64,000 nucleotides of DNA, from positions 434,001 to 498,000 of the forward strand of contig ADAC02000001.1 in assembly GCA_000163555.2 (NCBI GenBank), in the 5' to 3' direction. How positions within the stretch are numbered: position 1 is the first letter of the stretch; every line of letters begins with the position of its first letter. This document shows, in pieces, positions 1-64,000 of this stretch. The stretch comes from an alpha proteobacterium HIMB114. Lineage in GTDB: Bacteria > Pseudomonadota > Alphaproteobacteria > Pelagibacterales > Pelagibacteraceae. Under the pieces are notes generated by a model, which was given only the letters and a program-made list of their open reading frames with translations, was not told the DNA's origin and searched no databases. Position numbers and translations under genes: made by a program.

Positions 1-1
1 G

Positions 2-952
2 CCAAAAAAAATTAACTTTATGGCAAAGTATGGGAGAGGTTTGATATGTTTGGCATTAGACAAGAAGCAATCATCTAAACTGGGTTTAAAATTAATGCCA
101 AGTTCAAATTTTTCACGTTTTAGCACTGCATTTACAGTAAGTATTGAGGCAAGAAGAGGTGTTACTACCGGTATATCTGCTTACGATAGATCAAAGACAA
201 TCTTAACTGCAATTAAAAAAAATTCTTCAAAAAAAGATATTGTTACACCGGGTCATATTTTTCCTCTTGTTTCAAGAGATGGTGGCGTTTTGATTAGAGC
301 TGGTCACACAGAAGCATCGGTTGATATTGCTAAATTAACTAAAAAAAATCCTTCTGCTGTTATTTGTGAAATTATGAATGAAGATGGGACAATGGCCAAA
401 AGAGACCAGCTATTTAAATTTGCAAATAAACATAAATTAAAAATTTCTAAGATTGAAGATTTAATAGAATATCGTTTTAAAAAAGAAAATTTTTTAAAAT
501 TAAAATCTAAAAAAATATTTAAATTTAAAAAAAATATTTTAGATAAACAAATCTTTCAAAATTCAATAGATAAAAACAAACATCTAGTATTTTCAAAAAT
601 TACTAATAAAACAAACTGCAAAGTTAGAGTTTTATCAATAAAAGAGAAATTATCACAAAATATTTTTAACAATAAAGATGTAAAAAATTCTCTTAGTTAT
701 TTAAATAAATCAAATAACTTTTCATTAATTGTAATTCAAAGCTCAGTAATGAAGGAGGATAAAAACTTCATTAATTTTTCTGGCAATAAAAGAGAATTTG
801 AAGCTAATTTGATAAGAAATTATGGTGTTGGTGCTCAAATAATAAAAAAATTAGGTTTAAATGATATAGTATTGGTAACCAAATCAAAAAAAAGAATAGT
901 TGGATTAGATGGATTTGGTATTAAGATTAAAAAACAAAAGATTTTTAAATGA
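2..952 (+). CDS. ribB: RibB/RibBA: 3,4-dihydroxy-2-butanone-4-phosphate synthase with degenerate GTP cyclohydrolase II-like tail (5' end outside window)
   Basis: The enzyme converts ribulose 5-phosphate to the four-carbon precursor of riboflavin. The frame stays open leftwards to base 2 and the visible part starts inside the DHBP synthase domain: the family motif MAKYGRGLIC is internal, so the ATG at 20 is not the real start. RSTAFTVSIEAR-type and HTEASVDIAKL motifs of RibB follow. The last ~125 residues align in position with RibA: near the end, YGVGAQIIKKLG and IVGLDGFGI match RibA's C-terminal region. The GTP cyclohydrolase II zinc cysteines and the RVHSEC-like segment are absent, so RibA activity is doubtful. 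It overlaps ribH by 4 bp (ATGA), making a riboflavin operon with nusB. Confidence 0.93.
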   Translation, partial: PKKINFMAKYGRGLICLALDKKQSSKLGLKLMPSSNFSRFSTAFTVSIEARRGVTTGISAYDRSKTILTAIKKNSSKKDIVTPGHIFPLVSRDGGVLIRAGHTEASVDIAKLTKKNPSAVICEIMNEDGTMAKRDQLFKFANKHKLKISKIEDLIEYRFKKENFLKLKSKKIFKFKKNILDKQIFQNSIDKNKHLVFSKITNKTNCKVRVLSIKEKLSQNIFNNKDVKNSLSYLNKSNNFSLIVIQSSVMKEDKNFINFSGNKREFEANLIRNYGVGAQIIKKLGLNDIVLVTKSKKRIVGLDGFGIKIKKQKIFK

Positions 953-1359
953 AAAAATGCCTAGTCGTATATTCTGATTATTATAAATCTATAAGCAAAA
1001 ATCTTTTAAAAGGTTGCATATCGATTTTAAAAAAAAATAAAATTAATCATGATATTTATCTTGTTGATGGATCCTATGAGATTCCACAATTAATTAATAT
1101 AAAAATTAAAACAAAAAAATATAATTCTGCAATTGCATTAGGATGTATAATAAAAGGCAAAACTCCTCATTTTGACTTTATATCCAAAGCAATTACAGAT
1201 GCGATTATGAAATTGTCTTTGAAATATAATTTACCTTTATCAAATGGTGTTTTAACTTGTAATAACCAATCACAAGCAAAATTAAGATCATCTGGTAAAA
1301 AAAATAAGGGTATTGAGGCAGCGAATGCACTTATTTCAGTTTTAAAAAATTTAGATTAA
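949..1359 (+). CDS. ribH: 6,7-dimethyl-8-ribityllumazine synthase
   Basis: Condenses the RibB product with the pyrimidine intermediate to give lumazine, the penultimate step to riboflavin. At 136 aa it is of family size. Visible signatures are the SYEIPQLI stretch (~res 42-49) and the ALGCIIKG segment followed by a PHFDF box (~res 63-77) whose His is the catalytic base in the family. The start overlaps the ribBA stop (ATGA) and the stop overlaps the nusB start (TAATG), so translation of the three genes is probably coupled. The ribBA-ribH-nusB order is usual in Alphaproteobacteria. Confidence 0.96.
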   Translation: MKKCLVVYSDYYKSISKNLLKGCISILKKNKINHDIYLVDGSYEIPQLINIKIKTKKYNSAIALGCIIKGKTPHFDFISKAITDAIMKLSLKYNLPLSNGVLTCNNQSQAKLRSSGKKNKGIEAANALISVLKNLD

Positions 1360-1742
1360 TGAAGTCTGGAACGCGAACCAAACTAGTTCAAAAAATCTAT
1401 GAGAAAACAAAAAATCCAGATGGGGTTATTGATTTTGGAAAAGATCCTTACATCAGGCATATAAAAAAAGTATTTAAAGGATATTTTGAACAAGAGGAAC
1501 AACTTAATGAAATTTTAAGCAGATCTTTATCTGCTGAAATTAAGCAAAAAAATTTAGATAGCTTGTTAAATATCATACTAAAAACTTCAATTTATGAGCT
1601 AAAGTTTTGTGAGAAAATTCCATTTAAAGTAGTTATTAATCAATATTTGGATGTAACAGCCCAATTTTACGGTAATGATCAAAAAAGGCTGGTAAATGGC
1701 GTTTTAGATAACGTGGCAAAATCGTTAAATTCGTCTAATTAA
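1359..1742 (+). CDS. nusB: Transcription antitermination factor NusB
   Basis: Small all-helical RNA-binding protein that works with NusE (S10) in rRNA antitermination. The 127-aa length fits the family. The C-terminal half carries the NusB signature: helices around IYELKFCEKIPFKVVINQYL and the closing region FVNGVLDNVAK-like (here RLVNGVLDNVAKSL). The start codon overlaps the ribH stop, and position after ribH is the classical location. A 67-bp spacer follows before hppA. Confidence 0.95.
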   Translation: MKSGTRTKLVQKIYEKTKNPDGVIDFGKDPYIRHIKKVFKGYFEQEEQLNEILSRSLSAEIKQKNLDSLLNIILKTSIYELKFCEKIPFKVVINQYLDVTAQFYGNDQKRLVNGVLDNVAKSLNSSN

Positions 1743-1809
1743 GTTGATTTATATTGCAATTTTTGGCAATTAGCCTGTTTTTAACAAGAATATATAAAGG
1801 AAATAATAA

Positions 1810-3915
1810 ATGAACCCATCAGATATAATTATTCTAGACTATGTTGTTCTTTGTGGTGTTGCGGCTGTAGCGTATGGCTGGATCGCAAGTAAACAAATTT
1901 TAGAAGCAAGTGCAGGTAATAAAACCATGCAAGATATTGCTGGAGCAATTCAAGAAGGGGCTCAAGCATATTTAAACAGACAATACAAAACGATAGCATT
2001 AGTTGGAGCGGTGGTATTAGTTTTAATCACTGTTCTATTTAGTCCATTAGTAGCCGCTGGTTATTTAATTGGTGCAGCTCTGTCTGGTGTTGCCGGTTAT
2101 GTTGGAATGATTATTTCGGTAAGAGCTAACGTTAGAACTGCTGAAGCAAGTAGAAAAGGTTTAGCAAAAGGTTTAGATATTGCTTTCAAATCTGGAGCAG
2201 TAACTGGAATGTTAGTTGCTGGTTTAGCATTATTAGCTATTACAGTTTATTATAAATTATTAGTTTCTATAAATTCATCTGAAAGAGAAATTATTGATGC
2301 ATTAGTCGCTCTTGGGTTCGGAGCTTCATTAATATCAATTTTTGCAAGATTAGGTGGTGGTATTTTTACTAAAGGTGCCGATGTTGGTGCTGATTTAGTG
2401 GGGAAAGTTGAAGCTGGAATTCCAGAAGATGATCCAAGAAATCCAGCAGTTATAGCTGATAACGTGGGTGATAACGTTGGTGATTGTGCAGGAATGGCTG
2501 CAGACTTATTTGAAACATATGCTGTTACTGTTGTTGCTACAATGGTTTTAGCATCAATTTTCTTTACAGGAAATTCTAGCATGATGGTTTATCCTTTAGC
2601 CATAGGTGGAATTTGCATCTTAACATCTATCATTGGTACTTTTTTTGTTAGACTAGGAAGAAGTAAAAACGTAATGGGAGCTTTATACAAAGGTTTCGTT
2701 GCTACAGCTGTTTTATCTTTGGTAGCTATGTATCCGGTGACAGATAATATTATTGGGTTAGAAAAAGCCTTAAAAGTTGGGAACTTATCTTTTCAAGGTA
2801 TTGATTTATTTTATTGTGCTGTAATTGGTCTAATTATTACTGGTTTAATAATTTGGGTTACAGAATACTATACTGGAACTGACTACAGACCAGTAAAATC
2901 AGTTGCTCAATCTTCAACAACTGGTCACGGTACAAATGTAATTCAAGGTTTAGCTATTTCAATGGAAGCTACAGCATTACCGGCATTAATTATTGTTGTT
3001 GGTATTATTACTACTTATTCGTTAGCTGGTTTATTTGGAATTGCAATTGCAGTTACTAGTATGCTTGCATTAACTGGAATGGTTGTTGCATTAGATGCAT
3101 ATGGACCTGTAACAGATAATGCTGGTGGAATTGCTGAAATGTCTAAATTACCATCAAGTGTTAGAAAAACTACTGATGCTTTAGATGCTGTAGGAAATAC
3201 TACAAAAGCTGTAACAAAAGGTTATGCAATTGGTTCAGCAGGTTTAGGTGCATTAGTTTTATTTGCTGCTTATACTGAAGATATTAAATACTTTTCTGCT
3301 CAAGCAGATTCAGCATTAAGCGGTATCAAAGTAAGTTTTGATCTATCAAACCCTTATGTTGTTGTTGGATTATTAATTGGTGGTTTGTTGCCATATCTTT
3401 TTGGTTCAATGGGAATGCAAGCTGTTGGTAGAGCAGGTGGTGCTGTTGTGAATGAAGTTAGAAGACAGTTTAAAAGAATGCCTGGCATTATGAAAAGAAA
3501 ACAAAAACCTGATTACGCGAAAGCCGTTGACTTGTTAACACAAGCTGCGATTAAAGAGATGATTATTCCTTCTCTACTTCCGGTTTTATCTCCAATAGCT
3601 GTCTATTTAATTGTATTAAATATTGCAGACCAATCATCTGCATTGTCAGCTTTAGGTGCAATGTTATTAGGTGTAATCGTAACAGGATTATTTGTTGCAA
3701 TTTCTATGACAGCAGGTGGTGGAGCATGGGACAATGCTAAAAAATATATCGAAGATGGTAAATTTGGAGGCAAAGGTTCTGAAGCTCACAAAGCTGCGGT
3801 AACTGGTGATACTGTTGGTGATCCATATAAAGACACAGCTGGTCCTGCAGTTAACCCAATGATAAAAATTACTAACATTGTTGCATTATTGCTTTTAGCA
3901 ATAATTGCTCATTAA
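1810..3915 (+). CDS. hppA: K+-independent H+-translocating membrane pyrophosphatase
   Basis: Integral membrane pump that couples pyrophosphate hydrolysis to proton export. The 701-aa protein has ~16 hydrophobic segments. The substrate-binding motif [13 protein letters not shown] followed by EDDPRNP lies near res 190-211, with the [18 protein letters not shown] region behind it. The [10 protein letters not shown] stretch has Lys466 and Thr469 where K+-dependent enzymes have Ala and Gly/Ala, the established mark of the K+-independent class. A well-spaced AAAGGA at 1796-1801 precedes the ATG. It probably conserves energy from biosynthetic pyrophosphate and is common in oligotrophic marine bacteria. 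Confidence 0.97.
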
Positions 3916-3924
3916 TTTTTGTAG

Positions 3925-4380
3925 CTATTTATCAAATTTTTTTCGCGCATTCTCCATCCTCTTACGCGTAGAGCTTAAGATACTTTTGGAGAATGTGTCC
4001 TCAATAGCTAATGATTTTGTTTTGCTCTTGGAAAATTGAATTTTTTTCATACTATTTAAATCATAAAAATCAATTTTTTTGATCAATCCAAATTTATCAA
4101 AAAAAATTTCTGCATAATCATTAATATAGATTTTTTTTACTCCATATTTTGTTTTTGTTTCTCTTACTTCAAAGTATGTCCATCTTTTTTCATTTTTATT
4201 TTCAATAGGTACAGGGCCTAACAATTCTAAAATATCATTTTTGTTTGTTTTGTTGATTTTTATCAAATTAATTTTATTCTTTAAATTTGATACTCCATGA
4301 ACATTATCTATTTTGTTTAATGTGCAAGATGCAAAAAATAATGTAAAAAGAGGAATAGATAATTTTTTTAAAATGGACAT
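3925..4380 (-). CDS. bamE: Outer-membrane assembly lipoprotein BamE (SmpA/OmlA family)
   Basis: Predicted small lipoprotein of the BAM complex that inserts beta-barrel proteins in the outer membrane. A signal peptide ends in a lipobox (LFFASC, Cys19 counted from the start chosen here). The central region has the SmpA/OmlA pattern: a helix with TNKNDILELLGPV, then a WTYFEVRE strand and an IYINDYAEIFFDKFGLIKKID stretch. I chose the Met at 4380 because it gives a compact signal peptide; an upstream Met at 4398 would add six residues. The basic C-terminal extension is longer than in E. coli BamE. The start region overlaps that of the divergent bc1 chaperone gene. Confidence 0.85.
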   Translation of the reverse strand: MSILKKLSIPLFTLFFASCTLNKIDNVHGVSNLKNKINLIKINKTNKNDILELLGPVPIENKNEKRWTYFEVRETKTKYGVKKIYINDYAEIFFDKFGLIKKIDFYDLNSMKKIQFSKSKTKSLAIEDTFSKSILSSTRKRMENARKKFDK

Positions 4381-4801
4381 AGAAAACCTATATAGCAAAA
4401 CTTTAATAGTTTCTAGAAATCCCGATATATTTAAAAATCATCTTCCCGATGATTTAAATCATAAAGTATTGGTATTTTTAATTTTTTTGTCTAAAATTTT
4501 TAATAATGTGTCCAAAAATGATGAGAATTATCAAAAATTCTTTGATTATATCTTTAATAGGATTGAGATAGATTTAAGAGAGCTTGGTTATGGAGACATG
4601 TCTGTAAATAAAAAAATGAAAATTATAGTGACAAAATTTTATTCAATTCTAGTGGATTTTAAAAATTTTCCAGATCAAGCTATGGATTATAAGCGTCAAA
4701 TACTATCAAAATACTTTTCTAAAATTGAACAAATTGAAGATTTTATCGAGATATTGAATAAGTATTTTGCTATTGATAATGTTGCATATAATGATAGTTA
4801 A
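4373..4801 (+). CDS. Ubiquinol-cytochrome c chaperone family protein (CBP3-like)
   Basis: A 142-aa protein resembling the ubiquinol-cytochrome c chaperone domain (mitochondrial Cbp3 relatives), which assists assembly of cytochrome bc1. Features seen: [14 protein letters not shown] helix, [20 protein letters not shown] (the family has a conserved LRExGxGDxxVxKxxK core), and a C-terminal NKYF region. The upstream in-frame ATG at 4313 would lie deep in bamE on the other strand, so the internal Met at 4373 is preferred. Even so it overlaps the bamE start by 8 bp. Its position beside bamE and upstream of rpmF-plsX is the usual alphaproteobacterial one. Confidence 0.82.
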
Positions 4802-4817
4802 CCTCCTGAAAATTATT

Positions 4818-4997
4818 ATGGCAGTACCTAAACGAAAACTATCAGTTGCTAGAAGAGGAAAGAGAAGATCTCATCTTGCAGAAGATTTTAAAAATGTTGT
4901 TGAAGATAAAAAAAGTGGAGAATTTCGCCTTTCTCACCATGTAGATAAAACTACTGGTATGTATAACGGTAAACAGATTTTTAAGACTAAAAACTAA
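4818..4997 (+). CDS. rpmF: 50S ribosomal protein L32
   Basis: A 59-aa protein with the N-terminal [19 protein letters not shown] signature diagnostic of bacterial L32. The longer in-frame opening at 4767 adds a meaningless hydrophobic extension and is rejected. In many Alphaproteobacteria a DUF177 (YceD) gene sits directly before rpmF; here only 16 bp separate it from the bc1 chaperone gene. plsX follows after 6 bp, matching the widespread rpmF-plsX linkage. Confidence 0.97.
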
Positions 4998-5003
4998 TCT
5001 ATA

Positions 5004-6035
5004 ATGTCAAAAAAATTTAACATTGCAGTTGATGCAATGGGCGGGGACAATGCACCAGAAAAAGTTTTAGCTGGTATTGATCTTTTTTTTAAAGAAAACA
5101 AAAAACATAATATTAATTTTAATTTATATGGAAATGAATCCGATATTAAAAAAATAATTAACAAATATAAAAATATTAATAAAAATAATTCAAAAATTAT
5201 TCATGCGCCAGATAAAGTGCCAGGTAATGTTTCTGTAAGAGATGCTATTAAGCTTGGTAAAAAAACAAGTATGTGGATGTCAATTGAATCAGTTAAAAAT
5301 GGAGAAAACGATATTGTGATATCCTCAGGAAATACCGGTGCATTATTAGTAATCTCTAAGCTGATATTAAAAATGATTGAAGGTTTAGACAAACCAGCAC
5401 TTGCAGGCATTTGGCCAAATTTCAAAAACTATAGCATTGTTTTAGATTTAGGAGCAAACGTAGAATGCTCAGATAAAAATCTAATTGAGTTTTCTGTTAT
5501 GGGTTCTGAATTATATAAAGCTATTTATAACAAAGATGATGTTGTTGCTGGTTTACTAAACATAGGTTCAGAAGAAATCAAAGGAAATGATCAAATTAAA
5601 AATGCACACATTGAATTAGAAAAGAATAAAAATTTAAATTTTAATTACAGGGGCTATGTAGAGGGAAATGAAATTAAAAATGGAGAAGTTCATGTTATAG
5701 TAACGGACGGATTTACCGGTAATGTTGCATTAAAAACAGCAGAAGGAACAGCAAACTTTATAACAACAGAAATAAAACAATCATTTTCAAAATCATTTTT
5801 TTCAAAAATTGGATATATTTTTAGTTATTTTGCATTTAAAGAAATTAAAAAAAAATTAGATCCCAGAAGATACAATGGGGCTATTTTTTTAGGTTTAAAT
5901 GCTCCAGTTATTAAAAGTCATGGTGGTGCTGATGCATACGCTTTTTACAATTCTCTTGATTTGTCATTTAGAATTTTAAATGGTAATCTTATTAATAAAA
6001 TTAAAAACAATTTTATTAATAATAATGTCAAATAA
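5004..6035 (+). CDS. plsX: Phosphate acyltransferase PlsX
   Basis: Makes acyl-phosphate from acyl-ACP, the first step of membrane phospholipid synthesis via PlsY. The 343-aa protein opens with the family signature IAVDAMGGDNAPE and keeps the SSGNTGALL, VLDLGANVECSD and VTDGFTGNVALKT motifs. The last 11 bp overlap ihfA. In related bacteria fabH lies between plsX and ihfA; here it is absent. Confidence 0.97.
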   Translation: MSKKFNIAVDAMGGDNAPEKVLAGIDLFFKENKKHNINFNLYGNESDIKKIINKYKNINKNNSKIIHAPDKVPGNVSVRDAIKLGKKTSMWMSIESVKNGENDIVISSGNTGALLVISKLILKMIEGLDKPALAGIWPNFKNYSIVLDLGANVECSDKNLIEFSVMGSELYKAIYNKDDVVAGLLNIGSEEIKGNDQIKNAHIELEKNKNLNFNYRGYVEGNEIKNGEVHVIVTDGFTGNVALKTAEGTANFITTEIKQSFSKSFFSKIGYIFSYFAFKEIKKKLDPRRYNGAIFLGLNAPVIKSHGGADAYAFYNSLDLSFRILNGNLINKIKNNFINNNVK

Positions 6036-6312
6036 TGTCACTCGACAAGATCTTTACGATTTAACGTATAAAGAATTAGGAATTTCTAAAAATGAATGTA
6101 TCAAATTTGTTGATCTAGTCTTTGAAAGTATCCTTAAAAATTTTGAAGAGGGTAATAAAGTAAAAGTTTCATTATTTGGTTCTTTTGATGTTAAAGATAA
6201 AAAAGCTCGAATAGGAAGAAATCCTAAAACAAAAGAGGAGAAAGAAATTTCCTCTCGCAGAGTTGTAACATTCAAACCATCTAAATTTTTATCGAAAAAA
6301 ATTAATAAATAA
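6025..6312 (+). CDS. ihfA: Integration host factor subunit alpha
   Basis: DNA-bending nucleoid protein of the HU/IHF family, 95 aa with the ATG at 6025. The opening NVTRQDLYDLTYKELGISK resembles the IHF-alpha N-terminus. The DNA-binding beta-arm contains GRNPKTKEEKEISSRRVVTF with the intercalating proline of the RNP motif. The upstream in-frame Met at 5980 would lie inside plsX and adds a hydrophobic leader, so it is rejected. The start overlaps plsX and the stop overlaps the MerR gene (TAATG). Confidence 0.93.
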   Translation: MSNNVTRQDLYDLTYKELGISKNECIKFVDLVFESILKNFEEGNKVKVSLFGSFDVKDKKARIGRNPKTKEEKEISSRRVVTFKPSKFLSKKINK

Positions 6313-6671
6313 TGAAATCAAAAGGTGCATTTAAAACTATTGGAGAAGTGTGTGAAATTGTAGGTTTAATAGACCCTGAAACAGGTAAAAAAAAAACACA
6401 TGTATTAAGATTTTGGGAAAAACATTTTAAAGAAATTAAGCCTTCTTTAATTTACAAAGGTAGAAGATATTATTCAGAAAAAAACATTGATTATGTTAAA
6501 AAAATTAAAAAACTTCTTAAAGAGAAAGGTTATACAATAAAAGGTTCAAAGAAAGTCCTTCTAAATAAAAATATCCCAGTTGACACTTATTCTAATGATA
6601 ATATAAGCACTGACAAATTAATAAATTTAAAAAATAAAATTAAAGAGTTAAAAAAATATTTAAATGGCTAA
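6312..6671 (+). CDS. MerR-family transcriptional regulator
   Basis: A 119-aa protein with an N-terminal MerR-type winged HTH: GEVCEIVGL, then HVLRFWEKHF, then GRRYYSEKNIDYVKKIKKLL, with a short helical tail. It lacks an effector-binding domain. This is the MerR gene that follows ihfA in most Alphaproteobacteria; its target is not known from sequence. An insert (LIDPETGKKKTH) lies within the HTH region and is also typical of this ihfA-linked group. The stop overlaps rpmG by 8 bp. Confidence 0.9.
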   Translation: MKSKGAFKTIGEVCEIVGLIDPETGKKKTHVLRFWEKHFKEIKPSLIYKGRRYYSEKNIDYVKKIKKLLKEKGYTIKGSKKVLLNKNIPVDTYSNDNISTDKLINLKNKIKELKKYLNG

Positions 6672-6855
6672 AAAAAGTTCATTAAAAGTTAGACTGGTTC
6701 CAGAAGAAAAGCCAGATAGCAAATATTATTATTATGCCAAAAAACCAACCGCAGGTGAAAAAGCAAAAGAAAAATTAAAAATGAAAAAATATAATCCTGC
6801 TACTCGCAAACACGAATGGTTTGTGGAAAAAAAATTGCCACCACATAGTAAATAG
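6664..6855 (+). CDS. rpmG: 50S ribosomal protein L33
   Basis: A 63-aa basic protein with the L33 pattern: MAKKSSLKVRLVP start, a YYYYAKKP strand, then KMKKYNPATRKHEWFVEKKL, which matches the family's KYDP-x-x-RKHVxFxExK segment. It has no zinc cysteines, as in the C-minus type of L33. The start overlaps the MerR gene. The C-terminus (LPPHSK) is slightly longer than in E. coli. Confidence 0.9.
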   Translation: MAKKSSLKVRLVPEEKPDSKYYYYAKKPTAGEKAKEKLKMKKYNPATRKHEWFVEKKLPPHSK

Positions 6856-6861
6856 TAAATA

Positions 6862-7158
6862 TTATTTATATTTCTTTCTTTCTAGCTGAATAAAAGAGTT
6901 AATCATTGTTAGCCAAATCCTTTTAATAATAAAGCTTTCAATATTTAATTTTTTACCCTTTGTTATTCTAACTTTTATCATGCTTGCAATTCTTTTTGGA
7001 TCAACAATTTTATTTTTGGGTTTGTATTTAATAACTTGTAAAACTTGCTTACGTCTTTTTGATAATAGCTTTAGTATTTGAAAATCTAATTTATCTATAT
7101 TTTCTCTAACTTTTTTTAATTTTTTTTCAGGTGACAATTTGATCGTTTTTTTTTTCAT
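6862..7158 (-). CDS. Monofunctional chorismate mutase (AroQ class)
   Basis: A 98-aa all-helical protein that should convert chorismate to prephenate for Phe/Tyr synthesis. The first helix has VRENIDKLDFQILKLLSKR, keeping the two arginines of the AroQ active site, followed by a DPKRIASMI helix. The Glu that usually follows the helix-2 Arg is Ile here, and the usual Gln near the end of the last helix appears to be Glu (IQLERK); both are by-eye alignments. It is divergent from ctaA with only 22 bp between start codons. Confidence 0.82.
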   Translation of the reverse strand: MKKKTIKLSPEKKLKKVRENIDKLDFQILKLLSKRRKQVLQVIKYKPKNKIVDPKRIASMIKVRITKGKKLNIESFIIKRIWLTMINSFIQLERKKYK

Positions 7159-7180
7159 TAAGAAAAATATACATAAATAA

Positions 7181-8227
7181 ATGTTAAAAATAAAACAAAA
7201 TTACGATAAGACATTTATCTGGTTATTTACTACAGGTATTTTGCTTGTTGCGTTAATTTGGGTCGGTGGTTTAACAAGATTAACCGGTTCTGGGTTATCT
7301 ATTACTGAATGGGAAGTTTTTAGTGGGATTCTACCACCTTTAACAAATCACAAATGGATTGAATACTTTGAATTATATAAAAAGATTCCAGAGTATCAAA
7401 AAATTAACTTTGGCATGTCAATTGATGAATTTAAAGTAATTTTTTGGTGGGAGTATATACATCGTATATTAGCTAGAATTCTTGTTTTAACATTTTGTAT
7501 TCCTTTGCTGTATTTTGTTTTTAAAAAACAAATACATGGAAATAAATCTACATTTTTATTTTTTGTTTTAGCTTTGTTTTTAACCCAAGGATTTATGGGT
7601 TGGTATATGGTTAAGAGTGGACTTATTTCCGAAACAGATGTTAGTCATTTTAGGTTGGCTGCACATTTGTCTCTTGCAATTATAATTTATGGTATGATTT
7701 TTTGGGCATTGCTTAATAATCAAAAATTAAATTTCAAAATTAAGTTAAATAAATCGACAATTTTAATAATTGTTCTGATTTTGCTAATTTTATTACAAAT
7801 AATTTGGGGAGCTTTTACATCAGGTTTGAATGCAGGGTTACTTTACCAAACGTGGCCTCTAATGAACGAAAACTTTATTGCCGATGATATTATGTTAAAA
7901 AAAATTTTAACAGCTTCAGTATTAAATAATCCTTCGTATGTTCAGTTGGCGCACAGATTTTTAGCATATTTTATAATTTTTTATTCTATTATAATTTATT
8001 TTGCTCATTTCAAAAAATCTAATTTAAAATTACCGTTTAAATATATTTTTGTGGCATTGGCGTTACAGGTAATTCTTGGAATATTAACCCTTATTAGTGG
8101 TCTAAATATTTATCTGGCGAGCTTCCATCAAATGGGATCAGTTTTACTGATTTCTTCTGCTATTTATGGGCTTTTTTATACTAATCATAACCAAAACTTA
8201 ATTGACACTTCGGTTTATAAACAGTAA
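7181..8227 (+). CDS. ctaA: Heme A synthase CtaA (COX15-like)
   Basis: Membrane enzyme that oxidises the methyl group of heme O to make heme A for aa3-type cytochrome oxidase. The 348-aa protein has eight hydrophobic segments and the four conserved histidines in context: EYIHRILAR, HFRLAAHLS, LAHRFLAYF and SFHQMGS. The N-terminal GGLTRLTGSGLSITEW motif is diagnostic of the alphaproteobacterial/mitochondrial type, which lacks the paired loop cysteines of Bacillus CtaA. It lies 15 bp upstream of rplM. Confidence 0.96.
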   Translation: MLKIKQNYDKTFIWLFTTGILLVALIWVGGLTRLTGSGLSITEWEVFSGILPPLTNHKWIEYFELYKKIPEYQKINFGMSIDEFKVIFWWEYIHRILARILVLTFCIPLLYFVFKKQIHGNKSTFLFFVLALFLTQGFMGWYMVKSGLISETDVSHFRLAAHLSLAIIIYGMIFWALLNNQKLNFKIKLNKSTILIIVLILLILLQIIWGAFTSGLNAGLLYQTWPLMNENFIADDIMLKKILTASVLNNPSYVQLAHRFLAYFIIFYSIIIYFAHFKKSNLKLPFKYIFVALALQVILGILTLISGLNIYLASFHQMGSVLLISSAIYGLFYTNHNQNLIDTSVYKQ

Positions 8228-8242
8228 TTAGCAGCCTTCAAC

Positions 8243-8704
8243 ATGACAGATTTTATTAAAAAAAGCGAATTAGAAAACAAATGGTTTCACATTGATGCAA
8301 CTAATGTTGTTGTAGGAAGACTTGCTGCAGAAATTTCAAAAATTCTAAGAGGAAAAAATAAAGCTACTTTTACACCAAATATGGATAATGGTGATTTTGT
8401 TGTGGTAACAAATGTTGAAAAGATTAAATTTACTGGAAGCAAATATACAGATAAAAAATACTATAAACACACTGGTTGGCCAGGTGGTATAAAAGAAAGA
8501 ACTCCTGTTAATTTTGTAGAAAAAAATAAACCAGAAGAAATTTTAAGATTAGCAGTAAAAAGAATGTTACCTGGTGGTCCTCTTTCAAAAAAACAATTAA
8601 CTAAATTAAAAATTTATGCTTCGGAGAAACATCCCCATGAAGCGCAGCAAATACAAAATATTGTTTTTGGAAAATTAAATAAAAAAAATATTAGAAGTAA
8701 TTAA
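8243..8704 (+). CDS. rplM: 50S ribosomal protein L13
   Basis: The 153-aa protein has the L13 signatures WFHIDATNVVVGRLAAEISKILRG split across the N-terminus, the NMDNGDFVVV motif, a KYYKHTGWPGGIKER motif, and the RMLPGGPLSKKQLTKLKIY region near the end. rpsI begins 2 bp after the stop, the near-universal L13-S9 pair. Confidence 0.98.
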   Translation: MTDFIKKSELENKWFHIDATNVVVGRLAAEISKILRGKNKATFTPNMDNGDFVVVTNVEKIKFTGSKYTDKKYYKHTGWPGGIKERTPVNFVEKNKPEEILRLAVKRMLPGGPLSKKQLTKLKIYASEKHPHEAQQIQNIVFGKLNKKNIRSN

Positions 8705-8706
8705 AT

Positions 8707-9120
8707 ATGAGCACAGAAGTAATAAAAATCACAAAAGATGCAATTTATGCAACAGGTAAAAGAAAAGATGCTGTTGCCAGAGTGTGGATGTTAAAAGGAA
8801 CTGGTAAAATTTTTGTAAATGGTAAAGTTTTTTCACAGTATTTTAAAAGATCTGTTCACCAACTAGCTATTGAAAAACCACTCACTATTACAAAATCAAA
8901 AGATATTTATGACATTGTAGCTACAGTGAAAGGTGGTGGAATGAGTGGTCAGGCAGGAGCTGTAACACACGGTATTTCAAAAGCTTTAGTGGTGACATCA
9001 CCAGATACAAGAAAAATTGTTAAAAAAAATAAAATGCTAACCAGAGATTCTCGAACGGTTGAGCGTAAAAAGCCTGGACAAAGAAAAGCAAGACGTAAGT
9101 TCCAGTTTTCTAAAAGATAA
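8707..9120 (+). CDS. rpsI: 30S ribosomal protein S9
   Basis: The 137-aa protein shows YATGKRKDAVARVW at the start, a VKGGGMSGQAGAVTHGISKAL core and the basic C-terminus that ends in KRKARRKFQFSKR-like residues (PGQRKARRKFQFSKR), whose last Arg contacts the P-site tRNA in the family. A 55-bp AT-rich spacer with no clear signal separates it from argC. Confidence 0.98.
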   Translation: MSTEVIKITKDAIYATGKRKDAVARVWMLKGTGKIFVNGKVFSQYFKRSVHQLAIEKPLTITKSKDIYDIVATVKGGGMSGQAGAVTHGISKALVVTSPDTRKIVKKNKMLTRDSRTVERKKPGQRKARRKFQFSKR

Positions 9121-9175
9121 TACTCTTTTAGTTTTTTATTGTTTTAAATTCAAACACATTTAAGTTTAAAAAATT

Positions 9176-10189
9176 ATGAGTAAGAAATTAAATATTGCAA
9201 TTGCAGGTGCAACAGGATTTGTTGGTTTAGAGATTATTAAAAAAATTTACAACCATCCGAATGTAAATATTAAATATCTTTTTGTTAAAAATAGTATTGA
9301 AGAAGATATTTACAGAGAATTACCAAAAAATATTAAAAATTTACCCGATCTAAGAAAAATTGATATTAAATTAATAAACGAGTGTGATGTTTTTTTTCCA
9401 GCATTACCGCATGCCGAGTTACATAAAATAGCAAAAAATATTTCAAGTCATGTTGTAGTTATAGATCTATCAGCTGATTTTAGAATACCAGATATATCTG
9501 TTTACGAAAAATGGTATAAAATTAAACATGAAAGTCCAGAATTGCAAAAAAACTCAGTTTACGGTTTATCTGAAGTTTTTAGAGACCAAATAAAATCTAA
9601 AAACTTAATAGCGTGTCCTGGCTGCTATCCAACATCTGTTCTGTTGCCACTATACCCATTATTAAAAAATAACTTAATAGAAAGTAAAAATATTATTATT
9701 GATAGCAAATCAGGTTACTCAGGTGCTGGAAAAAAAATTTATAATAATGATCAATATCCAAATCTAGATGAAAATATTGCAATTTATGGAGTAGGGCAGC
9801 ATAGACATATGCCTGAAATTGATCATTATTTATCTGTTTTTTCTAATAAAAAAATTGAAGTGTCATTTACACCTCATTTAATACCTACTTTTAGAGGTAT
9901 GCTTTCTACCATTTATATTAAATCACAACATAATTTAGATGAGCTGTATAAGGCAATTGTTAAACAATATGATAATGAACCTTTTGTTGAAGTGTTTAAA
10001 TCTGTAATGATTAATACTTATAAGATAGCTGACACAAATAAAACATTAATCTCAATCCACAAGAGCAATATAGAAAACTCATTTATTATTTCCTGTAGTA
10101 TTGATAATTTGTTAAAAGGTGCTGCTGGGCAAGCAATTCAAAATCTAAATATTAGGTTTGGGTTTGATGAAAAATTAGGGTTAATATAA
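9176..10189 (+). CDS. argC: N-acetyl-gamma-glutamyl-phosphate reductase
   Basis: Third step of arginine synthesis. The 337-aa protein starts with a Rossmann motif (IAGATGFVGLEI), contains the active-site cysteine in ACPGCYPTSVLLPL, and has the later PHLIPTFRGM motif with the catalytic-region His. Placement after rplM-rpsI is common in Alphaproteobacteria. The stop overlaps the hom start (TAATG). Confidence 0.96.
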   Translation: MSKKLNIAIAGATGFVGLEIIKKIYNHPNVNIKYLFVKNSIEEDIYRELPKNIKNLPDLRKIDIKLINECDVFFPALPHAELHKIAKNISSHVVVIDLSADFRIPDISVYEKWYKIKHESPELQKNSVYGLSEVFRDQIKSKNLIACPGCYPTSVLLPLYPLLKNNLIESKNIIIDSKSGYSGAGKKIYNNDQYPNLDENIAIYGVGQHRHMPEIDHYLSVFSNKKIEVSFTPHLIPTFRGMLSTIYIKSQHNLDELYKAIVKQYDNEPFVEVFKSVMINTYKIADTNKTLISIHKSNIENSFIISCSIDNLLKGAAGQAIQNLNIRFGFDEKLGLI

Positions 10190-11484
10190 TGAAAGTTTTT
10201 AATATAGGCATTATTGGTCTTGGTAATATTGGTTTAGAAGTTTACAAAAATATTAAAAAAAATTCATCTGATATTCAAAAGAAAACAGGCTTCAAATTAA
10301 ATGTTGTGCAGGTATCAGCTAAAAATATAAATAAAAAAAGAGGTATTTCCTTCTCGAAGAGTGTTCTACAAAAAAATCCTTTTGAAATCACAAAAGATCC
10401 AAAAATTGATATTATAGTTGAACTTATTGGTGGAGCTGATGGTATAGCTAAAAGAATTGTTTTTGATGCATTAAAAAATAAGAAACATGTTGTAACTGCA
10501 AATAAGGCATTAATTGCAAAGCATGGAGATGCCTTATCTGTTTTGTCCGAAAAGTATGAGGTTAATTTATTATTTGAAGCAGCAGTTGGTGGTGGAATTC
10601 CTATAATAAGGTCAATTAAACAAGGTTTAATCGCAAACAAACTTCATCATATTTATGGAATATTAAATGGTACAACAAATTACATTTTAACAGAAATGGA
10701 GCTAAGAGGAGAAAATTTCTTAAATGTCCTTAAAGATGCTCAGCGATTGGGCTATGCCGAAAGTAATCCAATAGCTGATGTTAATGGCCATGATGCTGCA
10801 GATAAAATATCAATTTTAAGTTCAATAGGTTTTGGTACAAAAATTATTAACAAAGGTTTTTTAGTCGAGGGTATTAGAAATATTGAGATAGATGATATTA
10901 AATTTGCAAAAGAACTTGGGTATAAAATTAAATTACTTGCTATTGCGGAAAGAGTAAAAAATAAAATTAAACAAAGAGTGCATCCTTGTTTGATTCCCTT
11001 CAATTTAGATGTTGCAAATATTGATGACGTTACAAATGCTATTGTTGTAGACGGTCATCCAATCGGGAGAACAATATATGAAGGACCTGGCGCAGGAAAA
11101 GGCCCTACAACATCAGCTGTGATATCAGATATAACATCTATTATGCTTGGCAATGACGAATTTTCTTTTGGCTTGTCACCTTCATCTAAAAAAAGAATGA
11201 GCTTGTTTAATTTTAGTAATCATCAATCTAAATATTATATTCGTTTTTTAACAAAAGATGTTCCTGGCGTTCTAGCAAAAATAACATCAAGTTTAGCAAA
11301 AAATAAAATTAGTATTTCAAATTTATTACAAGAACCTTCTTTAAAAGGTACTGCAAATATAATGCTAATTACTCATAATTCTAAAGAGTTAAATATTCAA
11401 AGAGTTTTAAAATCTTTATCAAAGCAAAAAAAATTCTTTACAAAAATTGTAATGATTAGAGTAAGAGATTTTAAAAAATTATAA
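10189..11484 (+). CDS. hom: Homoserine dehydrogenase with ACT domain
   Basis: NAD(P)-dependent reduction of aspartate semialdehyde to homoserine, the branch to Thr and Met. The 431-aa protein has a GIIGLGNIGLEVYKNI nucleotide-binding motif, TANKALIAKHG, GILNGTTNYILTEM and the GHDAADKISILS catalytic stretch. A C-terminal ACT domain (~res 350-420, containing FLTKDVPGVLAKITSSLAKN) suggests feedback control, in the family by threonine. It is joined by single-base overlaps to argC and glpX. Confidence 0.97.
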   Translation: MKVFNIGIIGLGNIGLEVYKNIKKNSSDIQKKTGFKLNVVQVSAKNINKKRGISFSKSVLQKNPFEITKDPKIDIIVELIGGADGIAKRIVFDALKNKKHVVTANKALIAKHGDALSVLSEKYEVNLLFEAAVGGGIPIIRSIKQGLIANKLHHIYGILNGTTNYILTEMELRGENFLNVLKDAQRLGYAESNPIADVNGHDAADKISILSSIGFGTKIINKGFLVEGIRNIEIDDIKFAKELGYKIKLLAIAERVKNKIKQRVHPCLIPFNLDVANIDDVTNAIVVDGHPIGRTIYEGPGAGKGPTTSAVISDITSIMLGNDEFSFGLSPSSKKRMSLFNFSNHQSKYYIRFLTKDVPGVLAKITSSLAKNKISISNLLQEPSLKGTANIMLITHNSKELNIQRVLKSLSKQKKFFTKIVMIRVRDFKKL

Positions 11485-12425
11485 TGCTAGATCCAAAACT
11501 TTTAGATCAAATTATTGATGTAGCCGCTAAAGCTGCTTACAAATCTTCGTTATTAAAAGGCAAAGGTGATAAAAACGCTGCAGATCAAGCAGCAGTTGAT
11601 GCAATGCGAACTGAACTTAATAACATGAATATTTATGGCAAAGTTGTTATTGGTGAAGGTGAGATGGATGAAGCGCCAATGTTATATATTGGTGAGATAT
11701 TGGGAAAAACTAAAGAGCCAAAAATAGATATTGCAGTTGATCCGCTAGATGGAACTAAACTTGCAGCTAACAATCAACCCAATGCAATATCAGTTATTTC
11801 AATATCTGAAGAAGGTCAATTGCTACAAGCGCCAGATACATATATGGATAAAATTTCTGTTGGACCAAATTTACCAGATAATATTGTTGATCTTGATGAA
11901 GATATAAAAAAAAATATTGAAAATCTCGCTAAAGCTAAAAATAAAAATGTAAAAGATGTATGCATATGCATTCTTGAAAGAGATAGGCACCAACATTTCA
12001 TTGATGGAGCAAAATCATTAGGATCAAAATTAAAACTTATCTCTGATGGTGATGTTGCCGGATCAATTTTTTCAGCACTTAAAAATTCAGAAGTAGATAT
12101 GTTTGTAGGTATTGGTGGTGCACCAGAAGGTGTTTTGGCTGCATCTGCAATTAAATGCCTTGGTGGACAATTTCAGGCTAGATTGAAAATTGAAGATGAT
12201 GATGAAGTTACTAGAGCAAAAAAACTTGGTATTACTGATTTTAAAAAAAAATATTTTCTCAATGATATAGTCAAAGGTGACGTTATATTTTGTTCAAGTG
12301 GTGTTACAGACGGAGAACTAGTATCTGGTATAAAAATTGATGATAATAAATATCATTCAGAAACATTTGCACTCCATTATTCGCAAAAATTTTTTAAAAA
12401 AGTAAAAAAAACTTTCGATATATGA
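11484..12425 (+). CDS. glpX: Fructose-1,6-bisphosphatase class II (GlpX)
   Basis: Gluconeogenic phosphatase of the GlpX type. In the 313-aa protein, the metal-binding motifs VIGEGEMDEAPMLYIGE and AVDPLDGTKLAAN are intact, followed by a GGAPEGVLAASAIKCLGG segment. The hom-glpX-recJ order is conserved among Alphaproteobacteria. The start overlaps the hom stop (TAATG) and the stop overlaps the recJ start (ATGA). Confidence 0.96.
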   Translation: MLDPKLLDQIIDVAAKAAYKSSLLKGKGDKNAADQAAVDAMRTELNNMNIYGKVVIGEGEMDEAPMLYIGEILGKTKEPKIDIAVDPLDGTKLAANNQPNAISVISISEEGQLLQAPDTYMDKISVGPNLPDNIVDLDEDIKKNIENLAKAKNKNVKDVCICILERDRHQHFIDGAKSLGSKLKLISDGDVAGSIFSALKNSEVDMFVGIGGAPEGVLAASAIKCLGGQFQARLKIEDDDEVTRAKKLGITDFKKKYFLNDIVKGDVIFCSSGVTDGELVSGIKIDDNKYHSETFALHYSQKFFKKVKKTFDI

Positions 12426-14164
12426 GTAATGACTCTGTTCAAGGAAAAGAGTGGGTATTAAAAGATTTTGATAAAAATTTAGCTGAATATATTTCAAAAG
12501 AATATAATCTAGATTTTCTTACTTCAAGATTGTTAGCTAATAGAAATATCAATCAAAAAAATATTGAAAATTTTTTAAATCCTAAAATAAAAAATTTCTT
12601 ACCTAACCCCTATAATTTTAAGGATATGGGCAAAGGTCTAGAAATTATATCGAGACATATTAAAAATAAAAATAAAATATGTATTTTTGGTGATTACGAT
12701 GTTGATGGGGCAACTTCGAGTGGAATAATGTCTAAATATCTTGAGCAATTAAATATAGATCATTTTGTTTTTATTCCAGATAGGCAAAAAGATGGTTATG
12801 GTCCATCTGTTAAAACATTTACCAACATTATTAATAAAAATGTAAATCTAATAATCGCACTTGATTGTGGCACTACTTCTTTTGAAGCAATTGAATATGC
12901 AAGATCAAAAAATATTGATGTTGTTGTAATAGATCATCACAAATCTCAGGAAACATTTCCAGCTGCAAACGCAATTATTAACCCAAATAGGATTGATGAA
13001 ACTGGAGATTATTATTATTTGTGTGCAGCCGGCGTGTTATTTATTTTTTTAGTAGGTTTAAATAAAATTTTAAGAGAAAATTATTATTTTAATAAGGCTA
13101 AGGTTCAAGAGCCAAATCTTTTAGATTTGCTTGATTTAGTAATGATGGGTACAGTTTGTGATGTTGTTCCCTTGATGGATCTTAATAGAGCATTTGTTCA
13201 TCAAGGATTAAAAGTTGCCTCTAAAAGGCATAATCTAGGTCTTAAAACATTGGTGGATTACTCAAAAATTAAGAAAAAACTGTCTACTTACGAGGTTGGA
13301 TATGTTCTTGGTCCAAAAATAAATGCAGGTGGTAGAATAGGAAAATCAGAACTTGGTTATAACCTTTTAACAACAAATAATGCTGAAACTGCTTATTTAA
13401 TTTCAAGTGAACTTGAAAGTTTAAATCTTAAAAGAAAAGATATAGAGAAAAAAATAGTTGAGGAAGCAATTAGTATATCGGAAAGAAATAATGATGAACC
13501 AATAGTTTTTTTGAGTAAAAATGATTGGCATGAAGGGCTAATAGGTATTGTAGCTAGCCGATTAAAAGATCATTTTAACAAACCTAGTTTTATAATTTCT
13601 CAAAAAGGAGAGGACTGCAAAGGTTCAGCAAGATCTATTTTTGGCTTTGATGTGGGTATGGCAATCACTAAATGCAAACAATTAAATATAATTACAAAGG
13701 GTGGCGGCCATCCAATGGCTGGTGGATTTAGTTTAAAATCAGATAAACTTGAGATATTTAAGAATGAGCTCATAAATCTTTTTTTAAAATTAAAAAAAAA
13801 TAAAGATAATAATATTATTGAAATTGATAGTTATTTAGAAAGTTCAGCGATTAATGATGAATTAATTGAAAAATTAAATCATTTAGAGCCGTATGGTTCA
13901 GGAAATAGAGAGCCTATATTTGGCTTTGAAAAATTTAAAGTAAGCAAGGTAATAGAAACTAAAAATAATCATGTAAAAGTTGTATTAAATAAAGGAAATT
14001 TTTATATCGATGCAATATCATTTAATTCAAAGAATAAAGATTTAGGAAATTATCTTATGAATTTTAAGAAAGAGTTTAATTTAGTAGCAAAAATTAAATT
14101 AAATGAGTGGAATGGAAAATCAAAAATAGAGCTAATTATTGATGATATTCAATTAATTAACTAA
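12422..14164 (+). CDS. recJ: Single-stranded-DNA-specific 5'-3' exonuclease RecJ
   Basis: DHH-superfamily nuclease for recombination and mismatch repair. The 580-aa protein keeps the metal motifs FGDYDVDGATSSG, ALDCGTTSFEA and VIDHHKSQE, the DHHA1 motif (GKGGGHPMAGGFS-like, here TKGGGHPMAGGFSL) and the C-terminal OB-fold region with HLEPYGSGNREPIFG. It is the last gene of the argC-hom-glpX-recJ run; tRNA-Glu begins 47 bp downstream. Confidence 0.97.
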   Translation: MSNDSVQGKEWVLKDFDKNLAEYISKEYNLDFLTSRLLANRNINQKNIENFLNPKIKNFLPNPYNFKDMGKGLEIISRHIKNKNKICIFGDYDVDGATSSGIMSKYLEQLNIDHFVFIPDRQKDGYGPSVKTFTNIINKNVNLIIALDCGTTSFEAIEYARSKNIDVVVIDHHKSQETFPAANAIINPNRIDETGDYYYLCAAGVLFIFLVGLNKILRENYYFNKAKVQEPNLLDLLDLVMMGTVCDVVPLMDLNRAFVHQGLKVASKRHNLGLKTLVDYSKIKKKLSTYEVGYVLGPKINAGGRIGKSELGYNLLTTNNAETAYLISSELESLNLKRKDIEKKIVEEAISISERNNDEPIVFLSKNDWHEGLIGIVASRLKDHFNKPSFIISQKGEDCKGSARSIFGFDVGMAITKCKQLNIITKGGGHPMAGGFSLKSDKLEIFKNELINLFLKLKKNKDNNIIEIDSYLESSAINDELIEKLNHLEPYGSGNREPIFGFEKFKVSKVIETKNNHVKVVLNKGNFYIDAISFNSKNKDLGNYLMNFKKEFNLVAKIKLNEWNGKSKIELIIDDIQLIN

Positions 14165-14211
14165 ATTTTTTTATTGATTATAGGTTAATAATAAATAAAA
14201 ACAGTCGTTTA

Positions 14212-14286
14212 GGTCCCTTCGTCTATCGGTTAGGACACATGGTTTTCATCCATGAAAGAGGGGTTCGATTCCCCTAGGGACCGCCA
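14212..14286 (+). tRNA. tRNA-Glu (anticodon TTC)
   Basis: A 75-nt cloverleaf. The acceptor stem GGTCCCT pairs with AGGGACC, the anticodon loop is TTTTCAT flanked by CATGG/CCATG, and the T-arm GGGGTTCGATTCCCC is perfect. The 3' CCA is encoded. It lies on the + strand after recJ. The 109 bp that follow, up to the solute-binding protein gene, hold nothing I can identify. Confidence 0.97.
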
Positions 14287-14395
14287 CGTCAAACTATCTT
14301 CAATTAATATCTTTAAAAATACCCATGCGTCAAGTTGGTTAGCATTATTGCAAATTAATAATTAAAAATCTCATTTAAATTGATATAAGAGTTTT

Positions 14396-15163
14396 ATGAA
14401 AAAAATTCTATCTGCATTAATTTTTATAATCATATCTTTGTCAGCACAAGCAGAGTCTAGTTTAAACAAAATTCTTTCTTCTGGTGAATTGAGAGTCGGA
14501 ACCACAGGTGATTGGGACCCAATGAGTGTTAAAGACCCTTCCGCTAATACGTATAAGGGTTTTGACATTGATGTGATGAATGAACTGGCTAAGGATATGG
14601 ATGTTAAAGTGAGATTTGTACCAGCTGAATGGAAAACAATTGTTTCAGGTATAACATCAAACAGATATGATATTTCAACAAGTGTAACAAAAACTCCTAA
14701 AAGAGCTAAGGTTGCAGGTTTTACCAACACTTATTATAAATATGGAACCGTACCTTTAGTTTTAAAGAAAAATCTAAACAAATTTTCAACTTGGGATTCG
14801 CTCAATAATAAAAGTGTAACAATAGCTACAACTTTAGGAACCTCTCAAGAAGAAAAGGCAAAAGAATTTTTTCCAAAATCAAAATTAAATTCTGTTGAAG
14901 CTCCAGCAAGGGATTTTCAAGAAGTGTTAGCAGGCAGAGCAGATGGAAACATAACAAGTTCGACAGAAGCAAATAAACTGGTTATCAAATATCCTCAATT
15001 AGCAATAGTCCCAGATGGAGAAAAAAACCCAGCTTTTTTAGCAATGATGGTAGCGAAGGGCGATGATAAATGGAGAAACTATGTTAATGATTGGATAACG
15101 AAGAAAAAGTCATCTGGTTTCTTTAAGAAATTATTAGCCAAATATAATTTGAAAAGTTTATAA
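14396..15163 (+). CDS. Periplasmic amino-acid-type solute-binding protein (SBP family 3; PheC-like)
   Basis: A 255-aa exported protein with a signal peptide ending near Ala19 (SAQA), then a family-3 solute-binding fold: [14 protein letters not shown], a [11 protein letters not shown] helix, [12 protein letters not shown] with the carboxylate-binding Arg of the family, and a [16 protein letters not shown] segment. The overall layout resembles cyclohexadienyl dehydratase (PheC), itself derived from this fold, as much as amino-acid binders. The permease gene 40 bp downstream argues for transport. The ligand cannot be read from sequence. Confidence 0.85.
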
Positions 15164-15203
15164 TCAATTAGCAATTAATTATTAATACTTTATAACTTTT
15201 AGA

Positions 15204-15935
15204 GTGAAAAAATTATTTTTTTTACTTTTAGTATTTCCTTTAACATCTTGTGGTAGCAATGAATTGAATTGGTTAATTCTATCACCAAATAATTTAGAAG
15301 GACTAACTAACCTTAAATTTTTATTAAGCGGTTTATCTACAACTATATTTATTTCTGTAGCCTCAATAATTATTTCAATTTTTTTAGGATTAATTGTTGC
15401 TCTACCATCTTTGTCAAAAAACAAGATCTTAACTTATATAAATATTGGCTATGTAGAAATTGTAAGAGCTATTCCTCTTTTGGTTTTGATTCTATGGATA
15501 TATTATGGACTGCCGATTATGACTGGAATAAGCTTTAGTCCTTTTGTTTCAGGAATTATTGCTTTGTCAATTAGCGAGAGCGCATTTCAAGCTGAAATTT
15601 TTAGAGCAGGAATTAATTCTATAAAAAAATCACAGTGGGAAGCTGGCAGCTCATTAGGCTTAAATTTTTACAGAATTTTAAGATTAGTCATCCTACCGCA
15701 GGCTATAAAGAATATTTTACCCGCAATAGGTAATCAATTTGTTTATGTTTTAAAAATGTCATCATTAGTTTCAATTATTGGTATTGGAGATTTAACCAGA
15801 AAAGCAAATGAACTTGTTGTGACTACTTATAGGCCTCTAGAAATTTATACTTTTTTAATTTTAGAATATTTAATTTTAATATTAATTGTTTCTTACTTTG
15901 TCAGAAAATTTGAGAAAAGATTAAAAAAAGACTAG
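15204..15935 (+). CDS. Amino-acid ABC transporter permease (HisM/GlnP type) with lipoprotein-like N-terminus
   Basis: Membrane subunit of a polar amino-acid uptake system, 243 aa from a GTG start. About five hydrophobic segments and the ATPase-docking EAA loop (EAGSSLGLNFYRIL followed by LPQAIKNILP) are visible, with SESAFQAEIFRAGI upstream as in the HisM family. Unusually, the protein opens with a lipoprotein-type signal (LTSC, Cys16). No ATPase gene is near; its partner would have to be encoded elsewhere. The stop overlaps the convergent MATE gene by 4 bp. Confidence 0.88.
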   Translation: MKKLFFLLLVFPLTSCGSNELNWLILSPNNLEGLTNLKFLLSGLSTTIFISVASIIISIFLGLIVALPSLSKNKILTYINIGYVEIVRAIPLLVLILWIYYGLPIMTGISFSPFVSGIIALSISESAFQAEIFRAGINSIKKSQWEAGSSLGLNFYRILRLVILPQAIKNILPAIGNQFVYVLKMSSLVSIIGIGDLTRKANELVVTTYRPLEIYTFLILEYLILILIVSYFVRKFEKRLKKD

Positions 15936-17302
15936 GAAATAAAAAGTTTCTTATTTTGTTTGAAAACATTATTTAAAAAGTAACCAATGAAAACCAACAC
16001 AGCAAAACCCATTATCCAATTAGTTGCCATTATCGTATAAAAAATATCTTCATAATCTCCACCTCTAATATTAATCACATACCATAGACATAAAAAAGGA
16101 AATGCGGTTAATCTCAAAATACTTAGATACAGACTGTATATTGGTTTCTTCAATGCTTGAAAAACCGCAGTGGTGATAAAAAATACTGGGTATATTGGTC
16201 CAATTAGAGCAGCTATCTGTAAGTAAACAACACCACGTTTTATTACTTCTGTATTGTCAGTAAACAATGAAACAAAATATTCTGCATTAAAAAAAATAAT
16301 CAAACCAGCGCAGATCATAAAAGATGATCCAAAAAGTAAAGCTTTTTTATATAATTCTCGGATACGATCAAAATTTTTAGCTCCAAAGTTTTGACCTCCA
16401 ATAGATAAAACCGCAGTATTTAATCCGATAACAGGTAGTAAAAATACTTGTTCAATTCTTAAAGCCGCACCATAACCAGCAGCGGCAAGTTCTCCAAATT
16501 GTCCAATAAAATATAATACGTTAAAAATACCAACCCCAATCAACAACATACTAAACATAATTGGCAACGATTGTTCTAATAGCTCTTTAATAAGACTAAT
16601 CTTAGGAATAAAACACTTAATTTTTAAATATTTTTTTAATTTACAAGAGTTGACTTTGTATAACAAATATAGCGCTCCAATTAATTGGGAAATTACAGTT
16701 GCTATTGCTAAACCTGAAATACCAAAAGCTGGAACGATACCGTATCCCCAAATAAATAATGGATTTAAAAATATATTAAGAAAGAAACTAAAAATTAATA
16801 CATTCCTGTAGCTTCTTGTATCACCTTGAGCATTCAAAGTACCATTAAGAGAAGTTTGAATCAAAACAATACAAGTTCCATAAAAGATAATATCCAAATA
16901 CTCTCTAGTTAGGCTTATACTTTGCTCATTAGATCCTAAAATTGATAATAAAAAATTTGAAGAATTCAGACCTATCAAGGTCACAATTATTGAAATAGTA
17001 ACGGCAAAAACAACAGACTGTGCAATTAATAGCGAGGCTTTTTTTGCTTTTTTTTCACCCAGAAGATTTCCTATACAGGCATTTGTAGCTGCACTTATGC
17101 CCACTCCAACAGCAACAATGACAAAATAGATAGGAAATGATTTAGCTATAGCACCAATTGCTTCAGCAGATATTTTGCCAGCAAACCATGTATCGACTAG
17201 ATTATAAAAAGTTTGAAATAATGATCCGGTACTTGCGGGTATTGTTACTCTTCTAAGTAGATACCAAATAGGATCTTTAGTTAGTTTTATTGATTTAGAC
17301 AA
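15932..17302 (-). CDS. MATE-family multidrug/metabolite exporter
   Basis: A 456-aa polytopic protein with twelve predicted transmembrane segments in two homologous halves. MATE features include TIPASTGSLFQTFYNLVDTWFAG near the start, GNLLGEKKAKKA after helix 3, a GTLNAQGDTRSYRN-type loop (LNAQGDTR), and the matching NFGAKNFDRIRELYKKAL in the second half. The family exports cationic drugs or metabolites using Na+ or H+; the substrate here is unknown. It is followed on the same strand by the nhaA and peroxidase genes upstream (transcriptionally earlier). Confidence 0.92.
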   Translation of the reverse strand: MSKSIKLTKDPIWYLLRRVTIPASTGSLFQTFYNLVDTWFAGKISAEAIGAIAKSFPIYFVIVAVGVGISAATNACIGNLLGEKKAKKASLLIAQSVVFAVTISIIVTLIGLNSSNFLLSILGSNEQSISLTREYLDIIFYGTCIVLIQTSLNGTLNAQGDTRSYRNVLIFSFFLNIFLNPLFIWGYGIVPAFGISGLAIATVISQLIGALYLLYKVNSCKLKKYLKIKCFIPKISLIKELLEQSLPIMFSMLLIGVGIFNVLYFIGQFGELAAAGYGAALRIEQVFLLPVIGLNTAVLSIGGQNFGAKNFDRIRELYKKALLFGSSFMICAGLIIFFNAEYFVSLFTDNTEVIKRGVVYLQIAALIGPIYPVFFITTAVFQALKKPIYSLYLSILRLTAFPFLCLWYVINIRGGDYEDIFYTIMATNWIMGFAVLVFIGYFLNNVFKQNKKLFIS

Positions 17303-17320
17303 TTTATTTCAGGAATAAAA

Positions 17321-17848
17321 TTACAAAATTTTTTCAATAGCACCTCTAAATTTTTTACTATCAGGTTTTGTAAATGAACTAAATGTATCTTCAACTTGAC
17401 CATTTTTATTGATTAGAATTTTGTAAAAATTCCACTTTGGTTTACTTCCATGAGTTTGATTTACCCATTGATAGAAAGGATGTGCATCTTTACCTTTGAC
17501 TTTTGTTATATCTGTCATTGGAAAATTAACACCAAAATTTACTTCACAGAATTTTTTTACTTCTTCTTTTGAGTTCAGCTCTTGATTAAAATCATTTGAT
17601 GACACGCCAACAACTACTACATTTTTTTCTTTATACTCATCCCATATCGATTGAAGACCCTCATATTGATTTGTAAACCCACACCTGCTCGCGACATTTG
17701 TAATAACAAGCGTCTTACCCTTGTAGTCTGAAAGGTTTAGTTTACCACCATCAATACTGTTGAAACTGAAATCATAGGCTGTTTTCATGGATGAATAGGA
17801 TACAGTATTCAATATAAGAGATATAATTAAACAATTAAATAGTCGCAT
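17321..17848 (-). CDS. Exported glutathione-peroxidase family thiol peroxidase
   Basis: A 175-aa thioredoxin-fold protein that reduces peroxides with a Cys instead of selenocysteine. An N-terminal hydrophobic signal (about 20 residues) is followed by YDFSFNSIDGG, then NVASRCGFTNQYEGLQ with the peroxidatic Cys, the SNDF variant of the usual CNQF motif, and KWNFYKILI with the active-site Trp. Cytoplasmic homologues lack the signal, so this one is probably periplasmic. The start overlaps the end of nhaA by 14 bp. Confidence 0.92.
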   Translation of the reverse strand: MRLFNCLIISLILNTVSYSSMKTAYDFSFNSIDGGKLNLSDYKGKTLVITNVASRCGFTNQYEGLQSIWDEYKEKNVVVVGVSSNDFNQELNSKEEVKKFCEVNFGVNFPMTDITKVKGKDAHPFYQWVNQTHGSKPKWNFYKILINKNGQVEDTFSSFTKPDSKKFRGAIEKIL

Positions 17849-19022
17849 TTTTGATCTTCGTACAAGACATCAACATTGCATACCCAAGCAATGTAGAGAA
17901 TAATGAACCTAGTAAAACACCGATCTTAACACCATCAATTACATCTGAATTTGGAAATGCAAGATTTCCAACAAATAAACTCATTGTAAATCCAATACCA
18001 GTTAGAACTCCAACTGCATAAAAACTGATCCAACTTGCTCCATGAGGTTTTTCAGCATAACCCAACTTTATTGCACCATAAGAAAATGCAAACACACCCA
18101 ATTGCTTTCCAACAAATAATCCAAGAAGTATTCCTAAAGGTACAGGTTCAAATAATTGATTTATTGACATTCCATCAAAATTTACACCAGCATTCGCGAA
18201 AGCAAAAATTGGCATAATTAGAAAAGAAACATATGGAGCTAAGGTATGCTCTAAATGCTTTAACATTGAGCTGTGATGAGATTTATCTGATTTATGTGGT
18301 ATTGCTATGGCCAACAAAACACCAGCAATTGTAGCGTGCACACCAGATTTATAAGTAAAGAACCACATAAACAATCCTACAAAAAGATAAACTGACAAAT
18401 ATTTTACATTTGTTTTGTTCATAATCATAAGAATTGCAAAACAAGAAAACATTAAACCAAGAAAAGTAATATTTAATTCAGTTGTGTAAAAAAGGGCAAT
18501 AATTATCACTGCACCCATATCATCGATGATTGCCAAAGCTACCAAGAATACTTTTAATGATAGCGGAACCCTAGAACCTAATAATGAAAGAACACCAATT
18601 GAAAACGCGATATCTGTAGCAGATGGAATTGCCCAACCTTTAATTGTGTAAGGATCCTGATAGTTAAAAGCTAGATAAATTAAAGCTGGAACTAACATAC
18701 CACCAACTGCACCTAATATTGGTAGTGCAGCCTGAGCTGGTCTGGACAATTCACCTTCTACAAATTCTCTTTTGATCTCTAAACCAACTAATAGAAAAAA
18801 AATTGCCATTAAAGCATCATTAATCCAATGATGTACTGACATTTTAAGAACAAAATCACCAAAACCTAGACTATAATAAGTTTTTAACGCTTTGAAATAG
18901 CTATCGCTTAAAGGTGAATTACTCACTAACAACGCAATTATAGTCATGACAAGAAGTGTCACACCCGCTGATGTTTCGTGCTTAAAATACCACCTAAAAA
19001 ATGAAGAAATTTTTGTAATCAC
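17835..19022 (-). CDS. nhaA: Na+/H+ antiporter NhaA
   Basis: Electrogenic sodium-proton antiporter, 395 aa with twelve membrane segments. The ion-binding region is intact: SATDIAFSIGVLSLLG with the helix-4 Asp and VALAIIDDMGAVIIIAL with the paired Asp residues. It also has MAIFFLLVGLEIKREFVEGEL near the start and GIGFTMSLFVGNLAF near the end, all diagnostic of NhaA. Sodium cycling suits a marine cell. Confidence 0.97.
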   Translation of the reverse strand: MITKISSFFRWYFKHETSAGVTLLVMTIIALLVSNSPLSDSYFKALKTYYSLGFGDFVLKMSVHHWINDALMAIFFLLVGLEIKREFVEGELSRPAQAALPILGAVGGMLVPALIYLAFNYQDPYTIKGWAIPSATDIAFSIGVLSLLGSRVPLSLKVFLVALAIIDDMGAVIIIALFYTTELNITFLGLMFSCFAILMIMNKTNVKYLSVYLFVGLFMWFFTYKSGVHATIAGVLLAIAIPHKSDKSHHSSMLKHLEHTLAPYVSFLIMPIFAFANAGVNFDGMSINQLFEPVPLGILLGLFVGKQLGVFAFSYGAIKLGYAEKPHGASWISFYAVGVLTGIGFTMSLFVGNLAFPNSDVIDGVKIGVLLGSLFSTLLGYAMLMSCTKIKNATI

Positions 19023-19107
19023 GACATATTTATTATCATTTTGAAATTAAAAATGAAATTCTTAATTCTTTAAAAGATAAATAAAATATGTATATAACAG
19101 TCTTAAT

Positions 19108-19184
<77 letters not shown>

Positions 19185-19193
19185 TAAATTAAA

Positions 19194-19946
19194 ATGTTCT
19201 TCTTAAAAAATATAAACAAAAAAAAAATTAATAATAGTGAAGTCAAAATAATATCTGCCTATGATTTTAGATATTCTAAAATTGGAAAATTAAGCGAAAA
19301 AAACATAAAAAAATATGCAAATTATAATAATTTTGATTTTGAAATATTTAAAATAAAACATTTTTATGAAAGACCAGCTGCTTGGTTTAAAATCGATATA
19401 CTTAAAAAATTAATATTAAATGAAAAATATAAATATTTCTTATGGATAGATTCAGACGCTTTTTTTTGTAATTATGAAAACATCTTAGACTCAATTAATA
19501 AAGATAAGAATTTTCATATTGTATTTCACCATATTGAATCTAGACTCAAAAATAAAAATAAATTTTTATCAAATTTTTATTTTGGACCAAATATGGGTTT
19601 TTTTTTAATAAAAAATTGTGAATGGTCATTTAAATTATTAAATGATATTTGGAGTAAAAAAAGATATATTAATGCCGACTTTTGGGAACAATCTGCATTT
19701 TTTTCGATACTGGGTATCAATACAGAAATAGGTTCTAGAAAAAAAAATTTATATAATAGGAAAATTATGTCCAAGATTGAAATTTTAGATCTAAAATGGA
19801 ATTCAGTACCAAATAGAGAATTTTTTTTAAAGAAAAAACAAAATACTTCTTTATTTGCATTTCAGCCTAATATAATACACCTTGCTGGAATGAGACGAAA
19901 ATACAGAGTTAAGTTCTTAAAAAAATATAATAAATATTTTCTATAA
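19194..19946 (+). CDS. Putative glycosyltransferase of the GMA12/MNN10 (GT34-like) type
   Basis: A 250-aa, very Lys/Asn-rich soluble protein. YFLWIDSDAFF (~res 81-91) is a DXD nucleotide-sugar motif. It is followed by FGPNMGFFLIKNCEWS, a WEQSAFFSILG segment and NIIHLAGM near the end, an arrangement seen in the galactosyl transferase GMA12/MNN10 family. Sugar and acceptor are unknown. It is wedged between tRNA-Pro and the complex I subunit gene, so it may be a lineage-specific insertion beside a tRNA gene. Confidence 0.68.
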   Translation: MFFLKNINKKKINNSEVKIISAYDFRYSKIGKLSEKNIKKYANYNNFDFEIFKIKHFYERPAAWFKIDILKKLILNEKYKYFLWIDSDAFFCNYENILDSINKDKNFHIVFHHIESRLKNKNKFLSNFYFGPNMGFFLIKNCEWSFKLLNDIWSKKRYINADFWEQSAFFSILGINTEIGSRKKNLYNRKIMSKIEILDLKWNSVPNREFFLKKKQNTSLFAFQPNIIHLAGMRRKYRVKFLKKYNKYFL

Positions 19947-19948
19947 AC

Positions 19949-20239
19949 ATGCCCATAATTAAAAAAGCAAAAATATACATTCCAACAAAAACAGCAACGC
20001 AATCAGCAATTGGCAATAGTAAGAAATGGATTTTGAAATTTGATAAAGTAAAATCAGGCTATGATCACTTAATGAATTGGACATCTTCATTTGATACGCA
20101 GAGTCAAGTAAGTCTTTTATTTGAAACAAAGAAGCAAGCTATTGATTATGCAAAAAAATATAATATTGAATTCGAAATTATAGAACCAAAAAAAAATAAA
20201 TTAATTATTAAATCTTACGCAGATAATTTTTTATCGTAA
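19949..20239 (+). CDS. NDUFS4-like accessory subunit of respiratory complex I
   Basis: A 96-aa protein of the 'ETC complex I subunit' family, the bacterial relatives of mitochondrial NDUFS4 (18-kDa AQDQ subunit), which stabilises the NADH-oxidising arm. Recognisable features are KAKIYIPTKTATQSAIGNSKKWILKF split over the N-terminal 32 residues, then FDTQSQVSLLFETKKQAIDYAKKY. The family is characteristic of Alphaproteobacteria and mitochondria. It sits 2 bp after the glycosyltransferase and 3 bp before the SbmA-like gene. Confidence 0.9.
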   Translation: MPIIKKAKIYIPTKTATQSAIGNSKKWILKFDKVKSGYDHLMNWTSSFDTQSQVSLLFETKKQAIDYAKKYNIEFEIIEPKKNKLIIKSYADNFLS

Positions 20240-20242
20240 TTA

Positions 20243-21217
20243 ATGCTAAGAAGTTTCTTTTTAAATAAAAAATGGCTTCTTTGGTCTTGGGGCGGTGGAT
20301 TGTTTTTAATATTATCCTTGTTAATTCAAGTTACAATTACAGTCAAAATTAATGAATGGTACAAAGGTTTTTACGATATTTTGCAAAAACCTACAGAGAA
20401 CGATATTTCTGTATTCTGGGACAAAATTTTTGAATTTGTTTATTTGGCGATGCCATATGTAATTTTGGCAACCTTTACAGCATATTTCACAAGACTTTAC
20501 GCGTTTAGATGGAGGGAGGCGATGACTTTTGACTACATTCCCTATTGGACCTCTGGAAGAGTGAAAGTTGAAGGATCAGCTCAAAGAATACAAGAAGATA
20601 CTATGAGATTTGCTAAGATTGTAGAAAGTCTTGGATTACAAATTGTTAGAGCCATTATGACTTTAATTGCATTCACACCTATCTTATGGGGTTTGTCTGA
20701 AAAAGTTGAAATTGATTTTTTAAAAAATATTCCAGGATCTTTAGTATGGATTGCTTTTGCTACAAGTTTAGGAAGTTTATTAATTAGTTGGTTTGTCGGA
20801 ATAAAATTGCCAGGCTTAGAATATAATAATCAAAAAGTTGAAGCAAAGTTTAGAAAAGAATTGGTATACGGTGAGGACGACAGAGATAACTATGCAAAAC
20901 CCGACACGGTATTTCAATTATTTACTGGAATTAAATTTAATTATCATCGTTTATTTTTACATTACGGCTACTTCGATATATGGATTAATATTTATGACCA
21001 ATTTATGGTGATAGTTCCTTATCTTGTTATGGCTCCAGGATTATTTACAGGTGCAATTACACTTGGTTTTGTTATTCAAGTCTCAAATGCTTTCTCAAGA
21101 GTTCACAGCAGCTTTTCGTTATTTACCCAAAACTGGACAACTATTACTGAGTTAAGGTCGATTTATAAAAGATTAAATGAATTTGAAACCGCTATTGGAT
21201 ATAAAAAAATAGCTTAA
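20243..21217 (+). CDS. SbmA/BacA-family peptide transporter
   Basis: A 324-aa inner-membrane protein related to SbmA/BacA, proton-driven importers of peptides and, in rhizobia, factors linked to very-long-chain fatty-acid lipid A. Features seen: NEWYKGFYDILQ near the start, YAFRWREAMTFDYIPYW, NTQRIQED-like AQRIQEDTMRFA and a VIQVSNAFSRVHSSFSLF segment near the end. It is shorter than E. coli SbmA (about 400 aa) but has no sign of truncation. It ends 4 bp inside the convergent recG gene. Confidence 0.88.
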   Translation: MLRSFFLNKKWLLWSWGGGLFLILSLLIQVTITVKINEWYKGFYDILQKPTENDISVFWDKIFEFVYLAMPYVILATFTAYFTRLYAFRWREAMTFDYIPYWTSGRVKVEGSAQRIQEDTMRFAKIVESLGLQIVRAIMTLIAFTPILWGLSEKVEIDFLKNIPGSLVWIAFATSLGSLLISWFVGIKLPGLEYNNQKVEAKFRKELVYGEDDRDNYAKPDTVFQLFTGIKFNYHRLFLHYGYFDIWINIYDQFMVIVPYLVMAPGLFTGAITLGFVIQVSNAFSRVHSSFSLFTQNWTTITELRSIYKRLNEFETAIGYKKIA

Positions 21218-23265
21218 CCAGTATCGATAATATTTAAAACTTTGTCTTTTTTAAAGATTTTAAGCAAGATTTTAAATTTAGCATATGACTCTTCATCTAA
21301 TTTTTCTATTTCGTCTTTGGCCAAATCAAATAAATGAGAGTGATATAATGGATCCGCAATTGTAAAATCTTTTTCTCCACTTTGTTTATAACCAATTATA
21401 TCACCAAATCCTCTTAGTTTTAAATCCTCCTCTGATATAAAGAAACCATCACATGAATCTTTCATGATTTTCAATCTTTTCTTCCCAGTCTCTGAGATAG
21501 ATGATGAATAAACTAATAAACAATAAGCTTTTGATCCGGATCTACCAACTCTTCCTCTTAATTGGTGTAATTGGGCCAAACCGAACCTTTCTGCGTTTTC
21601 TATTACAATAGTATTTGCGTTTGGATTATCTATTCCAACTTCAATAACTGTAGTGGAAATAATGCATTTAATATTTCCATCTATAAACTTTTCCATAATT
21701 AAATCTTTTTCATTTTTTGAAAGTGAACCGTGTATTAATCCAATATCACAGGAGATTTTATCTTTTAAAAAGTCATATCTTTTGATTGCAGCGGTTAATT
21801 TTAATTTTTCGCTTTCTTCTATTAATGGACAAACCCAATAAATCTGATCACCTTCGTTAATTTTTTTATTTACAAAATCAATAATTTCATCAAGTTTATT
21901 TAAAGGCTTGGTAAGTGTTTCAATATTATTATTTGAAAAGGGTTTATTCTTTATTGTTGAAATATTCATATCCCCGTAATTTGTTAAAACTAATGTTCTT
22001 GGAATTGGTGTGGCGGTCATCAAAATAACATCTGTATTATCAGATCCTTTTTGAGATAAATTTATTCTTTGTTTGACGCCAAATTTATGTTGTTCGTCAA
22101 TAACCACCAAGCCTAAATTAAAAAACTCTATTTTTTCTTGAAATAAAGAGTGGGTACCAATGATAATATTTATTTCATTGTTTTTTAATTTTTCTCTTAC
22201 TTTTTTTTGATCTTTAATTTTTGTTTTCCCTGACAACAATTCAATTTTGATATCTTGATTTTTAAATATTTTTTGAAAAAATTTGTAATGTTGTATAGCT
22301 AAAATTTCAGTAGGGACCATAATAGCTGATTGATAATTTGATAAATAATTTAAATAAGACGATATTAACGCTAGCACAGTTTTTCCAGATCCAACATCAC
22401 CTTGCAAAACACGCATCATTTTTTTATTAGATTTCATATCCTCAATAATTTCATCTAAACATTTGTTTTGATCGTCTGTTAATTGAAATGGTAATAATTT
22501 TTTAATTTTATTAATTTGATCTAATGAAATTTTTTTTGGTATTTTTTTTATTTTTTCTAACCTTTTTTTTATTTCATTAAATATCAAAAGGTTACTGTAT
22601 ATTTCGTCAAAAGCTAAACGTTCATAATAAGGAGAATTTTTATTAACATCTTCGTTGTAGACAGGATTGTGAATTCTTTTTAAACTTTCTGGCCAAGATA
22701 ACCATTTCATTTTATTTAAAAAATTTAGGTCATGCCATTCATCGATTCTAGATAAATTGTCAGCTTCCTCACTGTAAATTTTTTGTAAAGTTTTGTCGGA
22801 TACACCTGATATGGAAGGGTATTTTGACATGATTTTTTTTATATCAGCGCCTTTATCAGTTGAGCGTATATAATCTGGATTAGTAATTTGGTATTTATTT
22901 TTATAAAATGTTACTTTTCCACTTATTACGACTTCTTCATTCAAAGGTAGAATTTGTTTAATATAATTCTCTCTTGAATTAAAAAAAACCAAATCAATTT
23001 TACTAAATTCATCGACACAGGAAACTCTACTAGGTAAATTTTTTATTCTTGGAAAATTATATTTAATTGGTGTTGCAAATATAGTTGATATTTTTCCTAT
23101 TTCTAATTGATCTAGTTTTGGACAAAATCTTCTATCTATTGTGCCAGTAGGAAGGTTTAGCAAAAGATCAACTTTGTTAAAAATATTTTTTTCTTCCAGT
23201 TTCTTCTGTATTTTTGGACCTATGCCTTTAATCTTTAACACAGGGTCAAATAAGCTATTTTTCAT
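21214..23265 (-). CDS. recG: ATP-dependent DNA helicase RecG
   Basis: Branch-migration helicase that rescues stalled forks. The 683-aa protein has an N-terminal wedge/OB region (KIKGIGPKIQKKL; VVISGKVTFYKNKYQITNPDY), Walker A GDVGSGKT (~res 290-300), the DEQH box in VVIDEQHKFG, a MTATPIPRTL motif, and the C-terminal QLRGRVGRS helicase motif. sdhE diverges from it, 35 bp away, as in other Alphaproteobacteria. Confidence 0.97.
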   Translation of the reverse strand: MKNSLFDPVLKIKGIGPKIQKKLEEKNIFNKVDLLLNLPTGTIDRRFCPKLDQLEIGKISTIFATPIKYNFPRIKNLPSRVSCVDEFSKIDLVFFNSRENYIKQILPLNEEVVISGKVTFYKNKYQITNPDYIRSTDKGADIKKIMSKYPSISGVSDKTLQKIYSEEADNLSRIDEWHDLNFLNKMKWLSWPESLKRIHNPVYNEDVNKNSPYYERLAFDEIYSNLLIFNEIKKRLEKIKKIPKKISLDQINKIKKLLPFQLTDDQNKCLDEIIEDMKSNKKMMRVLQGDVGSGKTVLALISSYLNYLSNYQSAIMVPTEILAIQHYKFFQKIFKNQDIKIELLSGKTKIKDQKKVREKLKNNEINIIIGTHSLFQEKIEFFNLGLVVIDEQHKFGVKQRINLSQKGSDNTDVILMTATPIPRTLVLTNYGDMNISTIKNKPFSNNNIETLTKPLNKLDEIIDFVNKKINEGDQIYWVCPLIEESEKLKLTAAIKRYDFLKDKISCDIGLIHGSLSKNEKDLIMEKFIDGNIKCIISTTVIEVGIDNPNANTIVIENAERFGLAQLHQLRGRVGRSGSKAYCLLVYSSSISETGKKRLKIMKDSCDGFFISEEDLKLRGFGDIIGYKQSGEKDFTIADPLYHSHLFDLAKDEIEKLDEESYAKFKILLKIFKKDKVLNIIDTG

Positions 23266-23300
23266 TGAATATATTATTTATTTTTATATTTATTTTAATT

Positions 23301-23558
23301 GTGAGCAATACAGACTTTGTAAAAAAATTAATGTTTAGATCATCACACAGGGGCACCAAGGAAATGGATTTGGTTCTTGGTGGCTTTTTTAAAAATAACT
23401 ATTTAAGTTTATTGCCTACTGATTTGGATGAATTTGAGAAATTGTTAGAATTTAGTGACAAAGTTCTCACTGATTATTTTGTGATGAATATTTCTAACCG
23501 ACAAATTGAAGACATTGGAATAGCAAAAAAAATAAAAAGTTACTTGGAAAGACAATAA
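23301..23558 (+). CDS. sdhE: Succinate dehydrogenase assembly factor SdhE (SDH5/DUF339)
   Basis: A small helical protein that promotes covalent FAD attachment to SdhA. The family motif RGTKEMDLVLGGF (the conserved RGxxE) is present, with LPTDLDEFEKLLEFSDKVLTDY after it. I start at the GTG at 23301 (85 aa): the ATG at 23265 would prefix a hydrophobic stretch foreign to the family and touches the recG start. In many relatives mfd follows; here yajC does. Confidence 0.9.
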   Translation: MSNTDFVKKLMFRSSHRGTKEMDLVLGGFFKNNYLSLLPTDLDEFEKLLEFSDKVLTDYFVMNISNRQIEDIGIAKKIKSYLERQ

Positions 23559-23600
23559 TTATAGGTTGAATTATTTATTCATTAGTTTAAATACTTCGCC

Positions 23601-23885
23601 ATGGATGGAAAAACATTAGGTCAATTTATACCTTTAATACTAATATTCGTCATTTTTTATTTCTTACTAATAAGACCTCAACAAAAGAGAATAAAAGAAC
23701 ATAAAGCAATGGTTGAAGCACTAACTCGAGGGGACAATGTTGTTACTTCTGGAGGTATTGTTGGTAAAATTATTCGAGTTATAGATAATGAAAAAGCAGA
23801 AATTGAAATAGCTGATAATGTAAACGTTCAGGTGATAAAATCCACCATCACTCAAGTTTTAAGCAAAACTGAGCCAAAAGATTAA
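23601..23885 (+). CDS. yajC: Preprotein translocase accessory subunit YajC
   Basis: A 94-aa protein with one N-terminal membrane segment (LILIFVIFYFLLIRPQQKR) and a short cytoplasmic domain with GDNVVTSGGIVGKI, all diagnostic of YajC. It belongs to the SecDF-YajC complex and is followed 6 bp later by secD. Confidence 0.97.
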   Translation: MDGKTLGQFIPLILIFVIFYFLLIRPQQKRIKEHKAMVEALTRGDNVVTSGGIVGKIIRVIDNEKAEIEIADNVNVQVIKSTITQVLSKTEPKD

Positions 23886-23891
23886 TTAAGT

Positions 23892-25442
23892 GTGTTACAT
23901 TTTTCTCGATTAAAAATTTTTTTTATTTCGTTAACAATTTTAATAGGCTTATTTTTTTTTATACCAAATTTTTTAAATACACCTTCAAAAATATTTCCAG
24001 AAAAAAAAGTGGTATTAGGTTTAGATCTTCAAGGAGGATCTTATTTGTTACTCGAAGTAGATTCTAAACCTCTATTTAAAGAAAAAATTGATACAAAAGC
24101 ATTTGATATTAGAAAAAAAATTAGATCAGAAAGAATAAATTATACAAACTTTAAAATTAATAACTCCCAAACAATTTCTTTTCAAATAAATCTTGAAAAT
24201 AAAAATGAAATTGAAAAATTATTAAATAATAAAGATATTAATTCCAGAGTAGATGAAACAAATAAAGAGCTTCAATTTGTTATTAATGACAATATTGTAA
24301 ATATAAATTTTAGTGCGGCTTATCTTCAAAGGATTAAAAAAAATGCAATGGAGCAATCTCTAGAAATTATCAGATCTAGGATTGACGAACTAGGAACAAG
24401 AGAGCCAACAATTATTGCTCAAGGCGAGGAAAGAATTTTAATCGAATTACCGGGTATAAAAAATCCAAAAAGAATTAAGGAAATTATTGGAACTACAGCT
24501 AAATTAAGTTTCAAATTTTTAGCAAACAATGATGCTAACAGTAATAGCTTTGATATTTTGGATTCTAAAAGTAGGTTAGAAAAATTTAATGTTGAGAAAA
24601 CATTGGTACTTTCTGGTGAGCATTTAACAGACGCTCAACCGGGTTTTGATAACATAAACAACAGCTCTGTTGTAAATTTTAAATTAGATAATTTTGGCGC
24701 AAAAAAATTTGCTTATGCAACAAAAAATAACATAGGTAGAAGATTAGCAATTGTAATTGATAATCAAGTGGTTAGTGCACCTACAATTAGAGATGCAATA
24801 ACAGCTGGTAGCGGTCAAATATCAGGTGGTTTTAGTGTAGAGGAGGCTAATAATTTAGCAATTGTCCTGAGGTCAGGTGCATTACCTGCGCCAATGTCTA
24901 TCATTGAAGAGAGAACCGTGGGTCCAGACCTTGGCCAAGAAAGTATAGACAAAGGTATTATGTCACTAATAATAGGATTTGTTTTAGTAATAATTTATAT
25001 TTTAATTAATTATAGAATACTGGGTATTTTTGCCAATATATCACTTTTAGTAAATTTAATTCTACTTTTGGGAACATTAACATTAATTGAAGCTACATTA
25101 ACATTGCCCGGTATAGCAGGAATTATTTTGACAGTTGGAATGGCTGTTGATGCGAATGTTTTAATTTATGAGAGAATTAAAGAAGAATTATTAATTGAAA
25201 AAAATATTATGATTGCATTTGATAATGGTTACAAAAGGGTTTTAACTACACTCTTAGATGCAAATATCACAACTTTAATCGCTGCAATCGTATTATATTT
25301 TATAGGTAGCGGTCCAGTTAAAGGTTTTGCTGTTACTTTGGCAGTTGGGATAATTACTTCTTTATTTACAACATTTATCTTAGGTAGATTGTTTGTGGCT
25401 TCATATGTTAAGTCAAAAAAGGGGGGGGTGATTAAAATATAA
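23892..25442 (+). CDS. secD: Protein translocase subunit SecD
   Basis: Proton-driven RND-type helper of the Sec translocon. The 516-aa protein starts at a GTG and has one N-terminal membrane helix, GLDLQGGSYLLLEVD, a large periplasmic domain with GTREPTIIAQGEERILIELPG, and five C-terminal helices including GMAVDANVLIYERIKEEL. The final codons run through an uninterrupted G8 tract (25421-25428), exceptional in this AT-rich DNA. The stop overlaps secF (TAATG). Confidence 0.97.
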   Translation: MLHFSRLKIFFISLTILIGLFFFIPNFLNTPSKIFPEKKVVLGLDLQGGSYLLLEVDSKPLFKEKIDTKAFDIRKKIRSERINYTNFKINNSQTISFQINLENKNEIEKLLNNKDINSRVDETNKELQFVINDNIVNINFSAAYLQRIKKNAMEQSLEIIRSRIDELGTREPTIIAQGEERILIELPGIKNPKRIKEIIGTTAKLSFKFLANNDANSNSFDILDSKSRLEKFNVEKTLVLSGEHLTDAQPGFDNINNSSVVNFKLDNFGAKKFAYATKNNIGRRLAIVIDNQVVSAPTIRDAITAGSGQISGGFSVEEANNLAIVLRSGALPAPMSIIEERTVGPDLGQESIDKGIMSLIIGFVLVIIYILINYRILGIFANISLLVNLILLLGTLTLIEATLTLPGIAGIILTVGMAVDANVLIYERIKEELLIEKNIMIAFDNGYKRVLTTLLDANITTLIAAIVLYFIGSGPVKGFAVTLAVGIITSLFTTFILGRLFVASYVKSKKGGVIKI

Positions 25443-26350
25443 TGTTTAACATTTATAATAAAAACATCTCTTTTTTAAAATTTTATAAGCAATTTTACTT
25501 ATTATCTTTTTTGCTTATAGTTATTTCTTTTATCTCTTTTTTTTCAAATGGTTTGAACCTTGGAATTGATTTTAAAGGTGGGACAGTCATTGAAATGCAA
25601 TTTGATAAAAAATATTCAGCTACAAATATTAGAGAAGCTCTTATTCAACAAGAATTAGGTGATGTTAAAGTCAAAGAATTTGGTAACAGTCAAACTTTTT
25701 TAGCAATTTTTGAAAAGAAAAGCGGAAAAAGTGACTTCATACCAAATGTAAAAACACAATTAGAAAAAAGTTTGACAGAAACTATCAATTTTAGAAGAGT
25801 CGAAATGGTAGGCCCAAAAATTAGTAAAGAGTTAACTAAAAGCGGTATATATGCTGTTTTAATTGCATTAATTTTAATGCTTTTTTATATTTGGCTTAGA
25901 TTTGAGTGGCAGTTTAGTTTAGGATCAATTTTAGCTTTGTTACATGATGTCATATTAACTCTAGGTGCGTTCAGCATAATTGGTTTTGAATTTAATCTTT
26001 CTATAATAGCAGCTATTCTAACAATAGTTGGTTATTCAATGAATGATACTGTTGTAATTTATGATCGTATAAGAGAAAATTTAAAAAAAGATGATAAGAG
26101 CGATCTCTTGGATTTAATAAACATTTCTGTTAACGAAACTTTGCCAAGGACCTTAAAAACTTCAATCACTACTTTATTAGCCTTAATTGCTATTTATTTT
26201 TTTGGTGGTGAAATATTGAGAGGTTTTTCTTTTGCTTTAATTTGGGGCGTTATTGTCGGTACTTATTCATCAATTTTCATTGCTGCACCTCTAATATTAA
26301 TTTTTAATGTTAAAAGAGATTGGAATGAGGTTATAGACAAAACACCTTAG
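25442..26350 (+). CDS. secF: Protein translocase subunit SecF
   Basis: Partner of SecD, 302 aa with six membrane helices. [15 protein letters not shown] near the N-terminus, [12 protein letters not shown] before helix 2, and [18 protein letters not shown] are typical SecF motifs. It is translationally linked to secD by a one-base overlap and overlaps the end of the convergent uvrA by 4 bp. Confidence 0.97.
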
Positions 26351-29232
26351 GCAGACTTTTTTAATTTAGACTTATTTATTGATATAATTTTTTCTAAATA
26401 TTCACCTGTATAACTATTTTTAATTTTAACTAAATCTTCAGGTTTCCCTTGAAATAATATTTGACCACCATTATCACCACCTTCCGGACCCATATCTATT
26501 AACCAATCTGCAGTTTTTATTACATCCATATTATGTTCGATTACCAAAACTGTGTTACCTTTTTGTACAAAAGCCTGGAGAACTTCTAATAATTTTTTTA
26601 TATCATGAGCGTGCAGTCCTGTTGTTGGTTCATCTAAGATATAAATAGTTCTACCTGTAGACCTTTTGGACAATTCTTTAGCAAGCTTTATCCTTTGTGC
26701 TTCACCACCAGAAAGAGTAGTCGCTTGTTGACCTATTTTCATATAACCAAGTCCTACTTTTTGTAATGTGAGTAATTTATCTTTAATGACAGGAATATTT
26801 TCAAAAAAACTGACACCTTCATCTACACTCATGTCTAGCACATCAGCAATGCTTTTATTTTTGAATGTTACGCTTAATGTTTCACGATTATATCTTTTTC
26901 CTTTACAAACATCACATTGTACAAAAACATCTGGCAAAAAGTGCATTTCATAAGTTATAACACCATCCCCCTCACATGCTTCGCATCTTCCACCTTTTAC
27001 ATTAAAGGAAAATCGACCAGGCTTGTATCCTCTGCTTTTGGCATCTGGCAAACCAGCAAACCAATCTCTAATTGGTGTAAACGCTCCTGAATATGTAGCT
27101 GGATTTGACCTTGGTGTTCTTCCTATAGGAGATTGATCTATATCTATAATTTTATCTAAGTACTCAAATCCTTTAATACCTTTAAATGGTTGTGGCATCT
27201 GTCTTGAGTAAGATTTGTTAATCATTAGATTTAAAGCTCTATATAATGTATGAAGTACTGCCGTTGATTTTCCACTTCCAGAAACGCCTGTTACACATGT
27301 AAAAGTACCTAATGGTATATGCAAGTTAACGTTTTGTAGATTGTTTCCTGTGCAACCAGTAATTTGAAGAAATCTTCCATTTTTTGCAGTTCGTCTAGTT
27401 TTGGGAATTGATATATATTTCCGTCCAGAAAGATAATCACCTGTGATACTTTTTGTATTCTTTTTTATTTCATTAATATCTCCCTGTGCAACTACAGTTC
27501 CACCATTAATACCTGCTTCGGGACCTATATCTATAATATGATCCGAGGTTAACATCGCCTCTTCATCATGCTCTACTACTATTACAGAATTTCCGAGATC
27601 ACGTAATCTTTTTAAGGCTTCTAACAATTTAGAGTTATCTTTTTGATGCAGACCAATTGATGGTTCATCTAAAACATAAAGAACACCTTGCAACCCTGAA
27701 CCAATTTGTGACGCAAGCCTTATTCTTTGCGACTCTCCACCAGACAAAGTACCGGATGCTCGTGATAAATTTAAATAATCTAAGCCTACATTAACTAAAA
27801 ATTTTAATCGTTCATTTATCTCTTTTAAAACATGTTTAGCTATTTCATTTTCTTTATCTGTTAAAATATTAGGCAAATTCAAAAACCATTGATTAGCTTC
27901 TTTTATTGATAATTTTGTAACTTCACTGATATTTTTTTTATTAATTTTAATGCAAAGTGCCTCTTCTTTTAATCTGAAGCCATTACAAGAAGAACATTCT
28001 TTTTCACTTTGGTATTGAGATATTTCTTCTCTTTTCCAGTCACTTTCAGTTTCTAAATATTTTCTCTCTAAATTTGTAATAACTCCTTCAAATGTTTTTG
28101 TACTAGAATATTTTCCATAACCATCATCATATGAAAATTTAATTTCCTCATCATCAGAACCATATAAAATAATATCTTGAATTTTTTTCGGAATTTTCTT
28201 CCAGGGGTCACTTAAAGAAAATTTATAATGTTTGGCTAAAGATGATAATGTTTGAGCATAATATAAAGAAGAACTTGATGACCAAGGCTTAATACAACCA
28301 TCCGCCAAGGTAATTTTATCATTTGGTACTACTAATTTAGGGTCTACAAATAAATCCATTCCAAGACCATCACATTCAGTACATGCGCCAAATGGTGAAT
28401 TGAATGAAAATAATCTTGGTTCAATTTCTTCAATCGTAAAACCACTTTCAGGACACGCAAATTTTGATGAAAAAGTAATTTTTTCAACTTTTTGATGTTC
28501 CTTAGGTAAGTTTTCATTTTTATATTCAGCATAAATGAGGCCATCAGAAAGCTTTAAACCAGATTCAATACTTTCAGAGATTCTTTTGATTTCGTCTTTT
28601 TTATTTGTAAATTTATCAATTTGAACATCAATATTATGTTTAATTTTTTTATTTAAAGTTGGTACATCGTCTAAATCATAAATTTTATCGTCTATTCTAA
28701 CTTTCTCATAACCCTGTTTTTTTAAAGCTTGTAATTCTTTTTTATATTCACCTTTTCTCCCTCTAACTATTGGAGAAAAAATTATAACTCTTGATGGTTT
28801 TGGAAAATCCAAAATTTTATCTACAATTTCAGAAACTGTTTGAGATTTTATTTCTTTTCCAGTAAATGGTGAATAGGGGATACCAACCCTTGCATATAAA
28901 ACCCTCATATAATCATAAATTTCAGTAACCGTTGCAACTATAGACCTTGGATTTTTTGAAGTTGTTTTTTGTTCTATTGAAATTGCTGGCGATAAACCTT
29001 CAATTAATTCGACATTAGGTTTTTTCATTTTATCTAAAAATTGTCTTGCGTATGCAGATAAACTTTCCACATATCGTCTTTGTCCTTCGGCATATATTGT
29101 ATCAAATGCTAGCGATGATTTTCCTGAGCCGGATAACCCTGTAATAATGACTAATTTCTCCCTCGGTATTTCAACTGAGAGATTTTTTAAATTATGTTCT
29201 TTAGCCCCTTTAACTATTATGTTTTTAAGCAT
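26347..29232 (-). CDS. uvrA: Excinuclease ABC subunit A
   Basis: DNA damage sensor of nucleotide-excision repair, 961 aa with two ABC ATPase modules. Walker A sequences are [13 protein letters not shown] (~res 31-43) and [13 protein letters not shown] in the second half; ABC signatures are [13 protein letters not shown] and [13 protein letters not shown]. The second zinc module (CEACEGDGV ... CDVCKGKRY) is complete. The first has CPESGF plus CTECDG, a Cys-poor variant I believe is normal in Alphaproteobacteria. Confidence 0.98.
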
Positions 29233-29323
29233 GCCTGTTGATGGTTTATTTAATAATTACTTATATCTTGCACTGATATATGTTAAAAATAGTTCAATTT
29301 AAATCACTAAAAAACATATAATT

Positions 29324-29782
29324 ATGGCTGGCAGTTTAAATAAAGTGTTACTAATTGGCAGATTAGGTAACGATCCGGAAATAAAGCAAATGTCGAATGG
29401 GAAAAATGTAGCTAGACTTAGTTTAGCTACTTCAGAAACATGGAAAGACAAGAATACCGGCGAAAGAAAAGAAAAAACCGAGTGGCATAGAGTAGTAATA
29501 TTTAATGAAGGTTTGGTTAATGTGGTGCAGCAATATCTTAAAAAAGGTGCCCAAGTTTACATAGAAGGTCAAATCCAAACTACTAAATATACAGATAATA
29601 ATGGGCAAGAAAAGTACAGTACCCAAGTTATACTCCAAGGATATAACTCTACTCTCACAATGCTTGGTGGTTCAACTGGTAGTAATAAAATTGATGATGG
29701 CAGCATGAATCAAGACTCAAGTTCTTTGCCATCTGACAACAATGTTTCATCAGGTGATTTAGATGATGAAGTTCCTTTTTAG
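29324..29782 (+). CDS. ssb: Single-stranded DNA-binding protein
   Basis: A 152-aa OB-fold protein: LNKVLLIGRLGNDPEIK, NVARLSLATSETWKD, KTEWHRVVIFN and VYIEGQIQTTKY follow the SSB pattern. A low-complexity linker leads to the acidic tip DDEVPF, the docking peptide for repair and replication partners. It is divergent from uvrA across 91 bp, the same uvrA/ssb arrangement found in E. coli and many proteobacteria. I saw no clear SOS box in that spacer. Confidence 0.98.
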   Translation: MAGSLNKVLLIGRLGNDPEIKQMSNGKNVARLSLATSETWKDKNTGERKEKTEWHRVVIFNEGLVNVVQQYLKKGAQVYIEGQIQTTKYTDNNGQEKYSTQVILQGYNSTLTMLGGSTGSNKIDDGSMNQDSSSLPSDNNVSSGDLDDEVPF

Positions 29783-29795
29783 ATCAAAATAATAA

Positions 29796-32342
29796 ATGTC
29801 ATCAAAAAATCTAGGCAATAGAAATATCAGTGATGAAATGAAGTCCTCATATTTGTCTTATGCTATGAGTGTAATTGTTTCTAGAGCATTACCGGATGCT
29901 CGTGACGGACTAAAACCCGTACATAGAAGAATAATATACGCTATGTATAAAGGTGGTTATGATTGGTCCAAACAGTTTAGAAAATCAGCCAGAGTAGTTG
30001 GGGATGTAATAGGTAAGTACCATCCTCATGGAGATCAAGCTGTATATGATGCACTTGTTCGCTTAGCACAAGATTTTTCAATGAATACAAAATTGCTAGA
30101 AGGTCAAGGTAATTTCGGATCTTTAGATGGTGATAGAGCAGCTGCTATGAGATACACTGAAACTAAATTAGCGAAAATATCCGAATTTCTAATTTCTGAC
30201 ATTGATAAGAATACTGTTAATTTTCAAAATAATTATGATGACACAGAAACTGAACCTGTTGTTCTTCCAGCTCAATTTCCAAATTTATTAGTAAATGGTG
30301 CTGGTGGTATTGCAGTTGGAATGGCAACAAATATACCACCTCATAACCTTGGAGAAGTAATAGATGGAACTTTAGCATACTTAGATAATAACAAAATCTC
30401 TGTATCTGAAATTATGAAAAAAATTCCAGGTCCTGATTTTCCAACCGGCGGCATTATCTTAGGAAAAAATGAAATAAAAAATGGATATGAGAAAGGCAGA
30501 GGTTCAATTAAAATAAGAGGTGAAATAGAAATTGAAGAAGGATCACGAGATAGAAAACTAATAATTATTAAATCTGTTCCTTATCAAGTTAACAAAACCG
30601 TTCTTATTGAAAAAATAGCTTTTTTAATTAGAGATAAAAAATTAGAAGGTATTGCAGATCTTCGAGACGAGTCAAATAAGGAGGGTGTAAGAATTGTAAT
30701 TGAGTTGAGAAAAGGAGTTAATCAAGAAATTATAATAAATCAACTGTATAAATTTTCTCCATTAGAAAGTTCTTTTGGGTTTAATACTTTAGCAATAAAT
30801 GAAAAAAAACCAGAACTATTAAATTTAAAACAATTCATTGAAATTTTTGTTAGCTTTAGAGAAAAAACAATTATCAAAAGAACTTTATTTGATTTAAAAA
30901 AAGCAAAAGACAGATCTCATATTTTAATAGGTTTATTTATTGCTATAGAAAATATAGATGAAATAATATCTATTATAAGAAAATCTAAAACGCCTAATGA
31001 TGCTAAGGTATCATTGTTAAAAAAAACTTGGAATTTTAAAAAATCAAAATTAAACAAAAACATATTAAATATTAATGAATTAAGCGATTTAGATCATTAC
31101 CAACTATCAGATTTTCAAGTTAAAGCTATATTGGACTTGAGATTGCAAAAATTAACAGCAATAGGTTATGATGAAATAAATAATGAATTATCAGAACTTT
31201 ATGAATTAATAATAAAACTTAAAAAAATACTAAATGACAAAACTGAGTTAATTAATCTTATAAAAAACGAATTAATTGGTATAAAAAATAAATTTTCAAC
31301 ACCAAGAAAAACAAAAATTGTTGATCAAATTACTTCTGTAGAAGTTGAAGATGTTATTCAAAAAGAACAGGTAATTGTTACGGTAACAAACAAAGGTTAT
31401 ATTAAAAGAACACCAATAACTAATATTAAAGCTCAAAAAAGAGGCGGAAGAGGAAAAATTGGCATAGTTACGAGAGAAGAAGATTTTGTAACACAATTAT
31501 TCTCAGTGAATACTTTGACACCTGTATTATTTTTTTCAAACAAAGGAATTGTTTACAAATTAAAAACTTGGAAGATTCCAGAGGGTTCAAATCAATCAAA
31601 GGGTAAGTCTTTACATAACTTACTACCTATAGATAATCAAAGTTATGTGTCATCTATCATGCCTTTGCCAGAAAATGAAAATGAATGGTCTGATTTAAAT
31701 ATAGTTTTTATTACAAAATTAGGAAAAATAAGAAAAAATAATTTAGAAGATTTTAAGAATATTCAATCTAATGGAAAGATTGCTATGAAACTAGACAAGG
31801 AAGATGAAATAGTTTCTGTAAAATTACTTAAAGCAAATGAAGATGTAATGATTAATTCTTATAATGGAAAAAGTTTAAGAGTTAACAGTAAAAAAATTAG
31901 ATTGTTCAAAGGTAGAAGTTCAAAAGGAGTAAAAGGAATGAACTTGAAAAATAATGATCGTGTAATTTCTTTATCTATTTTAAACCCAAACATTATCTCT
32001 TCTGACAAAGATGAAATGAAATCTAAAGAGGAGTTTATTTTAACAATAACTGAAAACGGCTATGGCAAAAGGTCATCAGCATACGAGTTCAGAGAAACAG
32101 GCCGTGGCGGACAGGGTATTATAAATATTTCAACAACCGAAAGAAATGGAAATGTTGCTGCTTCTTTTCCAATTAAGTCTGACGATGATATCATGTTAGT
32201 AACCAGCAAGGGTCAAATGATAAGAGTTAAAGTAAATGAAATAAGAGTAGCGGGTAGAAATACTCAAGGGGTAAGAATATTTAAAACATCTTCGGATGAA
32301 AAAGTTGTAACTGCAGTAAGATTAGCTGATAATAATGAGTAA
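29796..32342 (+). CDS. gyrA: DNA gyrase subunit A
   Basis: Breakage-reunion subunit of gyrase, 848 aa. The quinolone-region sequence HPHGDQAVYDALVRLAQ and the active-site Tyr in AAMRYTETKLAK are intact. The C-terminal beta-pinwheel starts with the GyrA box as QKRGGRG (~res 547), which separates it from ParC. It follows ssb by 13 bp and overlaps coaD by 8 bp. Confidence 0.98.
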   Translation: MSSKNLGNRNISDEMKSSYLSYAMSVIVSRALPDARDGLKPVHRRIIYAMYKGGYDWSKQFRKSARVVGDVIGKYHPHGDQAVYDALVRLAQDFSMNTKLLEGQGNFGSLDGDRAAAMRYTETKLAKISEFLISDIDKNTVNFQNNYDDTETEPVVLPAQFPNLLVNGAGGIAVGMATNIPPHNLGEVIDGTLAYLDNNKISVSEIMKKIPGPDFPTGGIILGKNEIKNGYEKGRGSIKIRGEIEIEEGSRDRKLIIIKSVPYQVNKTVLIEKIAFLIRDKKLEGIADLRDESNKEGVRIVIELRKGVNQEIIINQLYKFSPLESSFGFNTLAINEKKPELLNLKQFIEIFVSFREKTIIKRTLFDLKKAKDRSHILIGLFIAIENIDEIISIIRKSKTPNDAKVSLLKKTWNFKKSKLNKNILNINELSDLDHYQLSDFQVKAILDLRLQKLTAIGYDEINNELSELYELIIKLKKILNDKTELINLIKNELIGIKNKFSTPRKTKIVDQITSVEVEDVIQKEQVIVTVTNKGYIKRTPITNIKAQKRGGRGKIGIVTREEDFVTQLFSVNTLTPVLFFSNKGIVYKLKTWKIPEGSNQSKGKSLHNLLPIDNQSYVSSIMPLPENENEWSDLNIVFITKLGKIRKNNLEDFKNIQSNGKIAMKLDKEDEIVSVKLLKANEDVMINSYNGKSLRVNSKKIRLFKGRSSKGVKGMNLKNNDRVISLSILNPNIISSDKDEMKSKEEFILTITENGYGKRSSAYEFRETGRGGQGIINISTTERNGNVAASFPIKSDDDIMLVTSKGQMIRVKVNEIRVAGRNTQGVRIFKTSSDEKVVTAVRLADNNE

Positions 32343-32832
32343 AAGAATTGCACTATACCCCGGAACATTTGATCCAATAACTTTTGGCCATCTAGATATT
32401 ATTGAAAGGGCTACAAAAATTGTCGATGAGTTGCATGTTGCTATAGCTACTAATAATGAAAAAAAATGTCTTTTTAATTTAAAAGAACGAATTGATATAG
32501 TTAAGAAAACTATTAATGCACTCCCTAAAAATATAAAAAATAAAATAAAAGTTACTAGTTTTAATATGCTTACAGTAAATTATTGTAAAAAAATCAATGC
32601 ATCTATAATAATCAGGGGATTAAGAGTTGTTGCAGATTTTGAATATGAATTTCAGTTGTCAGGCATGAACAACAAGTTAGATAAAAACATCCAAACTATA
32701 TTTTTAACTGCAGATATCGAAAATCAAGCTATTTCATCAAGAATGGTTAAGGAAATTGCCTCACTAAAAGGCAATGTTGCTAAATTTGCTCCGAGACCAG
32801 CATTAATATATTTAAAAAAGAAATATAAATAA
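32335..32832 (+). CDS. coaD: Phosphopantetheine adenylyltransferase
   Basis: Penultimate step of coenzyme A synthesis. The 165-aa nucleotidyltransferase has YPGTFDPITFGHLDII at the N-terminus (the T/HxGH motif), RGLRVVADFEYE, and the closing ISSRMVKEIA motif. It overlaps gyrA and abuts the cyclophilin gene (TAATG). Confidence 0.97.
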   Translation: MSKRIALYPGTFDPITFGHLDIIERATKIVDELHVAIATNNEKKCLFNLKERIDIVKKTINALPKNIKNKIKVTSFNMLTVNYCKKINASIIIRGLRVVADFEYEFQLSGMNNKLDKNIQTIFLTADIENQAISSRMVKEIASLKGNVAKFAPRPALIYLKKKYK

Positions 32833-33395
32833 TGAATTTAAATAAAAAAATTTTATTAGTTTTTTTTTTATTATTATTCACAACAAAAGGAGAGTCAGTG
32901 GAAAATCCAAAAATAACGTTAAAGCTTAAATACGGAGAAGTAAAAATTGAATTATTCAAAGATATAGCACCAAATCACGTAGAGAGAATTTTAGAATTAA
33001 GCAAAAAGGGCAAGTATGATGGTGTTGCATTTCATAGAGTTATAGATGGTTTTATGGCTCAAACCGGTGATGTACAACACGGTAATACAAAAAATAATTT
33101 TAATCCAGCCATGGTAGGGACAGGTGGATCTGATTTACCTGATTTAAAGGCAGAGTTTAATGATGTTCCACATGAACGCGGGATTCTGTCTATGGCAAGA
33201 TCACAAAATCCAGATAGTGCAAATAGTCAATTTTTTATTTGTTTTGATACACATCCACACTTGGATAGACAGTACACTGTTTTTGGCAAAGTAACTTCGG
33301 GTATGGAATTTGTTGATCAAATCAAAAAAGGTGCACCTGGCTCTGGTTCTGTTGATAATCCAGATATTATTGAAAAAATAACAATTGAAAAATAA
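32832..33395 (+). CDS. Exported cyclophilin-type peptidyl-prolyl cis-trans isomerase
   Basis: A 187-aa foldase with a short N-terminal signal (hydrophobic segment ~res 6-18) and a full cyclophilin domain: YDGVAFHRVIDGFMAQTGD with the catalytic Arg, GILSMARSQNPDSANSQFFI, and LDRQYTVFGKV. Probably periplasmic. In related genomes a second, cytoplasmic cyclophilin and queA often follow; here tgt follows with no gap. Confidence 0.95.
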   Translation: MNLNKKILLVFFLLLFTTKGESVENPKITLKLKYGEVKIELFKDIAPNHVERILELSKKGKYDGVAFHRVIDGFMAQTGDVQHGNTKNNFNPAMVGTGGSDLPDLKAEFNDVPHERGILSMARSQNPDSANSQFFICFDTHPHLDRQYTVFGKVTSGMEFVDQIKKGAPGSGSVDNPDIIEKITIEK

Positions 33396-34502
33396 ATGCC
33401 AGCGACGTTTTCATTATTAAATGAAGACTGCGGTGCAAGACTTGGTAGGATTGATACCATAAGAGGCTCAATAGATACTCCAGCCTTTATGCCGGTTGGT
33501 ACAGCCGCAACTGTTAAAGCTCTAACTGTTGATCAGGTTAATCAAACAGGGTCGCAAATTATACTATGCAACACTTATCATCTTTATTTGAGACCAGGTA
33601 CTGACCGGATTGAAAGATTTGGAGGTTTGCATGGCTTTATGAATTTTGAAAAACCTATTCTTACTGACTCAGGTGGCTTTCAAGTTATGTCACTATCAAA
33701 AAATACAAAAATAAGCGAAGATGGAGTAACATTTAATTCTCATATTGATGGTAAAAAAATATTTTTGTCACCAGAAACAAGTATAGATATTCAAAAAAAA
33801 TTAAATTCTGACATCGTTATGGTTTTTGATGAATGTCCTGAGTACTCGAAAGATAAAGGCATAATTAAAAACTCAATGGATTTGTCTATGAGATGGGCAA
33901 AAAGGTCTAAGATTGAATTTGGAAATAATGATGAAAAAATGCTTTTTGGTATTGTTCAAGGTGGAATATTTAATGACCTTAGAAAAGAAAGTCTAAATAG
34001 ATTAATCGACATAGGTTTTGACGGTTATGCTCTTGGTGGACTTGCAGTAGGGGAGTCTCAGAAAGAAATGTTCGAAACAGTTGAGGAAATATCTCCACTA
34101 ATGGATAAATATAAACCCAGATATGTCATGGGAACTGGAACTCCAAGTGACTTGTTAGGAGCTGTTAAAAGAGGAATTGATATGTTCGATTGTGTTCTAC
34201 CTTCACGGACTGGAAGAACAGGTTTAGCTTTTACATGGGAAGGAAAATTAAATTTAAGAAATGCAAAATATACCAAAGATGATGCTCCTCTGGATATTAA
34301 TGTTGATTGCCCAGCATCAAAACTATATTCACGAAATTATTTGAATCACTTGATAAATTGTAATGAAATTTTGGCATCTACACTGATTACTTGGCATAAT
34401 ATTGCTTTCTATCAAGATCTTATGAAAAAAATTAGAATTTCCATAAAAAATGGCAATTTTGAAGATTTTTACAATCAACACATTGAAAAATTAAATTATT
34501 AA
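33396..34502 (+). CDS. tgt: tRNA-guanine transglycosylase (zinc site degenerate)
   Basis: Exchanges guanine-34 for preQ1 in Asn/Asp/His/Tyr tRNAs. The 368-aa TIM-barrel protein keeps the base-binding Asp in LTDSGGFQVMS, VMVFDECPEY, GGLAVGE and the nucleophile region MFDCVLPSRTGRTG. The zinc site of the family, three cysteines as CxCxxC plus a distal His, is reduced to Val303, Cys305, Ser308 and His334. Two of four ligands are missing although the flanking SRNYLNHL and TWHN contexts are conserved. queA, usually just upstream in this operon, is not there. Confidence 0.94.
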   Translation: MPATFSLLNEDCGARLGRIDTIRGSIDTPAFMPVGTAATVKALTVDQVNQTGSQIILCNTYHLYLRPGTDRIERFGGLHGFMNFEKPILTDSGGFQVMSLSKNTKISEDGVTFNSHIDGKKIFLSPETSIDIQKKLNSDIVMVFDECPEYSKDKGIIKNSMDLSMRWAKRSKIEFGNNDEKMLFGIVQGGIFNDLRKESLNRLIDIGFDGYALGGLAVGESQKEMFETVEEISPLMDKYKPRYVMGTGTPSDLLGAVKRGIDMFDCVLPSRTGRTGLAFTWEGKLNLRNAKYTKDDAPLDINVDCPASKLYSRNYLNHLINCNEILASTLITWHNIAFYQDLMKKIRISIKNGNFEDFYNQHIEKLNY

Positions 34503-34560
34503 AAAAGCTTGAAATATATAGGTTTTTTTAATACATGAAGTTATTGTTTTCATAACATGT

Positions 34561-34636
<76 letters not shown>

Positions 34637-34645
34637 CATAAAAGC

Positions 34646-34777
34646 ATGTTTTATTTTTTAAATTGTTTTAAGTGTAAATCTTCTGTGAAAGTTTCGATTA
34701 ACGATTATAGATCAAAAAAAAGAGTTTATTGTTCTAATTGTTTGAATGAGACTTTTAAAAAAATAAAAAAAAATTAG
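34646..34777 (+). CDS. Tiny zinc-ribbon protein (MJ0042-like), 43 aa
   Basis: An open frame of 43 codons from the ATG at 34646 to a TAG at 34775, nine bases after tRNA-Lys. It encodes CFKCK and, 18 residues later, CSNCLNE: two CxxC knuckles (Cys7/10 and Cys29/32) spaced as in the MJ0042-type zinc ribbon, with a basic tail. Four cysteines in the right spacing in so short a frame are unlikely by chance. The stop overlaps the convergent M48 gene by 4 bp. Function unknown. Confidence 0.58.
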   Translation: MFYFLNCFKCKSSVKVSINDYRSKKRVYCSNCLNETFKKIKKN

Positions 34778-35598
34778 ATATTTTTAATTTTTGGAAACTG
34801 ACTTCTTATTTGTGGTATCCAATTTCTTATTTGTCTAATTCTATTCGTTGGAGAAGGGTGTGTACTTAAAAACTGAGGAACTTCAGAGCCCATTTCTTTT
34901 TTCATACGCTTCCAAAGTTCTGCACCCTCATAAAGATTATATCCTGTAAGAGATGCAAAAGCTAAACCAAGGTAATCAGCTTCACTTTCTTGACTTCTTG
35001 TAAAAGGATTAAAAACACCAACTTGTAGAATGTCTACACCAGTATTTTGGCCAACAGTATTTCTTGTTCTGCTTATTGCACCACCAGTAAATATATCTAT
35101 TACTGCGGTACCCAAATTTAAAGCCATTGCTGCGCTTGCTCTTTCAACAGAATGCTTAGCAACAGCATGTGCAATCTCGTGACCCATAACATTTGCTAAG
35201 CCATCTTCATTTTTAGTTACTTTTAATATTCCCGTATAAACAGCAATTTTTCCACCAGGCATACACCAGGCATTTAATGTTTTGTCATCATCTACTAATA
35301 TATACTCCCATTTAAAATTCTTTGTTGGATCTTTTAGATTTTTACTATTAAAATAAAAAGCAATTGCTTTCTCCATTTTTTCACCAATTCTTTTAATCAT
35401 ATTAAGCGTTTTTATATCTTTGCTCATTTTAGCTTTCTTTTTAAATTGATTATAAGCTTTTATTGCATTTGCATTTATTGTTGCTTCAGGAATAATTTTT
35501 AATTGTTTTCTATTTGTAATAGGTGCAGACGTACATGAAGGTAGCAATACGGAGCAACATCCGCACCCTATATAAGTAATAAATTCTCTTCTTTTCAT
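34774..35598 (-). CDS. Tat-type lipoprotein M48 metalloprotease
   Basis: A 274-aa M48 peptidase. The N-terminus has a twin-arginine-like MKRREF followed by a hydrophobic stretch and a lipobox (LLPSC, Cys22), so it is probably a Tat-exported lipoprotein. The zinc motif is HEIAH at ~res 140-144 and the third ligand is in ESEADYLGL. Such proteins (BepA/LoiP-like) take part in envelope protein quality control. Convergent with the small zinc-ribbon ORF. Confidence 0.9.
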   Translation of the reverse strand: MKRREFITYIGCGCCSVLLPSCTSAPITNRKQLKIIPEATINANAIKAYNQFKKKAKMSKDIKTLNMIKRIGEKMEKAIAFYFNSKNLKDPTKNFKWEYILVDDDKTLNAWCMPGGKIAVYTGILKVTKNEDGLANVMGHEIAHAVAKHSVERASAAMALNLGTAVIDIFTGGAISRTRNTVGQNTGVDILQVGVFNPFTRSQESEADYLGLAFASLTGYNLYEGAELWKRMKKEMGSEVPQFLSTHPSPTNRIRQIRNWIPQIRSQFPKIKNI

Positions 35599-35626
35599 TA
35601 ACTGTATTATATTATATTATTTAAGC

Positions 35627-35710
35627 ATGAATCTAAATAATAAAGTTTTAATAGTAATTTTAGTGCTAATTTTGACATTTATAATTTATTCAGCCGGTCA
35701 TAGCATATAA
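35627..35710 (+). CDS. Putative 27-aa single-pass membrane miniprotein
   Basis: An open frame of 27 codons in the short spacer between the M48 gene and the DUF502 gene, ending 4 bp before the latter's ATG. The product would be a polar head MNLNNK, one membrane span (VLIVILVLILTFIIYSAG) and a two-residue tail. Operon-like spacing and a coherent transmembrane helix favour a real gene. There is no Shine-Dalgarno motif, however, and AT-rich DNA easily yields hydrophobic frames. Confidence 0.38.
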   Translation: MNLNNKVLIVILVLILTFIIYSAGHSI

Positions 35711-35714
35711 AATA

Positions 35715-36335
35715 ATGTCAAAAGATACTGAGATAAAAAAAATATCATTTTTAGCTAAAATTAGGAATTATTTTTTAGCAGGAATTGTAGTTTTAATACC
35801 AATAGGCATTACAATTTATTTTTCAATATTTGTAGAAAGGGCTTTTTCAAATTTATTACCAAAATATTTAAATCCTAATAATTTTCTTCCTTTTGATATT
35901 CCTGGTTTAGAAATATTTATAACATTCTGCATTATAACATTTATTGGAATGTTATCAGTTACATTCGTTGGTAGATATTTTATAAACTTAAATACCAAGT
36001 TGTTTAATAGAATTCCTGTCTTAAAAACAATTTTTAATGGTTTAACTCAGTTAACCAAAAGTTTTGCATCAGATGACACTAATAATAAGAAAAAAATGGT
36101 TTTAATTGAGTATCCAAGGAAAGGTATTTATTCTATTGGCTTTGCAACCAGCGTTAATTCAGGTGAAGTTACTAATAAAGTAGGGGAGAAAATGATTAAT
36201 ATTTTTGTTCCCACTACACCAAACCCCACAAGTGGTTTTTTATTAGTGGTTCCTGAAAAAGACGTCACGTATTTAGATATGTCTTTTGAGGAAGCTTCTA
36301 AATTTATAATGTCAGCGGGCTCTATTAAATCCTAA
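35715..36335 (+). CDS. DUF502 family membrane protein
   Basis: A 206-aa protein with two membrane segments (about res 20-40 and 66-88) and a C-terminal soluble domain. LAGIVVLIPIGITIYF, RIPVLKTIFNGLTQL, VLIEYPRKGIYSIGFAT and FVPTTPNPTSGFLLVVP are the DUF502 hallmarks. Function is not established; homologues are widespread in Alphaproteobacteria and plants. No tight linkage to neighbours other than the small upstream ORF. Confidence 0.92.
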   Translation: MSKDTEIKKISFLAKIRNYFLAGIVVLIPIGITIYFSIFVERAFSNLLPKYLNPNNFLPFDIPGLEIFITFCIITFIGMLSVTFVGRYFINLNTKLFNRIPVLKTIFNGLTQLTKSFASDDTNNKKKMVLIEYPRKGIYSIGFATSVNSGEVTNKVGEKMINIFVPTTPNPTSGFLLVVPEKDVTYLDMSFEEASKFIMSAGSIKS

Positions 36336-36364
36336 TTATTGATAATTTTTGCAGATCTATAAGC

Positions 36365-36411
36365 TGCTCAAGAGGAACAGAGATGGCTAAATCGCTATAC
36401 TCTCTTGAGCA
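36365..36411 (+). other. 10-bp perfect hairpin enclosing a ribosome-binding site
   Basis: TGCTCAAGAG at 36365-36374 pairs without mismatch to CTCTTGAGCA at 36402-36411, with a possible closing G-U pair, leaving a 25-nt loop. The left arm contains AAGAGG (36370-36375), a good Shine-Dalgarno sequence 7 nt before the ATG at 36383. No T-run follows, so a simple terminator is unlikely. Confidence 0.55.
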
Positions 36412-36472
36412 AAGTTATTATTTATGTTTTTTAGCTATTTTGTCTATAATTATTCTGTTTACTAATTATTAA
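36383..36472 (+). CDS. Putative 29-aa membrane miniprotein
   Basis: An open frame of 29 codons, ATG at 36383 to TAA at 36470, in the 194-bp spacer after the DUF502 gene. The product would have a polar N-terminus (MAKSLYSLEQSYY) and one membrane span (LCFLAILSIIILF). It has one of the clearest ribosome-binding sites in the window, AAGAGG seven bases upstream, but that site lies in a strong hairpin whose other arm is inside the frame. Nothing else is seen in the remaining spacer to 36529. Confidence 0.4.
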   Translation: MAKSLYSLEQSYYLCFLAILSIIILFTNY

Positions 36473-36529
36473 TTTTTTAGTTTATATAAATTTAATAAAA
36501 TATTGATTATAAACGTTTTTTTTAATATT

Positions 36530-36901
36530 CTAATTTATTAATTTAATTAATGAACCTTCTTGGATAGATTTGAAAAAGTCGATATTATTATTTTTTGTAT
36601 CAAATTTTGCCCATATATTTACTTTAGAAACTAGCCTAATTTCCTTATTTATAGACGCTGGCGTTTTGCCAAAGCCTATTGCAATCGAATTACCTTCTAC
36701 CCAATAAGCAATTTCTCCAAATTCCATGGTATCTCGCGCATTTTCCTCTAATTTTATACCTTTAATTGGAGTTTTAAAATAAATTTCATCACCCCATGTG
36801 CTTATTAATGAACTAAATTCTATTGATTTACTTATGATATGAGCGGTTTTAGTATCTAATAGACTTATATCAATTGTTTTATTGTTAACTAATAATTTCA
36901 T
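36530..36901 (-). CDS. Cyclophilin-like fold protein (TM1367/DUF369 type)
   Basis: A 123-aa protein whose middle carries WGDEIYFKTPIKG, then TMEFGEIAYWVEGNSIAIGFGKTPAS and EIRLVSKVNIWAKF, the pattern of small cyclophilin-like proteins such as T. maritima TM1367. No isomerase active-site Arg motif is present and the biochemical function is unknown. I start at Met 36901, since the upstream opening to 36937 adds a hydrophobic leader that overlaps the integrase promoter region. Confidence 0.78.
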   Translation of the reverse strand: MKLLVNNKTIDISLLDTKTAHIISKSIEFSSLISTWGDEIYFKTPIKGIKLEENARDTMEFGEIAYWVEGNSIAIGFGKTPASINKEIRLVSKVNIWAKFDTKNNNIDFFKSIQEGSLIKLIN

Positions 36902-36930
36902 TATTACGAAATAAATGCATTTTATTAGTA

Positions 36931-36959
36931 TTGACATCTATTATTGGTTGTATTATTAG
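36931..36959 (+). promoter_or_regulatory. Candidate sigma70-type promoter for the integrase gene
   Basis: A consensus -35 box TTGACA (36931-36936) is followed after exactly 17 bp by TATTAG (36954-36959, four of six matches to TATAAT). The predicted leader before the ATG at 36990 is about 25 nt. It lies in the 88-bp region between the divergent cyclophilin-like and integrase genes. Confidence 0.5.
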
Positions 36960-36989
36960 TAACGATAATTTATTGTTATCAATAGTAAT

Positions 36990-37943
36990 ATGAGTGACTT
37001 AATATATAAAAAAAATTTAGAAATTCAAACAATTGAAAATATTAAAAATTCAAAGGCTTTAAACACAAATAGAGCATATAGATCTGACTACAAAGATTTT
37101 ATTGATTTTTGTAAAAACAATAATTTTGATTATTTAAAACCTGACCCAAAAACAATAAGCTTTTATTTAACAGATTTATCTAACAAAAAATATAAATTTA
37201 GCACAATAAGACGAAGATTAGTTTCCCTTTCATTAGCAAATAAGCTCAATGGGAACTATATTGATACCAAACATCCTGTAATAGATGAAAATTTAAAATC
37301 CATTAGAAGAAAATTAGGAAATTATCAAAGAGGTAAAAAGCCAATTTTACTTGAGGAGTTGCATAAAATAATAAATGCCATAGAAAAAAATGAAACAAAA
37401 ATAAGAAAAATTAGAGATAAATCTATTATTTTACTTGGATTTTCAGGTGGTTTTAGAAGATCAGAAATTGTATCTTTAGACTTTGGGGATATAGAATTCG
37501 TAAAAGAGGGATTGAAAATATTCTTACAAAAATCAAAAACTGATCAGTATAGTAATGGATTTTTAAAAGGTATACCCTACTTAAATGATCAACAAATTTG
37601 TGCCGTAACATCCTTAAAAGAATGGATAAATATATCAAATATAAAAAGTGGTCCACTTTTTAGAAAAATTTCTAAATCTGAAAAATTATTAGAAAATAGA
37701 TTAACTGGACAAACAGTAGCCTTAATTATTAAAAAATATACTAAAATAGCTGATATAAATAATATTAATTTTTCAGGACATAGTTTAAGAGCTGGTTTTG
37801 CCACTGTAGCAGCTTCTTTAGGAGCTGATGAAAGAAGTATCATGAGTATGACTGGTCATAAATCATCGACAATGGTTAGGCGCTATATTAGAGAAAGCAA
37901 TTTATTTAGTAACAATGCATTAAATAAAATATCAAAGTTTTGA
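36990..37943 (+). CDS. Tyrosine recombinase / phage-type integrase
   Basis: A 317-aa site-specific recombinase. The N-terminal SAM-like DNA-binding domain spans ~res 10-110. The catalytic domain has Arg156 (GFRRSEIV), Lys183 (KSKTDQ), His264 and Arg267 (GHSLRAGFAT), His290 (TGHKSSTMV) and Tyr299 (RRYIRE), so all residues needed for activity are present. It differs from XerC/XerD in sequence around these motifs. No phage, transposon or cassette genes accompany it and I found no clear attachment sites. Base composition is like the neighbourhood. Confidence 0.92.
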   Translation: MSDLIYKKNLEIQTIENIKNSKALNTNRAYRSDYKDFIDFCKNNNFDYLKPDPKTISFYLTDLSNKKYKFSTIRRRLVSLSLANKLNGNYIDTKHPVIDENLKSIRRKLGNYQRGKKPILLEELHKIINAIEKNETKIRKIRDKSIILLGFSGGFRRSEIVSLDFGDIEFVKEGLKIFLQKSKTDQYSNGFLKGIPYLNDQQICAVTSLKEWINISNIKSGPLFRKISKSEKLLENRLTGQTVALIIKKYTKIADINNINFSGHSLRAGFATVAASLGADERSIMSMTGHKSSTMVRRYIRESNLFSNNALNKISKF

Positions 37944-37987
37944 GTATTCAAATTTTAAAATACTTTGAGACGATTAAAAAAATATAA

Positions 37988-40054
37988 TCAAGACCAAAGA
38001 TATTTTTTGTGTATTTTTTTACTTAAAATTACATCTAGTATATAATTTATAATAAGGTCTGTATTCATTAAAGAGTGATATTTATAATACGATCTCATTG
38101 AAATTTTTTTTCTTAATTTAGGTTTTTTTAGATAATAAAGTATCTTATTTTTTAAGTCGTATTCATTTTTAAAGTTAATTAATTCATTTTTATTAAAAAA
38201 ATCAGAATATTTATTTTTTTCTTCATTTAAAACAAAGCAGCCATTACCAATTAATGTAGATATCCGGTCACTAGAATAATGTTTTTTGTATTTACCACGA
38301 CTTAGATTAATTAAGATTTTGCTATTTTGAATTTTATTATAAAATTTATATCCCCATACTGGTTGTATACCTTCTATTCCTACAAAATAACATTTTATAT
38401 TATCTGGAATTATTTTTTTTACTTTCTTTAAAAAAAACTCCCTTTCGTCAATTTTTCCTGGTTTTAAAATTCCCCTATTCTGCCCATGACTTAATGCAAA
38501 AAAAACATCGATTTCTTTTTTTAATAAATTGTATGACTTAAGTTTATCGATTTTCTTATTCACTGGATAAGGAATGAAATTAATTTTTTGTAATATATCT
38601 TGTTTTTTTAGTTTATTTGGATCTGATGATATAAAAATTCTATCTAAATATTTATAATCATAAAAAACATTTTTAAATTTAAAAAACTCACCAGAGATAG
38701 AATCAATAAAAATTTTTATTATTTTTATATCTTTTTTAATAGCTCTAATTATTTCAAAAGTTTTTAGATCAATTCTATCTGTATGTCCTAGTATAATTAA
38801 ATCAGGTTTGAATGATTTAACTTTATCAATAATGTTATTATTAAAACTTTTTTTTCCAGATATATCTAAAATTCCCCTGTTATCTCTAATAAAATCTCTG
38901 TCACTAACATTAATTAATTTTAACGGATAATCCTTTAATCCAAGATTAAGTTTGTTAAAAAAAGAATAGAATAATCTATGTTTATTTTTTAAGTTTAAAT
39001 TTGAAATTAAAAAAACTTTTTTTATTTTAATATTTTTGTATCTAATTTTTGATATAGTTTTTAAAAAACGTTCATTTGAAAAGTTAAAATTTTTATAAAT
39101 TTTTCTGCTTAAACTTTGTAATTTATTTCTATTAGACAAAAGCTTAATCAATAATTGAAACAATGCATTAGAAGAATTATTTTTTAAAATAAAACCATCC
39201 AAATTAGTTTCGGGCAGACCACCTTTATTAGAGGTTATAGCAATAGATCCATGCGCGGCAGACTCTATTGGTAATCTGCCTAACGGTTCCTCCCAACTCG
39301 ATGGAGCAATAGAAATCATAGCTTTTTTATAAATGTTATAGACTTTTTTATTACTGATTTGACCTAATTCATTTATATGATTTTCGATGGGTATTACTCT
39401 TCTGGATTCAGTGCCAGCAGAAATAATTTTCCAATCTGAGAATTTCTTAATTTTTTTTAACTTTTTAGTTGCCTTAACAAAAATATCATAACCTTTAGAA
39501 TGATTTAACTTTCCACAGAAAAAAATTATTTTTTTCTTTGGTATATAATTTGACTTTTTTACACCCGGGTAAACAACTATATTGTTTTTATTAATTAAGT
39601 TGTTTTTTTCAAATTTCTTTTTTATCCATTTGCTCAAAAAAATAATCTGACAATTATCATTTATATATTTTTTTTCTTTATAAGATTTTGAACCTCTAAG
39701 GGTATCGGGGTCATTATGAAAAAAAAATATAATTCTTGATGTGGGGAAATTTTTTCTAATTTCTTTAATATATTCAGGCCTATTATGAATTTCTATGGTT
39801 TCAAAATTAATATAAGAAAATTTTTTAATAAAATATTTGATATAATTATAATTTTTGAAATATTTTTTTTGAATTGGGTTGTAGAAAAAACTGTTTTTAA
39901 ATTTTTTATTTATACTTGATTTAGAACCATAAATAATAAATTCTTTAATATTTTCATTTATCAAACTCTCTTTGACAAAAATTGAAGCCGCGCCAGCATT
40001 ATCAACACTAAAGCTCTCTTTATAAGGTAAAATTATAGCTCTTTTTTTATACAT
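37988..40054 (-). CDS. Double-domain glycosyltransferase (GT4-like plus CgeB/DUF3880-like)
   Basis: A 688-aa protein. The N-terminal half is a GT-B glycosyltransferase: FCGKLNHSKGYDIFVKATKKL, then SWEEPLGRLPIESAAHGSIAIT with the donor-binding Glu pattern of family GT4. From about res 350 a second module begins (VFLISNLNLKNK), with PDLIILGHTDRIDLK, WGYKFYNKIQNSKILINLSRG and IGNGCFVLNEEKN, resembling CgeB-like GT-B C-terminal domains. It probably builds surface glycans. The upstream opening to 40144 overlaps tatD and is rejected; the Met at 40054 still overlaps tatD by 8 bp. Confidence 0.8.
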   Translation of the reverse strand: MYKKRAIILPYKESFSVDNAGAASIFVKESLINENIKEFIIYGSKSSINKKFKNSFFYNPIQKKYFKNYNYIKYFIKKFSYINFETIEIHNRPEYIKEIRKNFPTSRIIFFFHNDPDTLRGSKSYKEKKYINDNCQIIFLSKWIKKKFEKNNLINKNNIVVYPGVKKSNYIPKKKIIFFCGKLNHSKGYDIFVKATKKLKKIKKFSDWKIISAGTESRRVIPIENHINELGQISNKKVYNIYKKAMISIAPSSWEEPLGRLPIESAAHGSIAITSNKGGLPETNLDGFILKNNSSNALFQLLIKLLSNRNKLQSLSRKIYKNFNFSNERFLKTISKIRYKNIKIKKVFLISNLNLKNKHRLFYSFFNKLNLGLKDYPLKLINVSDRDFIRDNRGILDISGKKSFNNNIIDKVKSFKPDLIILGHTDRIDLKTFEIIRAIKKDIKIIKIFIDSISGEFFKFKNVFYDYKYLDRIFISSDPNKLKKQDILQKINFIPYPVNKKIDKLKSYNLLKKEIDVFFALSHGQNRGILKPGKIDEREFFLKKVKKIIPDNIKCYFVGIEGIQPVWGYKFYNKIQNSKILINLSRGKYKKHYSSDRISTLIGNGCFVLNEEKNKYSDFFNKNELINFKNEYDLKNKILYYLKKPKLRKKISMRSYYKYHSLMNTDLIINYILDVILSKKIHKKYLWS

Positions 40055-40820
40055 TAAAAAAAATACTATTAAAATTTTGAGTTGTAATTTTTGATGCAGT
40101 ATTAAAATCAATATTTTTGATTTTAGATATTTCGTTACACACATATTTTACATTTGATGGATGATTTTTTTTTCCTCTATATGGATGAGGAGTTAAATAG
40201 GGTGAATCAGTTTCAATTAATATTTTCTTTATGTCAATTGCTTCACACGCCTCTCTTATATTATTTGCATTTTTAAAAGTTATATTCCCACTAAATGATA
40301 TATAACAACCTAATCCAGAACATTTTATTGCAAAATCAACTGATCCTGAGAAGCAATGTATAATAAATTTTAAATTATTATTTGAATATTTTTTTAAAAT
40401 TAAATATGTATCATCCTCTGCATCCCTTGTATGAACAATTACAGGGAGATTAAATTTTATTGCAATTTTAATTTGTTCTTCAAAGTAAAAGAATTGTAAA
40501 TTTTTATCAAAATCTCTGTAATAATCTAAACCAGTTTCGCCTATACCAATAATTTTATTTGATGATTTTATTAATTGCTCTAATACTAAAAGATCTTCTT
40601 TTTTGGAATTAACAGTTGAATTTGGGTGAATACCAACAGTGCAAAAAATTTCATTATATTTTTGCGCAAGCTCAATATTTTTTTTGGATGTTGTCAGATC
40701 AACTCCAATAGAAAGAAGTTTGTAGATATTATTTTTTTTGCACTCATCTATGGTCCCTTGTATATCGTTTATATAAGGCTCGTAATATAAGTGGCAGTGT
40801 GAGTCGATTAAACTATTCAT
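40047..40820 (-). CDS. tatD: TatD family metal-dependent hydrolase/DNase
   Basis: A 257-aa TIM-barrel metallohydrolase with the DSHCHL motif at the start (res 6-11), GIGETGLDYYRD, VIVHTRDAEDD, IHCFSGSVDFA and LIETDSPYLTPHPYRG near the end; all metal ligands are present. The family has nuclease and D-Tyr-tRNA deacylase reports. It follows metG with an 8-bp overlap in the conserved tmk-holB-metG-tatD operon. Confidence 0.95.
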   Translation of the reverse strand: MNSLIDSHCHLYYEPYINDIQGTIDECKKNNIYKLLSIGVDLTTSKKNIELAQKYNEIFCTVGIHPNSTVNSKKEDLLVLEQLIKSSNKIIGIGETGLDYYRDFDKNLQFFYFEEQIKIAIKFNLPVIVHTRDAEDDTYLILKKYSNNNLKFIIHCFSGSVDFAIKCSGLGCYISFSGNITFKNANNIREACEAIDIKKILIETDSPYLTPHPYRGKKNHPSNVKYVCNEISKIKNIDFNTASKITTQNFNSIFFNV

Positions 40821-42315
40821 ATTTTTTAAAAAGTATATCAGGTTTTGTTAACTGATCATTTATGGTTAATTTTTCATTTATATTATCAATTTTTATTTGA
40901 TTTTCATTTATATTTAAGCTTTTTAAAAATTTAATACTTGCTAATGGCATCACAGGATAAAGTAAAATAAAAATATTTTTTAATGCTACTAAGGTTGAAA
41001 ACAGAATATTTTTAATATTTTGCTCTGAATTGTTTTTTTTATTCCATGGCTCATTATCGTTGACGTATTTATTTATGGTAGATGAATATGAGTGAATAAA
41101 TTTTGTATAATTATGTAATTCGTATTTATCAATAAATTGTATGATTGTTTTTTTATCTACCAACAAATCACTATTTATAGTGTAACCATCATTTATTTGA
41201 GGAACTTTGCATTCATAATTTTTATTTAATATAGTAAATATACGATTAGATAAATTTCCAATATTATTTGCTAGATCGTTTAGCGTTATTCTTAAATTAT
41301 CGATATTAATTTTTCCGTCCAAACCAAAAATTACATCTTTCATTAAATAATACCTAATTTCATCTGATCCATACTGATTTATTAGTTCCAAAGGATCTAA
41401 AATATTTCCTTTAGATTTTGACATTTTTTCTTCTCCTGAAAGTATCCAGCCATGCCCAAATATTTGTTTTGGAACAGGAAGTTTTGCTGCCATTAAAAAA
41501 GCTGGCCAATATACTGCATGAAATCTTAAAATATCTTTTCCAATTATGTGAACATCTGCTGGCCAGAAACCGTTATGATTATCAAAATAATTAGTGGCGC
41601 TTAAATAATTTGTAAGCGCATCTAACCATACATACATGACGTGTTTTTTATTATTTGGCACATCGATTCCCCAATCAAAAGTTGTTCTTGATACTGATAA
41701 ATCTTTCAATCCTCCAGAAATAAAACTTATAACTTCATTTTTTCTACTTTCTGGCTGTATAAAATTTGGATTATTTTTATAAAAATCAAGCAATGGTTGC
41801 TGCCACTCAGAAAGTTTAAAAAAAAAACTTTCTTCTTCCATCCAGGTTACCTCGCTACCACTACTTTTAGAAATTTTTTTGCCATCTATTTCTTCTACTT
41901 CATTTTCTAAATAATATGCTTCGTCAGATACAGAATACCAACCTGCATATTTTGACAGATAAAGCTGGTCGTTTTCTTGAAGAAGTGACCATAGTTTTTT
42001 AACAGTATTTTTATGTCTTTCTTCAGTTGTTCTAATAAAATCGGTGTTACTTAAATTCAGTGTATTACTTAGGTCAATAAAAGTTTGTGAAATTTTATCA
42101 CAAAAAGACAAAGGATCGCTATTATGCTCTTCTGCTGCCCTTTGTATCTTTAATCCATGTTCATCAGTACCAGTTAAAAAAGAAACATCACATCCATCAA
42201 TTCTTTTAAATCTTGCAATAACATCACTAGCAATACTTGAATAAGCATGTCCCATATGTGGCTTTGCAGATGGATAATATATTGGTGTTGTAATATAAAA
42301 TTTTTTTTTATTCAT
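40813..42315 (-). CDS. metG: Methionyl-tRNA synthetase
   Basis: Class I aminoacyl-tRNA synthetase, 500 aa. The HIGH box occurs as PSAKPHMGHAYS and the KMSKS loop as [12 protein letters not shown]. The knuckle region has no CxxC zinc pairs, as in the zinc-free MetRS type of Alphaproteobacteria and mitochondria, and there is no C-terminal dimerisation domain. It is joined to holB by a one-base overlap. Confidence 0.97.
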   Translation of the reverse strand: MNKKKFYITTPIYYPSAKPHMGHAYSSIASDVIARFKRIDGCDVSFLTGTDEHGLKIQRAAEEHNSDPLSFCDKISQTFIDLSNTLNLSNTDFIRTTEERHKNTVKKLWSLLQENDQLYLSKYAGWYSVSDEAYYLENEVEEIDGKKISKSSGSEVTWMEEESFFFKLSEWQQPLLDFYKNNPNFIQPESRKNEVISFISGGLKDLSVSRTTFDWGIDVPNNKKHVMYVWLDALTNYLSATNYFDNHNGFWPADVHIIGKDILRFHAVYWPAFLMAAKLPVPKQIFGHGWILSGEEKMSKSKGNILDPLELINQYGSDEIRYYLMKDVIFGLDGKINIDNLRITLNDLANNIGNLSNRIFTILNKNYECKVPQINDGYTINSDLLVDKKTIIQFIDKYELHNYTKFIHSYSSTINKYVNDNEPWNKKNNSEQNIKNILFSTLVALKNIFILLYPVMPLASIKFLKSLNINENQIKIDNINEKLTINDQLTKPDILFKKYE

Positions 42316-43091
42316 TAATTAAACTTTTTTATTATTTTTCTAATATCATTATTTAAAAACAAATTAAGCTTAATTTTTTTCAATGTATTTAGATTTAAAT
42401 CTACTGAATCCAATATTTTTGTACTAAAAATTTTATAGAATAAATTTTGATTATCTTTTTTTAATTTTTCTAAGTTTGGGTTTAAATTATAAAAATATTT
42501 TCTCAAAAAAATTCCAGGTGTATCATTGAGATTAATGTTTTCTGAAAAATCATCTATATTATTATCAAACACAAATTTTGCTATAATAGCTTTATAATAT
42601 TTCTTATTTAAAAATAATTTTTTTACAAAACATCTAGACATTAATGTTTCTACATTTTGATCAATTAAACTAGATGTAAATATAAAATATATATTTTCAC
42701 CAGGCTGTTCTATAAGTTTTAATAATGCGTTTACTGAATTAACATTTAAAAATTGAGAATTTTTTATTATTATAAATTTTGGCAAATCATTAAATGATTT
42801 TAACTGGCAAAAATTTATTATATTTCTAATGTCGTCAATTTTAACGGCTTGCTCAGAACTTTCATTTTTTAAGATTAAAACATTGCTATCTGAAATTAAT
42901 TCATCCTCAATATTTGTATTATTTTTTTTTAATAACAAAGACACAAGATTCAGGCAAAACGTATATTTGCCAATACCATCAAGCCCCTGAATCATTAAAG
43001 TTTGCGGTAGTTTTTTAATATCAAAAAGATTTTTAAAAAGTTTTAGCTCTCGTTCAAAACCGATAACTTTATTTGAAATTTTTAATGGCAT
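42315..43091 (-). CDS. holB: DNA polymerase III delta' subunit (HolB-like)
   Basis: Clamp-loader subunit, 258 aa (short compared with about 330 in E. coli). An AAA+ P-loop GLDGIGKYTF lies near the start, with the sensor region SVNALLKLIEQPGENIYFIF and the SRC motif (LMSRCFVKK). The four-cysteine zinc module of longer clamp-loader proteins is absent. Identity rests partly on the tmk-holB-metG-tatD operon. Confidence 0.88.
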   Translation of the reverse strand: MPLKISNKVIGFERELKLFKNLFDIKKLPQTLMIQGLDGIGKYTFCLNLVSLLLKKNNTNIEDELISDSNVLILKNESSEQAVKIDDIRNIINFCQLKSFNDLPKFIIIKNSQFLNVNSVNALLKLIEQPGENIYFIFTSSLIDQNVETLMSRCFVKKLFLNKKYYKAIIAKFVFDNNIDDFSENINLNDTPGIFLRKYFYNLNPNLEKLKKDNQNLFYKIFSTKILDSVDLNLNTLKKIKLNLFLNNDIRKIIKKFN

Positions 43092-43707
43092 TTTTTTTAA
43101 TTAAATAATTAACAATTTGTATTGTGATATCTTTTTTATTTTTTGTACCATCAATCATGATTATTCTGTTGTGTTTTTTTTTTAAATTTATAAAACTTTT
43201 TCTTAATTTATTGAGTTTTTTTTCTCCATATTTATCAAATCTATCTAGCCTACCCCTACCCTTTACCCTTGATTTTGAAGTCTTTACTGGAATATCTATA
43301 AAGAATGTAATTTTTGGAAAACTTTTTTTACTTATTAAATTTTGCAAAAAATTTATTAATTTAATATCTTGTCCTTGTTCGTAATGTTGATAGGCGTATG
43401 TAGAGTCTATATATCTATCACATAGAACTAAATACCCTTTTTTTATAAGTTTTTTAATTTTTAAAAAATGATTAGATCTTGCTGCAAATAGCAATAGCAG
43501 TTCTGTTAAATTATCTTCATTATTTTTTAAATCTTTAATTATTATTTTTCTTATTTTTTCTGCTAATCTCGTTCCACCAGGCTCTCTAGTTTTAATACAC
43601 TTGATTTTTCTTTTTTTTAAAAATTTATATACTTCGTTAATTTGCGTTGATTTTCCACTACCTTCGATACCCTCAAAAGTAATTAAATTACCCTTTTCTA
43701 TCCCCAT
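43069..43707 (-). CDS. tmk: Thymidylate kinase
   Basis: Phosphorylates dTMP to dTDP. The 212-aa kinase has a P-loop FEGIEGSGKSTQ, TREPGGTRLAEKIR, the DRYIDSTYAYQHYEQG substrate loop, and a lid with KGRGRLDRFD. It overlaps holB by 23 bp and dac by 10 bp, consistent with one transcript. Confidence 0.96.
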   Translation of the reverse strand: MGIEKGNLITFEGIEGSGKSTQINEVYKFLKKRKIKCIKTREPGGTRLAEKIRKIIIKDLKNNEDNLTELLLLFAARSNHFLKIKKLIKKGYLVLCDRYIDSTYAYQHYEQGQDIKLINFLQNLISKKSFPKITFFIDIPVKTSKSRVKGRGRLDRFDKYGEKKLNKLRKSFINLKKKHNRIIMIDGTKNKKDITIQIVNYLIKKNAIKNFK

Positions 43708-44834
43708 ATTAAAAGACTTATGGAATTTAAAAATCTTACAAAGAAATTTTCTTTCTCAGTGTTTAAAGAGGAATAGAGAATTTCTGATTTTATTAAATCA
43801 TTATCATAATAAATATTCAATTTAGATACTGGAGAACCTTTTTTTAATTCACTAGAAAGTATATCTTTTTCATGATCAATTTCGATTTTTAATTTGTTTT
43901 TTTTTCTTTTTGGTATTGTTAAATAAATATTATTCTTTAGTTCTAATTGCACAGTTTTTTGTTTCAAATTCCAAGTTTTGATCTTGTAATTTTTATCTAT
44001 TTTATTAATTTTTAATAAATCAAATCTATTTTCAGCATAACTAAGTAATCTGACTGTTTCTCTTGATCTAGCATTTTTAGAATCTGTTCCACTTACAACA
44101 CTTAAGATTCTTCTGTCATTTTTTTTTATTGTTGCGGCTAATGAGTATCCAGAATTATTTAGGTAACCAGTTTTTATACCATCCCCACCCATATCTTTGT
44201 ATAATATTGGATTTCTATTACCTTGCGTAATAGGTGCACCACCAGTTCTGTCCCAAGTAAATTTTTTTTCAGAATAATATTTGTACAAATTTGGAAAATT
44301 ATTTATTAAATAAATTGACATTTTAGAAATATCTTCAACTGTAGAATAATTATTACCATCATAAATGCCTGATGAATTTGCAAATCTAGTATTGGATAAA
44401 CCAATTTTTTCAGCCATATTGTTCATCATATTTACAAACTCTTCTTCTGTTCCTGCAATTCCTTCTGCTAAAGCGATACAGGCATCATTACCAGATACTA
44501 TAATTATTCCTTTTAATAAATTTTCAACGCTAACTCTGTCATTAGGCATAATAAACATTGAAGAAAATCCTTTTGAAGACATTCTCCAAGCATTTTTTGA
44601 TACTTTAAATTTTTCTTCTAATTTTAAATCTCCTTTTTTGATTAAATCAAAGGCAACAATTGCTGTCATAATTTTTGTTATAGAAGCTGGAGATATTTTT
44701 TGTTCTTTATTTTTTTCAAATAAAACCTCTCCAGATAAAACATCAATAAGATAAGCTTGTTTTGCACTTGTTTCTAAAGCGCTAGATTTGACAGAAATAA
44801 ATAGAAAACAAATTATGAAAATTTTTTTTATCAT
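43698..44834 (-). CDS. dacC: D-alanyl-D-alanine carboxypeptidase (penicillin-binding protein 5/6 family)
   Basis: Trims peptidoglycan stem pentapeptides in the periplasm. The 378-aa protein has a signal peptide to about Ala19, then SITK (Ser51-Lys54, the acylation motif), SGN at res 114-116, and KTG at 221-223. A C-terminal beta domain and a final hydrophobic helix (FLNSISLLIW) fit membrane anchoring. Placement between the RlpA-like gene and tmk matches the alphaproteobacterial cell-wall cluster. dacA is an equally acceptable name. Confidence 0.94.
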   Translation of the reverse strand: MIKKIFIICFLFISVKSSALETSAKQAYLIDVLSGEVLFEKNKEQKISPASITKIMTAIVAFDLIKKGDLKLEEKFKVSKNAWRMSSKGFSSMFIMPNDRVSVENLLKGIIIVSGNDACIALAEGIAGTEEEFVNMMNNMAEKIGLSNTRFANSSGIYDGNNYSTVEDISKMSIYLINNFPNLYKYYSEKKFTWDRTGGAPITQGNRNPILYKDMGGDGIKTGYLNNSGYSLAATIKKNDRRILSVVSGTDSKNARSRETVRLLSYAENRFDLLKINKIDKNYKIKTWNLKQKTVQLELKNNIYLTIPKRKKNKLKIEIDHEKDILSSELKKGSPVSKLNIYYDNDLIKSEILYSSLNTEKENFFVRFLNSISLLIWG

Positions 44835-45475
44835 TGAACTCTTATATTAAAACCGATTAAACCAATTTTTCCTAATTTTAAATATATATTATCGTATTCC
44901 GTTAAGTTTTTTAATGGACCTATAGAAATAATATGATTTTTAGGAGCATAATTCTTATAAATTAATTTTTTATTTTTAATATTCAAATTTAATAACCTAA
45001 ATAATGTCTCAGAGTAAGTTTTGTAATAAAATGGACCAAAATCTAAAAAAATTTTTTTTGTTACAACTTTTTGATTATCAATTTTCAAAACCTCTATGGT
45101 TTCTATCTTAACTTTATTATTAATTTTTTTTTCTTCATCAAAAGTTTTTGCTTTTTTTGCAATAAATGATTTATTCTCTCTCACAGACTGGACAAGAACA
45201 AGTGGAAATTCTCTACTTAAGCTAATTTCATCGTAGACAATTTCTGGCAAATAAATAATTCTTGGGTCAGTTGATTTTAATTGATCGTCTACTTTGTAAA
45301 CTTTGCTAATTTTATTTTTTTTATTTGTAATTTTGATCAGACTATCTTTTTGTAAATATGAAATTATTTTATTGTTTTTGGAAATACCAGCGAATCCGGT
45401 TTTTTCATATACTTGATATTTATTAGAACAAGAAACTATAAAAAAAAAAAATATAAGTAAAATTTTTTTATACAT
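44831..45475 (-). CDS. rlpA: RlpA-like lipoprotein with SPOR-type C-terminus
   Basis: A 214-aa lipoprotein: the signal ends in IVSC with Cys16. It occupies the position of rlpA between mltB and dac. The C-terminal ~70 residues (LDFGPFYYKTYSETLF ... ISIGPLKNLTEYDNIY) fit the SPOR peptidoglycan-binding repeat. The middle retains only a blurred double-psi barrel (KDSLIKITNKKNKISKVYKVDDQL). The usual GLASWYG and NDRGPF motifs are missing, so lytic transglycosylase activity is doubtful. Assignment leans on context. Confidence 0.66.
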   Translation of the reverse strand: MYKKILLIFFFFIVSCSNKYQVYEKTGFAGISKNNKIISYLQKDSLIKITNKKNKISKVYKVDDQLKSTDPRIIYLPEIVYDEISLSREFPLVLVQSVRENKSFIAKKAKTFDEEKKINNKVKIETIEVLKIDNQKVVTKKIFLDFGPFYYKTYSETLFRLLNLNIKNKKLIYKNYAPKNHIISIGPLKNLTEYDNIYLKLGKIGLIGFNIRVQ

Positions 45476-46439
45476 CTTTCAAGTAATCAGAAAAAATACC
45501 AATTGTTATTGCAAATCTAAGTGATCTATTCCAATTGAGAATTTTTTCATAATTATTAAAAACCATATATACATCAGAAATTTCTCCGTCAGGTTTTACT
45601 AATTTTGCTTTTGTGTTTAAATTAATTTTATAGCTATCTGGCAATACAACACCCATTTTAATCCAGTCTTTAATTTTTTTTGAATCAGAAAGTTTTCTAG
45701 CGTCAAATGTAAAATGTTTTTTATTAATTTCTTTTGTCAGTTTCACTTTTAATCCCCAAGGATTTTTATCCCATCCAATTTTTTTTAAGTAATTTGCTGC
45801 TGAAGCAAAAGAATCTTCTAAAGAAGTGTAAAGGTCAATTTTACCATCTCGATTATAATCAATTGCATAATTTTTAATTGATGAGGGCATAAATTGAAAG
45901 TTACCATGTGCACCAGCCCAGGATCCTTTTAAATCTGATATGTTTACAACTTGTCTATCTATCAACTTTAAAAGAATTATAAGTTCATTGGAAAAATATT
46001 TAGATCTTCTTTTATCGAAACTCAAAGTTGCTAATGCTGAGATTATATCAACTTTACCTTTGTGTTTGCCAAAAACTGTTTCTACGCCCCATAAAGCTAC
46101 TAAATAGTTTTTTGGAATTTTATATTTTTTTTCAACCTTATCTAAAAGCTTTTTATTATTGTTGATTAATTTTTTTGCATAAATTACTTTTTGTTTATTC
46201 ACTCTTTTCGCAACGTATACATCTGTCTTTTCGATAAATTCTGGTTGATTTCTATCGTAAGTAATAATTCTTTTTAAAAGTTTTGTATTCTTAAAAGCTT
46301 CATTTACGGTTTTTTTAGAAACACCCTGGTTAATTGCGTATTTTTTATAATTTTCTAACCATGTGCTAAATTTTTCATCTGATTTAGATATAGATGAAAA
46401 AATTAATAAAAGAGAGAGAATCAAATACAACTGTCGCAT
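45468..46439 (-). CDS. mltB: Lytic murein transglycosylase B family
   Basis: A 323-aa peptidoglycan-cleaving enzyme. A signal peptide (LYLILSLLLIFSSISKS) is followed by FSTWLENYKKYAINQGVSKKT, the catalytic Glu120 in LWGVETVFGKHKG, and AGAHGNFQFMPSSIKNYAIDYNRDG split over ~25 residues, typical of MltB. No lipobox Cys, so it is probably soluble and periplasmic. Start chosen at Met 46439 because the previous Met adds five residues before the signal. Confidence 0.93.
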   Translation of the reverse strand: MRQLYLILSLLLIFSSISKSDEKFSTWLENYKKYAINQGVSKKTVNEAFKNTKLLKRIITYDRNQPEFIEKTDVYVAKRVNKQKVIYAKKLINNNKKLLDKVEKKYKIPKNYLVALWGVETVFGKHKGKVDIISALATLSFDKRRSKYFSNELIILLKLIDRQVVNISDLKGSWAGAHGNFQFMPSSIKNYAIDYNRDGKIDLYTSLEDSFASAANYLKKIGWDKNPWGLKVKLTKEINKKHFTFDARKLSDSKKIKDWIKMGVVLPDSYKINLNTKAKLVKPDGEISDVYMVFNNYEKILNWNRSLRFAITIGIFSDYLKDV

Positions 46440-46514
46440 AAATAATATTATCATAGCAAAAAGACCAAGTCATTTGTTGTAATTTTATATGGTTAATTTA
46501 TAAGTCGTTTTTTC

Positions 46515-46604
46515 GGAGAGGTGGCTGAGCGGTTGAAAGCACCGGTCTTGAAAACCGGCAATGGGGCAACTCATTCGTGGGTTCGAATCCCACCCTCTCC
46601 GCCA
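46515..46604 (+). tRNA. tRNA-Ser (anticodon TGA)
   Basis: A 90-nt class II tRNA. The acceptor stem GGAGAGG pairs with CCTCTCC, the anticodon loop CTTGAAA lies between CCGGT and ACCGG, a long variable arm follows (GGGGCAACTCATTC region), the T-arm has GTTCGAATC, and CCA is encoded. It is on the + strand, and its last base is immediately next to the stop codon of convergent serS. Confidence 0.97.
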
Positions 46605-47873
46605 TTATAAAGTCTCAACATTGCCCATATATTTTTTTAAACATTCAGGAATAGAAATTGAACCATCGGCATTTTGATAATTTTCTAAAATTGCGACAAT
46701 TGTTCTGCCAACTGCTAAACCAGACCCGTTTAAAGTAGCTACTAAATTATTTTTTTTATCTAAAGTTTTATACCTTGCTCTCATCCTATTTGCTTGAAAA
46801 GTACCACAAGAGGAGCAACTTGAAATTTCTCTATATTTATTTTGAGATGGTAACCAAACCTCAAGGTCATAAGTTTTTTCAGCACTAAATCCCATATCAC
46901 CTGATGATAAAAGCATCACTCTATATGGAAGTTTTAGTTTTTTTAATATTTTTTCAGCACACTCAACCATTCTCTCGAGTTCTTTAAATCTAAATTCTGG
47001 TTGAATAATAGATACCATTTCAACTTTAGCAAACTGATGCTGTCTAATCATTCCCTTAGTATCTTTACCGGCAGCACCCGCTTCTGCTCTAAAACATTGA
47101 GTTGCACTTACAAATCTTAAAGGTAATTTTTCGTACTCAATTATGCTTTCGGAAACCATATTTGTCAGACTAACTTCACTAGTTGGAATAAGCCATTGAT
47201 TATTATTCAACTGAAATTGATCTTCTTTAAATTTAGGCAATTGACCAGTTCCATACATTGATTTTTCATTAACAATTACTGGAACGCTATATTCTGTATA
47301 TCCATTTTCCTCAGTATGAACATCTAACATAAAATTGATTAATGCCCGTTCTAATTTTGCAAGATTTTCTTTCAAAATAACAAATCTTGAACCTGATATT
47401 TTCACTGCTGTTTCAAAATCAATTTTTTTAATTCTTTCCCCAATTTCATCATGCGGCATAATTTTATCACTAACTTTGCATTGTCCTACTTTTCTTATCT
47501 CAATATTTTGCCTATCATCAGTTCCCACTGGCACATCTTCATGTGGCACGTTTGGCAATGACATTAGGATTTCATTTATAGACAAGATCTTTTCTTCAGT
47601 AATTTTATCTAATTTAAATATTTCTTCTTTTATCATTGAAACTTTATTACTCAGTTCATTAAATTTTTTTTGATCATCTTTATTTTTTCCCAACTCCTTA
47701 GAAATTATATTTCTTTCATTTAACAATTTTTCTTTTTGTTCTAAAAAATTTCTATAAGTTTTATCTAATTCTAAAATATTGCTTATAATTTTTTTTGGGT
47801 CATCAATATTTCTTTTTTTAAGATTCTGAATGAAGTTTTCTGGATTTAATCTTATATCTTTAATATTTAACAT
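46605..47873 (-). CDS. serS: Seryl-tRNA synthetase
   Basis: Class II synthetase, 422 aa. The N-terminal coiled-coil arm (~res 30-100) is Lys/Glu-rich. Motif 2 appears as RFVSATQCFRAEAGAAGKDTKGMIRQHQF (split FRAEAG ... GMIRQHQFAKVEM) and motif 3 as NGSGLAVGRTIVAILEN. The 3' end touches the convergent tRNA-Ser gene. It is linked upstream to tatC by a one-base overlap. Confidence 0.98.
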   Translation of the reverse strand: MLNIKDIRLNPENFIQNLKKRNIDDPKKIISNILELDKTYRNFLEQKEKLLNERNIISKELGKNKDDQKKFNELSNKVSMIKEEIFKLDKITEEKILSINEILMSLPNVPHEDVPVGTDDRQNIEIRKVGQCKVSDKIMPHDEIGERIKKIDFETAVKISGSRFVILKENLAKLERALINFMLDVHTEENGYTEYSVPVIVNEKSMYGTGQLPKFKEDQFQLNNNQWLIPTSEVSLTNMVSESIIEYEKLPLRFVSATQCFRAEAGAAGKDTKGMIRQHQFAKVEMVSIIQPEFRFKELERMVECAEKILKKLKLPYRVMLLSSGDMGFSAEKTYDLEVWLPSQNKYREISSCSSCGTFQANRMRARYKTLDKKNNLVATLNGSGLAVGRTIVAILENYQNADGSISIPECLKKYMGNVETL

Positions 47874-48616
47874 TATTTTTTCTCGACAAATTTTACTGTA
47901 AAAATAGATATCTCATATAGAAGCAGCAAAGGTAAAGCTAGACCTATTTGCGTTATAGGATCTGGTGGAGTTAAAATTGCAGCCATACTAAATATAATAA
48001 TAACAACATATTTTCTTCGAGTTTTCAAATATTCAGAAGTGATGAATCCTACTTTTGCCAAGAGAGTTAAAAAAACAGGTAATTGAAAACTAATTCCAAA
48101 AGCTAAGATTAAACGCATCACTAAAGATAAATATTCATTAACTTTTGCTTCTAGCTGAATTGGTAACGATCCGTTTATAGCTGCTGTTTCAAAAGATAAA
48201 AAAAACTTTATGGCCAATGGCATAATCAAATAATAGACAAGCATTCCTCCAAGCAAAAATAGAACAGGTGTTGCAATTAAAAATGGTAGTAAAGCTAATT
48301 TTTCATCTTTATAAAGCCCTGGAGCAACAAATTTCCATATTTGCATTAAAATTAAAGGGCATGAAAAAAAGAATGCAGCAAAAAAAGCAAGTTTTAAATA
48401 TGTTAAAAACGTTTCATGCAGGGCGGTAAATATTAATCTACGATTATTACCATCATCTTTAACTGCTTGAGCGTATGGATCAACCAAGAAGTTATAAATT
48501 TTGTCAGAAAAAATATAACAAACAATAAATGTTATTATTAAAAAAATTATTGATTTGAGTAGTCTACTACGCAACTCTATTAAATGCTCACTAACAGTAG
48601 ACTTTTTTTCTGACAT
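47873..48616 (-). CDS. tatC: Sec-independent protein translocase TatC
   Basis: Twin-arginine signal receptor, 247 aa with six membrane helices. The N-terminal HLIELRSRLLKS motif, the conserved KFVAPGLYKDEK loop and the FGISFQLPVFL helix are intact. Ends one base into serS. It makes export of Tat substrates such as the M48 lipoprotein at 34774-35598 plausible. Confidence 0.97.
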   Translation of the reverse strand: MSEKKSTVSEHLIELRSRLLKSIIFLIITFIVCYIFSDKIYNFLVDPYAQAVKDDGNNRRLIFTALHETFLTYLKLAFFAAFFFSCPLILMQIWKFVAPGLYKDEKLALLPFLIATPVLFLLGGMLVYYLIMPLAIKFFLSFETAAINGSLPIQLEAKVNEYLSLVMRLILAFGISFQLPVFLTLLAKVGFITSEYLKTRRKYVVIIIFSMAAILTPPDPITQIGLALPLLLLYEISIFTVKFVEKK

Positions 48617-48621
48617 AAATT

Positions 48622-48834
48622 TTATGATTTATTTTTATTTTTCTTATCTTTTTCAATTTCAGTTTCTAAATCTACAGAATTTTCAATATCTTCTTGAATA
48701 TTAGATACATATGATTTTATTTTCTTTATTGATGAAGTGATTTTTTTTACGACAACGGGCAAATCCTTGGGCCCTATAATAAGCACAGCTAGTACTATTA
48801 TCACCAAAAGCTCAGACCAACCTATCTGAGGCAT
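48622..48834 (-). CDS. tatB: Sec-independent protein translocase TatB
   Basis: A 70-aa protein with one N-terminal helix and an amphipathic segment. IGWSELLVIIVLAVLIIGPKDLP is the TatB signature, with the conserved Glu and the GP hinge. The charged tail is much shorter than in E. coli. It lies between tatA and tatC with 3-5 bp spacers. Confidence 0.93.
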   Translation of the reverse strand: MPQIGWSELLVIIVLAVLIIGPKDLPVVVKKITSSIKKIKSYVSNIQEDIENSVDLETEIEKDKKNKNKS

Positions 48835-48837
48835 AGA

Positions 48838-49023
48838 TTAGCTTTCTGATTTATTGTTATCGTTATTAGAAATAGATTTATTTTCAGGATCGTCAGACAT
48901 TCCTTTTTTAAAACTCTTGATGCCTTTAGCAACATCTCCCATTAATTCAGATATTTTTCCTCTTCCAAATAATAAAACGACTAATGCTACAACAATTGCT
49001 ATTTGCCAAAATCCAATACTCAT
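48838..49023 (-). CDS. tatA: Sec-independent protein translocase TatA
   Basis: A 61-aa pore-forming subunit: [37 protein letters not shown] contains the helix, the FGRGK hinge and the amphipathic helix typical of alphaproteobacterial TatA (given here in parts: helix to LLFGRGK, then [11 protein letters not shown]). First gene of tatABC. Confidence 0.95.
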
Positions 49024-49063
49024 ATCGGTAATTATAGTTAATTAAAAAAATAAATACAAGAAG

Positions 49064-49705
49064 TTATTTATCTTCGTCCAGCGTATCAGAAATCATATCA
49101 TCAATATTAGAATATATGTTTTCTTTGTTTTCGTTTTGATCGCTTTCAATAAATTTTGAAGTACCAAAAATTGAGCTATCTACCCTGCTATCAATTAAGC
49201 CTGCCGCCAAAAGTTCATCTGAGTTTGGTAGGTCATCTAGACTATTAATATTAAAGTGATTTAAGAACTTATCTGTTGTTACATATAATAATGGTTTGCC
49301 TGGAATTTCTTTTCTACCATTGGGCTTCACCCAACCCAATTCAAACAATATCTCCAATGTTCCAGTACTGAATGATACACCTCTAATCTCTTCGATTTCA
49401 GATCTTGTAACAGGTTGATGATAAGCGATTATAGCAAGAGTTTCTATAGCAGCCTTTGACAATTTTTTTTGAATAATTATTTCTTTTTTTAATTTTCCAG
49501 AAAGATCGTCGGAAGTCCTAAATGACCATTTATCTGCTAAATTAACCAATCTAATACCTCTATCTTCATAATCTTTTTGTAATTCATAAAGAATTTTTAA
49601 TACATCTGTTCCAGATTTTACTTTTGATTTAATTGTGCCAACATCTAATGGTTCGCTTGCAGAAAATAATATAGCTTCAATTAAATTTTTTTCATTTTTT
49701 TTCAT
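49064..49705 (-). CDS. scpB: Segregation and condensation protein B
   Basis: Kleisin-associated winged-helix protein of the SMC-ScpAB condensin. The 213-aa protein has IEAILFSASEPLDVG at the start and the conserved LAIIAYHQPVTRSEIEEIRGV and GRKEIPGKPLLYVTTDKFL motifs. An acidic tail follows. It overlaps scpA by 14 bp. Confidence 0.95.
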   Translation of the reverse strand: MKKNEKNLIEAILFSASEPLDVGTIKSKVKSGTDVLKILYELQKDYEDRGIRLVNLADKWSFRTSDDLSGKLKKEIIIQKKLSKAAIETLAIIAYHQPVTRSEIEEIRGVSFSTGTLEILFELGWVKPNGRKEIPGKPLLYVTTDKFLNHFNINSLDDLPNSDELLAAGLIDSRVDSSIFGTSKFIESDQNENKENIYSNIDDMISDTLDEDK

Positions 49706-50483
49706 TTTTCACCTTATAAAATATTTTATCAAATAGTTTTTCTTGTTTTATTAATAAATCACCCTCTCTTACAAGTTCTAAACCTGCAACAAAAGATCCT
49801 GCAAATCCTGTTTTTCTTAGATTTTTTTTTGCTTTAAATATTTGTGGCACAATATCTTTTAATTCACACCAATCTTTTAATTTAGAGAACATTGATGTAA
49901 TTTTCTTAATTGCCTCCTCCATAGTATATGTTTTTAACTTTGTAATATTAATGGAAGAAAAGTTTTTTCTCCTTTTAAAATCAGCGTAAGATTTAATTAA
50001 TTCATATAAAGATACAGAATATTTTGGTGTACTCTTTGCTCTAATACCTTCCTTTATTCCTCTAAAAAAAATATCAACTCCCATTTGTTTTTTTGTCATG
50101 AGCTGATCTGAAAGTAATCTTATCATTTCTAATTTTCTTAATTGAAGTTTAAGTTTTTCTGCCATTTTAGAAGCTGAAAATTCCTCATCATCATCCTCTG
50201 GTAATAACAACCTAGATTTCAAATAAGCTAACCATGAAGCCATTACTAAAAAGTCAGCTGCTATTTCTAAATTTTTTTTAATTTTATCAACGTATGAAAT
50301 ATATTGATCTACCAATTGAACAATTGAAATTTGCATTAAATCTACTTTTTGTGTTTTAGCTAAATCAAGCAATAATTCTAACGGTCCCTCGTAATTATCT
50401 ATACTCAACTCTAAAGTATTTTTTACATGCGAAGTTTTAGGATAATTATCCTCTAAAGTATTTATATTTTTTGACTCATCCAT
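49692..50483 (-). CDS. scpA: Segregation and condensation protein A
   Basis: Kleisin subunit of the bacterial condensin, 263 aa. The N-terminal YEGPLELLLDLAKTQKVDLMQI and FLVMASWLAYLKSRLLLP motifs are diagnostic; a C-terminal winged helix (ITSMFSKLKDWCEL onwards) follows. It overlaps nagZ by 22 bp and scpB by 14 bp. Confidence 0.96.
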   Translation of the reverse strand: MDESKNINTLEDNYPKTSHVKNTLELSIDNYEGPLELLLDLAKTQKVDLMQISIVQLVDQYISYVDKIKKNLEIAADFLVMASWLAYLKSRLLLPEDDDEEFSASKMAEKLKLQLRKLEMIRLLSDQLMTKKQMGVDIFFRGIKEGIRAKSTPKYSVSLYELIKSYADFKRRKNFSSINITKLKTYTMEEAIKKITSMFSKLKDWCELKDIVPQIFKAKKNLRKTGFAGSFVAGLELVREGDLLIKQEKLFDKIFYKVKNEKK

Positions 50484-51382
50484 TTTTTAAGAATACCTAT
50501 AATTTTTTTCATTTCATTAATATTACCATTACAATGCAAAATAATATCACAACCTGCAAGTAAAGGTTGAGTAACTTTGGTTTTAAGATTTTCTTTTAAA
50601 GCTTTCATGCAAATATCATCTGTCATTATTAAGCCCTTAAAATTAATTTTTTTTCTGATTAAAGTTAAAATTTTTGATGAATAAGTTGCTATTTTAAAAT
50701 CTAAAAAAATATATTTTATATGAGCTATCATTAGAAATTTTGAACGCAGGTTCTTGAAACATAAAAAATCTTTTTTGAATAAATTTTCTTTATTTTCTTC
50801 TACGATCGGAAGTTTAAAATGACTATCAACAACTGCTAAACCATGTCCTGGCGCATGCTTTGCAATGCAATTAATTCCTTTATCTTGGTACTTCTGAATA
50901 AAATATTCACATAATTTGTTAACAATTTTAGGGTTCTTAGAAAAAGACCTATCTCCAATGACTTTATGTGTTTTTTTGTATTTTAAATCGGCAACAGGGT
51001 AAGCAACTGTATCAATGCCAAGAAATTTAAAAATACCAATATTAAAATCTAAAAAATTAGAAGTTTCTTTATAAAAATTTTTTTTATCAGTTAAATAAAG
51101 TTTACCGAAATACTCAGCAGTATATTTTTTTTGAGAAAATATTTTATTAAAACGGTTTACTCGTCCACCTTCATGATCAATCATTATCAGCGGATCATTT
51201 GGAGAAATAGACTTTATATGTTTAATAAGTTTTTTTAATTGCTCTAGGTTTAAAATATTTCTTTCAAAAATTATAAAACCATAAATTTTATTATTTTTTA
51301 TTAATTTAATCTCATCATTATTTAAAAATTGACCATGAAGTCCAAAAATAACAGGTATTATTTTGTTTTTAAAAGCTGCCAA
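50462..51382 (-). CDS. nagZ: Beta-N-acetylhexosaminidase (GH3, NagZ type)
   Basis: Cytosolic peptidoglycan-recycling glycosidase, 306 aa, TIM-barrel GH3. LMIDHEGGRVNRF, KHAPGHGLAVVDSHFKLP with the catalytic His/Asp pair region, and LIMTDDICMKAL with the nucleophile Asp are present. Position between the short protein at 51358-51615 and scpA matches relatives. It overlaps both neighbours by more than 20 bp. Confidence 0.93.
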   Translation of the reverse strand: MAAFKNKIIPVIFGLHGQFLNNDEIKLIKNNKIYGFIIFERNILNLEQLKKLIKHIKSISPNDPLIMIDHEGGRVNRFNKIFSQKKYTAEYFGKLYLTDKKNFYKETSNFLDFNIGIFKFLGIDTVAYPVADLKYKKTHKVIGDRSFSKNPKIVNKLCEYFIQKYQDKGINCIAKHAPGHGLAVVDSHFKLPIVEENKENLFKKDFLCFKNLRSKFLMIAHIKYIFLDFKIATYSSKILTLIRKKINFKGLIMTDDICMKALKENLKTKVTQPLLAGCDIILHCNGNINEMKKIIGILKKWMSQKI

Positions 51383-51615
51383 AATTTTTTCTCCTCTGTA
51401 TTTTTTTTGAAATATTTTGAATTATCTTGAAATTCTTTAAAATCCTTTTTGGTATTAATTACCTTAATTTTATTAATTTGATTATCTAAATAAATTGAAA
51501 AATTTTTTCTATTCTTATTTTTTATTTGTAAAAAATTTTCTGAAAAATAAAAATTAATTATAAAAAAGAAGAACAAAATAAATATTGTTAAATTTATTAC
51601 TTTCAAATACTTCAT
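51358..51615 (-). CDS. Short membrane-anchored protein of unknown function (stump at the SPOR-gene position)
   Basis: An 85-aa protein with one N-terminal membrane span (LTIFILFFFFIINFYF) and a Lys-rich soluble part. In related Alphaproteobacteria the gene between argS and nagZ encodes a SPOR-domain protein of several hundred residues; this one has the anchor but no SPOR motif. It overlaps argS by one base and nagZ by 25 bp, so it is embedded in the operon and probably translated. Function not recognisable. Confidence 0.6.
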   Translation of the reverse strand: MKYLKVINLTIFILFFFFIINFYFSENFLQIKNKNRKNFSIYLDNQINKIKVINTKKDFKEFQDNSKYFKKNTEEKKFWQLLKTK

Positions 51616-53318
51616 TACATTTTTTTTAAAACTTTAACGTCTAAAATATTTAAACCTATAGTTAAAACTAAATATAATTTTTGCAGTAAATACAGTCTAG
51701 AGTTAATTAGCTCTTTATCAGAATGTCCAATTATTTTTAAATCATCATTTTCTTTTCCAGCATTCCAATAAGTATGAAACTCAGAAGAAAGTTCGTATAA
51801 ATAATAAGGAATGTAATGAACTTCTAAATTTTGATAACACAAATTTACTATTTTAGGCCATTCTACAATTTTTTTTATAAGATTGAATTCAGTTTCGTAT
51901 TTTAAATTTTCTAATTTTGCATCAGTGATAGGTTTTTCAATATCAAAATTTGATTTATCAAATAAAGAATTGATCCTTGCGCATGCATATTGTACATAAA
52001 ATATTGGGTTATCTTTAGATGTATCAGTTACTAAATCAAAATCAAAATCCAATTGAGAATTTGAACTTCTATAAACCATCATAAATCTTGCTGAGTCTTT
52101 ACCTACAGCATCAATTAAATCTTTTGCTAAAATAAAATCACCTGCTCTTTTTGACATTCTAAACGGCTTACCTGATTTATAAAGTTTAACAATTTGGCTA
52201 AGCTTAATCGAAAATGTTTTATTATTATTTAATGCATTTACCGCTGAAGATAGTCTTTTCACATAACCCGCATGATCAGCGCCAAGTATATTTATGTAAT
52301 AATCAAAGTTACGTTTGAGCTTGTCATAATGATAGGCTACGTCATTGGCAAAATATGTCCAAGTATTATCTGATTTTTGTAATGCTCTATCAACGTCATC
52401 TCCATACTTTGAAGATTTAAATAATAATTGCTCTCTGGGTTCCCAATCTTCAGCATCACCTTTTGGCTTAGGCAATACCCCAGTATATACGTCTCCTTTG
52501 TTTTTTAATTTTTCAATAGCTTCGCTTAAGATGTCCCTATTAACAATATCACTCTCTGATACAAAATTATCATGAACGATACCCATTAAATCTAAATCTT
52601 TTTTAATTATATCTAATGCAGACTTGATAGCGTAAGGTGTTAATATTGATATAGTTTCATCAAAACTAGATATATTTTCATTTTTAATATTTTTTAAAAC
52701 ATCTTTAGCAATATCAATTATGTATTCGCCAGGGTACAAGCCTTGATCTTCTGGAAAAGCTTTCCCCTTTTGCAACTCTATTATTCTAAAATAAACAGAT
52801 TTTACAAATAGATAGATTTGATTGCCATAATCATTAATATAATATTCTTTTACTACATTGTGACCGTAAAATTTTAAAAAATTACTTAATACATCACCAA
52901 ATATTGCTCCCCTACAATGCCCAACATGCAGAGGACCAGTAGGGTTTGCGGATACAAACTCAATATTAATTTTATTTGATTTAGTAGAGGTTGGTTTTCC
53001 ATAATTTTTATCAATTATTTTTATAAATTTTAAAAAAATTTCCTTTTTAAATGTAAAATTTATAAAACCAGGTTTTGCTACTTCTATCTTTTCAAAATCA
53101 TTATTAGCAGCTTGTATTAATTCTTTAATTTCATTAGCTAATTGCATAGGTTGTTTTTTTAAAGAAGACGCTAAAATTAATGGAGCATTAAAAGAAATAT
53201 CACCAAATATCTTTTGCTTTGGCGTCTCTACAGTAATTTTTTTTATTATTGATTTATCAATTGGAATATCTTTTATAATTTTTAAAAATAAGTTTTTATA
53301 ATAATCAAAAATATTCAT
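51615..53318 (-). CDS. argS: Arginyl-tRNA synthetase
   Basis: Class I synthetase, 567 aa. The HIGH-like motif is in SANPTGPLHVGHCRGA (~res 125-140), the N-terminal additional domain is present, and the C-terminal anticodon domain ends with QKLYLVLTIGLNILDV. The KMSKS region appears as FRMSKRAGDFILAKDL. Two bp separate it from dgt. Confidence 0.97.
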   Translation of the reverse strand: MNIFDYYKNLFLKIIKDIPIDKSIIKKITVETPKQKIFGDISFNAPLILASSLKKQPMQLANEIKELIQAANNDFEKIEVAKPGFINFTFKKEIFLKFIKIIDKNYGKPTSTKSNKINIEFVSANPTGPLHVGHCRGAIFGDVLSNFLKFYGHNVVKEYYINDYGNQIYLFVKSVYFRIIELQKGKAFPEDQGLYPGEYIIDIAKDVLKNIKNENISSFDETISILTPYAIKSALDIIKKDLDLMGIVHDNFVSESDIVNRDILSEAIEKLKNKGDVYTGVLPKPKGDAEDWEPREQLLFKSSKYGDDVDRALQKSDNTWTYFANDVAYHYDKLKRNFDYYINILGADHAGYVKRLSSAVNALNNNKTFSIKLSQIVKLYKSGKPFRMSKRAGDFILAKDLIDAVGKDSARFMMVYRSSNSQLDFDFDLVTDTSKDNPIFYVQYACARINSLFDKSNFDIEKPITDAKLENLKYETEFNLIKKIVEWPKIVNLCYQNLEVHYIPYYLYELSSEFHTYWNAGKENDDLKIIGHSDKELINSRLYLLQKLYLVLTIGLNILDVKVLKKM

Positions 53319-53320
53319 AA

Positions 53321-54430
53321 TTAATTTATATTTTCATAAATGTTCAGAGCAAATTTATCGGTCATTCCAGAGATATAATCTGCTATATTTCTGTCTTTGC
53401 TAAACAACGAATTTGGATTTGGTAATTTATCATAGTTTTTTTTAAAATAATTAAATAAAAATTCAATAATCATTTCTGACTTGGAATTCCATTTTTTAAC
53501 AGAATTATGATTATACATTTTTACTTTCAAAAAATTTCTTATTTCATTTAAACCTTTTTGTACTTTGTCTGAAAAATTAATAATTGCTTCCTTGGCATTA
53601 TACACATCATCTATTGTTTTTAATTTGTTTATTTGAATTTTATTCATTGAATTTTCTATTAAGTCCGTAGCAAGATTATTTAATAAATTTCTGACAATTT
53701 CGTCCTTTTGAATATTTTTATTATTTTCAAAAAGTTCATTGATAAAATTTAAATCAAATAAATTATCTATACTAAATAAATTTGCTCTCAAACCATCATC
53801 TATGTCATGACAATTATATGCAATATCATCTGCTAAAGCGCTTATTTGTGCTTCTAAACTACCTAAAGATTTAAAATTTAAATTATAATTGAAAATTTCA
53901 GGCAGTTGATTACTAAACAATTCTTGGTTTGTTATTGGACCATTATGTTTAAGTAATCCATCTAAACAATTAATAGATAAATTTAATCCTTTATGCTCTT
54001 TATAAGTATCCTCCAATAAAATGAGTATACGTAACGATTGGATATTATGATCAAAACAATCGCTATTCATGCAGTTTGATAATGCTAATTCTCCAGCATG
54101 CCCAAATGGCGTATGACCAAGATCATGAGCTAAGCTTATCACTTCACAAAGATCCTCGTTTAAATTTAATGCTCGCGCGATAGATCTGGCTATTTGAGAA
54201 ACTTCTAGAGAATGTATAAGCCTAGTTCTGAAATGGTCACCTTCATAATAAACAAAAACTTGTGTTTTAAATTTCAGTCTTCTAAATGAATTAGAATGTA
54301 TTACCCTGTCTCGATCTCTTTGAAATTCGCCTCTGTATAAAGTTGGCGAACATGGATATTTTCTTCCTAGAAAATTATCATCTTTTGATGCAAATGATGC
54401 CAAATTAGAGTAAATATATTTATTATTCAT
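53321..54430 (-). CDS. dgt: Deoxyguanosinetriphosphate triphosphohydrolase-like protein
   Basis: A 369-aa HD-domain dNTPase. HSLEVSQIARSIARAL, then ISLAHDLGHTPFGHAGE give the HD metal site; the N-terminal FQRDRDRVIHSNSFRRLKFKTQVF (in parts) is typical of type 2 Dgt proteins. Substrate range is unknown. Its ATG is only 13 bp from the ATG of divergent erpA. Confidence 0.94.
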   Translation of the reverse strand: MNNKYIYSNLASFASKDDNFLGRKYPCSPTLYRGEFQRDRDRVIHSNSFRRLKFKTQVFVYYEGDHFRTRLIHSLEVSQIARSIARALNLNEDLCEVISLAHDLGHTPFGHAGELALSNCMNSDCFDHNIQSLRILILLEDTYKEHKGLNLSINCLDGLLKHNGPITNQELFSNQLPEIFNYNLNFKSLGSLEAQISALADDIAYNCHDIDDGLRANLFSIDNLFDLNFINELFENNKNIQKDEIVRNLLNNLATDLIENSMNKIQINKLKTIDDVYNAKEAIINFSDKVQKGLNEIRNFLKVKMYNHNSVKKWNSKSEMIIEFLFNYFKKNYDKLPNPNSLFSKDRNIADYISGMTDKFALNIYENIN

Positions 54431-54443
54431 TTATAAAAATAAA

Positions 54444-54761
54444 ATGACGACTACATTTGAAATAACAGAAAATGCAAAAAAACAAATAGCAAAACTGCTT
54501 AAAAAAGAGCCAAAAGGATCTTTTTTTAGAGTATCAGTAGAAGGTGGCGGTTGCTCAGGGTTTAAATATAACTTTACCATAGATAACAAGACTAATGATA
54601 AAGATCTACAAATTCAACAAGTTGTAATTGACGATACAAGTCATAATTTTTTAAAAAACTCGAAATTAGACTATGAACAAAATTTAATGAGTAAGTCATT
54701 CAGGGTCATAAACCCTGATGCCAAAGCATCTTGTGGATGCGGCATATCGTTTTCACTATGA
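54444..54761 (+). CDS. erpA: Iron-sulfur cluster insertion protein (ErpA/IscA family)
   Basis: A 105-aa A-type carrier. The three cluster cysteines are present: VEGGGCSGFKYNF and the C-terminal ASCGCGISFSL. The erpA/dgt divergent pair is conserved in Alphaproteobacteria, which favours ErpA over IscA. The stop overlaps the xthA start (ATGA). Confidence 0.93.
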   Translation: MTTTFEITENAKKQIAKLLKKEPKGSFFRVSVEGGGCSGFKYNFTIDNKTNDKDLQIQQVVIDDTSHNFLKNSKLDYEQNLMSKSFRVINPDAKASCGCGISFSL

Positions 54762-55528
54762 TTATTTCAAGTTGGAATATTAATTCCGTAAGAATAAGAA
54801 CAGAAAATATTGAAAAATATTTAGACAAAATTGATCCAGATATAATAATGTTTCAAGAAATTAAATGTGAAGATGACAAGTTTCCAAACGATTTTTTTGA
54901 AAAAAAAAATTATAATTGTTATGTATTTGGACAAAAATCTTACAATGGAGTAGCAATAATTTCTAAAAAAAAACTCTTAAATATTGATAAAAGTTTTAAA
55001 GACCCCAATAAACAATCTAGATTGATAGCTGCTGATATAAAAATAGCAGGAAAATTAGTCAAATTAATTTGCATTTATCTACCTAATGGCAATCCCGTAA
55101 ATACAGACAAATATCCTTATAAACTTAAGTGGTTAAATAATTTTATTAACTTTATAAAAAAAGAAATTCATAATTACGATGGAATCATTATCGGTGGTGA
55201 TTTTAATATAATTCCAAATTCAAATGATGTAGGAAATCCAGAAGATTGGGGAAATGACGCTTTATATAGATTGGAGATTAGAAAAGAATTTCGGAAGATA
55301 CTAAACCTTGGTTTCAAAGATAGTTTTAGATTATTTAATACCGAGGATAAACAGTATACTTTCTGGGATTATACTCAGGGTTCATGGCAAAGAAATAAAG
55401 GGTTGAGAATTGATCACTTTTTAATAACTGATAGCATTTGTTCTAAAATTAAAAATGTTGAAATAGATAAGTTTACACGAGGCTTGAATAAACCTTCTGA
55501 TCATTCACCTATTCGAGTTAATTTTTAA
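54758..55528 (+). CDS. xthA: Exodeoxyribonuclease III / AP endonuclease
   Basis: Base-excision repair nuclease, 256 aa. SWNINSVRIR at the start, MFQEIKCEDDKFP with the metal Glu, GGDFNIIP, and the closing IDHFLIT and PSDHSPIRV motifs are all in place. I start at Met 54758, since the ORF opening at 54731 is inside erpA. The 3' end overlaps the convergent gene by 11 bp. Confidence 0.96.
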   Translation: MIISSWNINSVRIRTENIEKYLDKIDPDIIMFQEIKCEDDKFPNDFFEKKNYNCYVFGQKSYNGVAIISKKKLLNIDKSFKDPNKQSRLIAADIKIAGKLVKLICIYLPNGNPVNTDKYPYKLKWLNNFINFIKKEIHNYDGIIIGGDFNIIPNSNDVGNPEDWGNDALYRLEIRKEFRKILNLGFKDSFRLFNTEDKQYTFWDYTQGSWQRNKGLRIDHFLITDSICSKIKNVEIDKFTRGLNKPSDHSPIRVNF

Positions 55529-56717
55529 TACGTCCATAAACATCTTCAATACGAATAATATCAGTTTCTTTTAATATTTTACCGATTTGAGCTTCGATAA
55601 TTTTAACTGGTTTTTTAAGTTTGTTATGTATTCTATGAATAGAACCTTTGGGTATATGAACTAAGTCTTTTAATTTGGGTTTTAAAGTTTTTTTATTTAG
55701 AATAATTTCTGGATGTCCTTCAGTGACATACCAATGCTCTTCTCGGTGTCTATGCTTTTGTAAACTTAAACATCCCTTGCTATTGACTATTAGCTCTTTA
55801 ATTAAAAAGTTTTTACCCTTAAATAAATTTCTATAGGTACCCCAGGGTCTTCTAAAGAGATTAGTTTTTGTAAAGTATTTTTTCTTATTAATATTGTAAA
55901 AATTTAATAAAGATTTCCAACTTCCAAGATCAGACCAGTTTATATTCAATCTAATTGATTTTATATTACTAATTTTTTCAAGAATTGCGTAATCAAAAGA
56001 AATAGGTTTGATCTTGTTATATGAATGACTCTCTAAGAAAATACTATTTGATTTTTTATTTGAATTTTGAACGGATAGTAAACAGTTTTTAAAAAGTTTA
56101 TTTTGCTCATTCATAAAGTGATAAATAATATTTTCCTTTGTAGACATGAAAATACCAGCATTCCATAAACCACCTTTTTTAATTATATTTTTAGCATTCT
56201 TAATTGAAGGTTTTTCTGTAAACTTACTTACATTTATTGAATTTTTTTTTCTAAAAAAATAGCCAAATTGATCCGAAGGCTCTTTAGGTTTTATACCAAA
56301 AACAAAAATATCTTTATAAAAAACTTTATTTAAATTTTTTTTAATTTCTTGATTAAATTTATTTTTTTCCTTGATTAACTGATCAGATGGCAAAAATAAA
56401 ATAATTTGATTAGAAGCTATTTCGGGTAATAAGCAAGGAGAAAGAATTGCAGGTGCTGTATTTTTTTTGCTTGGTTCTAGAATAATTTTATAATTAGTTA
56501 TTTTATTTTTTTTTAAATGTTTTTTGACTAAGTTTAAATATTTAACATTTGTACTTATGATTGGTGGTAAAAAAAGTTTTGAATTAATTCTATCCAATGT
56601 TTTTTCAAACATTGTCCAACCGCCAAAATCTATAAATTGCTTTGGTAAATTGTCTTTACTCTCTTTAAAAAGCCTTGTACCAGCACCACCACATATTATA
56701 ACTGGTAAAACTTTCAT
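55518..56717 (-). CDS. Mannose-1-phosphate guanylyltransferase with C-terminal cupin
   Basis: A 399-aa bidomain protein for GDP-mannose synthesis. The nucleotidyltransferase domain starts VIICGGAGTRLFKESKDNLPKQF, a variant of the GxGxRLWPxSRxxxPKQF signature, with FLPSDQLIKE and FTEKPSIKNA further on. From ~res 290, RPWGTYRNLFKG and HRHREEHWYVTEG form the type II phosphomannose-isomerase-like cupin. It is somewhat shorter than the ~470-aa ManC/AlgA norm. GDP-mannose would feed surface glycans. It overlaps ilvD by one base. Confidence 0.9.
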   Translation of the reverse strand: MKVLPVIICGGAGTRLFKESKDNLPKQFIDFGGWTMFEKTLDRINSKLFLPPIISTNVKYLNLVKKHLKKNKITNYKIILEPSKKNTAPAILSPCLLPEIASNQIILFLPSDQLIKEKNKFNQEIKKNLNKVFYKDIFVFGIKPKEPSDQFGYFFRKKNSINVSKFTEKPSIKNAKNIIKKGGLWNAGIFMSTKENIIYHFMNEQNKLFKNCLLSVQNSNKKSNSIFLESHSYNKIKPISFDYAILEKISNIKSIRLNINWSDLGSWKSLLNFYNINKKKYFTKTNLFRRPWGTYRNLFKGKNFLIKELIVNSKGCLSLQKHRHREEHWYVTEGHPEIILNKKTLKPKLKDLVHIPKGSIHRIHNKLKKPVKIIEAQIGKILKETDIIRIEDVYGRIKN

Positions 56718-58432
56718 TAAATATCTGCGTAAGATTTTTTTTCCTTTGAACCACCTGGATGTGTAACAGCTCCATTTGTTGCATCACCTACGCTTTGAGC
56801 ATATTTCCATAAAGTTCCACTTCCAAAATTTAATTCTCTATGTTTCCAATTTGATTTTCTTTTATTGATCTCATCATTACTCAAATTGACATTAATTGTA
56901 CCTTTCTCAGCATCAATTTCAATTTCATCTCCATCTTTTAACAATCCAATCATTCCACCAACGTGTGCTTCGGGAGAAACGTGTCCGATACAAAAGCCTC
57001 TAGTTGCACCAGAAAATCTTCCATCTGTAATTAGTGCAACTTTCTCACCCATGCCTTGTCCATATATTGCTGCTGTTGTTGAAAGCATTTCTCTCATGCC
57101 TGGTCCACCTTTGGGCCCTTCATATCTAATTACAATTACGTCACCTTCGTTATATTTTTTTTCTTTAACTGCTTTAAAAGCATCTTCTTCACAATCAAAA
57201 CATTTAGCCTTACCTTTAAAAAACAATGTTTTCATTCCTGCCACCTTAACAATAGCTCCACCCTCTGCTAAATTTCCTTTTAAACCAACTACTCCACCGG
57301 TTGGTGTTATTGGATTTGAATAATGCCTAACAACATCTTGATCTTCATTAAATTTTACATCCTTCAAGTTTTCTTTGTGTGTTTTTCCAGTAACCGTTAA
57401 ACAATCGCCATTTAAATATCCTCCATCCAACAATGTTTTAAGAAGTAATGGTACTCCACCTGCTTCAAATAAATCTTTAGCAACGTATTTTCCACCTGGT
57501 TTTAAGTCTGCTAGGTATGGTGTTTTTTTAAAAATTTCAGCAACATCCATGATGTCAAATTTTAAACCACATTCATTTGCTATTGCAGGCAAATGGAGGG
57601 CTGCATTTGTTGATCCGCCAGTTGCCGCAACTACAACTGCAGCATTTTTTAAAGCTTCGATAGTAACAATATCTCTTGGCCTGATTTTTTTCTTTAATAA
57701 TTCCATCACCTGTTTACCGCTCTCAATTGCATATTTGTCACGTTCCTCATATGGAGCTGGTGTTCCAGATGAATATGGCAATGCTAAGCCAATAGCTTCA
57801 GACACACATGCCATTGTGTTTGCTGTGAATTGTCCTCCGCAGGCACCAGCTGATGGGCAAGCAACAAGTTCAAGTTCTTCAAGTTCTTTGTCTGACATCT
57901 TTCCTGCTTCATGCATACCAACACCTTCAAAAACGTCTAAGACTGTAACGTCTTTACCTTTAAATTTTCCTGGCAGTATTGACCCACCATACATAAAAAC
58001 ACTTGGAACATTTAATCTGCACATAGCCATCATAAGACCTGGTAAAGATTTATCACAGCCAGCTAAACCCACTAATGCATCGTAACAATGACCTCGTACT
58101 GTTAACTCAGTAGAGTCAGCAATTATTTCTCTAGAAATTAGAGAGGATTTCATTCCTTCGTGACCCATAGCAATTCCATCTGTAACTGTGATTGTGCAAA
58201 ACTCTCTTGGCGTTCCATGGTTATCGTGAACACCTTTTTTTACACTTTGTGCCTGCCTCATTAAGGCTATGTTGCAAGGAGCGGCCTCATTCCATGTTGA
58301 TACAACACCAACAAAAGGTTTGGCTACATCTTCTTGAGTTAGATCCATAGCATAATAAAAAGATCTATGAGGAGCTCTATCTGGTCCTACTGTTGTATGT
58401 CTGCTTGGTAATTTAGATTTATCAAATTTCAT
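56717..58432 (-). CDS. ilvD: Dihydroxy-acid dehydratase
   Basis: Fe-S enzyme of branched-chain amino-acid synthesis, 571 aa. Cluster cysteines are in [19 protein letters not shown] and in [20 protein letters not shown], with [18 protein letters not shown] and the C-terminal [19 protein letters not shown] motif. It overlaps valS by 4 bp, so Val synthesis and Val-tRNA charging appear to share a transcript. Confidence 0.98.
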
Positions 58433-61071
58433 TTTAAACTTTTTAATATTTCTTGGAGAGTTATATATTCTTTTTTATTTGTATCTAAAAGATTTTTTTC
58501 CTGTTTAACAATTTCTTTAGGCGCTTTTTTTACAAAATTATCATTATTTAATTTATTTTCGCTTGAAGATATTTGTTTTTGCATTGAGTCTAGTTTTTTT
58601 TCCAAAATATTTATTTGATTATCTATATCAATTTCATCTCCAAAATTTATAACAAATTGCTTACCAGCCAATAATGTTTTTATGTTACCTTTGTCACCAT
58701 CATTAGTATTTAGCGTAGAAATTCTTCCTATCTTGCACAAAATATTTTCATTTTTTTTTATTATTTTTTTTTGGTTATTATCTAAAAATTGAATTCCAAC
58801 CCTTACTAAACTTCCTGGTGGAACTTGCATTTTTGATTTAAATGACCTTAGATCATTGATAAAATTAATAATAAACAAAATATCTTTTACATCTTTTGAT
58901 GATTTGCTTTTTAAATCTTTTGTAAAATGATGGTTTATTAAGTCATTTTTTTCAGTTTTTTTAAAACCTGATAAATGCCAAAGTTCTTCAGTTACAAATG
59001 GAATAAACGAATGTAGAAGAAGTAAATTTTCTTTCTGAACATAATTTAATACATTTTTTGTCTCAAAAATTAAATTTTTATTTTTTGAATTTAATAAAGG
59101 TTTTGAAAATTCGATATACCAATCACAAAAATAATTCCATATATACAAATAAAGTTCCTTTGCCGCTTCATCAAATCTAAAATTTTCAATAAGTTTTTTT
59201 ATTTTAATTTTATTTTCATTTAATGTGAAAAGAATCCATTGGTTAGCTGGGTTTTTTATATTTTTAATTTTACTTTTTTTAATATTAAAAACATTGTTCA
59301 TAGTACAATAATTAAATGTATTCCAAATTTTTGTTAGAAAATTTCTATACCCCTTTACTCTATCAATTGAGAGTTTGACGTCCCTACCAGGAGAAGACAT
59401 AGATATTAAAGTAAATCGTAAAGCATCTGCTCCAAATTCTTCTATTATAGTTAATGGATCAATTACATTGCCTTTTGATTTAGACATCTTTTGTCCCTTC
59501 TCATCTCTAACTAGGGCGTGAACATAAACTTTTTCAAATGGAACTTCATTCATAAAATGTAACCCCATCATCATCATTCTAGCTACCCAGAAAAAAATAA
59601 TATCAAAGCCAGTAACTAATACGGAAGTTTTGTAAAATCTTTTCAACTCATAAGTTTTGTTGGGCCAACCCAACGTAGCGAACGGCCATAATGCAGAAGA
59701 AAACCATGTATCAAGAACATCTTTATCGCGCTTAAGATCCAAAATTTTTTTATATTTTTTTTTACAAATTTTGTGAGCTTCTTTAAGATCATTGGCAACT
59801 ATAATATGACCATCAGGTGTATACCATGCTGGAATTTGATGGCCCCACCACAGTTGACGGGAGATGCACCATGGCTCAATATTTTCCATCCATTGAAAAT
59901 ATGTTTTTTTCCAATTATCTGGAAAAAAACTTGTTTCTTTTTTTTTAACTTTTTTTATTGCATCTTTTGCAAGTTTTTTTGCATCTACAAACCACTGTTC
60001 AGTAAGCAAAGGTTCAATAATAGTATTGCTTCTATCACCATAGGGAACGGTATGTTTAATATTTTCAATTTTATCTAAAATGTTTAATTCTTCTAACTCT
60101 TGAATAAGTTTTTTTCTCGCATCAAGCCTATCTAGACCCACATAAGCTTTTGGAGCATTCTCGTTCAATGTTCCGTCTTTGTTTAAAATATTAATAAATT
60201 CTAACTTATTTCTTGTTCCAACTTGATAATCATTAAAATCATGTGCGGGAGTTATTTTTACTGCACCAGAACCCTGATTAGGGTCTGCATACTCGTCTTT
60301 GATAATCTTAATAATTCTATTCGAAATAGGAATAATGATTTCTTCACCAATTAAATCTTTATACCTTTCATCTTTAGGATGTACTGCAATTGCGGTGTCC
60401 CCAAACATTGTTTCTGGTCTCGTAGTTGCAATTGTAATAGTTTTTTCAGAATTTTTAAATTTATAATTAATATAATAAAGTTTTCCTGAAGTTTCTTTTT
60501 GTATAACCTCAAGATCTGATATTGCCGTTTTTAATTTTATATCCCAATTGGTGAGCTTAAGATCTTTATAAATTAGTTTTTTATTATACAAATCAACAAA
60601 AACCTTTAATACAGCTTTAGATAATCCTTCATCCATTGTGAAGCGGTCTTTTGACCAATCACATGAGGATCCAAGTTTTTTAAGCTGTGATGTAATTGTG
60701 TTTCCTGATTTCTCTTTCCATTGCCAAACTTTTTTTAAAAACTCTTCTCTTCCTAAATCATTCCTAGATATGCCTTTTTCAGCTAATTGCTTTTCAACAA
60801 CCAATTGTGTAGCAATACCCGCATGGTCAGTTCCTGGCTGCCACAGTGTTTCTATACCTTTATTTCTATTAAATCTTATTAAAAGATCTTGAATTGAATT
60901 GTTCAATGCATGACCCATATGCAAGCTACCTGTTACATTTGGTGGTGGGATTACAATAGAATATGTTTTTTTTGATTTGTTTTTTTTTGGTTTAAAACAC
61001 TTGTTTTTTTCCCAATACTTATAAATTCTATCTTCAATATTTTTATGATTGTATGAACCAAAACTAGACAT
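58429..61071 (-). CDS. valS: Valyl-tRNA synthetase
   Basis: Class I synthetase, 880 aa. HIGH box in [17 protein letters not shown] (~res 47-63), the editing domain with [20 protein letters not shown], a KMSKS loop in [14 protein letters not shown], and a C-terminal coiled coil (about the last 60 residues) are all present. It is transcribed away from tRNA-Cys; 60 bp of AT-rich DNA separate them. Confidence 0.98.
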
Positions 61072-61131
61072 TTTATTGAATTATACTGGAGTTTATATAT
61101 ATCTCCTTTTAAATAACAATTTCAAAAAATT

Positions 61132-61205
61132 GGCCACGTGGCGGAATGGTTACGCAGAGGATTGCAAATCCTTGTATCCCAGTTCGATTCTGGGCGTGGC
61201 CTCCA
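61132..61205 (+). tRNA. tRNA-Cys (anticodon GCA)
   Basis: A 74-nt cloverleaf. The acceptor stem GGCCACG pairs with CGTGGCC, the discriminator base is T (U73, the key Cys identity element), the anticodon loop TTGCAAA lies between AGGAT and ATCCT, and CCA is encoded. tRNA-Asn follows 49 bp later on the same strand. Confidence 0.97.
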
Positions 61206-61254
61206 AAAAAAATATTGTTTTGGATAAAAAATAATATATTAATCCGATTATTGA

Positions 61255-61330
61255 TCCCCGGTAGCTCAGTTGGTAGAGCAAGCGGCTGTTAACCGCTTTG
61301 TCGCTGGTTCGAGTCCGGCCCGGGGAGCCA
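61255..61330 (+). tRNA. tRNA-Asn (anticodon GTT)
   Basis: A 76-nt cloverleaf. The acceptor stem TCCCCGG pairs with CCGGGGA, the anticodon loop CTGTTAA lies between AGCGG and CCGCT, the T-arm has GTTCGAGTC, and CCA is encoded. It points towards the XRE regulator gene, whose stop codon is 2 bp from the CCA. This tRNA is one of the queuosine-type substrates of Tgt. Confidence 0.97.
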
Positions 61331-61332
61331 GA

Positions 61333-61701
61333 CTAGATGGCTTTCTTAATATTTTTTTGTTCACCAAGCACTTCAAGAAGTTTTTCTTTTTGCTGTGGCT
61401 CCAAATCACTAAAAATTCTTAATAGAAAACTATAATTTACATCTTTAGAAGAAGAATTATCCTCATTCGAAGAAGCAAAATCTTGATAATCTTCAAAAAA
61501 ATACTTTATTGGTACCTTTAAAAAGCTAGATAATTGCAATAACCTTGCGGAACTAACTCCATTTGTTCCTTTTTCATATTTTTGTATTTGCTGAAATGTA
61601 ACGTTTATTGCTTTTGCTACTTGAGTTTGAGTTAATCCTAGTGAGGTTCTTCTTAATCTTAATTTTTTTCCTAAATGTTGATTTAATAGTGCACTCACCA
61701 A
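61333..61701 (-). CDS. XRE-family HTH transcriptional regulator
   Basis: A 122-aa DNA-binding protein. An N-terminal helix-turn-helix (~res 10-66) contains LGKKLRLRRTSLGLTQTQVAKAINVTFQQIQKYEKG (in parts: RRTSLGLTQTQVA and FQQIQKYEKGTN), a pattern shared by a well-conserved alphaproteobacterial regulator group. The C-terminal ~50 residues are acidic then helical (LRIFSDLEPQQKEKLLEVL). A dyad at 61711-61744 just upstream is a candidate operator. Targets are unknown; divergent phrB is a possibility. Confidence 0.9.
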   Translation of the reverse strand: MVSALLNQHLGKKLRLRRTSLGLTQTQVAKAINVTFQQIQKYEKGTNGVSSARLLQLSSFLKVPIKYFFEDYQDFASSNEDNSSSKDVNYSFLLRIFSDLEPQQKEKLLEVLGEQKNIKKAI

Positions 61702-61710
61702 TGTCTCCCT

Positions 61711-61744
61711 TTGAATATATGTTAAATACCTTTTTGATATTCAA
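61711..61744. promoter_or_regulatory. Dyad TTGAATAT-N18-ATATTCAA upstream of the XRE gene
   Basis: Two perfectly complementary 8-bp arms (61711-61718 and 61737-61744) flank an 18-bp centre, starting 10 bp before the XRE start codon. The right arm also belongs to a small palindrome TTGATATTCAA. This fits an autoregulatory operator for the XRE protein, or one shared with phrB. The rest of the 121-bp spacer shows nothing else. Confidence 0.4.
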
Positions 61745-61822
61745 GGCAACAAAAAAAAGATAAAAAAGATGTAAAAAATTCCTTGATTTTGTTACTGATT
61801 TAACAGTTTTTTTTTGAAAATT

Positions 61823-63226
61823 ATGCTTATTTATTGGCTTAGAAATGATTTTAGACTTAATGATAATGAAGCATTGTCTTATTTGTTATCAAGTGAAAAC
61901 AATGATTTTGTCTTTTTTTCATATGATAAAGAAAAATATAAATTTAGATCAGCTCAAAAATGGTGGCTTTATAAAACGCTTAAAATTTTTGATAAAAAAT
62001 TAAGTGAAATTGGGGTTAAATTTATTGTTGAAAACGATTTAGAGTATAGTTTTTTAGAAAAAATAATCAAAAATAAAAAAATTACTGAAGTTTGTTGGAA
62101 TAAAATATTTTCACCTGAAGAGATAGCTATTGAAAACAATATTATAAAACTATTAGAAAAGAATAATATTAAATATAAGATATTTTCTTCAAATTTGTTA
62201 CAAAATCCAGATCAATGCAGAAAAAAAGATAATACTCCCTTTCAAGTTTTCACTCCATTTTGGAAAAATGCTGAAATGATTTATCTTAAAAATTATAAAT
62301 ATAAAAAAAACCTGATAAAATCAAAAAAATCGTTAAAAAATAATAATCAATCTAAAATTGAAACCATATTGCCAAAAAAAAAATGGTATGAAAAATTTGA
62401 GAAATATTGGTTTCCTGGTGAAGATATAGCATTAAAGAAAATTAAGAGTTTCAATTCTGAAAAAATAAATTTCTATGATAAAAATAGAGATTTTCCATCA
62501 ATAGAAGGCACCTCTAAACTATCGCCTCATTTAGCTTTTGGAGAAATTTCTCCTAAAAAAATATATGACGAATGTACAAAGATAAAAAATAAAAAAATTG
62601 GAGTTACAAAATTTTTAAATGAAATCGGTTGGAGAGAATTTGCTTATCATTTGATAAATCATTTTCCTATAATGTTAAAAAAAAATTTAAGAAAAAACTT
62701 TGATAAATTTCCCTGGTCTGAAAATAAAAAATTTTTAGATAAATGGAAAAAAGGAAATACTGGATATCCAATAGTTGATGCTGCTATGAAGCAACTATAT
62801 GAAACTGGCTGGATGCACAATAGACTTAGAATGGTTGTTGGTTCATTTTTAGTAAAACATTTGAGAATTAATTGGACCGAAGGTGAAAAATATTTCAAAG
62901 ATACACTTTTGGACTATGATACAGCCAATAATGTTTCAGGTTGGCAATGGATAGCGGGCTGTGGAGCTGATGCAGCTCCATATTTTAGAATTTTTAATCC
63001 TATAACCCAAGGAGAAAAATTTGATCCAAATGGAGAATTTGTGAAATACTGGATACCTAATTTAAAAAAAGTTCCAAAAAAATTTATTCATAAACCTTGG
63101 GAATTACCAGAGGAACAAGCAAAACTTATTAATTTCAATTTGATAAAAGATTATTTTGAGCCAATCGTTGATCATAAGATAGCGAGAGAAGCGGCATTAA
63201 AAGCATTTGAATTCACAAAAAAATGA
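61823..63226 (+). CDS. phrB: Deoxyribodipyrimidine photolyase
   Basis: Light-driven repair of UV pyrimidine dimers, 467 aa. IYWLRNDFRLNDN opens the antenna domain; the FAD-binding domain has TSKLSPHLAFGEISP, GWREFAYHLINHFP, GYPIVDAAMKQLYETGWMHNR and WIAGCGADAAPYFRIFNP (each shown in part). The start is Met 61823; a TTG nine bases earlier is also open. The stop overlaps the next gene (ATGA). Confidence 0.96.
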   Translation: MLIYWLRNDFRLNDNEALSYLLSSENNDFVFFSYDKEKYKFRSAQKWWLYKTLKIFDKKLSEIGVKFIVENDLEYSFLEKIIKNKKITEVCWNKIFSPEEIAIENNIIKLLEKNNIKYKIFSSNLLQNPDQCRKKDNTPFQVFTPFWKNAEMIYLKNYKYKKNLIKSKKSLKNNNQSKIETILPKKKWYEKFEKYWFPGEDIALKKIKSFNSEKINFYDKNRDFPSIEGTSKLSPHLAFGEISPKKIYDECTKIKNKKIGVTKFLNEIGWREFAYHLINHFPIMLKKNLRKNFDKFPWSENKKFLDKWKKGNTGYPIVDAAMKQLYETGWMHNRLRMVVGSFLVKHLRINWTEGEKYFKDTLLDYDTANNVSGWQWIAGCGADAAPYFRIFNPITQGEKFDPNGEFVKYWIPNLKKVPKKFIHKPWELPEEQAKLINFNLIKDYFEPIVDHKIAREAALKAFEFTKK

Positions 63227-64000
63227 AAAAATTAGCAATAGTCGGAACAGGTATTTCTGGGTTAGCCTCTGCCTACTTGCTTAGAAATAATTTTGAAATA
63301 ACTCTGATTGAAAAAAATGATTATATTGGAGGGCATACTCATACGCACTATTATAAAAAAGAGAATATTCATTACGATAGCGGTTTCATTGTTTTGAATA
63401 ACAAAAACTACCCAAATCTCATTAAGTTGCTCAAAGAACTTAATGTTGAATATCAAAAGAGTGATATGTCTTTCTCTGTAGTAAAAGAAGACATAGGCTA
63501 TGAATGGGCGGGAAAAAATATAAAAACTATACTAGATATTAAAAACATTTTTTCTTTAAAATATTTAAAAGTCTTAAAAGATATAATCAGGTTTTCCAAG
63601 ATATGTGAAGCTAAATTAGCTGATGAGGAAATATCATTAAATAGTTTTTTAAAAAATAATAAATTTTCAAAAGAATTTATAGAATTATATTTTTTTCCTA
63701 TGTGTTCTTCAATATGGTCATCAGATTTAAATCAAATAGAAAACTATAAAGCTTGTTTTATTTTAGATTTTTTTAAAAACCATGGACTGCATAATATTTT
63801 AGCTAAAAGACCAATTTGGTTCACTATTAAAAATGGAAGTAATACGTACATAAAAAAAATATTAGAAAAAACAAATTTTAATATTATAAAAAATAACAAA
63901 GTAACAATTATAGACCAGGAGAAAAAAATTATAAAAACAGAAAATAATAATGAATATAAATACGACTATTTGATTTTATCATCACACTCTGATGAAACAT
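63223..64000 (+). CDS. FAD/NAD-binding amine-oxidase-type oxidoreductase (3' end outside window)
   Basis: The visible 259 codons begin with a dinucleotide-binding motif AIVGTGISGLASAYLL and a VTLIEK-like strand (ITLIEKNDYIGGHTHT), then HYDSGFIVLNN, typical of the COG2907 'predicted NAD/FAD-binding protein' group. Members of that group are frequently found beside photolyase, DUF1365 and cyclopropane-fatty-acid-synthase-like genes. Overlap with phrB suggests co-expression. Its reaction is not known from this sequence, and the end lies beyond the window. Confidence 0.87.
   Translation, partial: MKKLAIVGTGISGLASAYLLRNNFEITLIEKNDYIGGHTHTHYYKKENIHYDSGFIVLNNKNYPNLIKLLKELNVEYQKSDMSFSVVKEDIGYEWAGKNIKTILDIKNIFSLKYLKVLKDIIRFSKICEAKLADEEISLNSFLKNNKFSKEFIELYFFPMCSSIWSSDLNQIENYKACFILDFFKNHGLHNILAKRPIWFTIKNGSNTYIKKILEKTNFNIIKNNKVTIIDQEKKIIKTENNNEYKYDYLILSSHSDET

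Follow-up and report, generated by a model that had tools for sequence, protein, structure and literature searches.

A conserved hairpin at positions 36365–36411 of the window, the 64,000-nucleotide stretch of SAR11 DNA analysed here, is probably (at a probability of roughly 0.6) a small antisense RNA that is encoded on the minus strand and acts in trans to block the translation of a short basic peptide. The proposal is built on computed features: the conserved structure of the hairpin, its invariant loop, the complementarity of 16–22 pairs to the start region of the peptide gene, and the co-occurrence of loop and start region among genomes. SAR11 bacteria, which rank among the most numerous cells in the sea, are considered to have few transcriptional regulators. 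An antisense RNA that is conserved and whose target can be identified would provide a concrete case of riboregulation in trans in this group.

Structure and conservation of the hairpin

The hairpin consists of a perfect 10-bp stem, in which TGCTCAAGAG (36365–36374) pairs with CTCTTGAGCA (36402–36411), and a loop of 27 nt. It is positioned between the stop codon of a gene for a DUF502 membrane protein (35715–36335, plus strand; PF04367, E = 2.8e-31), which is its conserved upstream neighbor, and the end of a convergent cyclophilin-like gene (36530–36937, minus strand; PF04126, E = 3.1e-26), which is followed by a tyrosine recombinase gene (36990–37943, plus strand). The preliminary description of the locus placed a 29-codon open reading frame (36383–36472, plus strand; start codon at 36383, stop codon at 36470–36472) in an otherwise empty spacer, with an AAGAGG ribosome-binding site paired, within the perfect 10-bp stem, to codons 7–10 of the same frame. 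The sequence bears out this geometry: five of the six bases of AAGAGG (36370–36375) are inside the stem, the 3′ arm of the hairpin is within codons 7–10, the start codon sits in the loop, and the spacer (36335–36530) contains no other plus-strand gene.

The window contains 29 perfect 10-bp inverted repeats with loops of 3–30 nt (mean of 15.1 and maximum of 30 in 50 shuffled sequences). The hairpin is the only one of them with at least five G or C bases in ten (shuffled sequences: mean 0.04, maximum 1). A 51-nt segment containing the hairpin folds with an energy of −19.8 kcal/mol on the plus strand (z = −4.0) and −21.4 kcal/mol on the minus strand (z = −4.5). The wider 141-nt segment has a z of −1.78, matched by 16 of 200 shuffled sequences, and is less remarkable than the hairpin alone. 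At the gathering score, Rfam 15 identifies six tRNAs only in the whole window, and its covariance models have no match in 36300–36530 up to E = 1. No intrinsic terminator was detected on either strand in 35500–37100, no T run adjoins the stem in the printed flanks of the hairpin loci, and a search of known phages gave no match to the hairpin locus. No published report of this hairpin RNA was recognized in the literature search, which is not proof of its absence in print.

When 61 related genomes were searched at the DNA level, the hairpin was matched strongly in four genomes of the same genus and more weakly (E = 1.2e-6) in G014, from another genus. A match in G039 scores better (E = 1.5e-9) but spans only AT-rich sequence downstream of the hairpin. 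Eight hairpin loci were collected by anchoring on the DUF502 and recombinase proteins: those of G000 (the genome of the window, a single contig of 1.24 Mb), G002, G005, G006, and G007, which belong to genus g1, and of G014, G027, and G035, which belong to genus g8. The hairpin is located 3′ of the DUF502 gene in all eight loci. Neither DUF502 nor the recombinase was found in the incomplete g1 assemblies G001 and G003. The g1 genome G004 contains the DUF502 gene and the stretch downstream of it, and the hairpin was not found in the expected place. In G036 (genus g12), the DUF502 and recombinase genes adjoin without a hairpin. An open reading frame of at least 80 codons separates the hairpin from the recombinase gene only in G000, where it is the cyclophilin-like gene, and in G006, and none is present in the other six loci. 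Therefore, the cyclophilin-like gene is not needed for the hairpin, and a minus-strand RNA would be a transcription unit of its own.

The loop segment AACAGAGATGGCTAWATC (plus-strand letters of 36376–36393; proposed to act from the minus strand) is unchanged at 17 of 18 positions in all eight genomes. It comprises 14 invariant bases that are antisense to the target start region described below, one position that is A or T, and an invariant ATC. Pairing of the ATC with GAT can give a small stem at the apex, which several of the folds contain. The exact 14-base core of the loop occurs only in G000 and G006 among 297 genomes of the order, a sample outside which the incomplete g1 and g8 genomes fall. 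The stems are GCTCAAGAG/CTCTTGAGC in g1, with one odd pair in G005, and TTTTCCAGGA/TCCTGGAAAA in g8. Between the two genera, five of the nine registered stem pairs are changed on both sides, three are constant, and one (in G005) is changed on one side. The pairs were counted with a hand-registered script; MAFFT alignments misregistered the g8 stems, so that no covariance model was built. The identity between g1 and g8 is 0.97 in the loop, 0.42 and 0.30 in the two arms, 0.46 in the spacer, and 1.00 in the element TTTGTCTA, and the DUF502 proteins of the two genera are 60–65% identical. Because the invariant loop is carried on covarying stems and the reading frame varies in length, selection appears to hold the RNA rather than the peptide, and the hairpin appears to be conserved as an RNA structure. 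The covariation is essentially one split between g1 and g8 and one wobble pair, from eight sequences and two genera, and represents few independent events.

The 18-base loop was found in 18 stretches of the genome_contigs collection, seven of which are SAR11 loci and 11 unrelated and stemless. In six of the seven SAR11 loci the stem is perfect over 9 bp or more, and the seventh locus is that of G005 with its odd pair. All seven are records of Pelagibacteraceae or Candidatus Pelagibacter that match genomes already among the eight. The loop was also found in eight stretches of viral contigs, none of which has a perfect stem of at least 7 bp. The pattern AACAGAGATGGCTA, which is too short to be informative, occurs in at least 120 stretches of viral contigs.

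Complementarity to a basic-peptide start region

The sense sequence of the loop (19 bases, up to three mismatches) was searched for in six of the eight hairpin genomes. It was found at the hairpin in each of them, and at exactly one further place in five; the sixth, G027 (79% complete), has no second place at this threshold. A control search with the reversed pattern gave two matches across the six genomes. The further place, GAACGGAGATGGCTAAA, comprises the ribosome-binding site and ATG of the same gene in all five genomes. The gene encodes a Lys/Arg-rich basic peptide, MAKRRKKAKKA..., of 38 residues in G000 and 29–38 residues in g1 and g8. It is positioned about 690 kb from the hairpin on the same contig (G000:C1, about 1162600–1162925; loci L218 and L300). 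A promoter box of the TTGAC type and a terminator-like stem accompanied by a T run belong to the gene. Its leader is strongly structured (z of −4.4 and −4.5), with a CUCC-GGAG stem around the Shine–Dalgarno sequence. The peptide does not match any Pfam family; judging only by its composition, it is probably histone-like and nucleoid-compacting. Homologues of 21–50 residues occur in nine genera of the family. In G035, two inverted copies of the peptide gene, identical over 340 bases, are present on one contig (G035:C6, 5056 and 8473; L265 and L268), which is possibly an assembly artifact.

The top of the stem together with the loop (36370–36391, minus strand) can form 22 contiguous pairs, counting G-U pairs, with GGGAGGAACGGAGAUGGCUAAA in the mRNA of the basic peptide (G000:C1, about 1162701–1162722). 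The numbers of contiguous pairs in G000, G006, G007, G002, G005, G014, and G035 are 22, 16, 20, 20, 20, 18, and 22, so that 16–22 pairs can form in all seven genomes in which both the hairpin and the peptide gene were found. The complementarity runs through the start codon into codons 2–3. A single difference is fixed between the loop, which has an A, and the mRNA, which has a G, and corresponds to a U-G pair in the antisense duplex. In comparison, 287 control starts of open reading frames of at least 80 residues, taken from the window and 18 sampled stretches of the same genome, form at most 12 contiguous pairs. The duplex energy is −43.1 kcal/mol with the target versus −30.5 kcal/mol with the best control start. 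Shuffled RNAs reach a mean of −19.7 and, as the best of 1000, −35.7 against the target, compared to −43.6 for the real RNA; they pair fairly well because the target start region is purine-rich.

The matching start region occurs in the same two of the 297 genomes of the order as the loop core, the incomplete g1 and g8 genomes again being outside the sample. Seven genera in which no hairpin was seen keep the peptide gene with a different start (GGGAGCUAAAGAUG and the like). The start regions from five of these genera were scored and pair over 6–11 contiguous bases, three of them still with energies of −26 to −27 kcal/mol. The target type is kept in G004, the g1 genome without a detected hairpin, where it forms 12 contiguous pairs with the RNA of G006. 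Among the 61 genomes, the start-region pattern with up to three mismatches is present in all eight g1 and all three g8 genomes, the G027 match being the hairpin itself. It also matches in 11 of 24 genomes of the other family, as one shared sequence without an ATG, a copy of which (L271) lies inside a coding gene. In G004, a similar start, GGAGGAACGCACATGGCTAAA, precedes the gene of another protein, MAKFSKNDDS..., which by reading is oxidoreductase-like, and G006 has a further similar match. These starts represent either a second target or a shared style of start site, and they weaken the argument for specificity a little. A type I toxin–antitoxin pair was considered and rejected, because the peptide is basic instead of hydrophobic and persists in the seven genera in which no hairpin was seen.

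Strand, mechanism and rival explanations

A −35-like element TTTGTCTA (36439–36446; TAGACAAA on the minus strand, containing TAGACA) is invariant in all eight hairpin loci, and its TAGACA is located on the minus strand 56–59 nt before the loop. The element was not seen in G004 and G036, which have the DUF502 context without the hairpin. Together with the −10-like AATAAT (36417–36422, minus strand), it predicts that the RNA starts near position 36410, at the base of the hairpin. The combination TAGACA-18-AATAAT matches 10 of 12 consensus positions, is one of the two best promoter-like matches in 35500–37100, and ends 5 nt before the hairpin. However, promoter-like matches in this region are not in excess (12 found versus 12.7 expected), another minus-strand match at 35958–35931 scores equally high, the −10 element is weak in several relatives, and in a laxer scan of a longer stretch the best plus-strand scores reach 8–9 too. 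A TGTTTACTAAT-like stretch at 36456–36466 lies beside the proposed promoter and is still recognizable in G004 and G036.

The odd stem pair of G005 is U-G on the minus strand and C-A on the plus strand, and the hairpin of this genome folds with −18.9 on the minus strand versus −13.7 on the plus strand. The hairpin of G014 shows the opposite preference, with −20.6 on the plus strand and −17.3 on the minus strand. The antisense match, the TAGACA element, the promoter-like match, and the U-G pair of G005, which is a single base change, indicate that the acting strand is most likely the minus strand.

In the proposed mechanism, whose transcription, strand, repression, peptide role, and controlling signal are inferred, transcription from the minus strand would start at or near 36410 from the promoter with TAGACA at −35. 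The RNA would fold into the hairpin, the stem of which presents the loop. The loop and the top of the stem (5′-GAUUUAGCCAUCUCUGUUCCUCUU-3′) would then pair with the Shine–Dalgarno sequence and start codon in the peptide mRNA, and the pairing would block ribosome binding, stopping the initiation of basic-peptide synthesis.

It is possible, at a low probability, that the hairpin instead functions on the plus strand, as part of the 3′ untranslated region of DUF502 or as an RNA of its own. In that case, the loop would mimic the ribosome-binding site and start codon of the peptide gene and serve as a decoy for whatever binds the mRNA: a protein, the peptide itself, or ribosomes. The plus-strand letters of the loop are nearly the same as the mRNA start region, and the stability of the plus-strand hairpin, the preference for this strand in G014, and the constant position 3′ of DUF502 are consistent with a decoy. 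Furthermore, a lax scan identified a plus-strand box (9 of 12, spacer of 15) 54–61 nt upstream of the hairpin in G000, G005, and G007. However, a stricter scan gave no plus-strand match between 35620 and the hairpin, and the stretch from the DUF502 stop codon to the hairpin is not conserved, whereas the minus-strand TAGACA is. The stem change in G005 breaks the plus-strand pair, and the fixed A/G difference between loop and mRNA is unneeded by a mimic.

The preliminary description preferred a small membrane protein, or else a regulatory leader peptide, whose ribosome-binding site would be occluded by its own coding sequence, and named a structured non-coding RNA as its alternative. The spacing of the Shine–Dalgarno sequence and ATG is plausible, ATG GCT AWA TC is kept in all eight genomes, and the frame in the window ends in a hydrophobic stretch. 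Nevertheless, translation is very improbable. The stem is retained in eight genomes of two genera with its covarying pairs, and together with the invariant loop this supports the structured RNA, but the reading frame is not kept. Its lengths are 29, 14, 33, 15, 27, 10, 10, and 24 residues in the eight genomes, with no common sequence past the stem, and the stem change turns “SLEL” into “PGKE”. The unchanged letters, third codon positions included, are those antisense to the target and the ATC of the apical stem. The first plus-strand gene that a leader peptide could control is the recombinase gene, which starts more than 500 nt further on and has a TTGACA box of its own in front of it. The frame is judged not to be a gene, and its appearance of a ribosome-binding site and ATG is explained by the loop being the antisense mirror of a real start site elsewhere in the genome. 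A hairpin with a “masked start site” can thus mirror a real one, which offers a cheap genome-wide test for similar findings.

There is little likelihood that the hairpin is a DNA-level element, such as an inverted repeat bound by a protein or an accessory site for the neighboring recombinase. The inverted repeat is no more than about 600 bp from the recombinase and its palindrome, close to where the skew of the window turns. Its arms, however, change from g1 to g8 and its loop does not, which is the reverse of what characterizes a protein-binding palindrome. Moreover, the recombinase is present in 27 genomes, yet no exact loop was found in loci outside g1 and g8, where there are five loose matches with two mismatches (L160, L196, L197, and L202). 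Equally hard to credit is a neutral relic, left when part of the peptide start region was copied and inserted in a common ancestor of g1 and g8: it would account for the 20-nt near-identity, but a fixed loop on changing, always paired stems across the divergence of the two genera points to selection, not decay.

The adjoining recombinase and known systems

The tyrosine recombinase gives the sole PF00589 match of the genome. A 33-bp palindrome of the form 13-7-13, TTAGTAACGATAA-TTTATTG-TTATCAATAGTAA (36956–36988), directly precedes its start codon. Of 37 genomes of the family, 27 gave a homologue of the recombinase (E ≤ 1e-10), compared to none of 24 genomes of the sister family, and a palindrome with a GATAA-N7-TTATC core precedes all 27 homologues, which represent 13 genera. 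The core GATAATTNATNGTTATC occurs once per genome in all 12 genomes searched, always at the recombinase. The outer arms of the site are of two kinds: ACTAAYGATAA-like at 12 loci and TTCCGATAA at 15 loci (L154–L180). The first kind of arms is found at all 11 homologues ranked nearest to the recombinase of the window, and the second kind at the remaining 15. Genera g1 and g8 each have both kinds, as if the recombinase and its site moved between lineages as a unit. The combination TTTGTCTA-N8-ATGTTTACTA was considered as a dif site and dropped, because TTTACTA persists without the hairpin and the palindrome at the recombinase is better.

Gene orientation and cumulative GC skew turn at 36–38 kb of the window. 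In 20 sampled stretches of the genome, the cumulative skew peaks at 495–505 kb with a value of 0.83 (0.81 at 433 kb). The site, at 471 kb, is close to this peak, although the far side is noisy. Because the recombinase is the sole PF00589 protein, the linked palindrome is single-copy, and the skew peak is nearby, the locus is likely a single-recombinase dif/Xer module at the SAR11 replication terminus, with putative catalysis. It fits the kind of single-recombinase systems represented by XerS, XerH, and XerL, as described in PMC2731167 and PMC9765430. The 2009 survey reports Pelagibacter ubique as being without a dif/Xer system (PMC2731167), and the passages of PMC7858055 on the dif site and Xer mention SAR11 only as a contrast. 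No published single-recombinase dif/Xer system of SAR11 was found in the portions of the literature searched.

The same site is present in twenty viral contigs (L240–L259; for example, L248:59–110 and L241:2014–2031), some of which have a second site of the other arm kind a few bases away. In L248 and L241, the two contigs whose proteins were tested, genes for tailed-phage terminase, portal or connector, and capsid proteins are located beside the site, and open reading frames of similar lengths adjoin it in other contigs of the set. These contigs are possibly candidate phages that integrate by means of the host Xer recombinase. Among known phages, the dif-like site has two weak and irrelevant matches.

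Conserved intergenic hairpins of SAR11 were described by Meyer et al. in 2009, one of them thought to be a separately transcribed non-coding RNA (PMC2704228). The contexts given in the available text of that report (rpsB/S2, rpsL/S12, ffh, methionine genes, rhtB, pntA, rnhB1, and SAR11_0636) do not include DUF502, the comparison being one of genomic contexts.

The αr14/NfeR1 RNAs of rhizobia are also trans-acting small RNAs of alphaproteobacteria, with ultraconserved unpaired anti-Shine–Dalgarno motifs on highly differing stems, and one of them was shown to silence a translation initiation region, according to the relevant sections of PMC10746234. In the same sections, these RNAs are described as having three hairpins with CCUCCUCCC and several targets, whereas the SAR11 RNA would have one hairpin with CUCUGUUCCUCUU and a gene-specific pairing that extends into codons 2–3. 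Membership in the family requires three CCUCCUCCC hairpins; one hairpin, with a different loop, was found.

A close functional parallel may be IhtA of Chlamydia trachomatis, a small RNA that represses the histone-like protein HctA (PMC4355289). In both cases, a hairpin loop occludes, or in SAR11 would occlude, the start codon of an mRNA for a small basic DNA-binding protein, and retention of the stem-loop is critical in IhtA, as stated in PMC4355289. The same paper describes IhtA as having three stem-loops and needing about 7 nt around the AUG without interacting with the Shine–Dalgarno sequence, in contrast to the single SAR11 hairpin with its 16–22 contiguous pairs over both elements. Chlamydia belongs to a different phylum from SAR11, and homology of the sequences was compared through Rfam only. 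RNA control of the SAR11 peptide would suggest a second, independent origin of such control over a histone-like protein. Most speculatively, the hairpin could encode a dedicated one-target antisense RNA that, through near-perfect 20-base complementarity in trans, controls a SAR11 histone-like peptide in convergence with IhtA and HctA. The hairpin gene lies beside a likely dimer-resolution site, in the part of the chromosome that is replicated last, and its dose could therefore couple the compaction of the nucleoid to the completion of replication.
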